A DNA stretch of 34,490 nucleotides, from NCBI RefSeq assembly GCF_011038965.1, contig NZ_JAAKEB010000002.1, forward strand, positions 1-34,490. The letters are read 5' to 3'. Of the stretch, positions 1 to 34,490 are shown one piece after another. This stretch comes from Adlercreutzia sp. ZJ141. Lineage in GTDB: Bacteria; Actinomycetota; Coriobacteriia; Coriobacteriales; Eggerthellaceae. The position numbers and the translations under genes are program-made. Under the pieces are notes generated by a model. It had not been told where the DNA came from and did no database searches. It saw only the letters and a list, made by a program, of their open reading frames with translations. Position 1 is the first letter of the stretch. Each line of letters begins with the position of its first letter.

Positions 1-165
1 TTTTTCTCTACTCTCGCATAAGCAGTGTTGAGTCTAAAGCGATTCGTCTTTGTTAGCTATAATCAGTTGATTACTGTGCGCTATGCAACCGCCAGGGTAG
101 CGAAAGAAGTGCTACTCACGAGGTGTCGTATAGACGCGACGCGTTGGGGCAGATCACCAAACGGT
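1..165. other. Region upstream of 5S rRNA, probably 23S-5S spacer
   Basis: No convincing gene is visible here. The stretch leads directly into the 5S rRNA gene and would normally be the 23S-5S spacer of an rRNA operon, but no recognisable 23S 3' end lies inside the window, so this is inference. A TATAAT-like hexamer near 57-63 could equally belong to a separate 5S promoter. Confidence 0.35.
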
Positions 166-171
166 GTGCCC

Positions 172-297
172 CCCGCGAGCGTGGCCATGGAGGCGGGGAC
201 ACACCCGATACCGTTCCGAACTCGGTAGTTAAGCCCGCCATCGCCGAAAGTACTGCGGGGCAAGCCCGTGGGAGGATAGGGTGCCGCGCTCGCGGGG
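172..297 (+). rRNA. rrf: 5S ribosomal RNA
   Basis: The sequence shows the conserved 5S core: a GTGGCCATGG segment, then CCCGATACCGTTCCGAACTC, GGTAGTTAAGCC, GCCGAAAGTACTG and GGGAGGATAGGGTGCCGC, in the expected order and spacing. The 5' and 3' ends pair in a perfect stem (166-181 with 287-302), longer than the usual helix I, so the mature ends are approximate and the outer part of the stem is probably precursor. A strong terminator follows at 358-386. The gene is the large-subunit 5S RNA, most likely the last gene of an rRNA operon whose 16S and 23S lie outside the window. Confidence 0.93.
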
Positions 298-357
298 GGC
301 ACCTGTGTGTTTTAGTGCCACATGTGTGTTTGGCCCCTTTATCCCACAACAACAAAC

Positions 358-386
358 AAGGCCCCGTATCGTGCGGGGCCTTTTGC
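358..386. terminator. Intrinsic terminator after 5S rRNA, possibly bidirectional
   Basis: A perfect 9-bp stem, AAGGCCCCG (358-366) with CGGGGCCTT (374-382), encloses a 7-nt loop and is followed by TTTTGCTT on the plus strand. On the minus strand the hairpin is followed by TTGTTTGTTGTT, so it could also end transcription of the convergent rsmJ gene that stops at 454. Confidence 0.85.
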
Positions 387-453
387 TTGCTTGGACGTGC
401 GTGGCGGATCACATGTGTGCTAGGCTACCCGGAAGGGTTAATTGCCTGGTGGC

Positions 454-1245
454 TTACCTGACAACGATGCAGTCGTAGCGGATAGTTTTCCCTTCAAGAG
501 AATAGCTGGGTTTCACACCCGCTAGATATGGCCCCTTGATAGGGCGCTTAATCACTATCTTGTGCGGCCTGGCGCCGATGGCAGCGCGCAAGAGGCCACT
601 CTCGTCTTCACAGGGATGTTCGAGTTGTTGAATGAGCTTGAGTTTCTTCTTCGTTTGTGCGCTTTTCCGTTTGGTGGGAAACATTGGATCGAGCAGAATC
701 ACGTCAACTGTGTCTTCTTGTTGACTGAGAGCTTCTATACTGTCGCCTTTTGTGAGAGTCATTCGTGCAACGATGTTGGCGAGTTCGTCTATCTTCTCGG
801 CACGCCGCAAGGCGTCGTGTAACAGCGCAGCTATTATGGGATCGCGTTCGAAAAGATGCACCGTGAAGCCTGCAGCGGCAAGTAGCAGCGCGTCTTCTCC
901 AAGACCTGCCGTTGCATCGATGGCGGTTGGAGTTTCGTTTGTATGCCTGGTTTTCGCTGCTTTTACCAGCAGTTCACGATGGAGGTTTTGCTGCTTGATG
1001 CGGGGAATCATGCGGGTGAAGTCGCCGCGTACCCGCAAGGAACCGCTTATAAGCGTAAGACCTTCGGCGTCGAAAATAAGCGATGGCGTGCTGGTTTGAT
1101 TATTTTGCTCGCCTCTATTCGCGATGCGTACATGAAGCTGTTGGGCAAGCGTGATAAGAGCGCTTTCGTCAGCGTTTACATCACGGTAAATGGTTATGCG
1201 CGTGTGGTCACTTGTCTCATTGATGTTTTCATCATCGGCGCTCAT
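454..1245 (-). CDS. rsmJ: 16S rRNA (guanine1516-N2)-methyltransferase RsmJ
   Basis: The 263-residue product resembles the RsmJ/YhiQ family, which uses S-adenosylmethionine to methylate G1516 of 16S rRNA in the cytoplasm. The SAM-binding motif DATAGLGEDALLLAAAG lies in the middle (about residues 113-129). The family signature LDPMFPTKRKSA follows about 70 residues later, and near the C-terminus there is a VIKRP segment as in E. coli RsmJ. The N-terminal 80 residues are a poorly conserved lead-in. It is preceded by AAGGA about 10 nt upstream of the ATG. It starts only 17 nt after the LOG-family gene stops, so the two are probably cotranscribed and translationally coupled. Assignment by recalled motifs is strong; the substrate base is taken from the family. 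Confidence 0.88.
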   Translation of the reverse strand: MSADDENINETSDHTRITIYRDVNADESALITLAQQLHVRIANRGEQNNQTSTPSLIFDAEGLTLISGSLRVRGDFTRMIPRIKQQNLHRELLVKAAKTRHTNETPTAIDATAGLGEDALLLAAAGFTVHLFERDPIIAALLHDALRRAEKIDELANIVARMTLTKGDSIEALSQQEDTVDVILLDPMFPTKRKSAQTKKKLKLIQQLEHPCEDESGLLRAAIGARPHKIVIKRPIKGPYLAGVKPSYSLEGKTIRYDCIVVR

Positions 1246-1262
1246 GCAGCACGTTTCCTTAT

Positions 1263-1868
1263 CTAGCTGGCGATGCTTACAACAGGGGTGTGGAGCTCTG
1301 TTGCAGAAGCGATGTTTGGAGCTGGATTGAGTCGCGCGTGTTCGATAAGGGCAGCGAGCTGCTCAAGGTTTTTGGGGAAATGGATGCGGTCGAGGTCGAT
1401 CTGATCGAGGAATCCCTGTTCGTGCATTTCGCAAAGGAGCATCTGCAAGGGGTTGTAGAAGCCGTTGATGTTGAGGAAGTAGCATTCAGAAGGGTTCATA
1501 CCGAGTCGTATGCGCGATGTAATTTCCGATATTTCCTCTAAGGTTCCCACGCCGCCGGGAAGGGCGACGAACGCATCGCCGAGCTCGATCATCTTCTCTT
1601 TTCGCTCACTCATGGTTTGGACCACATATAGCTCGGTTAGGTCGTGCTGCGCTACTCCGGCATCAATGAAGAATTGCGGTTCCACTCCGTAAACCTGGCC
1701 TCCCGCATCGATTGTGGCCTGTGAGACGGCCCCCATCAGCCCAATCGAGCTTCCTCCATACACGAGTGCATGGCCAGCGTTCGCTATCCAGGTTCCGAGA
1801 TCATGGGCGGCCTGTATGAAGAGAGGGTCCTTTCCTGGGTTTGAACCGCAGTATACGGTTATGTTCAT
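1263..1868 (-). CDS. LOG-family protein (TIGR00730 type)
   Basis: This 201-residue protein carries both hallmarks of the LOG family: YGGSSIGLMG near residues 38-47 and PGGVGTLEE near residues 103-111. Characterised members are cytokinin riboside 5'-monophosphate phosphoribohydrolases, releasing a base from a nucleoside monophosphate. Many bacterial members are still labelled lysine decarboxylases by an old misannotation. The length fits the family. The ATG is preceded by GAAGGAGA, a strong ribosome binding site. It is the first gene of a likely two-gene minus-strand operon with rsmJ. The natural substrate in this organism cannot be read from the sequence. Confidence 0.85.
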   Translation of the reverse strand: MNITVYCGSNPGKDPLFIQAAHDLGTWIANAGHALVYGGSSIGLMGAVSQATIDAGGQVYGVEPQFFIDAGVAQHDLTELYVVQTMSERKEKMIELGDAFVALPGGVGTLEEISEITSRIRLGMNPSECYFLNINGFYNPLQMLLCEMHEQGFLDQIDLDRIHFPKNLEQLAALIEHARLNPAPNIASATELHTPVVSIAS

Positions 1869-1940
1869 TGTTGTCTCCTTCGGTGTGACCCTTTGATGCG
1901 GCGGTGCTTCTGTATAACTCTATGGCATTGGATCAGGCCC

Positions 1941-1946
1941 ATTATA
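1941..1946 (-). promoter_or_regulatory. Candidate -10 element for the LOG-rsmJ operon
   Basis: On the minus strand a perfect TATAAT lies about 75 nt upstream of the LOG start codon. The matching -35 is weak, so this is tentative. The rest of the 353-nt gap (1869-2221) shows no gene; it is GC-rich between about 2020 and 2110 and holds a candidate forward promoter at its far end. Confidence 0.35.
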
Positions 1947-2150
1947 CGCGAGTCTTGTGACAGCTTTCGTGAAAGCGGAAGACGCAAGCGAGAGGAGAGC
2001 TGGGGGCTGGAGTTTGGGACGGGTGTGGCGCAGGATGCAGGCGGCGCAGCGCGCGGGTTGCGCAGGCTCGGGTGACGCATTGCTTGGGTAGGGCGCGGGT
2101 GAGTGTGTCCCTTGCTGGTGCGTAGCGCCGGTAAGGCGAGATTTGGGTCG

Positions 2151-2178
2151 TTGTGCCCGCTCGTTCCGCTATTATGGT
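2151..2178 (+). promoter_or_regulatory. Candidate promoter for the 2222-6198 gene run
   Basis: TTGTGC (2151-2156) and TATGGT (2173-2178) are 16 nt apart and lie just upstream of the first gene of the plus-strand run. Both hexamers deviate from consensus, so the call is tentative. Confidence 0.3.
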
Positions 2179-2221
2179 GTGCGGTTCTAAAATGCGTGAA
2201 CGATGATTGTCGGGAGGCGTT

Positions 2222-3085
2222 ATGGCGGATAGGGACGAGCGGAAGGCTCAAGCGGCCAAGCACAGCGCGTTGATGAGAGGTGCGTTTGCAAGCGATACGG
2301 AAGCGACGGTTTCCGCAGCGGTGATCTACGAAGATGGCGAAGGCCGTGAACTCGCGGTGCCGGAGGCTGATAATGACGCCACTGAGGTTGTGGTGACGAC
2401 AAGCTTCGTTGTCGATGCGGTTTACCGCGAAGGGAAGGGGAAGACGGTTGTTGTTGATCCGGCGGCGTTCACCCGACCTGGCGGCGCGTACGAGGACGGT
2501 GCGTTCGGCCCCGAGCAAGTGTTGTGCTCGCAGAGTAATTTGTATCAGGTTCTGTGCGGCATCAAGTCTTTGTATCATGATGCGAATCGCAGCTATCGGT
2601 GCGGGCAGCTGTTCACGGATCGTGCTGCATACTTGCCGAATGTGGCGTTCTCTCTTGGTGGCGAGGTTCGCAATGTCGATGTGATTGCGATCGCCGAGCC
2701 GCTGCGTGCTCGTGCTATCGAGAATCATCGATCGGAGCAGGAGTGTGATCAGGCTATCGCAAACCGTGTGGAGGCTTTGCTTCGCATAGCCGTTGCAAAT
2801 AACTGCGAAACCTTAGTGTGTGGCGCGTTCGGTTGCGGGCGTCTTGGGTATGAAGCGTCGCGCGTTGTTGAGTTGTTCCGCGCGTGGATGGAACAGCATC
2901 CTGGCGCGATCGCCCATGTAGTATTCGCAGTTCCGCGTGTTCACTTTGATGCCTTTAACGATGTTTTCGGTTCGCATGAGGTCGAAGAAGACAAGTCTGC
3001 CGCAGTCGAGCGTACCGACGAAGAAGACGATGATGAGTTCGATGTGTCGACTATCGAGCTTCCCGAAGGGGTTACCTTGCGCTAG
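2222..3085 (+). CDS. Microbial PARG-like macrodomain protein (TIGR02452/DUF2263 family)
   Basis: The 287-residue protein matches the pattern of the TIGR02452/DUF2263 family. These are macrodomain proteins related to bacterial poly(ADP-ribose) glycohydrolases, which remove ADP-ribose from proteins. Family elements seen are PGGAYEDGAFGPEQVLC (86-102), SNLY, a following YLPNVAF segment, and GAFGCGRLGYE in the C-terminal half. The start is the ATG at 2222, preceded by GGGAGG; an in-frame TTG at 2207 has no such site. In the usual GGG...QEE catalytic motif this protein has GGA (87-89) and PEQ (97-99), so the second glutamate, the catalytic one in characterised enzymes, is Gln99. The C-terminus ends in an acidic tail. 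It is the first of four closely packed genes. Family placement is good; activity is doubtful. Confidence 0.78.
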   Translation: MADRDERKAQAAKHSALMRGAFASDTEATVSAAVIYEDGEGRELAVPEADNDATEVVVTTSFVVDAVYREGKGKTVVVDPAAFTRPGGAYEDGAFGPEQVLCSQSNLYQVLCGIKSLYHDANRSYRCGQLFTDRAAYLPNVAFSLGGEVRNVDVIAIAEPLRARAIENHRSEQECDQAIANRVEALLRIAVANNCETLVCGAFGCGRLGYEASRVVELFRAWMEQHPGAIAHVVFAVPRVHFDAFNDVFGSHEVEEDKSAAVERTDEEDDDEFDVSTIELPEGVTLR

Positions 3086-3106
3086 ACGAAGCTGGAAGGG
3101 GAGGCT

Positions 3107-3844
3107 ATGGCAGAGGAACTGAATCGGCAAAAACCAAGCGAGCAAGAGTTGAAAAGCTACTACGAAAGCTTGCCTGTGGAAGGCGGCTTTGCGAGTGCGT
3201 GTCGCATGGTGCTTCCCGCCGACGAGCTTCGTGGTAAGCGCGTACTAGATGTTGCGTGCCGGAAGGGGAAGGGCGTCTACAAGCTCAGTGAGCTCGTAGG
3301 GCCTGATGGCTGGGTGATTGGAGTCGATTGGGATTCGCATCGCCTCGACAGTGCGCGCGCGGGTGCGTCGGCCGCGCTTGAGCGCAGTGGGTACGTGAAG
3401 TCAAACATGGAGTTTCGCCAAGGCTTCCCGGAAGACCTTCGCTCGGCGGGTGTGATAGACGCTTCGGTTGACGTGGCGTACGTGAACAGCAGTGTCACGC
3501 TTTTCTTCGATCAGAGGCGCACCATCTTTGAACTCTTTCGCGCGCTTGTGCCTGGTGGATTGCTGGTGATGGAGACGGTGTTTGCGGTGGCTGGGGAAGG
3601 TGCCGTGTCTGATCGCGAGGCGATTGTGGCGTGTGCCCGCAGTCTTGGTAACAGTATTCAAGCTGCGCGCACGGCAGATGAGGTATTTCGTTGGTTGCGC
3701 GAGGCGAGTTTTAAGGTAATCGATGTGGTTGAATCGTACGAAGTTGATCCGGCGCGCGGTTGCACGCCAGATCATGCGGTGGCAACTGTCTCGAATGATG
3801 AGGCTGTACGCTACGAAGCGGTTGTTATTCACGCGAGGTGCTAA
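3107..3844 (+). CDS. Class I SAM-dependent methyltransferase
   Basis: The 245-residue protein has a Rossmann-type methyltransferase fold pattern. Motif I is RVLDVACRKGKGVYKLS (about 45-61), followed by an acidic end of strand two in VIGVDWDSHRLDSAR, an Asp-rich motif near DASVDVAYVNSSVTLFFDQ, and LVPGGLLVMETVF. The glycine loop is unusual: DVACRKGKG instead of DxGxGxG, although the Lys-Gly-Lys-Gly part keeps two glycines. The overall look recalls the arsenite-methyltransferase-like group, but I see no conserved cysteine triad, so the substrate is unknown. It begins 21 nt after the PARG-like gene with GAGG upstream of the ATG, and the K+ channel gene begins at the very next base after its stop. 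It is therefore almost certainly in the same transcript. Confidence 0.75.
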   Translation: MAEELNRQKPSEQELKSYYESLPVEGGFASACRMVLPADELRGKRVLDVACRKGKGVYKLSELVGPDGWVIGVDWDSHRLDSARAGASAALERSGYVKSNMEFRQGFPEDLRSAGVIDASVDVAYVNSSVTLFFDQRRTIFELFRALVPGGLLVMETVFAVAGEGAVSDREAIVACARSLGNSIQAARTADEVFRWLREASFKVIDVVESYEVDPARGCTPDHAVATVSNDEAVRYEAVVIHARC

Positions 3845-4882
3845 GTGATGGGTACTGCCTTCGAACAAAGCGCTTCTTTGAAGCAGCGCATGTACGTTGC
3901 GCTGAACGACTTGCCGCGCGCACACGGTTGGTTTCGGGTGTTCGGCGGTGCGCTGCTTATTCTGATAGCGGCTAATGCGCTATTGGTTGGGGTTCCTGAA
4001 GATGCGGGTTCGGGGTTAGAGCGCTCGTTTGTGCTCGCACTCAGCGTTGCGTCAACAGCTCTCTTTGGCGTGGAGTACGTTTTGCGCTTATGGACAGCTG
4101 ATATAGCTTATCCGGAATACGGTGCTGTTCGCTCGCGTGTTCGTTATGCGCGTTCGCTTATGGGAATTATCGACCTGCTGTCGTTTCTGCCCATGCTTCT
4201 CGTGTGGGCTCATCCCGAACTGGCAGCGCTCAGCGATGCCGTTCGCGTTATTCGCTTGGTGAGACTGGTCAAGCTGACTCGCTACATGCTGGGCATGAAA
4301 ACCATAGGGCGGGTAATTACGAAATGTTCTCGCGAACTGATTGCGGCGTTCATGGTGATGGGGCTTTTGTGGGTTGCATCGAGTGTTCTCATGTACGAGG
4401 CCGAGCATGCTGTGCAGCCCGAGCAGTTCGATAGTGTTTTTACCGGCTTGTACTGGGCGATGACAACTATGACAACCACGGGTTATGGTGACCTTGCGCC
4501 GATAACACCGCTGGGTCGTCTGATTGGCGTTGTGGTTATGGCGCTGTCCATTGGGGTAGTTGCCATTCCTGCGGGCATTTTCTCTGCGGGGTTCGTTGCG
4601 GAGTTTCGTACACGCGACGACCAGGAAGAACGCGAGGTGCGTGATGCGCTTGCCGACAGTTCAGCTTCTGCTATGCGTGATGAGTCTTCCGAAAACGTCA
4701 GTAAGGTTGGGGACGTCGGGATCGGCGAATGTGCTGGAGTGGCCAGTGGTGCTGAGCGCGCCGGGAACTCTGATGGTGCTGGCGAGCTTGATTCTAAACG
4801 GGATGTCAGCGCACACATGTTTGAGGGAAAGGCTGTGAAACAGTCTCATAATTCTACTTCTGAACAGGACTTTCAATGCTGA
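3845..4882 (+). CDS. Voltage-gated-type K+ channel, six transmembrane segments
   Basis: The 345-residue membrane protein has six hydrophobic segments and a pore loop. The selectivity filter TTTGYGD is at 210-216, followed by the S6 helix. The S4-like segment AVRVIRLVRLVKLTRY carries regularly spaced arginines and lysine, as in voltage sensors of Kv/KvAP-type channels. The C-terminal 90 or so residues are hydrophilic, acidic and Ser-rich, with no recognisable ligand-binding domain. Translation may start at the GTG at 3845 or the adjacent ATG at 3848; GAGG at 3836-3839 serves either. The gene abuts the methyltransferase and overlaps the ClC gene by 7 nt, implying coupled translation. The role would be K+ flux across the cytoplasmic membrane. 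Confidence 0.88.
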   Translation: MMGTAFEQSASLKQRMYVALNDLPRAHGWFRVFGGALLILIAANALLVGVPEDAGSGLERSFVLALSVASTALFGVEYVLRLWTADIAYPEYGAVRSRVRYARSLMGIIDLLSFLPMLLVWAHPELAALSDAVRVIRLVRLVKLTRYMLGMKTIGRVITKCSRELIAAFMVMGLLWVASSVLMYEAEHAVQPEQFDSVFTGLYWAMTTMTTTGYGDLAPITPLGRLIGVVVMALSIGVVAIPAGIFSAGFVAEFRTRDDQEEREVRDALADSSASAMRDESSENVSKVGDVGIGECAGVASGAERAGNSDGAGELDSKRDVSAHMFEGKAVKQSHNSTSEQDFQC

Positions 4883-6198
4883 ATCGTATCGCAAAGAGAA
4901 CCATCTACATTCTTGTCACGATTATGCTCGGAGCGGTGGCTGGTGCCGTGTGCTGGGTGTTCTTCTTCCTGATGAACAACGGTATCGCTTTGGTTTGGGA
5001 TACGTTGCCGAATGCTGTTTGTCCTGGGCAGGTGTGGTGGCCGTTGGCTGTGTGTTTGGTGGGCGGGCTTGTCGTCGGCCTTTTCCAAAAGCGTTTCCCG
5101 GGTCAACCTCGGGAAATGGATGAGGTTATGGCCGAGGTAAAGGCAACCGGTCGTTATGAGTACGGCAACATGGGCGTGGGGTTTGTGGGGGCGCTCATTC
5201 CGCTTCTATTTGGCGGTAGCCTTGGTCCGGAAGCGGGACTGACCGGCGTTATCGCAGGTCTTTGCACGTGGGTGGGCGACCGTCTGAAGTTCCTTGGCAA
5301 GGAGTTTCGCGAACTTTCGTCGGTAGGTATTGCTGCTGTGCTTACGGCAACGTTCGACGCGCCGCTGTTCGGTCTTGCTGTTCCTGTGTTCGGCAGTGCC
5401 GAAGGGCCTGTTGAAGACGAACCTGTGTTGGCGCCTAAGCCTCTTAAGATGGCGGTGTACCTGATTGCTATCGCTAGTGCCGTGGGCACAATGATGGGGC
5501 TTGGCTACCTGTTGGGAGGAATGGGCGGTCTGCCGCGTTTTTCGGGAATTAGTATGGGAGGCTTTGAGCTTGCGCTACTGGTGCCGTGCGCGCTTGCCGG
5601 CGCTTGCGTTGGGTGGTTGTATCATGCTGCCGGCGCTCTCGCTGGGCGCACGTCGAGTGCGATGGGGGATCGTCCTATTGTGAAGGCGCTGGTGGCTGGG
5701 CTGTTTTTGGGGTGTCTAGGCATGGTTTTGCCGTACACCATGTTCGCTGGCGAAATTCAGGCTGAGGAATTACAGACAACATGGACAACCATCGGTGCCG
5801 TTGCTCTGATTGCGACTGCGCTCCTGAAGCCGTTCACGCTGCAATTCTGCTTGAAGCTTGGCTGGCGCGGCGGGGCCTTCTTCCCGGTGATTTTCTGCGG
5901 CGTATCGCTTGGTTACGGTATTGCCTTGATTACGGGGGCAAACCCTGTGTTCTGCCTGTGTGCATGCACCGCTGGTGCACTCGGTATGATGATGCGCCAG
6001 CCGTTAATGGCGGTTTTGCTGCTGTTCATGTGCTTCCCTGTGAAAGGGGTGTTTGTGATGCTGATCGCTGCGGTGATCGGCTCGGCGATTCCTGTTCCAG
6101 CAGGTTGGGTTGCAAAAAAGGAGCGCAAAGCAAAGGGCCTCAAGGCAAAAGGATCCAAGACAAAGGCATCCGACACACCCGATATGCTTGAGGGGTAA
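4876..6198 (+). CDS. ClC-family chloride channel/transporter
   Basis: The 440-residue polytopic protein has a ClC layout. GGSLGPEAG (113-121) sits where ClC proteins have GREGP. GWRGGAFFP (329-337) matches the second anion-binding loop, GxFxP. Long hydrophobic helices fill the rest. The gating/proton glutamate of ClC exchangers (the E in GREGP) appears to be Leu116, although Glu119 two residues after the GP may substitute. I do not see a CBS domain. The last 35 residues are a Lys-rich tail with KAKG/KTKA repeats. The ATG overlaps the stop of the K+ channel gene (ATGCTGA), so the two are made together. It may balance charge during K+ movement; that is inference. Confidence 0.82.
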   Translation: MLNRIAKRTIYILVTIMLGAVAGAVCWVFFFLMNNGIALVWDTLPNAVCPGQVWWPLAVCLVGGLVVGLFQKRFPGQPREMDEVMAEVKATGRYEYGNMGVGFVGALIPLLFGGSLGPEAGLTGVIAGLCTWVGDRLKFLGKEFRELSSVGIAAVLTATFDAPLFGLAVPVFGSAEGPVEDEPVLAPKPLKMAVYLIAIASAVGTMMGLGYLLGGMGGLPRFSGISMGGFELALLVPCALAGACVGWLYHAAGALAGRTSSAMGDRPIVKALVAGLFLGCLGMVLPYTMFAGEIQAEELQTTWTTIGAVALIATALLKPFTLQFCLKLGWRGGAFFPVIFCGVSLGYGIALITGANPVFCLCACTAGALGMMMRQPLMAVLLLFMCFPVKGVFVMLIAAVIGSAIPVPAGWVAKKERKAKGLKAKGSKTKASDTPDMLEG

Positions 6199-6451
6199 GA
6201 GGAGCGGCAGCTCGTCAGGTGTGACTGATCTCGTTGTCCTCGTCTGTTACCTCGCAATCTCTTTCGCGGACAATTCTGCTTTTATCGGGATAAGAGATCG
6301 CTAAACTTGAAAGTAGCAGCGCAGTGCATAAAGAGAATGTTGCATTTTCTTAATTTTCCCTTATAGCTAGCTGGCCCATGGGTAGTTACGGCTTCGACCG
6401 TAGCACCATAAACAATGAAGCAGGTGGCTCTGTTCTTCGCTTGCCTTGGCG

Positions 6452-6457
6452 TATAAT
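6452..6457 (+). promoter_or_regulatory. Candidate -10 element for the 6490 gene
   Basis: TATAAT lies 32 nt upstream of the start codon of the AAA-ATPase-like gene. No good -35 hexamer is seen at 16-18 nt. The rest of the gap from 6199 shows no gene and no obvious terminator. Confidence 0.35.
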
Positions 6458-6489
6458 CAGCAAAGACTGGCAACTGAAAGGTGGTGCCC

Positions 6490-8268
6490 ATGGCAAGCAG
6501 TGCGGGCGTGTACGAAAACGGTGTGTTTCGCAAGGGCCATGTGCGCATTTCTGACTTGGCAGGGTGTAAGCGTCTGCCTGTGGGTGTGAGCGTGTTTCCC
6601 ATGGTAGCCGAGCATTCGGTTTTCATCGACAAAACCCTGCTCATTGCCGACGTGTTATCGCAGCCCGGTGCCATTACGCTGTTTTGCCGTCCGCGGCGGT
6701 TCGGCAAATCGCTCAATCTCAGCATGCTCCAGTCGTTTCTTGAGATTCCGTCGGTGAGCGATCCGTTTGCAATAGATACCGAGTCTCTGTTCCGCGGTCT
6801 TACCATTTGGGATGTCGAAGAAGGCCGCTACCAGCGTGATCACGCCGCTTATCCCGTGGTGAGGTTGTCTTTCAACAACGCAAAGGGACTCGATTGGCCA
6901 AGTGCGAAAGGTATGATTCGCGAGAGCGTAGTTGCTGAGTATGGAAGACACTACTACCTGCTCGATGACGGCTCCCTTAATCCGAGCGATCGGGAAGTGT
7001 TCACACGTATTGCAGAGAGAAGGGCCTCTGACGAGGAGTTTTCCTCATCGCTTCTCATTCTTACACGTTTGTTGTCGGCTTATCACGGTCGTGGTACCGT
7101 GGTTCTGATTGACGAGTACGATGCGCCGGTTATGGCTGGCTACACCCATGGTTACTACGACGAGGTGGTGTCGTTTCTTAAGGGGCTACTTACAGGCGCA
7201 CTGAAGGATAATCCCGCATTGGCCTTTGGCGTGCTCACGGGGGTACAACGCATCTCGAAGGAATCTATCTTTTCTGATCTGAACAACCTTACCGTGAACA
7301 CCTCGCTTTCGGTGGCGTCGGAAGAGCGCTACGGGTTCACGCAGGAAGAAATCGAGGCGCTCGCGGAGTATTTGGGAAGCGAAGGCGGTTTGAGCGAGGC
7401 GCGCCAATGGTATGACGGCTACCGCTTCGGCTCGGTGGATGTATACAACCCATGGAGTGTTCTCAACTACTTCAAAAGTGGATGCGTTGCCGATGTGTAC
7501 TGGGGAAATACCTCGGGAAATGGTGTGCTTGGCGACATGATTCGCGATGGTAGCAACGAGACAATGTCTGACCTTTACCGTCTTCTGGAGCCCGGCGGCG
7601 TTGTTTTCGAGCCACTGGACACCTCAGTGGTGTTTCCTGATATCGGCATCAAACACGAAGCGCTTTGGAGCATGCTGTATCTTGCCGGCTACCTTACGAC
7701 AGACGATACTGATTTCCCCAATAGTACCAATTGCGTGCGTGCTTTGCGCATACCGAACAGGGAAGTCGCGCAGCTTTATCGAAGCGAAGTTGTGGAGCGA
7801 TTCTCACGAGTAGCAGGCGGACGTCGACGGTTGCGCAGCCTGCATTTCGCCTTTGCGAACGGGGATGCGGATACACTGACCTTTGAGCTGGAACGCATCC
7901 TGTCAGATAACTCCAGCTATCATGACCTTACGCGCGAGACGTCGTACCATATGCTCATGCTGGGGCTTCTCTTCGGTATGTCGGGGTATTGCGATCCGGT
8001 ATCGAATCGCGAGGCGGGGCACGGACGCTTCGATGTGAGAGTTGTGCCCCTTAATGCCGATCGCGACCCGCTTATTACGCTGGAAATCAAGTGGGTTCGA
8101 CCTGCTGATTCCAAATGCAGCGTGCTCGATACGTTGGCCGAAACGGCACTTTCCCAAATTGACGAGCATGCGTATGAGTCGGGAGTGGAAATCGGCTCAG
8201 CCGGCGTACTGAAGTGGGGTATCGCTTTTTCAGGCAAGCGCGTTGCCTGCGCATGTCGCACACATTAG
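6490..8268 (+). CDS. AAA-ATPase-like / PD-(D/E)XK nuclease family protein (PF09820 + DUF1703 type)
   Basis: This 592-residue protein matches a family widespread and often multicopy in gut anaerobes, of unestablished function. The N-terminal part has the family's SVFIDKTLLI segment and the Walker-A-like CRPRRFGKSLNLSML (66-80). The Walker B motif LIDEYDAPV is centred on Asp208. The middle carries RQWYDGYRFG and VYNPWSVLNYF. The C-terminal region, with GRFDVRVVPLNADRDPLITLEIKW, fits the DUF1703 PD-(D/E)XK nuclease-like domain (Asp then Glu-x-Lys). The start is the ATG at 6490, preceded by AAAGGTGG; a GTG at 6481 lies inside that site. Membership is clear. A defence or mobile-DNA role is often proposed for such proteins but is not shown here. 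Confidence 0.82.
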   Translation: MASSAGVYENGVFRKGHVRISDLAGCKRLPVGVSVFPMVAEHSVFIDKTLLIADVLSQPGAITLFCRPRRFGKSLNLSMLQSFLEIPSVSDPFAIDTESLFRGLTIWDVEEGRYQRDHAAYPVVRLSFNNAKGLDWPSAKGMIRESVVAEYGRHYYLLDDGSLNPSDREVFTRIAERRASDEEFSSSLLILTRLLSAYHGRGTVVLIDEYDAPVMAGYTHGYYDEVVSFLKGLLTGALKDNPALAFGVLTGVQRISKESIFSDLNNLTVNTSLSVASEERYGFTQEEIEALAEYLGSEGGLSEARQWYDGYRFGSVDVYNPWSVLNYFKSGCVADVYWGNTSGNGVLGDMIRDGSNETMSDLYRLLEPGGVVFEPLDTSVVFPDIGIKHEALWSMLYLAGYLTTDDTDFPNSTNCVRALRIPNREVAQLYRSEVVERFSRVAGGRRRLRSLHFAFANGDADTLTFELERILSDNSSYHDLTRETSYHMLMLGLLFGMSGYCDPVSNREAGHGRFDVRVVPLNADRDPLITLEIKWVRPADSKCSVLDTLAETALSQIDEHAYESGVEIGSAGVLKWGIAFSGKRVACACRTH

Positions 8269-8387
8269 AAAGCAGCAGAACCGCTTCCGATAACCCGTGA
8301 AGCACATTGCCAACATTCTCAACCCCTGCTGTTTCTGATATGAGAGAACGTAGCAGGTCAACTTAAAGCGGTGGAAAGCGCGTGGTT

Positions 8388-10046
8388 TTAGGCGTTGTTT
8401 TCATCCGTTTGGTCGTTTTGCGGCCTGTATTCATTTGTCTTTTCGTTCAGTTGCCGAAGCACTCTGTCCCTTTCTTTGTTTATGAGCCCAATGAGCTTTT
8501 CCCTATGAGTACTTCGATCGGTGTTTTTGTCGGTGTTCAGGAGGGTATCATTTACGGTGAAAGACTCGTTTTCGCTGTTCAGACACTCCCAGAGCTCAAG
8601 TTCTTTTTCGTTTGCTTCTGCCGAAGCGGGTTCCTTTGACGGAGCGTTGGGGTCGGTGGAGATCATCTTTGACAAATATTCATTATGGTTCTGATAGAGC
8701 TTATCAATGTACTGAGCGTACTTGTCTTCGAGTCCAGACTTGTCAACGGGATCTATAACAAGTTCTCTGAACTTGTCTAGTGCCTTTTGCTTGCCGAGGG
8801 GTTTGATGATCTTGGTAACTCTACCTCCGAAGCCGTCGTACCAATCGAGATAAGAGTCAAGATTGTTGATGCACTGATTATAGTATTCCTCGATCTGATC
8901 CTTCGGGTTTATTTCTTTGTCCTGAGTGATTCGGTCGAACTCTTCTCTGTAATCACTGCTTGTAGTTTGCCGTTCCTCATCCTGCTCCTTAAGCTTATCG
9001 ATTTCTTTCATTCCGTCTGGGGTCATGCGCAAGGTACGTTTTTGTAGATCATCAATGATTGTATCAACGGCTGTATGTTCAGCTACTGCAGTAGCCTTTG
9101 AGATTTCGTATTCGAATCCTAAGAAGAGAAGCGCCAAAACAAGCCATATTCCGGCGATTACCAGAAAGTACCTTTTCATCGTCGGTTGGCTGTTGTTAGC
9201 ATATTCTTGCTCGTCTACTGGAAGCAGTTGGAACACACTTTTCGCTTCTTGCCAGTTGAGAAGGCAAAAGCTAAAAATGTTCACTAAGCCTAGGAAGACG
9301 GATAAACATAGGACAAAGCGAACGACTATAGCGATTGCCAAGGATCCTACTGCAATTTGATTCAAGCCGTAGGTAACCAGAGTGTCGGTGAAAGACGAAA
9401 GCTTGTCGGCCTCGTTTAATAATGCGCATGAGGAAATATCAAACTCCCTAAGAGGGTTGCGCAGGGCTTCCTCGAGAGTTGCACTGTCGCCCCAAGGTGC
9501 TTGTACCGGCATGAACGCATAAATGATGGAGAGCACGATGACCGTTATGAAAAAACTCCATTTTATGGCGCTCGCCTTATAAAACTTCGGGGCAAGCTCT
9601 TTCTTTGCTGCACGTTGTGCAAACAAGAAAACTATGTAATAGAAAGGCACGGCAAGCCAAACGAGCAGCCATTCAAGATTGTCCCATTCGGGGGCTTCCA
9701 AAACAAAGAAGAAACCTGAGAAGAGAAAGAAGATAAAAAAGCCCAGGAGCCACACGAACCATTTTCTGTTAAAACTCGATAACTTGCCTTTCTCGTTGAA
9801 TCGGAGCTGCCTGTGAAAACGATTAGTTACGACGTAGTACATTGCGCCTATTGTCGAAGGAAGTGCATAGGCTAAGAAGATGAAAGGGAATGAAAAAGAT
9901 GGAAAATTGGGAGCAAACTTGCCGATAAGTGTCAGCGCAGCAACGGCAATGATTGCCTTGATGAAGTAGTCGCGTGCATCTTTGATAAAGGATTGCTCGA
10001 CAACGATATTTTTCCCGATTGTTTCATTGTCACGTTCGCCGTTCAA
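8388..10046 (-). CDS. Unrecognised multi-pass membrane protein with long charged C-terminal domain
   Basis: I do not recognise a family. The 552-residue product has about seven hydrophobic segments in its first 305 residues, for example around 29-47, 50-70, 94-114, 122-142, 158-178, 226-260 and 283-303. A hydrophilic C-terminal domain of roughly 245 residues follows, rich in Glu, Lys, Asp and Gln, with coiled-coil-like stretches (TIIDDLQKRTLRM, KEIDKLKEQDEE). No enzymatic motif is visible. It appears to start at a TTG (10046) with AAGGA 9 nt upstream; the ATG 10 nt further up is out of frame. Base use is more AT-rich than in flanking housekeeping genes, suggesting acquisition. It stands alone, convergent with the AAA-ATPase-like gene. 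A signalling or stress-sensing role would be speculation. Confidence 0.72.
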   Translation of the reverse strand: MNGERDNETIGKNIVVEQSFIKDARDYFIKAIIAVAALTLIGKFAPNFPSFSFPFIFLAYALPSTIGAMYYVVTNRFHRQLRFNEKGKLSSFNRKWFVWLLGFFIFFLFSGFFFVLEAPEWDNLEWLLVWLAVPFYYIVFLFAQRAAKKELAPKFYKASAIKWSFFITVIVLSIIYAFMPVQAPWGDSATLEEALRNPLREFDISSCALLNEADKLSSFTDTLVTYGLNQIAVGSLAIAIVVRFVLCLSVFLGLVNIFSFCLLNWQEAKSVFQLLPVDEQEYANNSQPTMKRYFLVIAGIWLVLALLFLGFEYEISKATAVAEHTAVDTIIDDLQKRTLRMTPDGMKEIDKLKEQDEERQTTSSDYREEFDRITQDKEINPKDQIEEYYNQCINNLDSYLDWYDGFGGRVTKIIKPLGKQKALDKFRELVIDPVDKSGLEDKYAQYIDKLYQNHNEYLSKMISTDPNAPSKEPASAEANEKELELWECLNSENESFTVNDTLLNTDKNTDRSTHREKLIGLINKERDRVLRQLNEKTNEYRPQNDQTDENNA

Positions 10047-10071
10047 GATCAGCCATCCTTCTCTTGTGTAT

Positions 10072-10127
10072 CTGTATCAAAACAGGCGAGTTAAATTGCT
10101 AAGCGCATCCCCACCCTGTATCAAAAC
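10072..10127 (-). promoter_or_regulatory. Direct repeat in the upstream region of the membrane-protein gene
   Basis: The 12-mer CTGTATCAAAAC occurs exactly twice on the plus strand (10072-10083 and 10116-10127), 44 bp apart. On the minus strand each copy contains TTGATA, a good -35 hexamer, and the distal one has TAGCAA 17 nt downstream. This looks like a promoter with a repeated regulator site. Confidence 0.45.
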
Positions 10128-10211
10128 GCAGACATTTTCTCACATCTGTCTTCACGTGGCGATGACACTCGAGGGTCGTTTGAGTTGATGATGGGAACGT
10201 GACTGTGCGTC

Positions 10212-10300
10212 GCGTTTGTTGTGAAGTGCTATAAACAAGCCTCCCCATCCGAAGTCGAATGGGGAGGTGGGGTAGGCATATGACGTACAACAGGGACAAC
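10212..10300. repeat. 90-bp repeat, copy 1 (inverted relative to copy 2)
   Basis: This segment matches the reverse complement of 12242-12331 over its whole length at roughly three-quarters identity by eye, with nearly all differences being transitions. It contains a hairpin (10240-10267) and ends with GGGACAAC, which starts a half REP-like arm (10293-10307). It lies immediately downstream, in the direction of transcription, of the broken YafQ-like toxin gene and seems to have replaced the gene's 3' end. Confidence 0.75.
10240..10267 (-). terminator. Terminator-like hairpin in repeat copy 1
   Basis: A 9-bp stem (CCTCCCCAT with ATGGGGAGG) and 10-nt loop. Read on the minus strand it is followed by CTTGTTTAT, so it could terminate transcription of the YafQ-like remnant. 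Copy 2 keeps the stem through a paired C-to-T and G-to-A change. Confidence 0.5.
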
Positions 10301-10307
10301 GGGGACG

Positions 10308-10529
10308 CACAAGCCAGTCACCTGCATTTGCAACATGACATTCACAGCGACCCTTCCATTTTCCCTGTAGGGTGTGCATGTTGTGGTGTCGCCGTAGTTC
10401 TCCAAGAGATTCCTCGAAATTTTCCGCTACAAGCTCTATCACGCTGTGCAGTTCAACCATGGGCAGGTGCTTCTTCTTGCACCGCTTGTAGTCTTATTTG
10501 AGCCGAGAACTGTACTCGACACTCAGCAT
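10308..10529 (-). pseudogene. YafQ/RelE-family toxin remnant (nonsense mutation, 3' truncation)
   Basis: Reading from the ATG at 10529 (TGAGGAA ribosome site 5 nt upstream), the frame gives MLSVEYSSRLK, a TAA stop, then DYKRCKKKHLPMVELH, VIELVAENFEESL, ELRRHHNMHTLQGKWKG and ECHVANAGDWLV. This is the YafQ-type mRNA interferase pattern (KxDYKR..., HxLxGxWxG...ECH...DWL). Codon 12 is a stop, and homology ends abruptly after GDWLV, exactly where the REP-like arm begins, so the last 15-20 residues are missing. It follows an antitoxin remnant by one base, as in intact relBE/dinJ-yafQ operons. The gene is dead unless translation restarts internally; the conserved C-terminal active-site region is gone in any case. 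Confidence 0.75.
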
Positions 10530-10530
10530 A

Positions 10531-10620
10531 CTATTCCTCAAGGGACGCGATCATGCTGGTAGCAGTCTTAAACCGCGCTGGCTTTTCGGCTGATAAACCA
10601 CGAAATTCAATGGATCGTGT
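10531..10620 (-). pseudogene. RelB/DinJ-like antitoxin remnant (3' end only)
   Basis: The minus-strand frame ending in TAG at 10531 reads SIEFRGLSAEKPARFKTA followed by TSMIASLEE. This resembles the C-terminal tail of RelB/DinJ antitoxins that binds the cognate toxin. The stop is one base before the toxin ATG. No start or ribbon-helix-helix N-terminus can be found: upstream the frame runs into the palindromic operator of the divergent HTH-zeta operon. The match is short and by recalled pattern, supported mainly by its position. Confidence 0.5.
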
Positions 10621-10632
10621 CAGAATTGTTAA

Positions 10633-10674
10633 CTCAAATGATGGTAGTATTAGGACAATACTCCATCATTTGAG
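10633..10674 (+). promoter_or_regulatory. Palindromic operator/promoter of the HTH-zeta operon
   Basis: CTCAAATGATGG (10633-10644) pairs with CCATCATTTGAG (10663-10674), and inside it AGTATT (10646-10651) pairs with AATACT (10657-10662): 18 paired positions across 42 bp. It ends 9 nt before the start codon and overlaps a plausible promoter (TTGTTA at 10626-10631, TATTAG at 10648-10653). This is a strong candidate autoregulatory site for the HTH protein encoded next. Confidence 0.72.
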
Positions 10675-10683
10675 AGGTTTTCT

Positions 10684-11253
10684 ATGACTGATGACATTAC
10701 ACCTCAGAGAATTAGGGATATAAGAAAGCGCTATGGTTTGTCTCAACAGGCATTTGCCCGCATTCTTGGTATTGGGCCTGCAAGCATTGCCCGCTACGAA
10801 AACGGCACCAAGCCGACCAAGGCCAACGCCAATCTTATTCGAGCAGCAGAAATACCCGCATTTATGGCCGGTTGCCTAGAGCGCGACGGAGAGGTGCTTA
10901 GCGCCAAGCAGCGTGCCAACATAGAGAAAGTCATTTACGCAGAAATAACCTTTAACAAGGAAGGCGACGTTATGGGTATAAACGACATCTACGAACTCAC
11001 CCTTCAGCAAGAAGTACTGAACGAGAAGGCGGCTGCAATTCTCGGCGATATCATCAACGGCCAGCTTAAAGCGGAAAGCGAAGGAAATAAGGCCCTTGCT
11101 CTTGTATGGGAAGATATGCTCGTACAGCTGTCTCTTCTCAAACCAACCATCGCGTCAATAGAAAACCTGAACCACGATGATTTAACACGTATTAACGGCG
11201 AGCTTGATTGCCTGCAATCGCTATGTGCACGCACCTTGCGGAGAGCTGCGTAA
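10684..11253 (+). CDS. HTH (XRE/MqsA-type) antitoxin of a zeta-toxin module
   Basis: The 189-residue protein begins with a helix-turn-helix domain, with ITPQRIRDIRKRYGLSQQ and ARILGIGPASIARYENG (about residues 5-41), of the MqsA/XRE kind. A C-terminal helical region of about 120 residues follows with no named motif. Its gene ends in TAATG, sharing one base with the zeta-toxin start, so it is the likely antitoxin. It would both repress the operon through the 10633-10674 palindrome and neutralise the kinase, as PezA does for PezT. It is longer than PezA (158 residues) and I do not see clear similarity in the C-terminal part, so the toxin-binding mode is inferred from context. GAGAGG precedes the ATG. 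Confidence 0.78.
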   Translation: MTDDITPQRIRDIRKRYGLSQQAFARILGIGPASIARYENGTKPTKANANLIRAAEIPAFMAGCLERDGEVLSAKQRANIEKVIYAEITFNKEGDVMGINDIYELTLQQEVLNEKAAAILGDIINGQLKAESEGNKALALVWEDMLVQLSLLKPTIASIENLNHDDLTRINGELDCLQSLCARTLRRAA

Positions 11254-12056
11254 TGACGAAGGATTTGGCTTCATTCTCGGAAGACGAGCTTTCGCGACGG
11301 CTTGCAATTGAGATAAAAGCCGCTCTTCTGCCTGCACCTGTTGCACCAAGTGCTCATCCCCGTGCAATTCTGCTCGGCGGTCAGAGTGGTTCAGGGAAAA
11401 CAATGCTGCATCAGATCTACCGGCAAGAATTCGTGCACAACGTGATTGTTATCAACGGAGACGAGTATCGCGCAGCACATCCGCGTTTTCGTGAACTACA
11501 GAGCTCCTTCGGTGATGCATCGGTTAACTATACCGCTTCCTGGGCAGGCCGCATGACAGAAGCTTTGGTTGAACATCTCTCGCGCTTGAGATATAACCTC
11601 ATCATTGAGGGAACGCTGCGAACAGCCGAGATTCCTATGAGGTCGGCTAAGCTGCTGCGTGAACGAGGTTATGAGGTGTCGTTAGCCCTTATGGCAGTGA
11701 AGCCGGAAATATCGCTTATCAGCTGTCAGCTGCGTTATGAGGAAATGCGTCTGGCGGGAACCATGCCCCGCGCCACCGATCCAGCTCATCATAACAAGAC
11801 AGTCGATCAACTTGCGAACAATCTCCGCATCCTGGAGCGAAGTGGCCTGTTCGAGGAAATCTATCTCTACACCCGCAAGCAGGAGTGCATCTTCCCGCGC
11901 GAAGGTCTTACGGGCACCGCAAGTGAAACACTCGAACAAGTGCTGTTCGGCCCCTGGAATCCTGATGAACGAAGCCACTACGAGTATCTGAAGGCGAAAC
12001 GAAAACATCTGCAAGAGCGTAAGAGCAACGGGGGATACAAGCATAACGATCCGTAG
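11253..12056 (+). CDS. Zeta-toxin family kinase (PezT-like)
   Basis: This 267-residue protein fits the zeta toxin family, which phosphorylates UDP-N-acetylglucosamine and so blocks peptidoglycan synthesis when not held by its antitoxin. The Walker A motif is GGQSGSGKT (42-50). The family's NGDEYRAAHP follows, and later EGTLRT, the equivalent of the second substrate-binding segment. Conserved basic residues occur in the following helices. The start is the ATG that overlaps the antitoxin stop (TAATG), which enforces coupled translation; an upstream in-frame start at 11208 lies inside the antitoxin gene and is less likely. The frame is open and complete, so the module may be active. Confidence 0.85.
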   Translation: MTKDLASFSEDELSRRLAIEIKAALLPAPVAPSAHPRAILLGGQSGSGKTMLHQIYRQEFVHNVIVINGDEYRAAHPRFRELQSSFGDASVNYTASWAGRMTEALVEHLSRLRYNLIIEGTLRTAEIPMRSAKLLRERGYEVSLALMAVKPEISLISCQLRYEEMRLAGTMPRATDPAHHNKTVDQLANNLRILERSGLFEEIYLYTRKQECIFPREGLTGTASETLEQVLFGPWNPDERSHYEYLKAKRKHLQERKSNGGYKHNDP

Positions 12057-12241
12057 AAAACTACGGCCCAAAAGAGCAGCAAGCGAGATTACAGCAACAA
12101 CCAGCGCAAGAGTCGAGTACCAGCTTACCGCCGTGTGCTCAAGAGTATCCTCATTAACTTCCGACAAGCCGGTATACAAGCAGCCGAACGTTGTAAAGCA
12201 TAAACCTCATGCATTATCAGCGTCCCTCGCTGTCCGCTCCT

Positions 12242-12331
12242 GTTATCCTCGCCGTACGTTATATGCTTTCCTCTGCCTTCCCATTCGATTTCGGATGGGA
12301 AGGTTTGCTTATCGTAGCTCACAACAAACGC
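12242..12331. repeat. 90-bp repeat, copy 2
   Basis: Inverted copy of 10212-10300, placed 185 nt after the zeta-toxin stop. In the transcription direction of each neighbour, both copies follow a toxin-antitoxin operon with the same relative orientation. Its hairpin (12276-12303) keeps the stem through compensatory changes. The rest of 12057-12395 holds no supported gene. Confidence 0.75.
12276..12310 (+). terminator. Terminator-like hairpin downstream of the zeta-toxin gene
   Basis: CCTTCCCAT (12276-12284) pairs with ATGGGAAGG (12295-12303) around a 10-nt loop, followed by TTTGCTT. The T tract is imperfect, so termination strength is uncertain. Confidence 0.5.
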
Positions 12332-12395
12332 AACACAGAGCATCCGGACACCCAGGTTCACCCATACACGAGCACACGAACAGCACAAGACTTGA

Positions 12396-12923
12396 TTGAT
12401 GGGGTACAATCAGCGGCATGGACAAGAAAGAAGCTTCGACTACACTGTTCTCTCACAACGTGATGTTGTTGCCCATCTTGCTCGATTCATTTCGAATGTG
12501 TGGCAAGTGCATCCCTTCGGTGAGGGCAACACGCGAACAACGGCAGTATTTGCCATTAAGTACCTGCGAACCCTCGGTTTCGATGCGGACAACGACCTCT
12601 TCGCTGCTCATTCCTGGTTTTTTCGAAATGCTCTCGTGCGTGCAAATTATGCTGACATCCAAGCGGGCATTCGAGAGGACGCTTCATTCTTGGAGACATT
12701 CTTCCGCAACTTGCTTTTGGGAGAGAACAACGAGTTAAAGAATCGGTATCTGCATTTGAAGGCTAACGGGCTTTCTTCGCAAGTTGAGACTATAAGGGCT
12801 CCTTGGGAGTTTGTGTGGGTGAATAAACGACCCCGTTGTTCGTTGTCCCCATGTCAAATTCTTAAGGAGCTCTTTTCATCGGGTTACTCTTTTGCCGCGC
12901 GCGACTTCAGTCAAGCTCGCTAA
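12396..12923 (+). pseudogene. Fic-domain protein, N-terminally truncated
   Basis: The open frame carries the catalytic half of a Fic protein: HPFGEGNTRTTAVF, the HxFx(D/E)GNxRxxR-type motif whose histidine transfers AMP or a related group to a target. It is preceded by a helix (DVVAHLARFISNVWQV) and followed by KYLRTLGF, HSWFFRNALVRANY and LKNRYLHL, typical of a full-length Fic family found in gut anaerobes. Homology starts only at about 12422. The roughly 100-120 residues that normally precede it are missing, and the upstream sequence is the 90-bp repeat region. The last 45 residues after LKNRYLHL look unrelated, so the 3' end is probably fused too. No ribosome site stands before the nominal TTG/ATG. 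Confidence 0.75.
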
Positions 12924-12974
12924 AACAAATCAAAACCGCTAAAAGAAATCAAGGACGCTAAAACAAATCAAGAA
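12918..12974 (+). repeat. Three tandem 19-bp repeats
   Basis: Units CGCTAAAACAAATCAAAAC, CGCTAAAAGAAATCAAGGA and CGCTAAAACAAATCAAGAA follow one another without gaps, starting at the 3' end of the Fic remnant. They lie directly upstream of the 67-bp inverted repeat. The function is unknown; phased arrays like this can be regulator or replication-protein sites. Confidence 0.85.
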
Positions 12975-13000
12975 AACCTCACCTTCTGGATCTTTTTTCA

Positions 13001-13264
13001 CGAAATGCGCGATTGAGCAAAGTTAGCCGTGGCTTCGGGAACTTTTTTTACGAAATGTACGGTTTGATGGAGTCGGTAAAGCTCGCCGAATCTTCAGGAA
13101 AAACAGCGTTCACCTCTGAACAGGGAAAACGTAAAGGCATTTTTAAGAAGGTGAGTGCGGCGCTCGTTTCCGACTCGGTTTTGCCCGTTTTTCCGCTTCA
13201 AACCGCGCATTTCGTGAAAAAACTTCCCGAAGCCACGGCTAACTTTGCTCAATCGCGCATTTCG
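13001..13264. repeat. Inverted repeat with 67-bp arms (MITE-like)
   Basis: Arms 13001-13067 and 13198-13264 are reverse complements at 63 of 67 positions and enclose a 130-nt spacer. No transposase frame is present. A transcript through this region would form a very long hairpin. It looks like a miniature inverted-repeat element or the two ends of a deleted insertion sequence; target-site duplications were not evident by eye. Apart from this element, the 19-bp array and the MarR promoter, the interval 12924-13450 holds no supported gene. Confidence 0.8.
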
Positions 13265-13385
13265 CGCATTTTTTGCCAACTTCATCTGCGTGCAGCTGAG
13301 CACGCGACCTGTCCTTGGCTGACCTGTGAGTAGTGTCCATTTCTTTTCGAGCTTGCGTATGCGCTCGTTTCTTCGTTGTTCTTAA

Positions 13386-13424
13386 AGGTAATATCTTGTA
13401 TAGTGCCATTATAGGTAATATCTT
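13386..13424 (+). promoter_or_regulatory. Repeated operator-like sites and promoter of the MarR gene
   Basis: AGGTAATATCTT occurs at 13386-13397 and 13413-13424, 27 bp apart. A plausible promoter, TTGTAT (13396-13401) and TATCTT (13419-13424) with 17-nt spacing, overlaps both copies, so a protein bound here would block transcription. The likely binder is the MarR protein encoded 27 nt downstream. Confidence 0.5.
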
Positions 13425-13450
13425 CCATATTATAAGAAGCGGAGAAACGG

Positions 13451-13948
13451 ATGGATAGAGACACCAGCTTTGTAGGAATCAGTTCAGAACAGATAGGGGA
13501 GAACTACTTTTTGATCGGTTTGATCAGTCGCTTCAACAACAGTTTTCAGGCAACGGCAGATGCCTTGTTTGAAGAGCTAAGCTGGAAGCAGGTCTTTTCC
13601 ATGAACTGTGTTGCTCTGTTTCCAGAAGCGCCCACCATTAAAGATATGGCCAATCTTTTAGGCTGCTCGCATCAAAATGCGAAGCAGGTTTTGTCAAAAC
13701 TGGAGTCAACCGGATATCTGCAATTCCAGCAGGACACAACAGACAAGCGTAAGCAAAGATTGGTTCTAACCGAGAAAGCCATGCTCTTCAGAAATCAGTA
13801 TGAATTGGCAAGCGAGCAGGCAATGCAGAAGCTTTTTGCAACTATTCCCGACGATGCGATTAGTACAACGGTTCAAACGTTTATGCAGCTCATTAGAAAC
13901 ATTGAGAAGATAAAGGGGGAAGAACATGAAGACAATCGTAGTCTATAG
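13451..13948 (+). CDS. MarR-family transcriptional regulator
   Basis: The 165-residue protein has a winged-helix layout of the MarR family: an N-terminal helix for dimerisation, PTIKDMANLLGCSHQNAKQVLSKL as the helix-turn-helix (about 57-80), and TDKRKQRLVLTEKA as the wing. Such proteins usually repress their own operon and release DNA on binding small phenolic or redox-active molecules. It is preceded by AGCGGAGAA and by a duplicated operator-like site. Its 3' end overlaps the flavodoxin gene by 23 nt, so the two are cotranscribed and the flavodoxin is a likely target. Confidence 0.85.
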   Translation: MDRDTSFVGISSEQIGENYFLIGLISRFNNSFQATADALFEELSWKQVFSMNCVALFPEAPTIKDMANLLGCSHQNAKQVLSKLESTGYLQFQQDTTDKRKQRLVLTEKAMLFRNQYELASEQAMQKLFATIPDDAISTTVQTFMQLIRNIEKIKGEEHEDNRSL

Positions 13949-14472
13949 CTCCAATACTGGGTTTACCGAGCAGTATGCATTCGAGCTGTCCGAGCGTTTG
14001 GACTGTTCTTGTGTCTCGCTAAAAAAGCTCGACGAGACTGAGCTTCGCGCATATGAACGAGTTGTTTTCGGTGGTTGGGTTATGGGCGGCATGATCATGG
14101 GGCTGGATAAGCTGCGCGGTGCCGCAACGCCTGCCGCCGTATTCGCCGTTGGTTGTACCCCTCCTTTTGAAGAAGTTATCGCGGACATTCGAAAACAGAA
14201 CAACCTGGCAGAAATCCCGTTCTATTATCTGGAGGGCGGCTTCCGCTTTGACAAGCTTGGGTTGCCCCCAAAGAATGATATTGAAAGCGGTGAAGAAATC
14301 CACGGCCAAAAAGAATGACCGCACCCGCCAAGGTGATTTCATGGTTGAAATGCTGGGAACATCGTTTGATCATTCCGATAAGGCGCAGCTTGAGCCTTTG
14401 GTGGAATATGTAGAAGCATCCTGGTGTCGGGCCACTGAAGAACACGGGTTCATTCCGCACGAATATCGATAA
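13926..14472 (+). pseudogene. Flavodoxin-like protein gene, interrupted by a +1 frameshift
   Basis: The first frame gives a flavodoxin fold: MKTIVVYSSNTGFTEQYA with the FMN phosphate loop (SSNTGFTEQ), RVVFGGWVMGG, and FYYLEGGFRFDKLG. It ends early at 14318 (130 residues). From about 14270 the adjacent frame continues the family's usual C-terminus: RMILKAVKKSTAKKNDRT, then MVEMLGTSFDHSDK and LVEYVEA, to a stop at 14472. Reading CCCC instead of CCCCC at 14265-14269 restores one frame of about 181 residues, in line with flavodoxin-domain/HemG-like proteins. The gene overlaps the MarR gene and has GGGGGAAGAAC upstream. The cause may be a true mutation, slippage, or a sequence error in the C run. 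Confidence 0.82.
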
Positions 14473-14542
14473 GGGTCCTGGCGGTTTCTTTCTGATTGCC
14501 GCTTCACGGCAAGAAATACAAGAGAAGAAGTAAGATTGTGGC

Positions 14543-15649
14543 CTAACTAATGGGATCTAGCTTCTCTAACAGGTATTCGCGGAAGCCGGGCAATTCAAAG
14601 ACGAGGTAAGAACGGCCTCGTTCTCCGATGACGCCCTGCTCGATGAGACGTCGCTTGTAGGTGCTCGTATAGTTGCTTGGCGCGCAAAGTCGCTTGGCGA
14701 TATCTGCTAGGCGACTATCGCTTTTATCGGCCAGCATGGCTTGCAAGAACGCGAGGTCTTTTTCGGAGAGGTCATAGTATGTAGCTTCAAGTACGCGCTC
14801 GGAGAAGTTCTTCTTGGCAAGGCTGATTCCTGCATCCACATCGTCTGACGATACTATGGGAAGATCGGGGTGTTGTGCCCAACTTTGAAACCCGACCAGC
14901 TGCATGAGGTAAGGGAATCCGTCACTTGCCTCAACAGCTTTCTCGAGAGCCTCGGCTTCGATATGTCGCCCTCCCTCTTCGATGGTGAGGCGAATACCCT
15001 CGGCGATATCGTCATCGGGGATATTCCCCAGGCGATGGCGATTGGAACGGCGAAGAAACGAAACGGACTCGTTGCGAAGAAGTGAAGACACTTTTCCTGG
15101 CAATCCCGCCAGAATAAGGGCTACAGCACGTTCCTCGCCCACAAAGTGCTGATACACGGTGGCAAGCTGCACCATTTCATCGAGGTCGGGGCGCACTTCA
15201 TCCACGGTAATGAGAAGCCCGATGTTCTGGGAGGCCAGCGCATCCAGCAGATGAGTCATGCGCGTACGCCAGTTCCCAAGTTGGGGAACTCCCGTTTCCC
15301 ATTCGATGCCGAGAAGCTGCCCGATGGTGAGACCTTTGATACGCAGGGGCTCTGAGGTGTCGATGAATTCGGCGGCGGCATCGCGTGTGCGCTCGATGAT
15401 GTCCTCCAGCATACCGGGGATAGCGGCTACATTCACAGAAATCCACCCATGAGCAGAGGCGATACGAGATAGGTAGAGAAGTAGCGCAGTCTTGCCGGTA
15501 CCGCGAGGACCAGTGAAGATGGTTGACAGATTTGGATCGCCCGGGCCATTTTCGAAAGCGCGTTCCATTTCATTGATGATGTTGAGACGTCCAGCCATTA
15601 GCAGCGGAACGCGACCGAAGGTGGGCGTGAAGGGGTTTGCGAGAGCCAC
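14543..15649 (-). CDS. AAA-family ATPase (AAA_16/ORC-like), stand-alone
   Basis: The 368-residue protein has a P-loop STIFTGPRGTGKTALL (Walker A GPRGTGKT, about 47-54) and a Walker B segment NIGLLITVDEV (about 146-155). A sensor-like region GLPGKVSSLL, a lid, and a C-terminal winged-helix-like region (LADIAKRLCAPSNYTSTYKRRLIEQGVI) follow. This is the general plan of STAND/ORC-Cdc6-like ATPases common in Coriobacteriia, whose function is not established. Translation starts at a GTG preceded by GAGGAGGAAAA. The upstream region has four TTTGCA repeats. A 75-bp piece of a paralogue of this gene survives at 31988-32062, so the family has been duplicated in this genome. Confidence 0.78.
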   Translation of the reverse strand: MALANPFTPTFGRVPLLMAGRLNIINEMERAFENGPGDPNLSTIFTGPRGTGKTALLLYLSRIASAHGWISVNVAAIPGMLEDIIERTRDAAAEFIDTSEPLRIKGLTIGQLLGIEWETGVPQLGNWRTRMTHLLDALASQNIGLLITVDEVRPDLDEMVQLATVYQHFVGEERAVALILAGLPGKVSSLLRNESVSFLRRSNRHRLGNIPDDDIAEGIRLTIEEGGRHIEAEALEKAVEASDGFPYLMQLVGFQSWAQHPDLPIVSSDDVDAGISLAKKNFSERVLEATYYDLSEKDLAFLQAMLADKSDSRLADIAKRLCAPSNYTSTYKRRLIEQGVIGERGRSYLVFELPGFREYLLEKLDPIS

Positions 15650-15660
15650 TTTTCCTCCTC

Positions 15661-15714
15661 TTTTGCAATTTTAGGTAATTTTTGCATCTTTCGGCTTTTT
15701 TTGCAAGATTTGCA
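15661..15714 (-). promoter_or_regulatory. Phased TTTGCA repeats upstream of the AAA ATPase gene
   Basis: TTTGCA occurs four times, ending at 15667, 15686, 15705 and 15714, with spacings of 19, 19 and 9 bp (about two, two and one helical turns). On the minus strand these are TGCAAA boxes spread over the 65 nt upstream of the GTG start. They look like a phased regulator-binding array. Confidence 0.5.
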
Positions 15715-15790
15715 ACCAACCATCCATGAGTCGTATCCGTACGTAACTGTGCCCGGTGGTCTTTGTCGTGCATGAAGGCCTGCATTCCTC

Positions 15791-15796
15791 TATAAT
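15791..15796 (+). promoter_or_regulatory. Candidate -10 element of the Type I R-M operon
   Basis: TATAAT lies 50 nt before the start of the small RHH gene. The -35 region is weak. The 197-nt gap between the two divergent genes is otherwise occupied by the TTTGCA array. Confidence 0.4.
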
Positions 15797-15846
15797 GAGC
15801 CTTGCGTTTATATTGCATTCGTCTGTTGAAAGAGAAGAGGCTGGCG

Positions 15847-16050
15847 ATGGGGTACGTGGATCTTATTAAGGCGGGCGCGGACGATACCGACATGAAGAAG
15901 TACCTGAGCGAAGGCGATCAGGTGGCGATAACCATTCGCATTCCTAGGAATCTTCGAGATGCAAGCAAGGAAGCGGCAGCGCTGCGAGGGATTAGCTTTA
16001 GTGCGCTCATTCGGCAGGGCATGATCCAACAGCTCGTTGAAAAGGAATAA
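15847..16050 (+). CDS. Small ribbon-helix-helix-like protein upstream of hsdM
   Basis: The 67-residue product ends in a segment with ribbon-helix-helix character: QVAITIRIPRNLRDAS (strand then helix) and EAAALRGISFSALIRQGM (turn then helix), as in CopG/Arc-type DNA binders. The first 25 residues are acidic. The start is the ATG at 15847 with GAGG upstream; further in-frame codons upstream lack a ribosome site. It lies 15 nt before hsdM in the same orientation, so it probably regulates the restriction-modification operon. An antitoxin-like role is also possible, but no partner toxin adjoins it other than the operon's nuclease genes. Confidence 0.7.
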   Translation: MGYVDLIKAGADDTDMKKYLSEGDQVAITIRIPRNLRDASKEAAALRGISFSALIRQGMIQQLVEKE

Positions 16051-16065
16051 CGAAGGACGAAACGC

Positions 16066-17823
16066 ATGAACCATTCAGCCATATCCAGTTTCATATGGGG
16101 AACCGCCGACCTTTTGCGCTCAAGCTTCAAGCAGCATGAATACGGCGACATCATCCTGCCGTTTACGGTGCTCAGACGTCTCGATGTTGTGCTGGCTCCC
16201 ACCAAGCAAGTAGTTCTTGCTGAAGCTGCCAAGCCTCTCCCAGATTTCATGGCGGCAATGGGGGAAGACGACCGTCGTGCGTATCGCGACCGGCAGCTCA
16301 AGATAGCGTCGGGTCTCGATTTTTACAACACGTCGAATTTCACTATGGAAAGCCTGCTCGACGAAGAAGCCGACATCAAGGAAAACATCACCACCTACAT
16401 TGCCGCATTCAGCCCTGAGATCGTAGACATTTTGGAGAACTTCAAGATATACGACGTCATCAAAGACCTCGATCAGGCGAACCTGTTGTACCTGGTGACG
16501 AAGCGGTTTTGCGACCCCAGGGTTGACCTGAGCCCTGAATCGGTAACCAACGCCGACATGGGCGACATCTACGAGGAACTCATCCGCAAGTTCAGCGAGG
16601 TCAGTAACGAAACTGCCGGCGAGCACTTCAGTCCGCGCGACGGCCTTGCCCTTGCGGCCGACCTGCTGATCGCAGGCGCAAAAGACGACCTAACCGTCCC
16701 GAACCGCATCGTAAAGGTATGCGACCCGTGCGCCGGCACGGGCGGGGCGATTGCCGTATTCGAGGATCGCATGCGCGCGCTCAACCCTCGCGCGGAAATT
16801 ATTGGCTACGGGCAGGAAATCAACCCGCAGTCTTATGCCATTTGCAAGTCTGACACCATTTTGAAGGGCGGCAAGTCGGACAACATCCACTTTGGAGACA
16901 CGCTGGCAAACGACACCATGGTAGACGAGCTTTTCGGCTACCAGATTTCCAACCCACCTTACGGAGTTGAGTGGAAGAAGTCGCGGGAAGAAGTGAAGGA
17001 TGAACACGAGAAGAAGGGCTTCGCGGGCCGCTTCGGCGCGGGCCTTCCGCGCATATCCGACGGGCAGCTACTGTTCGTTCAACATATGGTGTCGAAAATG
17101 CGTCTGCCTGAAGATGGCGGCGGGCGCATTGCGGTATTTCTGAACGGAAGCCCGTTGTTCACGGGAGCGGCGGGAAGTGGCGAGAGCGAAATACGCCGTT
17201 TCCTGCTGGAGCGCGACTTGGTGGAAGCCATCGTCGCCATGCCGAACGACTTCTTCTTCAACACCGGCATTGCCACCTACATTTGGGTTATTACGAACGC
17301 GAAGGCCAGTGAGCGCAAGGGGAAGGTGCAGCTCATCAACGCGAACGGCATCTTCTCGAAGATGCGCAAAAGCTTAGGCAGCAAGCGCAAGCAGTTCACC
17401 GATGAGCAAATTGAACACATTGTGGGGCTTTACAACGCCTTCGAGGAAGCCGATCCGAAGCTATCCAAGGTGTTTACTAACGACGACTTCGGGTACACAA
17501 CCGTTACGGTGGAGCGGCCCCTGCGTGATGACGACGGCGCAATCGTGATCGACAAGAAGGGTAAGCCGAAGCCCGACAGCAGCTTGCGCGACAACGAGAA
17601 TATCCCTCTTGGCCAGGACATTCAGCAATACTTCGAACGCGAGGTGCTGCCCTACGCGCCCGATGCCTGGATGGATCGCAAGAAGGACAAGGTGGGCTAC
17701 GAGATTCCCTTCACACGCTACTTCTACGAGTACACGCCGCTGCGTCCCAGCCAAGAAATCCTTGGCGAAATTCGCGAGCTGGAAGCAAGCATTGCTGAGC
17801 AGCTGCAGAAAGCGGGGTTCTAA
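16066..17823 (+). CDS. hsdM: Type I restriction-modification system, methyltransferase subunit HsdM
   Basis: The 585-residue protein carries the N6-adenine methyltransferase signatures: motif I DPCAGTGG (220-227) for SAM binding and motif IV NPPY (296-299) for catalysis. These are preceded by an HsdM N-terminal helical domain (SSFIWGTADLLRSSFKQHEYGDIILPFTVLR, quoted as residues about 4-34; key feature YGDIILPF). The segment AMPNDFFFNTGIATYIWV is also typical. It would form an M2S1 complex with HsdS and methylate the target site. A four-gene run begins here with 1- to 4-nt gaps or overlaps. The length is normal for the family and no key residue is missing. Confidence 0.95.
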   Translation: MNHSAISSFIWGTADLLRSSFKQHEYGDIILPFTVLRRLDVVLAPTKQVVLAEAAKPLPDFMAAMGEDDRRAYRDRQLKIASGLDFYNTSNFTMESLLDEEADIKENITTYIAAFSPEIVDILENFKIYDVIKDLDQANLLYLVTKRFCDPRVDLSPESVTNADMGDIYEELIRKFSEVSNETAGEHFSPRDGLALAADLLIAGAKDDLTVPNRIVKVCDPCAGTGGAIAVFEDRMRALNPRAEIIGYGQEINPQSYAICKSDTILKGGKSDNIHFGDTLANDTMVDELFGYQISNPPYGVEWKKSREEVKDEHEKKGFAGRFGAGLPRISDGQLLFVQHMVSKMRLPEDGGGRIAVFLNGSPLFTGAAGSGESEIRRFLLERDLVEAIVAMPNDFFFNTGIATYIWVITNAKASERKGKVQLINANGIFSKMRKSLGSKRKQFTDEQIEHIVGLYNAFEEADPKLSKVFTNDDFGYTTVTVERPLRDDDGAIVIDKKGKPKPDSSLRDNENIPLGQDIQQYFEREVLPYAPDAWMDRKKDKVGYEIPFTRYFYEYTPLRPSQEILGEIRELEASIAEQLQKAGF

Positions 17824-17824
17824 C

Positions 17825-18949
17825 ATGAGTGTCGATTGGGAAAATCTGCCTTCGCCAGACGAGCTAGCCAAAAGCAAGCAAGCTCTTGCCGAAGTCGATG
17901 AGGTTGAGAAGCAAACGCTTTCGCAGATTCGGGAGGTACTCGAACAAGCACGAATGAACGTCGGGCGTGCCGTCAACTTCGAAATGGTGAGCGCCTATTG
18001 GGAGATAGGCAGGCAAATCAACGATGCTATCGGAGAGCGCGCGGACTACGGGAAGCAGTTGCTGAAATATCTCTCCAAGCAGCTTACCGAAGAGTTTGGG
18101 AAGGGCTTTACGCTTGCCAATCTGCGTAACATGCGTCAGTTCTATCAAGTTTTTCCAATTCGCTACACACTGCGTAGCGAATTGAGTTGGTCGCACTACC
18201 GACTTTTGATGCGCGTGTCAAATGAAGAACGCCGCTTGTGGTACATGAACGAAGCAGCCGAATCTGGCTGGAGCGTTAGGCAGCTGGAACGCCAGATCAA
18301 CACCTCCTTTTACGACCGACTGCGCCTGACCCAAGGCGAGGATAACAAGAAAGAGGTCGCAGCCGAAATACAGAAAACGCAACCTGTCACCAAAGCCGAT
18401 TCTTTCGTGCGTGACCCCTACATTCTGGAGTTTTTGGGAATACCGCGGGGAGCAAAGTTCTCTGAATCGCAGCTGGAAGGTGCCTTGGTGGACAAGCTTC
18501 AGCAATTCTTGCTGGAACTAGGGCGCGGCTTCTGCTTCGTGGGCAGGCAGATGCGCATCACCGACGACAAAGATGAATACTACGTTGACCTCGTGTTCTA
18601 CAACTACCTGACGCGCTGCTTCGTGCTCATTGACTTAAAGACCAAGAAGCTCACGCACCAGGACGTGGGTCAGATGGATTTTTACGTGCGCCTCTTCGAA
18701 GACAAGTACAAGCCCGCCGACGACAACCCGCCCATCGGGATAATCCTGTGCACGGAAAAGAGCGAGGCGACGGCCAAATACTCGGTGCTTGCCGACAAGG
18801 AGAACCTGTTCGCCTCTACCTACATGACCTATTTGCCGACCGAGGAAGAGCTTGCCGCCTTGCTCAGGGAAGGCCGCGAAGAGGTCGAAGAAGAGCAATG
18901 GCGCAAACGCGAAGCCGCTGGCGAGCTCCCCAACGGTGAGGGCGAATAG
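17825..18949 (+). CDS. YhcG-like DUF1016/PD-(D/E)XK nuclease protein embedded in the R-M operon
   Basis: The 374-residue protein matches the YhcG (DUF1016, PF06250) pattern. The N-terminal helical domain has YWEIGRQINDAI, YGKQLLKYLS and FGKGFTLANLRNMRQFY, followed by LSWSHYRLLMRV. The C-terminal PD-(D/E)XK domain has YYVDLVFYN with Asp255 and FVLIDLKTKK with Asp270 and Lys272. It starts one base after the hsdM stop and ends two bases before hsdS, so it is an integral member of the operon. DUF1016 proteins are known to occur beside Type I systems, but their contribution is not settled. Nuclease activity is predicted from the intact motif. A Glu-rich C-terminal tail follows the nuclease domain. 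Confidence 0.85.
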   Translation: MSVDWENLPSPDELAKSKQALAEVDEVEKQTLSQIREVLEQARMNVGRAVNFEMVSAYWEIGRQINDAIGERADYGKQLLKYLSKQLTEEFGKGFTLANLRNMRQFYQVFPIRYTLRSELSWSHYRLLMRVSNEERRLWYMNEAAESGWSVRQLERQINTSFYDRLRLTQGEDNKKEVAAEIQKTQPVTKADSFVRDPYILEFLGIPRGAKFSESQLEGALVDKLQQFLLELGRGFCFVGRQMRITDDKDEYYVDLVFYNYLTRCFVLIDLKTKKLTHQDVGQMDFYVRLFEDKYKPADDNPPIGIILCTEKSEATAKYSVLADKENLFASTYMTYLPTEEELAALLREGREEVEEEQWRKREAAGELPNGEGE

Positions 18950-18951
18950 CC

Positions 18952-20253
18952 ATGGAGCGGTACGAAAGCTATAAGGACTCCGGCGTTGATTGGATCGGAG
19001 AAATTCCAGATCATTGGGAAGTTGCAAGATTGAAAAACCATCTTGTTGATAGAAAAGAGAAGAACAATCCTATCAAGACTGATTTTGTCTTATCGTTGAC
19101 TAATGTCGATGGGGTGATACCGTACTCCGAAAAAGGGGATAAAGGAAACAAAGCAAAGGAAGATATATCAGGCTATATGATTGCCTACCCTGGCGATATA
19201 GTTCTTAATAGCATGAACGTTGTAATAGGATCGGTCGGTTTATCCTCGTATTATGGAGCAGTTAGTCCAGTTTATTACATGCTTCACACTCGCTACAATG
19301 AAGACGTTCGATATTTCAATTACTTATTCCAGACATCAACGCTACAGAATGAACTCAAGGGATTAGGCAATGGTATTCTTGAGATTAGAATGCGTATTCC
19401 TATGTCAAAACTAAATAATGTGATATTACCCATTCCCCCCAAGATCGAAATGCGTATTATCTCAGATTATCTCGACGAGAAAACATCCGAAATCGATTCG
19501 CTGATCGAGAAGACCGAGAGGTCCATCGAGCTGCTTGAAGAATACCGCAAGTCGGTGATTTCCGAAGCGGTCACCAAGGGGCTGGATCCCGATGCCCCCA
19601 TGAAAGACTCCGGCATCGAATGGATCGGCGAAATCCCTGCGCATTGGACCGCACAGGGTTTTACCAGGCCAATCGAATCAATCACCGATTATAGAGGAAG
19701 GACGCCAAAAAAAGCTGACTCGGGAAGGTTCCTCATAACTGGACGCAATATCAAAAATGGACGTATTGACTATGATGCGTCCAGGGAGTACATACCCGAA
19801 AGTGAATACAACAGAGCAATGCAGCGAGGAAGACTCATAAAGAGGGCGGTGCTTTTTACGATGGAGGCCCCGTTGGGCCAAGCCGCAGTAGTAGACGACG
19901 ACAGCTGTGCTGCCGCCCAGAGAATCATTATGCTCGTTCCTGATGTAAAAAGACTAAACGGAAGCTATCTCGTCTATTGGATTATGTCCAATCAGTTCCA
20001 AAGCAATCTATTAACATTTGCAACGGGCTCTACGGCTTCAGGAATAAAAGCGTCCAAACTCAATCAGCTCAAAGTAATTTTGCCTCCGCTGCCCGAACAG
20101 AATAGGATCGCATCGTTCCTGGACACCAAGACCTTAGAGATAGACGCCCTTGTCACTAGTCAGCGTAAGCAAATTGATTTGTTGCGAGAGTATCGCAAGT
20201 CTCTCATATCCGAAGCCGTTACTGGCAAGTTCAAAGTCCCAGGAGTCGCATGA
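18952..20253 (+). CDS. hsdS: Type I restriction-modification system, specificity subunit HsdS
   Basis: The 433-residue protein has two halves of the same plan. Each opens with KDSG(V/I)(D/E)WIGEIP.HW, continues into a target-recognition domain of about 150 residues, and closes with a coiled-coil spacer (LDEKTSEIDSLIEKTERSIE and LDTKTLEIDALVTSQRKQID) ending EYRKS(V/L)ISEAVT. The two recognition domains differ in sequence, so the target should be a bipartite asymmetric site. The recognition domains, especially the first (about 19030-19470), are much more AT-rich than the conserved spacers, as expected for segments exchanged by recombination. Its stop overlaps the hsdR start (ATGA). Confidence 0.94.
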   Translation: MERYESYKDSGVDWIGEIPDHWEVARLKNHLVDRKEKNNPIKTDFVLSLTNVDGVIPYSEKGDKGNKAKEDISGYMIAYPGDIVLNSMNVVIGSVGLSSYYGAVSPVYYMLHTRYNEDVRYFNYLFQTSTLQNELKGLGNGILEIRMRIPMSKLNNVILPIPPKIEMRIISDYLDEKTSEIDSLIEKTERSIELLEEYRKSVISEAVTKGLDPDAPMKDSGIEWIGEIPAHWTAQGFTRPIESITDYRGRTPKKADSGRFLITGRNIKNGRIDYDASREYIPESEYNRAMQRGRLIKRAVLFTMEAPLGQAAVVDDDSCAAAQRIIMLVPDVKRLNGSYLVYWIMSNQFQSNLLTFATGSTASGIKASKLNQLKVILPPLPEQNRIASFLDTKTLEIDALVTSQRKQIDLLREYRKSLISEAVTGKFKVPGVA

Positions 20254-23200
20254 TGGCACGTGTCGACACATTTTTCGAAGCAACACCTCTTCCCAAGGAC
20301 GTGGCGGACAACCTGCGCGAAGGCGATGTATTTATAGACGGCGACAACCTCTATGAGTACAAGCCGTTCGGTAAAACGTCCGATCATGCCTTCGAAAACG
20401 ACGTTGAGCGCTTCCTCGAAAACGCAGGATGGCGAACTTTCCGCGAAGAGCGCGAGGCTGGCAACCAGCTGGCGGGGCAGCACGACTACGATCGTAAACT
20501 GGCACTCAAAACGCATTCGCTCATAAGTTTCATAAAGGAAACGCAGCCTGATGAATGGGCGAAGATCGAAAAGTTGTACGGCGCGAAAACAGAAGCGCGC
20601 TTCCTTGCCCGCGTAAACGATGTGCTGGAGCCGCACCAGGACCAAGACGGCCTCATCCGCAAATTGCGCGATGGCTTCAGCATGGCCCCAGGTGCGTCTT
20701 TTCGGCTGTGCTACTTCAAACCTGCAACCGATCGTAACCCAGATCTTGTGTGTAAATACCTCGCCAATCGCTTCGAAGTTGTGCGCCAGCTGCGTTACGG
20801 CACCATGCACTCGAATAGGCTTGACTCTATCGACGTAGTGCTGTTTTTAAACGGCATTCCTGTAGTAACCATGGAACTAAAGAATAACCTGACCGGGCAG
20901 CGCACCGCAAATGCAGCCAAGCAGTACGCAATTGACCGCGACCCGAAAGAGCTCATCTTTAAACCAAACCGGCGCTCCATTGTGCATTTTGCGCTTGATT
21001 CTGAAGCAGCGGAGATGACCACGTGGCTTGCAGGAAAGAAGACCGTCTTTCTTCCTTTTAACAGGGGAAATGGCAAAAATGGCGGCGGCAATCCGCCAAA
21101 CCCGAAGGGGTACCGTACTGAATACTTGTATCGCGACGTTTTGGCGCCCGATTCGCTTCTTGATATTCTGCAGCGGTTCGTGCGCATTGTGTACAACCCC
21201 GAAACGAAGTACATGACCAAGGTTATCTTTCCGCGTTATCACCAGCTAGACGCCGTGCGTAAGCTGACTGCCGACGCGCGCGAAAACGGATCGGGGAAAA
21301 ACTACCTAGTGCAGCACTCGGCAGGGTCGGGAAAATCGAACTCTATCGCATGGCTTGCGCATCACTTGTCTACGCTGCACAATGCCGAAAACCAGCCGGT
21401 GTTTGACACCGTTGTGGTGCTTACCGACCGCAGAAACCTCGATTCGCAGCTTTCCGCCGATGTTGAGGCAATCGATCACAAGCGCGGTGTGGTGGTGCGC
21501 GTAACTGAGGCAGATGGCTCGGCCGGGCTTCGCGAGGCGCTCAATTCAGGCGCAAAAATAATCACGTCCACCATCCAGAAATTCCCTTACATTTGCAACG
21601 AGACGAAGGTTGCCGGGCGCACATTCGCTGTGATTATCGACGAGGCTCATTCGTCTCAAACCGGCAAGGCGCATGCCAAAATGAAAGTTGCGCTTACTGA
21701 GCCTGACTTTCCCGACCCGAACGACCTCGATGCGCAAGACGAGCTTTTGGTTGAGCTGAACGCGCAGGGCACGTTGCCCAACCTTTCGATATTCGCCTTT
21801 ACCGCTACGCCCAAGGCGGCAACACTTGAAGTGTTTGGCGTGAAGGACGAAAACGGCGAAAACCCAAAACCCTTCCACTTGTATTCGATGAAGCAGGCAA
21901 TACAAGAAGGGTTTATCCTGGATGTGCTGGATAACTACACGGTTTACGACACGTACTTCAAGCTGGCGAAAACCATTCAAGACGACCCTCGCTACAAGGA
22001 GTCGAAGGCGAATCGTGCGCTCATGAAGTTGGTAACGGGCGATCCGCTTGTTCTTCAGAGGCGTGCGGCCATTATTGTCGAGCACTTTGCGGAAAACGTG
22101 GCGGGCGACCTTGGGCGGCGCGCGAAGGCGATGGTGGTTTGCAGCTCGCGTCCGGCGGCGCTTCGCTACTGGCGCGCCATTAACGCGTACATGAAAGACA
22201 ATGGCTTTGCGTTTGGGGCGCTGGTGGCGTTTTCTGGAACCGTTGCCGATGGCGATGAGGAATGGACCGAGACTAAGTGCAACGGGTTTTCCGATTCGCA
22301 GACAGCCGAGCGGTTCGACACCGACGACTATCAGATACTCGTGTGTGCTAACAAGTTTCAAACGGGCTTTGATCAGCCGAAACTTGAGGCCATGTATGTG
22401 GACAAGGCGCTTACCGGTGTTGCTGCCGTGCAAACTCTCTCGCGTCTGAACCGGTGCTATCCCAAAAAGCGCACTTATGTGCTCGATTTCGCGAACGACT
22501 GGGAAACCATACAGTCGTCCTTCTCTGATTACTACGAAGCCACCGAGCTCGACAACGTTACCGATCTAAACGTCGTGTACGACATTAGGCAGAAGCTCGA
22601 CGGTTATCATGTTTACGATGAGGCCGAAATAGACCGTGTAAGCGACATTTGGTTTACTGAAGGCAACCACGATGTTGCGTTGCGCCAGATAGAAGGCGTG
22701 CTTTCTGCGCCGGTGGATCGCTGGAAGGCGCTTGAAGACGACGATAAGCGCCTGTTTAAGGCCTACCTGAAGAAGTTTCTGAAAGGGTATTCCTTCATCA
22801 CGCAGATGATCGCGTTATCTGACGAGGACATGCACCGTTTCTTCGTGTTCGGCGGGCATCTTATGAAGAAGCTCTACCTTGACACAGGCGGATCGGTTGA
22901 TTTGCGCGACAAGGTTGAAATGGAGTATCTGCGCATCGAGAATAAGGGCACGAAGTCCATCGAGCTTGAAGCCACAACGCTGCACAACTCAAACGCCACC
23001 CCGTCGGTTCACGATGAAGAGAAGGAATACCTTTCCAAGCTCGTAGATCAAATGAACGAACGTTTCGGCACCAACTGGCAGGATGCCGACAAGATCATTC
23101 GCGCTTGCGCTGATAAGATTATGGAGGACAGCTCTTTTGTGGCCAAAGCGCGCAGCAATGCTATGAGCGACCTTGCGGCGGTGTTTACCACAGCCATGAC

Positions 23201-23339
23201 CGATGCACTGTTTGCCCTGCTTGCAGAGGGAGGCGAGATGGCCGAGGCATTTAGCCGCGATCCGAACGGATATCGCACGTTCCTGAACGAAAACCTTCTG
23301 CCGTTCGTATACCGAAAGTGCAACGAAAATCAAGCGTAA
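20250..23339 (+). CDS. hsdR: Type I restriction-modification system, restriction subunit HsdR
   Basis: The 1029-residue protein is a complete HsdR. The N-terminal nuclease domain has the PD-(D/E)XK residues Asp195 and Glu209-x-Lys211. The translocase motor has Walker A HSAGSGKS (356-363), DEAH (464-467), FTATP, and QTGFDQPKLEAMYVDK with QTLSRLNR in the second RecA lobe. The C-terminal region of about 250 residues is helical and would dock on the HsdM/HsdS core. The ATG overlaps the hsdS stop by 4 nt; a second ATG follows at once. The enzyme would translocate DNA from unmethylated sites and cut at a distance. No inactivating change is seen. Confidence 0.95.
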   Translation: MMARVDTFFEATPLPKDVADNLREGDVFIDGDNLYEYKPFGKTSDHAFENDVERFLENAGWRTFREEREAGNQLAGQHDYDRKLALKTHSLISFIKETQPDEWAKIEKLYGAKTEARFLARVNDVLEPHQDQDGLIRKLRDGFSMAPGASFRLCYFKPATDRNPDLVCKYLANRFEVVRQLRYGTMHSNRLDSIDVVLFLNGIPVVTMELKNNLTGQRTANAAKQYAIDRDPKELIFKPNRRSIVHFALDSEAAEMTTWLAGKKTVFLPFNRGNGKNGGGNPPNPKGYRTEYLYRDVLAPDSLLDILQRFVRIVYNPETKYMTKVIFPRYHQLDAVRKLTADARENGSGKNYLVQHSAGSGKSNSIAWLAHHLSTLHNAENQPVFDTVVVLTDRRNLDSQLSADVEAIDHKRGVVVRVTEADGSAGLREALNSGAKIITSTIQKFPYICNETKVAGRTFAVIIDEAHSSQTGKAHAKMKVALTEPDFPDPNDLDAQDELLVELNAQGTLPNLSIFAFTATPKAATLEVFGVKDENGENPKPFHLYSMKQAIQEGFILDVLDNYTVYDTYFKLAKTIQDDPRYKESKANRALMKLVTGDPLVLQRRAAIIVEHFAENVAGDLGRRAKAMVVCSSRPAALRYWRAINAYMKDNGFAFGALVAFSGTVADGDEEWTETKCNGFSDSQTAERFDTDDYQILVCANKFQTGFDQPKLEAMYVDKALTGVAAVQTLSRLNRCYPKKRTYVLDFANDWETIQSSFSDYYEATELDNVTDLNVVYDIRQKLDGYHVYDEAEIDRVSDIWFTEGNHDVALRQIEGVLSAPVDRWKALEDDDKRLFKAYLKKFLKGYSFITQMIALSDEDMHRFFVFGGHLMKKLYLDTGGSVDLRDKVEMEYLRIENKGTKSIELEATTLHNSNATPSVHDEEKEYLSKLVDQMNERFGTNWQDADKIIRACADKIMEDSSFVAKARSNAMSDLAAVFTTAMTDALFALLAEGGEMAEAFSRDPNGYRTFLNENLLPFVYRKCNENQA

Positions 23340-23367
23340 GCTAGAACGAACGGGAACGGCGAGGTGC

Positions 23368-23425
23368 TTCCCTACATTTCCTCGATGAGGCATTCGTGGG
23401 TTTTCGTCTGGGGATAGTGGCCATG
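23368..23425 (+). repeat. 58-bp dispersed repeat, copy 1
   Basis: It matches 30356-30413 in the same orientation at 50 of 58 positions, beginning TTCCCTACATTTCCTCGATG. It is followed four bases later by a complete REP-like hairpin, which copy 2 lacks. It lies in the gap between hsdR and the convergent torD-like gene. Confidence 0.8.
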
Positions 23426-23429
23426 AAGT

Positions 23430-23467
23430 GGGACAACGGGGACGTAGGGTATTGTCCCCGTTGTCCC
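23430..23467. repeat. REP-like hairpin, complete copy 1
   Basis: GGGACAACGGGGAC (23430-23443) pairs perfectly over 14 bp with GTCCCCGTTGTCCC (23454-23467); the loop is GTAGGGTATT. It is identical to 31936-31973. Such GGGAC-type palindromes are often mobilised by REP-associated tyrosine (IS200-like) transposases; none is in this window. It may also act as a convergent terminator between hsdR and torD. Confidence 0.85.
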
Positions 23468-23484
23468 AAACCCGCTGCTGTCCG

Positions 23485-24249
23485 TTATAACAGAACTCCT
23501 GATGGCTCGGTTGGCTTTGCAGGCTCGAGAAGCTCTTCGAGTAGCGCACGGTTCTCGCGAATGTAGCACAGAGTCATCTTGGTGATGGCGGGGTAGAACG
23601 GCAGCTTAGCCCATGTTTCCACGCGGCCGAGCAGGTCGGGCACCCAGTTCAGCAGATGTTCGTCGATAAACGCAAGCTGCGTGTGTGCTAGAGCTTCGGC
23701 GGAGGGAGCCTCGGTGTCGGTTTCGGCTACGGTGTCGATTTCGGCTTCGACTTCGGCCTGAATCGCCTCGGCGATACGTCCGCTCATGCGAGACATGAAC
23801 TCCAATTCGAAAGCTAGGTGGTCTTCTGGCACATTCAGATCGCGCGGGATAACCAAGCCGTTTTCCGCATAGATGCGCACGACATCGTCGCGGGAGTCCT
23901 GCATCATAATGCCTTCAGGTGAGGTGTACACGCTTTCGTAAGGTACTGCTGTGTCGCCTTCGTATACGCCGGCGGCAAGGAATACACGAGCGTAGTCAAC
24001 TGCCAGGTCTTGCCGCGCATTCGCACCGCGACGTGCCAGGTAGCGACGCATGTCTGCACAGGCGTGGGCCATGTCTGTGTCATCGTCGGGATAGTCGAAT
24101 CCGCTTTCGGCCAAGCCATTTATCTGTTCTTCGGTTAGTTCCAGATAAAAAATACTACTCAGCAGCGCATAAAACGCTTGAGCGTTCTCGAAAAACGCAC
24201 GGGCGTCCTCACGTGAGGTATCCTCAACAAAGGTAAGGTGATTCCCCAT
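23485..24249 (-). CDS. TorD/DmsD-family molybdoenzyme chaperone
   Basis: The 254-residue, mostly helical protein fits the TorD/DmsD family. These bind the Tat signal of a molybdopterin enzyme and hold back export until the cofactor is inserted. Characteristic segments are RAFFENAQAFYALLSSIFYLEL at the N-terminus, DLAVDYARVFLAAG followed by YESVYTSPEG, and PEDHLAFELEFMSRM. The Met at 24249 is chosen because AAGAAGGG precedes it; an upstream in-frame start at 24288 falls in the hairpin region. An acidic Glu/Thr/Ala insertion of about 30 residues (near 172-202) is not usual in the family. Its position as last gene after the catalytic and iron-sulfur subunits supports the role. Confidence 0.85.
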   Translation of the reverse strand: MGNHLTFVEDTSREDARAFFENAQAFYALLSSIFYLELTEEQINGLAESGFDYPDDDTDMAHACADMRRYLARRGANARQDLAVDYARVFLAAGVYEGDTAVPYESVYTSPEGIMMQDSRDDVVRIYAENGLVIPRDLNVPEDHLAFELEFMSRMSGRIAEAIQAEVEAEIDTVAETDTEAPSAEALAHTQLAFIDEHLLNWVPDLLGRVETWAKLPFYPAITKMTLCYIRENRALLEELLEPAKPTEPSGVLL

Positions 24250-24292
24250 GACAAACCCTTCTTTTCGCTCGCAAATAATCACTTGCACAATA

Positions 24293-24330
24293 GGCGGCGG
24301 AGATACAGCACCTTCTCCGCCGCCTTTTTT
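24293..24330 (+). terminator. Strong hairpin between iron-sulfur subunit and torD genes
   Basis: GGCGGCGGAGA (24293-24303) pairs over 11 bp with TCTCCGCCGCC (24314-24324), followed by TTTTTT on the plus strand. The flanking genes are on the minus strand, where no T tract follows. It is therefore either an anti-antisense terminator or an mRNA-stabilising or attenuating hairpin within the minus-strand operon. Confidence 0.7.
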
Positions 24331-24372
24331 CGTTACTTACGCACAGGCCTTGTGTAAGCTTTGCTTAGGAGT

Positions 24373-24987
24373 TTACACGTTGCTGACCTGCACTGCGTCG
24401 TCGCTTACCCATGTGGCATACTTGGGCGAGAGCAGGTACACCGTAGTCGGCCCATTACCCGTGTCGGCTAGTTGATGACGATCTGCCTCGTCGTAGGCAG
24501 CGATGGCTTTAGACGCATCGCTTTCGGGATCGTCGAGGTCGCCGTAGAAACGCGCCTCGCCACAGCAGGCCTTCACGCATGCGGGCAGCTCGCCCTTGTC
24601 GGTAAGGGGCTTACACAACGTGCACTTTCCTACCACACTCTCGGCCTCGTTCAGGGCACGCACGCCATAGGGGCATGCGCTCAGGCACGACTCGCAACCG
24701 ATGCAGGTCTCCTGATCGATGAGTACAATACCCGTTTCTTCGTCGCGGTAGGAAGCGCCGGTTGGGCACACCTCCACGCACGGCGCGCCGGCGCACTGCT
24801 GGCACATGGTGGGCAGCCAGTACTGTTCGATATTGGGGAAGGTGCCGTTCGGTCCTACTGGTGTCACGCGACTCCAGTACTGCCCTAGGGGCACGTCGTT
24901 CTCCTGTTTGCACGCCGCCTCGCAACCGAAGCAGCCGATGCAGCGGTTCAGGTCGACAACAATAGCATTACGCGTCATAGACGGCAT
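24373..24987 (-). CDS. Four-cluster [4Fe-4S] ferredoxin subunit (DmsB-like)
   Basis: The 204-residue protein has four cysteine groups for four [4Fe-4S] clusters: CIGCFGCEAACK, CQQCAGAPCVEVCPTG, CIGCESCLSACPYG and CTLCK...CVKACC. This is the DmsB/NrfC/PsrB plan, which passes electrons to the molybdopterin subunit. The ATG at 24987 has GGGAGG 5 nt upstream and overlaps the end of the catalytic-subunit gene by 20 nt; a second ATG at 24978 is an alternative. No signal peptide is seen, so it would be exported bound to its partner. No DmsC-like or cytochrome anchor gene adjoins it, so the quinol link is not encoded here. Confidence 0.9.
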   Translation of the reverse strand: MPSMTRNAIVVDLNRCIGCFGCEAACKQENDVPLGQYWSRVTPVGPNGTFPNIEQYWLPTMCQQCAGAPCVEVCPTGASYRDEETGIVLIDQETCIGCESCLSACPYGVRALNEAESVVGKCTLCKPLTDKGELPACVKACCGEARFYGDLDDPESDASKAIAAYDEADRHQLADTGNGPTTVYLLSPKYATWVSDDAVQVSNV

Positions 24988-27706
24988 AACCTCCTCCCGT
25001 TTCGTCGGTCACCTCAGGCAGCCACGGCGTGAATTCCTTCGGCTCGGTCCACACGCCCTCAGGCGCGCTGTCGGCCTTCGTCACCTTCACAGTAAATCCG
25101 CGTAGCGTATAGGTGCCGAACTCCGGATTGTACGGCTTATCGTTCTTGGTCAGTATGTTTACATTCATAACCTTCCAAGCACGCGACGGATCGTCGGAGT
25201 CAAGCAGCTCTGGGTTCCAGAAGCGCTCTTGGTAGATTACTTTGGGTGCGATGCCTTCGGTGATGTGAATGCGGCCCTGAATCTTGCCGCGGCGGCTTTC
25301 CACGAAGCACCAGTCGCCTTCTTCCACGCCGATCTCGGCGGCCGTCACCGGATTCACCCAGGTCTGCGGCACGGGGTACATCTCGCGCATCCAAGGAACG
25401 TTGCGCAGCGTGCCGTGGTGATACATTGGCACGCGACCCTCGGTGAGCACGTAGGGGAACTCGGTGTCGGTAAGCGGTGATTCTGCAGGTTCTTCGTAGT
25501 GTGGCAGCGGCAGATAGTCAACACTGGCCGGGGGCAGCACGTAGTTGTCCCAGAACGATGCACCAGACGGACCACCCGTGCGGCCAGTGATGGTCATAGC
25601 TTCGGCATAGGGCTCCATGCGGTGCGAGGTGGTGGCGAAGCCTGTCGGCAGGCCTGTTTCCGGGTTCTCCTTCTCGTAGCTTTCGTAGCTTGAGGTGATC
25701 CACTCTTCCATAGGCATGAACTCGGCCGGCAGCTTTTCGCAGCATTCGTCCCAGCTCCACTCTTCGCCGAACGACTTGCTCATGAATGCGGCCAGATAGC
25801 CCTTATACTCGTCGTAGGTCTTCCAGTAGGGGCCGGCGGCACCACAGTTCTCGGGGTCAAACGCCATCTGAGCCTCTTTGTGACCACGGTCGGCTAGAGC
25901 GGATACGATCCACGACCAGATGAGCGTTTCGTCTACGTGCTCGAAAGTATGAACCACGTCGCGGCGGATAAGCCAAACGTTGCAGCGGTCGGCACCGTAG
26001 GCAGTTTCGAGCCACTCGGCCGTGGGCAGAATCATGTCGGCAAGCTCGATAGAAGTTGTCGTGGGATACATATACATGTGCACGATGAACTTCATCTTCT
26101 TCATAGCCTCAAGGAAGGTGGACGAGTCGCCGATCATAGCAAGTTTGTTGCCGGAACGGTCGATCCACATTTCGGGCTGATAGGGCTCGCCGGTGTTCAT
26201 GGCCTCCATGATGGTGGGAATGTGCGAGGCCATCCAGTAGTTCAGACCCTTGTGCTCGATGATACCCAGACGGCGGTTTACTACTTCCTCGGTTGGCGAG
26301 AGCGGTGTGGGGCCAAACAGGTTGAACGGGAATAGGAAGTAGGTGCCGAGCGACTGGTTCTTGCGGCTCTGGATAGTGTTGCCCTGATGGCATGCGTTAC
26401 CCATGAGCGACTCGATGATGGTTACGCCCTCGGGTACCTGAGCCGACTGCGCGTACTGGTCGGTAGCAACGCCCAAGCCGATGCCAGAGTGCGGAGATCC
26501 TTCGCAATAGAGCTTAATGGCCTCCTCGATGGCGTTCGCTTCGCACCAGGTGATTTCGGCAGTGTGCTCAAGCGTCCACTCGGCACAGTTGTCCCACACG
26601 GCGCGGAATGCAGTGCGGCTCTTTTTGCCGTTTACTTCGAATTCGCCGTCGAGTACAGGAGCGATGCTGTCGTCTTGTGGCCAAGGCATGGCGGCAGGTG
26701 CGTTGGTGTTTGAGTCCCACACTACGTAGTCAGTTGCCTCGCCGATGCCCAGCTCGTCGGCATGGTAGAGCAGCATCGTTTCCTCGTTGATGAGGAAGGG
26801 CAGGTTCGTCCATTTCACACACCATGCCTCATCGTAGAGTTTGTTCTCGATGATGTAGCGGGTCCAGCCATTGGTCATAGCCACGTCGGTACCGGGACGA
26901 ATGGGTAGCCACACATCGGCCTTGGCGGCGTCGGGAGTGAAGCGCGGGTCGATGACCACGGTCTTCATCCCCTTCATGCGCAGGTCGTTTACGGCACGCC
27001 CGCCGGAGGGAACGTGGCTTTGTGACGGGTCGGTGCCCCACATGACAAGACAAGAGGGAACCGTTTCGGTGTAGTAAATCTCGCCTACGGTAGAGTCGGC
27101 GATAGATGTGTCGTTGCAGCCGTTGAGCATAGGTTGAGTGCACATGCGGGGCAGGTAGCACTGGGCGCAGCCCGGCTCGAAGAAGTTACCGCCGCCAAAT
27201 GCCTGTAGGAAGCGATGCAAGCCGAAGAACTGCGGGTTTCCGCCGCCACCCGTGGAGATAACGAGCTTCATGGGATCTTTCTCGTAGATTTCCATGAGGT
27301 TGTCGGCGATGGTGTCGATGGCTTCTTTCCAGGAGATACGCTCCCATTCGTTACCACCGCGCTCTCCCACGCGTTTCATGGGGTATTTCATGCGATTGGG
27401 ATTATAGAGTGCCTGAATAGCAGCCAAACCCTTCGCGCACACGCGGCCTTTCGACATGGGATCGATCGGGTCGCCTTCGATCTTGATAACGCGCCCGTTT
27501 TTCACATGCACCAGTACACCGCAGTTTGAGATGCATGCGCGGCACGAGGAATGAACAATTTCCACCCCCTCTTCACTTGATTGGTCGGCACCCGTGTCAG
27601 CCGGCTTTTGCTGCTCCATATTGGAACAGCCCGTCGCTGCGCACGCGGCAGCCGCAGCTCCGGCCACCATGAGAAAATTACGGCGCGTCAACGTAGCTTG
27701 ACTCAT
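24968..27706 (-). CDS. Tat-exported molybdopterin oxidoreductase catalytic subunit (DMSO reductase superfamily)
   Basis: The 912-residue protein opens with a twin-arginine signal (TRRNFLM, 7-13), a hydrophobic stretch, and Cys27 in AATGC, which resembles a lipobox. A [4Fe-4S] motif follows (C55, C58, C62, C90; Cx2Cx3Cx27C). Then come the molybdopterin-guanine-dinucleotide domains, with segments such as WGTDPSQSH, VVIDPRFTPDAAKADVWLPIRPGTDVA (key: IDPR, RPGTD) and a C-terminal beta domain (NPVTAAEIGVEEGDW). By alignment to NapA-type enzymes, the residue at the molybdenum-ligand position is probably Cys183. The start has AGGAGGAAA upstream. The substrate cannot be deduced; related enzymes in Eggerthellaceae act on sulfoxides, S/Se/N oxides or catechols. 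Export with the DmsB-like partner is expected. Confidence 0.92.
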   Translation of the reverse strand: MSQATLTRRNFLMVAGAAAAACAATGCSNMEQQKPADTGADQSSEEGVEIVHSSCRACISNCGVLVHVKNGRVIKIEGDPIDPMSKGRVCAKGLAAIQALYNPNRMKYPMKRVGERGGNEWERISWKEAIDTIADNLMEIYEKDPMKLVISTGGGGNPQFFGLHRFLQAFGGGNFFEPGCAQCYLPRMCTQPMLNGCNDTSIADSTVGEIYYTETVPSCLVMWGTDPSQSHVPSGGRAVNDLRMKGMKTVVIDPRFTPDAAKADVWLPIRPGTDVAMTNGWTRYIIENKLYDEAWCVKWTNLPFLINEETMLLYHADELGIGEATDYVVWDSNTNAPAAMPWPQDDSIAPVLDGEFEVNGKKSRTAFRAVWDNCAEWTLEHTAEITWCEANAIEEAIKLYCEGSPHSGIGLGVATDQYAQSAQVPEGVTIIESLMGNACHQGNTIQSRKNQSLGTYFLFPFNLFGPTPLSPTEEVVNRRLGIIEHKGLNYWMASHIPTIMEAMNTGEPYQPEMWIDRSGNKLAMIGDSSTFLEAMKKMKFIVHMYMYPTTTSIELADMILPTAEWLETAYGADRCNVWLIRRDVVHTFEHVDETLIWSWIVSALADRGHKEAQMAFDPENCGAAGPYWKTYDEYKGYLAAFMSKSFGEEWSWDECCEKLPAEFMPMEEWITSSYESYEKENPETGLPTGFATTSHRMEPYAEAMTITGRTGGPSGASFWDNYVLPPASVDYLPLPHYEEPAESPLTDTEFPYVLTEGRVPMYHHGTLRNVPWMREMYPVPQTWVNPVTAAEIGVEEGDWCFVESRRGKIQGRIHITEGIAPKVIYQERFWNPELLDSDDPSRAWKVMNVNILTKNDKPYNPEFGTYTLRGFTVKVTKADSAPEGVWTEPKEFTPWLPEVTDETGGGYAVYDA

Positions 27707-27754
27707 ACGCGTTTCCTCCTCCTTTTCCTCTCTTCTCGTTACCTTGCGCGACTG

Positions 27755-28402
27755 TTATTCGGCCAGGATCGCTCGTCCTGTGTCGGTTACAGTCCACGCT
27801 TTTCCATTCCACGCGAGCGCGCCGATAGATTCCAGCGAGCCCGTGAAATAGCTTGCATGGAGGCTGTCTATGCCGCGGGCAGCCTCGGTTTCGAGCATGT
27901 CGGCACATTTAAGGGTTTCTTGCAGCTCACGAGTGGTTTTTGGAGTTGCGGCACAAGCGGTAAGTACTGCAAGAAAAGCGCCCCTGCGCTGGGGATAAGG
28001 TGCTATCAAGTGATTAAAAGAGCGTTCCTCGCGCACATCGGCTGCCACAGCAATACCTTCGGGTGTGGATGTGAGCGTGACAGATACAACAGCATCCTCG
28101 GCCACATCTTCGTCGGCTTGCAGATCTTCGAGTGTTCCGGTATAGGGCTCGCCGTCGACGAAAACGCACTTGCGCAACGCGCCACTTCGCACGAGCGCGC
28201 CAATGATGCCAGCGGCGCTCTGAATCTGGCTTTGAGAGGTTCGCTGAATCTCACAGAACGCGCATGCTTCTTCTTCATCTTGCTCGTCGCAGCAGTACTC
28301 GATGAGCGCGCAGCAGATGTTTCGATACGCCGGATTTGCCTCTATCATACGTGAGGTGCGCTTGTATGTTTCGGGGTCAAAGCCGTCAGAGTTGTGCTCC
28401 AT
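27755..28402 (-). CDS. Tandem winged-helix-like protein of the molybdoenzyme cluster
   Basis: I do not recognise a named family. The 215-residue protein seems to have two small helical DNA-binding-like domains. The first spans about residues 15-75 (YRNICCALIEYCC, QSQIQSAAGIIGALVRSGAL). The second spans about residues 150-213 (TTRELQETLKC, GIDSLHASYFTGSLESIGALAWNGKAWTV with a wing-like end, TDTGRAIL). A beta-rich linker joins them. An acidic, Cys-containing stretch (EYCCDEQDEEEACAFCE) in the first domain could bind metal. It lies 48 nt upstream of the catalytic subunit and in the same direction, so it is the first gene of the operon. A regulatory or assembly role is inferred from position. Confidence 0.6.
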   Translation of the reverse strand: MEHNSDGFDPETYKRTSRMIEANPAYRNICCALIEYCCDEQDEEEACAFCEIQRTSQSQIQSAAGIIGALVRSGALRKCVFVDGEPYTGTLEDLQADEDVAEDAVVSVTLTSTPEGIAVAADVREERSFNHLIAPYPQRRGAFLAVLTACAATPKTTRELQETLKCADMLETEAARGIDSLHASYFTGSLESIGALAWNGKAWTVTDTGRAILAE

Positions 28403-28467
28403 GATAATGTCCCTCCCCGCCTAAAAAACGACTGTTTATCGGCCGCGTATGGGTATTAGCCTGATTT

Positions 28468-28480
28468 CGTTAGCTTAACG
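28468..28480. promoter_or_regulatory. Candidate regulator site upstream of the molybdoenzyme operon
   Basis: CGTTA-GCT-TAACG is a short inverted repeat (5-bp arms, 3-bp centre), about 66 nt upstream of the first gene of the operon, in the 208-nt gap after the LuxR-type gene. Its size suits a LuxR-type dimer. A repeat this short can occur by chance. Confidence 0.3.
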
Positions 28481-28610
28481 GGGAAGTGATGCCGTACGAA
28501 TCGTTCATCATGGATGAAACCGACGTATTTTTCGCCCTCACTCAAATTGCATGAAGGAAGCGACCTGGGAAAACTCTGAAATTGGTGAAGGATGATCGAG
28601 CGAGGTTTCC

Positions 28611-30224
28611 CTAGCTATGTGTGCACTCGCTGCCCGTGCCACCCTCGCGTTCGATGAATTCCATCAGCTCACGGCGGCTGTGTACGTCGAGCTTTACGTA
28701 AATGCGGCGGACGTGGGAGCGTACCGTATTGAAGGAGATAAACAGCTCGTCGGCGATAGCTTTGGTGTCTTTGCTGAGTGCCAGCAGCTCGAGTACGTCA
28801 GCCTCGCGTTGCGACAGACCGTGATCGACAGCCAGCACGGCGCACAAGCGTCGTAGCGACGCTTGGTATCCGCCGAGTGCCGAGGGGATGGGTATCTCTG
28901 TCGGCAGAGCTGGTGTTAGTTTGTAGGTAGTGGGAGCGGAAAGGGCAGGGGTGGGCGAGGTTGTGACGGATGTAGCAGATGCGATGCTGAGAGTGTCATC
29001 AACATCCGAATCACGCACTGCAGGCTGCATGAGCGCGCGCACGTCGTCCAAACGCAGCAAGAACAAGCTCGCCACCACGCATAAGATAATGGAAGCCGCC
29101 ATAATCAAAGAAAACGAGCGGGGAGACACTTCAATGGCATACAAAAGCGAACCTGCACCCATGCCGGCGGTCGCCCCTAAACACGCCGCCCCAAAACCGA
29201 TACCAATTACTTGTACTGCCAAGCGTCCCGAACGAAATGATACACGGCAGAGCAGACCCCACAAACATAACAGCGTCACGCCGAAGAGTACCGAGGATAC
29301 GTCTCCCATGATCACCGGCGTCACATTCAGTAAAGCCAGCACCAGCACTGTGAGCACCGAACCGAGTAGAATCCCGTAAAACAGCACTCCGAATACCGTA
29401 TGGCGTGGTGCTATCCACGCCATAACCACAATAGCCATAGCTGCTGCGATGAGTCCGAGTCCTACAAGGCATCGCGATGTGGCGAACTGACTCAGTTCGA
29501 TCAGATTAGGATAGTAGCCTCGTGTGAGGCTCAGTAAAAACAGCAGCATGACGATGTAGGCAATCAAGCGTGCCAATTTCGTTGAGATACGAGGGTATTC
29601 AAGTGAACGGTCAGCATCCGTAAGGGCGAGCGAAGTTCCCTCACTTACGTCGAGTGACAAGAGGAAGGCTGCTAAGGGCAAAAGCAGTACGAGTACGACA
29701 ACTGCCAGTGATCGTAGTTCGCACAGGAGCAGCATTGTATCTAACGCATACACAAGTACACCAAGCATGAGTGCGCATCCCATGCCCACCAGCGCCGCGC
29801 GCGTATCCACTTCCGAAAATGCAATAGCTACGCGTAGTGCAATAAGTGCCGTTACGCACCCAGTGAGCACTGCCGCCGTGAAGAATAGTGGTGTGGGCAG
29901 CATGGGTCCGTTTAAAACCACAAGGGTGGCCGCTGCGCCTATACACGATGCCCACGACAAGGGGCGCTCACCTAGCAGGCGACGCATGGTCCACTGCGGG
30001 AAAAAGCTCAGTGCGATGAGTGTCACACCCAAGGAGAGTGTCGATATCACAAAGGCACCTGACGTCGCTTGGCGTGGGTCGATGTCAGCGGGAAAGAAGG
30101 CATCGGTACTGTAGATAATGGTGATCCACGCGATCCAAAAGCTTGCGCCGATAACACCGAAAGTGGGTACACGCCCCATCGAGTGCATCAGGCGCTCTTC
30201 TCCGAAGCCTAACTCTTCTCTCAT
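28611..30224 (-). CDS. Membrane-bound LuxR-type transcriptional regulator
   Basis: The 537-residue protein has about twelve hydrophobic segments over its first 420 residues, a Pro/Ser/Thr-rich linker, and a C-terminal LuxR helix-turn-helix: LSQREADVLELLALSKDTKAIADEL then FNTVRSHVRRIYVKLDVHSRREL. Regulators of this build are numerous in Eggerthella and relatives, often next to molybdoenzyme genes they activate in response to the substrate. The ATG at 30224 is preferred because GGAGAG stands upstream; an in-frame start 26 codons earlier has no such site. It precedes the operon at 28402-23485 in the same direction, so it probably senses the enzyme's substrate at the membrane. The ligand is unknown. 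Confidence 0.88.
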   Translation of the reverse strand: MREELGFGEERLMHSMGRVPTFGVIGASFWIAWITIIYSTDAFFPADIDPRQATSGAFVISTLSLGVTLIALSFFPQWTMRRLLGERPLSWASCIGAAATLVVLNGPMLPTPLFFTAAVLTGCVTALIALRVAIAFSEVDTRAALVGMGCALMLGVLVYALDTMLLLCELRSLAVVVLVLLLPLAAFLLSLDVSEGTSLALTDADRSLEYPRISTKLARLIAYIVMLLFLLSLTRGYYPNLIELSQFATSRCLVGLGLIAAAMAIVVMAWIAPRHTVFGVLFYGILLGSVLTVLVLALLNVTPVIMGDVSSVLFGVTLLCLWGLLCRVSFRSGRLAVQVIGIGFGAACLGATAGMGAGSLLYAIEVSPRSFSLIMAASIILCVVASLFLLRLDDVRALMQPAVRDSDVDDTLSIASATSVTTSPTPALSAPTTYKLTPALPTEIPIPSALGGYQASLRRLCAVLAVDHGLSQREADVLELLALSKDTKAIADELFISFNTVRSHVRRIYVKLDVHSRRELMEFIEREGGTGSECTHS

Positions 30225-30355
30225 TCTTAATCTCTCCGTGGGAATTCTCCATGATCTTTCAAGTATACGAGGATGGTCACCGGATGCAAGGGTCGGTAGC
30301 ATTTCGGGACCTCAAGACGCCACCTTGCAAATGCAGGACAAGCCTTAGTCAGTGT

Positions 30356-30413
30356 TTCCCTACATTTCCTCGATGAGGCATTTATGGGTTTTTGTCTGTA
30401 GACAGTAACCATG
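30356..30413 (+). repeat. 58-bp dispersed repeat, copy 2
   Basis: Same orientation as 23368-23425, 50 of 58 positions identical. Here it is followed by the 15-bp operator-like array instead of a REP-like hairpin. Confidence 0.8.
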
Positions 30414-30422
30414 TATCTGTAA

Positions 30423-30468
30423 GTCAAGTCTACTTTAGTCAAATCAACTTTACTAAAGTAGACTTGAC
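30423..30468 (+). promoter_or_regulatory. Three 15-bp operator-like repeats upstream of the ATPase gene
   Basis: GTCAAGTCTACTTTA (30423-30437) and GTCAAATCAACTTTA (30438-30452) are tandem copies. The third copy (30454-30468) is the exact reverse complement of the first. The outer copies form a 17-bp perfect inverted repeat (30423-30439 with 30452-30468) around a 12-nt loop. The array ends 47 nt before the ATPase start codon, so it is either an operator for self-regulation or a strong RNA hairpin in the leader. Confidence 0.7.
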
Positions 30469-30515
30469 CATTAAGATATAGTTCAATGTAGGACTTGCGT
30501 GGAAAGAGGCTCGTC

Positions 30516-31913
30516 ATGTTTGTTGGTCGTGAAAGAGAACTTGCCACTTTGGAACGCTTGTATCAATTGGGTTCTTTTCAGTTTCCGGTCGTTTATGGAC
30601 GCAGACGGGTAGGAAAAACGACGCTCATTAATAAATTCATCGGTCGTAAACCGGTAGTCTTTTTTACGGCAGTGGAAAACGATGAGCGCACGAATCTGCG
30701 CAACTTGAGTCGCGCTCTCTTTCTCTTCGAGTACCCCGATCGCAATCCCGACTCGGCGCCGCTGTTTGCCGATTTTCAAACCGCATTCGAGTTCGTTTTC
30801 ACGCTTGCTCGTGAAAAGCAGCTCGTTTTCGTCATCGATGAATATCCTTATTTGGCGAAGGCGAATCCAAGCGTGTCGTCGATTCTTCAGGCGCTCATCG
30901 ACCGAGAGCAGGCCTCATCGAAGCTCTTTTTGGTGCTGTGTGGCTCATCACTTTCATTCATGAAAGAGCAGGTGTTGAGCGAAAAGAGTCCTCTCTACGG
31001 GCGTAGGACGGCCCAAATCGAAGTCAAACCCTTCGATTTTTTCGACAGCATGGCATTTTTTCCCCATCGCGACCCGATCGAGGTAGCTCAGATTTACGGC
31101 ATGGTTGGTGGTGTTCCGCTGTATCTGCTTCAATTTAGCGGCAATGGCAGTTTGCACGAGCTAACAGAGACAGCCATGCTCGATCCGAGTTCGATCCTGT
31201 ACGAAGAGCCCATCAATCTGCTATTACAAGAGGTGCAGAAAGCCTCTCGCTACAATGCTATCGTGGGGGCTATTGCCGAGGGCAGAGCGCAGAATAACGA
31301 GATTGCCACGGCGGTCGGAATCACGTCGGCAGAACTCGCGTATTACCTAAAAGAGCTTGAGCGTATCGGGCTGGTTACTCGGGATGTTCCGGTGGTGAAG
31401 AGTAACAGGGGTGCTTTGTATCGATTGTCAGACAATCTATTCCGCTTCTGGTATCGCTTCGTGCTGCCTTATCGCTCAGCCATCGAACGCGGCATGAAAG
31501 GGCGGGCGTGGCAAGCCATTGAGAATTCTTTGTCTGAGTACATGGGTCCGGTGTTTGAAGACATATGCGTCCAGTGGCTTTGGCGACAGGCAATTACGGG
31601 TGAGCTTGAGGTTGATTTCGACGATATTGGGCGCTGGTGGGGCAATGACCCGCGCTTAAGGCAAGAAGCGGAAATTGATATCGTAGCAGCAGAGGGAAAG
31701 CGTGTTGTGCTTGCCGGTGAATGCAAGTGGCGAAATGAGAAGTTCCCCCTTACCGAATTGAAGAAACTTGAGCACCGCGTGTCTCTTGTTGGCGAGTTGG
31801 CGGATGTACGTTTGTATGGCTTCTCAAAAACAGGCTTTTCTGAGGCGTGCTATGAGTGGGCGCGTGCCGAAGGGAGGGTTCGCCTTATAACCTTTGCTGA
31901 TATGGTAGCGTGA
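30516..31913 (+). CDS. ATPase of the PF01637/DUF234 type with PD-(D/E)XK-like C-terminus
   Basis: The 465-residue protein starts with FVGRERELATLERLY, the signature opening of this ATPase family. The Walker A motif is GRRRVGKTT (28-36) and the Walker B motif is LVFVIDEYPYL. SSILQALID and LVLCGSSLSFM follow. A winged helix (NNEIATAVGITSAELAYYLKEL) is followed by the DUF234 region, with RFWYRFVLPY and a PD-(D/E)XK-like core, Asp388 and Glu402-x-Lys404 (EIDIV...GECKW). The start is the ATG at 30516 with AAAGAGG upstream, after the repeat array. Such genes are scattered and multicopy in anaerobes and archaea; their function is not known. DNA binding and nuclease activity are plausible from the domains. 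Confidence 0.82.
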   Translation: MFVGRERELATLERLYQLGSFQFPVVYGRRRVGKTTLINKFIGRKPVVFFTAVENDERTNLRNLSRALFLFEYPDRNPDSAPLFADFQTAFEFVFTLAREKQLVFVIDEYPYLAKANPSVSSILQALIDREQASSKLFLVLCGSSLSFMKEQVLSEKSPLYGRRTAQIEVKPFDFFDSMAFFPHRDPIEVAQIYGMVGGVPLYLLQFSGNGSLHELTETAMLDPSSILYEEPINLLLQEVQKASRYNAIVGAIAEGRAQNNEIATAVGITSAELAYYLKELERIGLVTRDVPVVKSNRGALYRLSDNLFRFWYRFVLPYRSAIERGMKGRAWQAIENSLSEYMGPVFEDICVQWLWRQAITGELEVDFDDIGRWWGNDPRLRQEAEIDIVAAEGKRVVLAGECKWRNEKFPLTELKKLEHRVSLVGELADVRLYGFSKTGFSEACYEWARAEGRVRLITFADMVA

Positions 31914-31935
31914 CGCTTCATGTGGTGGAGCCAGT

Positions 31936-31973
31936 GGGACAACGGGGACGTAGGGTATTGTCCCCGTTGTCCC
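31936..31973. repeat. REP-like hairpin, complete copy 2
   Basis: Identical in all 38 positions to 23430-23467: 14-bp arms around the loop GTAGGGTATT. It stands 23 nt after the stop of the ATPase gene and 14 nt before an ATPase gene fragment, at what looks like a recombination junction. Confidence 0.88.
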
Positions 31974-31987
31974 AAAGCCGCTGTCTT

Positions 31988-32062
31988 GCAAGGCTGATTC
32001 CTGTATCCACGTCGTCTGACGATACTACGGGAAGATCGGGGTGTTGCGCCCAACTTTGAAAC
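31988..32062 (-). pseudogene. 75-bp fragment of a paralogue of the AAA ATPase gene
   Basis: Aligned with 14817-14891 it is identical at 71 of 75 positions and lies in the same orientation, so the coding strand is minus. Translated, it reads FQSWAQHPDLPVVSSDDVD, then TGISL, against FQSWAQHPDLPIVSSDDVD, then AGISL in the full gene. The four differences are all transitions, two of them silent. The rest of that second gene copy is gone. The fragment starts 14 nt after a REP-like hairpin. Confidence 0.85.
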
Positions 32063-32087
32063 TTAGGCAATTTAACTGGGCGTTTTT
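32047..32087 (+). terminator. Candidate terminator after the ATPase-DUF234 gene
   Basis: CGCCCA (32047-32052) can pair with TGGGCG (32077-32082) across a 24-nt loop, followed by TTTTT. The stem is short and the loop long, so this is weak; the nearby REP hairpin could do the same job. Confidence 0.35.
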
Positions 32088-32159
32088 CTCGTAAAGACCT
32101 GCTCGCCTTTCGTGAGGGCGTGTCATACTTTTCATGAAGTTAGAAAGGAAGGATTTCTC

Positions 32160-32177
32160 ATGCCTGAGCTAAAATAG
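32160..32177 (+). other. Possible five-codon minigene upstream of the ABC-F gene
   Basis: A strong ribosome site (GAAAGGAAGG) stands 7 nt before ATG CCT GAG CTA AAA TAG. It could be a leader peptide acting in attenuation of the ABC-F gene 153 nt downstream, or the start of a lost gene. The rest of 32088-32329 shows nothing I can assign. Confidence 0.3.
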
Positions 32178-32329
32178 CTTCGCCTATGAGATGAGTGCAT
32201 AGACTGCTCGTTTTGGCTCCGAGATTGTAGTTCCGAAGCTTGGTTTTGTTGATTGATTTTGGGGATCATACCCGCTCGGACGCTGCTTACAGGAAGGGGC
32301 GGCCGCAAGGTGAAAGGAAGCCGCTGACC

Positions 32330-34381
32330 ATGATCATGCAGCTTGAACATATATCGAAGTCGTTCGGAGCGCGCACGCTGTTCTCCGACGTGATGCTTCG
32401 CCTCGAGGAATACGATCGCTTGGCGCTGGTGGGACCAAACGGCGCGGGCAAGACTACGCTGCTCAACATTATATCGGGACATGAAGATGCCGATGAAGGT
32501 CACGTGCTGCTGGCGAAGGGCGCGCGCGTGGGCTACCTGGAGCAGGAAGCCATCGAGATGCCCGATCGGGCCATCTTCGAAGAAGTATTGTCGTCTCAGG
32601 TGGAGATTCTTGCCGCCGAACGCCGTTTGCAAGAGCTCGAACAGGGCCTCGGCGACAACCCCACGCCACAGCAGCTGGCTGCGGCGGGCCGCGCCCGTGA
32701 CGCGTACGAGGTGCTAGGCGGCTACCAAATTGAAGCAAAGGTGCGCAGTGTACTGTTCGGTCTGGGCTTTAAGGAAGATGACATGCGTCGGGCGACCACC
32801 GAGTTTTCCGGCGGCTGGCAGATGCGCATTGCGTTGGCGAAGCTGCTCATTCGCAATCCCGAGGTTCTGCTGCTCGACGAGCCCACGAATCATCTCGATC
32901 TTGAAAGCGTGAAATGGCTTGAAGGGTTTTTGCGCGGGTATTCTGGCACGGTGATCGTGGTCAGTCATGACCGCGCGTTCATGGACAACATGGTTGACCG
33001 TGTGGCAGAAATCGACAACGGCAAGGTAAACCTGTTCAAAGGCAACTACAGCGCTTACCTGAAGGAACGTTCTGCGCGTATTGAGCTTTTGCGTGCGAAG
33101 CGCACCAAGCAAATCGACGAGATGCACCACCTTGAGGCGTTTGTGGAGCGGTTCCGCTACAAGGCGACGAAGGCTCGCCAGGCGCAAGAGCGCGCCGCCC
33201 GTTTGGAGAAGCTACGCGTTGAACTGGTGGAAATTCCCGAAGAGAAAAAAACGGTGCATTTCAACTTCCAGCAACCTCCCCGCACGGGCGACATGGTAGT
33301 GCGTGCAACGGGCTTGGTGAAGCGCTTCGGAGATAAAGTGGTATACGACGGGCAGGACTTCACCATGTACCGCGGCGATAAGATAGCGCTGGTGGGTCCG
33401 AATGGTGCTGGCAAGTCGACGCTGCTGAAGATGGTTGCCGGGGTGCTTGCACCCGATGAGGGCACCATCGAGTACGGCGTGCACGTGAGCAAGACGTACT
33501 ACGCGCAGCATCAGCTGGAAGAGCTACATCCGGGTAACACGGTGTTTGAAGAGCTCGACCACGTGGCTCCCGGTTGGACCATATCGCAGGTGCGCACGCT
33601 GTTGGGCGCGTTTTTGTTCGTGGGTGATGCGGTGGACAAAAAGGTGAGCGTGTTGTCGGGTGGCGAGAAGAGCCGTTTAGCGTTGGCGAAGATGCTTGTT
33701 GCGCCGCGTCCCTTGTTGTGCTTGGACGAGCCTACGAACCACCTGGATATTGCGAGCGCAGACATTCTGGAGCAGGCGCTTTCCGTCTTCGAGGGAACAA
33801 TCTTGTTCATCACGCATGACAGGCACCTTATTCGCAGCGTGGCGAACCGCATTGTTGAGGTGACGCCGGGCAAGCTTGCGGTGTATGACGGCGACTACGA
33901 CTACTATTTGTACAAGAGTGGGCAGCTTGCTGGCGAGGCCCCGAAGGAGCAGTCGCTGGTTGACGAGGTGATGGGCGCGGCGTCTTCGCCGTCTGCGTCA
34001 TCGGGCGGGGCGAAGGACGCTCGCTCTGGAGTGGCTGGCAAAGACGTTCGCACCGGCACGGCGGGCAAGGGCAGCGCGCCGAAGACCAAGGAACAGAAGC
34101 GCCGCGAAGCCGAGGCGCGCAACCGCGCATATGCGGCACTGAAGAACCACAGGAAGCGCATTGCGCAGCTCGACGCGCGGATGGAACGCGACAATAAGCG
34201 CGTGGCTGAGTTGTTGGAACTGATGGCCGATCCCGACTTTTACATTAACGAGGATGCATCGAGCAATGCTATTGCCGAACACGCGAAACTGAAGAAGCGC
34301 TTGGCGGAAGCCGAGGAAGAATGGCTGCTGCTTACCGAAGAACTTGAAGAGGAAATGGCCCGTCAGGCGGAAAATGCGTAA
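32330..34381 (+). CDS. ABC-F family ATPase (Uup/EttA-like)
   Basis: The 683-residue protein has two ABC ATPase domains and no membrane segments, as in the ABC-F family that acts on ribosomes. The first domain has Walker [10 protein letters not shown] (34-42), signature FSGGWQMR and [13 protein letters not shown] charged interdomain linker follows ([20 protein letters not shown], the P-site tRNA interaction region). The second domain has Walker A near residue 355, [12 protein letters not shown] and [11 protein letters not shown]. The C-terminus has a low-complexity Ala/Gly/Ser/Lys linker and a coiled coil, as in Uup-like members. The ATG at 32330 (or 32336) follows GAAAGGAAG; an upstream in-frame start at 32240 adds residues not seen in the family. 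A housekeeping translation factor is more likely than a resistance gene. Confidence 0.9.
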
Positions 34382-34403
34382 AGGTGTACGCACTGGGCGC
34401 CGT

Positions 34404-34447
34404 GGGACATCGGGGACGGGGTGGGACATCGGGGACGTAGGGTATTG
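34404..34447. repeat. Degenerate REP-like element with duplicated left arm
   Basis: GGGACATCGGGGAC occurs twice (34404-34417, 34423-34436). The second is followed by the loop sequence GTAGGGTATTG seen in the complete copies, but the right arm is missing. This is a decayed or recombined relative of the hairpins at 23430 and 31936, just after the ABC-F stop. Confidence 0.75.
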
Positions 34448-34490
34448 TGACGCGCCGGCGGGAAAAAAAACGAAGGTCCCCCATTGCCAC

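Follow-up and report, generated by a model that had tools for sequence, protein, structure and literature searches.

Four genes lie in tandem on one strand in Adlercreutzia sp. ZJ141, encoding a PARG-like protein, a methyltransferase, a K+ channel and a CLC-family protein, and the question is whether they serve a common function. The original prediction had taken them for a single signal- or stress-responsive system, possibly anti-phage. We analysed the run within a stretch of 34,490 nucleotides (hereafter the window), which belongs to contig 23 of a 2.29-Mb, 57-contig genome. The reading that we favour, with a probability of roughly 0.6, is that the run is probably one transcript and not one machine: its core would be the coupled K+ channel and CLC protein, while the PARG-like protein and the methyltransferase would act elsewhere. 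Little is known about the proteins that act together with K+ channels or CLC proteins in bacterial physiology; a recurrent, overlapping gene pair from a group of common gut bacteria offers a direct and testable hypothesis, namely that K+ and Cl- fluxes are balanced.

The four open reading frames are all on the plus strand and are spaced by +21, 0 and -7 nt, exactly as originally read (Table 1). The distance between the methyltransferase and the K+ channel genes is 0 nt when counted from GTG 3845 and 3 nt from ATG 3848. The PARG-like frame starts at ATG 2222, a second in-frame candidate being TTG 2207. Shine-Dalgarno-like motifs, as read from the sequence, stand upstream of ATG 3848 (GAGGTG) and of ATG 4876 (AGGA), and the latter, the start of the CLC gene, falls within the final codons of the K+ channel gene. 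A terminator scan found no convincing terminator between the four genes; 3' of the CLC gene (6266-6279) there was a weak stem of 5 bp with a T run, and the overall number of terminator-like sites was near expectation (11, versus 7.3 ± 3.0 in shuffled sequences). The promoter and terminator scans are compatible with a single transcript but do not demonstrate one. It is plausible, and probable, that all four genes share a transcript in the source species, and their adjacency on the same strand could entail co-regulation in the source genus.

Table 1. Features of the four-gene run, in window coordinates.
Feature	Position	Strand	Evidence
PARG-like macrodomain protein (microbial PARG)	2222..3085	+	PF10021 E 1.2e-9; TIGR02452 E 2.3e-30
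Degenerate catalytic loop GGAYEDGAFGPEQ	2480..2518	+	Alignment to D. radiodurans PARG 5zde
C-terminal tail LPEGVTLR, after acidic linker	3059..3082	+	Conserved in orthologues
SAM-dependent methyltransferase, ArsM-like fold	3107..3844	+	Methyltransf_31 E 4e-14
6TM voltage-gated K+ channel	3848..4882 (GTG 3845 = alternative start)	+	Ion_trans E 6.8e-30
S4 voltage-sensor basic residues R136, R139, K142, R145	4253..4282	+	Invariant in an alignment of 10 homologues
K+ selectivity filter TTTGYGD	4472..4492	+	KCNQ/Kv and family alignments
Overlap of K+ channel stop and CLC start, 7 nt	4876..4882	+	Translational coupling
Divergent CLC-family anion channel or transporter	4876..6198	+	Voltage_CLC E 5.7e-29; AF2 model
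E119 (in GPEAG), counterpart of the CLC gating glutamate by alignment	5230..5232	+	Invariant in 21 homologues

The third gene encodes a protein with the hallmarks of a voltage-gated K+ channel, i.e. a TxxTxGYGD filter and a repeat of basic residues in S4. It aligned to KCNQ channels from S1 to S6 (E 1e-28), and the S4 basic residues, the counter-charges E76 and D109 and the TTTGYGD sequence were invariant or nearly so in 10 homologues. It thus shares with the Kv/KCNQ channels six transmembrane segments, an S4 with four invariant basic residues and the TTTGYGD filter, but differs from them in being bacterial, in having a short acidic C-terminus without regulatory domains and in having a CLC partner.

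The fourth protein combines a Voltage_CLC domain with a predicted CLC fold and belongs on these grounds to the CLC family. Its AF2 model (pLDDT 77) matched CLC-ec1 over about 400 residues, with a Z of about 34. A single-sequence search with the protein matched no solved relative; its profile reached a CLC fluoride/proton antiporter. Profile alignment equated GPEAG with the GREGV of CLC-F, in a register that depends on a weak alignment, and E119 appears from this comparison to be the gating glutamate. An initial reading of the motif, with Leu in that place, was dropped, the CLC-F profile alignment having given a better register. In a likewise weak alignment, the helix-H stretch PLFGLAVPVFG contained no Glu as a counterpart of E203, the internal proton glutamate of CLC-ec1. 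The window protein has in common with CLC-ec1 the fold, the position of the gating glutamate and a proposed role in charge compensation, yet it is only about 16% identical and has GPEAG where the canonical motif is GREGP. A proposal by Iyer et al. (2002; cited in PMC9062700) is that the CLC-ec1 Cl-/H+ antiporters of enteric bacteria serve as an electrical shunt when cells resist acid. There the partner is an amino-acid decarboxylase system, whereas here it would be the genetically coupled K+ channel.

The pairing of a K+ with a Cl- pathway, which was part of the original prediction, recurred in relatives beyond chance. A K+ channel gene was the neighbour at 8 of the 44 CLC loci in the order, window included, whereas about 0.1 would be expected by chance under a rough model that assumes one to three K+ channels per some 2000 genes. 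The arrangement was not uniform: the K+ channel preceded the CLC gene in the window, L061, L062 and L078 and followed it in L063 and L064 (the last scored from an N-terminal piece of the K+ channel at a contig end), and a shorter K+ channel type (Ion_trans_2) was found 3' of the CLC gene in L065 and 5' of it in L154. In a tree of the CLC proteins, every case of a long K+ channel followed by CLC fell inside one clade of 14 rows, and the three other arrangements fell outside it. These placements make it likely that the association arose about four separate times; four independent adjacencies among 43 loci would have a P of ~1e-6, although the model is rough and takes no account of operons.

A search of GTDB r220 with an alignment of the K+ channel retrieved 46 loci, 43 of them from Coriobacteriia and nearly all from Eggerthellaceae. 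A CLC gene directly adjoined the K+ channel gene in L102, L103, L107, L110, L113 and L141. It was immediately 3' in Adlercreutzia sp. ZJ176 and ZJ473 and in the uncultured L107, L110 and L113, the last a Coriobacteriia genome of another family; in L141 the CLC gene came first. A phylum-wide draw of 198 genomes, searched for K+ channels other than those with PF07885 only, added one distant actinobacterial family (G284, L191), in which the frames of a K+ channel and of a CLC of this divergent type overlap. Stop and start overlapped by 4 nt (ATGA) in L102, L103 and L113, by 11 nt in L110 and by 14 nt in L191, and were separated by a 3-nt gap, without overlap, in L107. Coupled translation of the two channels had been proposed from the window, and this proposal gains from the recurrence of overlapping frames in relatives. 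A literature search of incomplete coverage did not find a description of a K+ channel-CLC operon.

We considered the possibility that the pair is part of a larger cation/proton module that includes a CPA2 protein (PF00999; Na+/H+ antiporter family) and mainly serves pH homeostasis, through K+/H+ exchange balanced by Cl-. In many relatives the gene next to this K+ channel is a CPA2 gene, and in one of them, the uncultured Coriobacteriia genome mentioned above, CPA2, K+ channel and CLC form a single overlapping run with CPA2 first (L062:4594-7896; L113:5833-9063). This neighbourhood points to a balance of cations, protons and chloride. Yet no CPA2 gene adjoins the pair in the window, and in other places the CPA2 and K+ channel genes are for the most part adjacent in divergent orientation, with CLC absent; in many other genera, the K+ channel has CPA2 and a YbjQ gene beside it, with no CLC gene. 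We regard membership in such a module as a tentative alternative, and on the whole an unlikely one.

It is less probable still that the four genes are adjacent by accident, the K+ channel/CLC pairing being accidental too and merely inherited. The two channel genes were unlinked in most genomes that have both (e.g. G003, G005, G007, G027, G031 and G041), which indicates that the pairing is not obligatory, and the confinement of the long-K+-channel-to-CLC cases to a single clade means that these may represent one inherited arrangement. Against an accident stands the recurrence of the pairing in reversed order, with another type of K+ channel and, with overlapping frames, in another family of the phylum.

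We infer that the pair forms a coupled K+/Cl- conductance that contributes to the balance of membrane potential and of turgor or pH. Depolarisation or a similar stimulus would open the S4-gated K+ channel, and the CLC protein, made together with it, would provide the path for the counter-anion. The net movement would then be of KCl, or of K+ against H+/Cl-, and not of charge, so that turgor, pH or membrane potential could be adjusted without a large excursion of voltage.

If the PARG-like protein and the methyltransferase belonged to the same system, they should accompany the channels elsewhere. Each protein was searched in 100 relatives, drawn from other genera of Eggerthellaceae and from other families of the order, and had a match in 34 (PARG), 59 (methyltransferase), 40 (K+ channel) and 42 (CLC) of these genomes. 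The PARG gene did not adjoin any of the other three in a single one of the 100, the closest approach being a PARG-CLC distance of 10 kb in G029. On gene maps scored by codon usage, with a gene caller that misses the window's own K+ channel, the PARG orthologues were lone genes whose neighbours differed from genus to genus. Neither a methyltransferase nor a PARG gene lay in the flanks (up to about 7 kb) of the K+ channel gene at any of the 46 GTDB loci, and in every other genome examined PARG and methyltransferase were linked neither to each other nor to the channels. The absence of the set from the 100 relatives and the 46 loci indicates that it is particular to the source genome or its genus. 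The PARG-like protein and the methyltransferase are probably unrelated neighbours of the channel pair, found beside the channels, among the genomes examined, only in the source genome; their genes would have been placed upstream of the channels in the source lineage. The original prediction had chosen neighbourhood conservation as its own yardstick, and the four-gene order was not kept between genera, so that at this level the prediction fails.

The PARG-like protein aligned to Deinococcus radiodurans PARG (E 6e-12), and a macrodomain (PF10021/TIGR02452) is present; the two-glutamate GGGx6-8QEE loop of active microbial PARGs is absent. In the loop GGAYEDGAFGPEQ, GGG..QEE has become GGA..PEQ, i.e. 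the second, catalytic glutamate is replaced by glutamine. Both glutamates of the canonical loop are reported to be essential (PMC4030884, PMC7050489), and bacterial PARGs mutated in the main catalytic glutamate have no activity on ADP-ribosylated RNA (PMC11833690). GPEQ was present in all 20 close orthologues, and those with a complete C-terminus also ended in LPEG[VI]T[LF]R; more distant PARG families had QEE or QEQ and ended in DDWR[KN]YL. LPEGVTLR occurs once in the source genome. D. radiodurans DRB0099, Thermomonospora curvata PARG and Streptomyces coelicolor SCO0909 have the macrodomain, the GAFGCG phosphate loop and the family in common with the window protein, which is set apart from them by GGA..PEQ in place of GGG..QEE and by its acidic linker and conserved tail. 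Structure prediction from the single sequence was poor (pLDDT 41). The loss of the catalytic glutamate, combined with the conservation of the tail, suggests that the protein is probably an ADP-ribose reader, which would bind ADP-ribose or ADP-ribosyl groups without hydrolysing them and use its C-terminal tail for docking to a partner. A PARG-like protein of this kind, spread over a clade, suggests a bacterial ADP-ribose reader, and its tail could be used to fish out the partner.

Two wider observations were made on this family. In all the Eggerthellaceae PARG-like proteins collected (A2, L002-L030), Gln takes the place of the catalytic Glu, and the versions in Coriobacteriia carry conserved short tails, of the LPEGVTLR or the DDWRKYL type, after an acidic linker.

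In sequence, the methyltransferase came closest to a domain that MoxR-like AAA proteins of relatives carry at the C-terminus, with about 50% identity. Fusions of MoxR and methyltransferase, 769-813 residues long and with a C-terminal Methyltransf_31 domain, were found in other Eggerthellaceae (L183:1005-3314, plus strand; L184:2559-5000, minus strand). The source genome has two MoxR-only homologues (C4 and C8), on other contigs, and the methyltransferase as a separate gene. Judged by sequence comparison, the window protein is a counterpart, encoded on its own, of the C-terminal domain in these fusions, from which it would have become detached. The fusions were not found described in a literature search of incomplete coverage. 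The protein shares the methyltransferase fold with the ArsM arsenite methyltransferases but lacks at least one of their conserved cysteines. The ArsM family has conserved arsenic-binding cysteines; of these C32 is kept, and the cysteine of NCVxNL is replaced by Ser (NSSVTL). The scores of the protein are far under the NCBIfam cut-offs.

PADLOC found no match for three of the four genes, and for the methyltransferase only a domain match to mad2. Neither a match of substance to a known defence component (PADLOC) nor a recurrent linkage to defence genes (100 relatives, 46 loci) was found, and the four genes are unlikely to form a shared defence system. The single stress-responsive or anti-phage system of the original prediction is not supported: in no other genome examined are PARG and methyltransferase linked to the channels, the PADLOC result is nearly empty and the PARG-like protein lacks the catalytic glutamate. 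An ADP-ribose-gated module, with the dead PARG as sensor, the methyltransferase as modifier of some target and growth arrest brought about by loss of K+ and Cl- through the two channels, would fit the tight spacing of the genes, the likeness of the PARG to a reader and not an eraser, and the toxin-antitoxin pair and AAA-ATPase/PDDEXK gene downstream, but is very improbable given that the set is absent from the other genomes examined, has no PADLOC match of substance and includes PARG orthologues that are single genes without common neighbours across genera and channels that are widespread, core-type genes of the family.

The coupled pair, which remains our preferred reading, may be extended to a bolder and rather doubtful proposal: that bacteria have in it a dedicated KCl conductance, which arose independently on several occasions, with two K+ channel types and in both gene orders, and through which anaerobic gut actinobacteria take up or shed salt electroneutrally, and that in the source genus it is controlled by the non-catalytic ADP-ribose reader.

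Other features of the window were noted as well. A 5S rRNA gene (Rfam RF00001) lies at 177-292, near the start of the contig, which therefore probably begins within an rRNA operon, just past its large rRNA genes. After the CLC gene and a gap of 282 nt comes the gene of an AAA-ATPase_like protein with a PDDEXK_9 domain (6481-8268), followed by that of a 552-residue membrane-type protein without match in Pfam, NCBIfam or PADLOC (8388-10046) and by the toxin-antitoxin pair, of the PezAT or epsilon-zeta type (10684-12056; HTH plus Epsilon_antitox, Zeta_toxin). A molybdopterin oxidoreductase gene lies close to a gene for a LuxR-type (GerE) regulator on the minus strand (24968-30302). At 32240-34381, a double ABC ATPase with an ABC_tran_Xtn linker (ABC-F type) is encoded, whose PADLOC matches are ATPase cross-matches.
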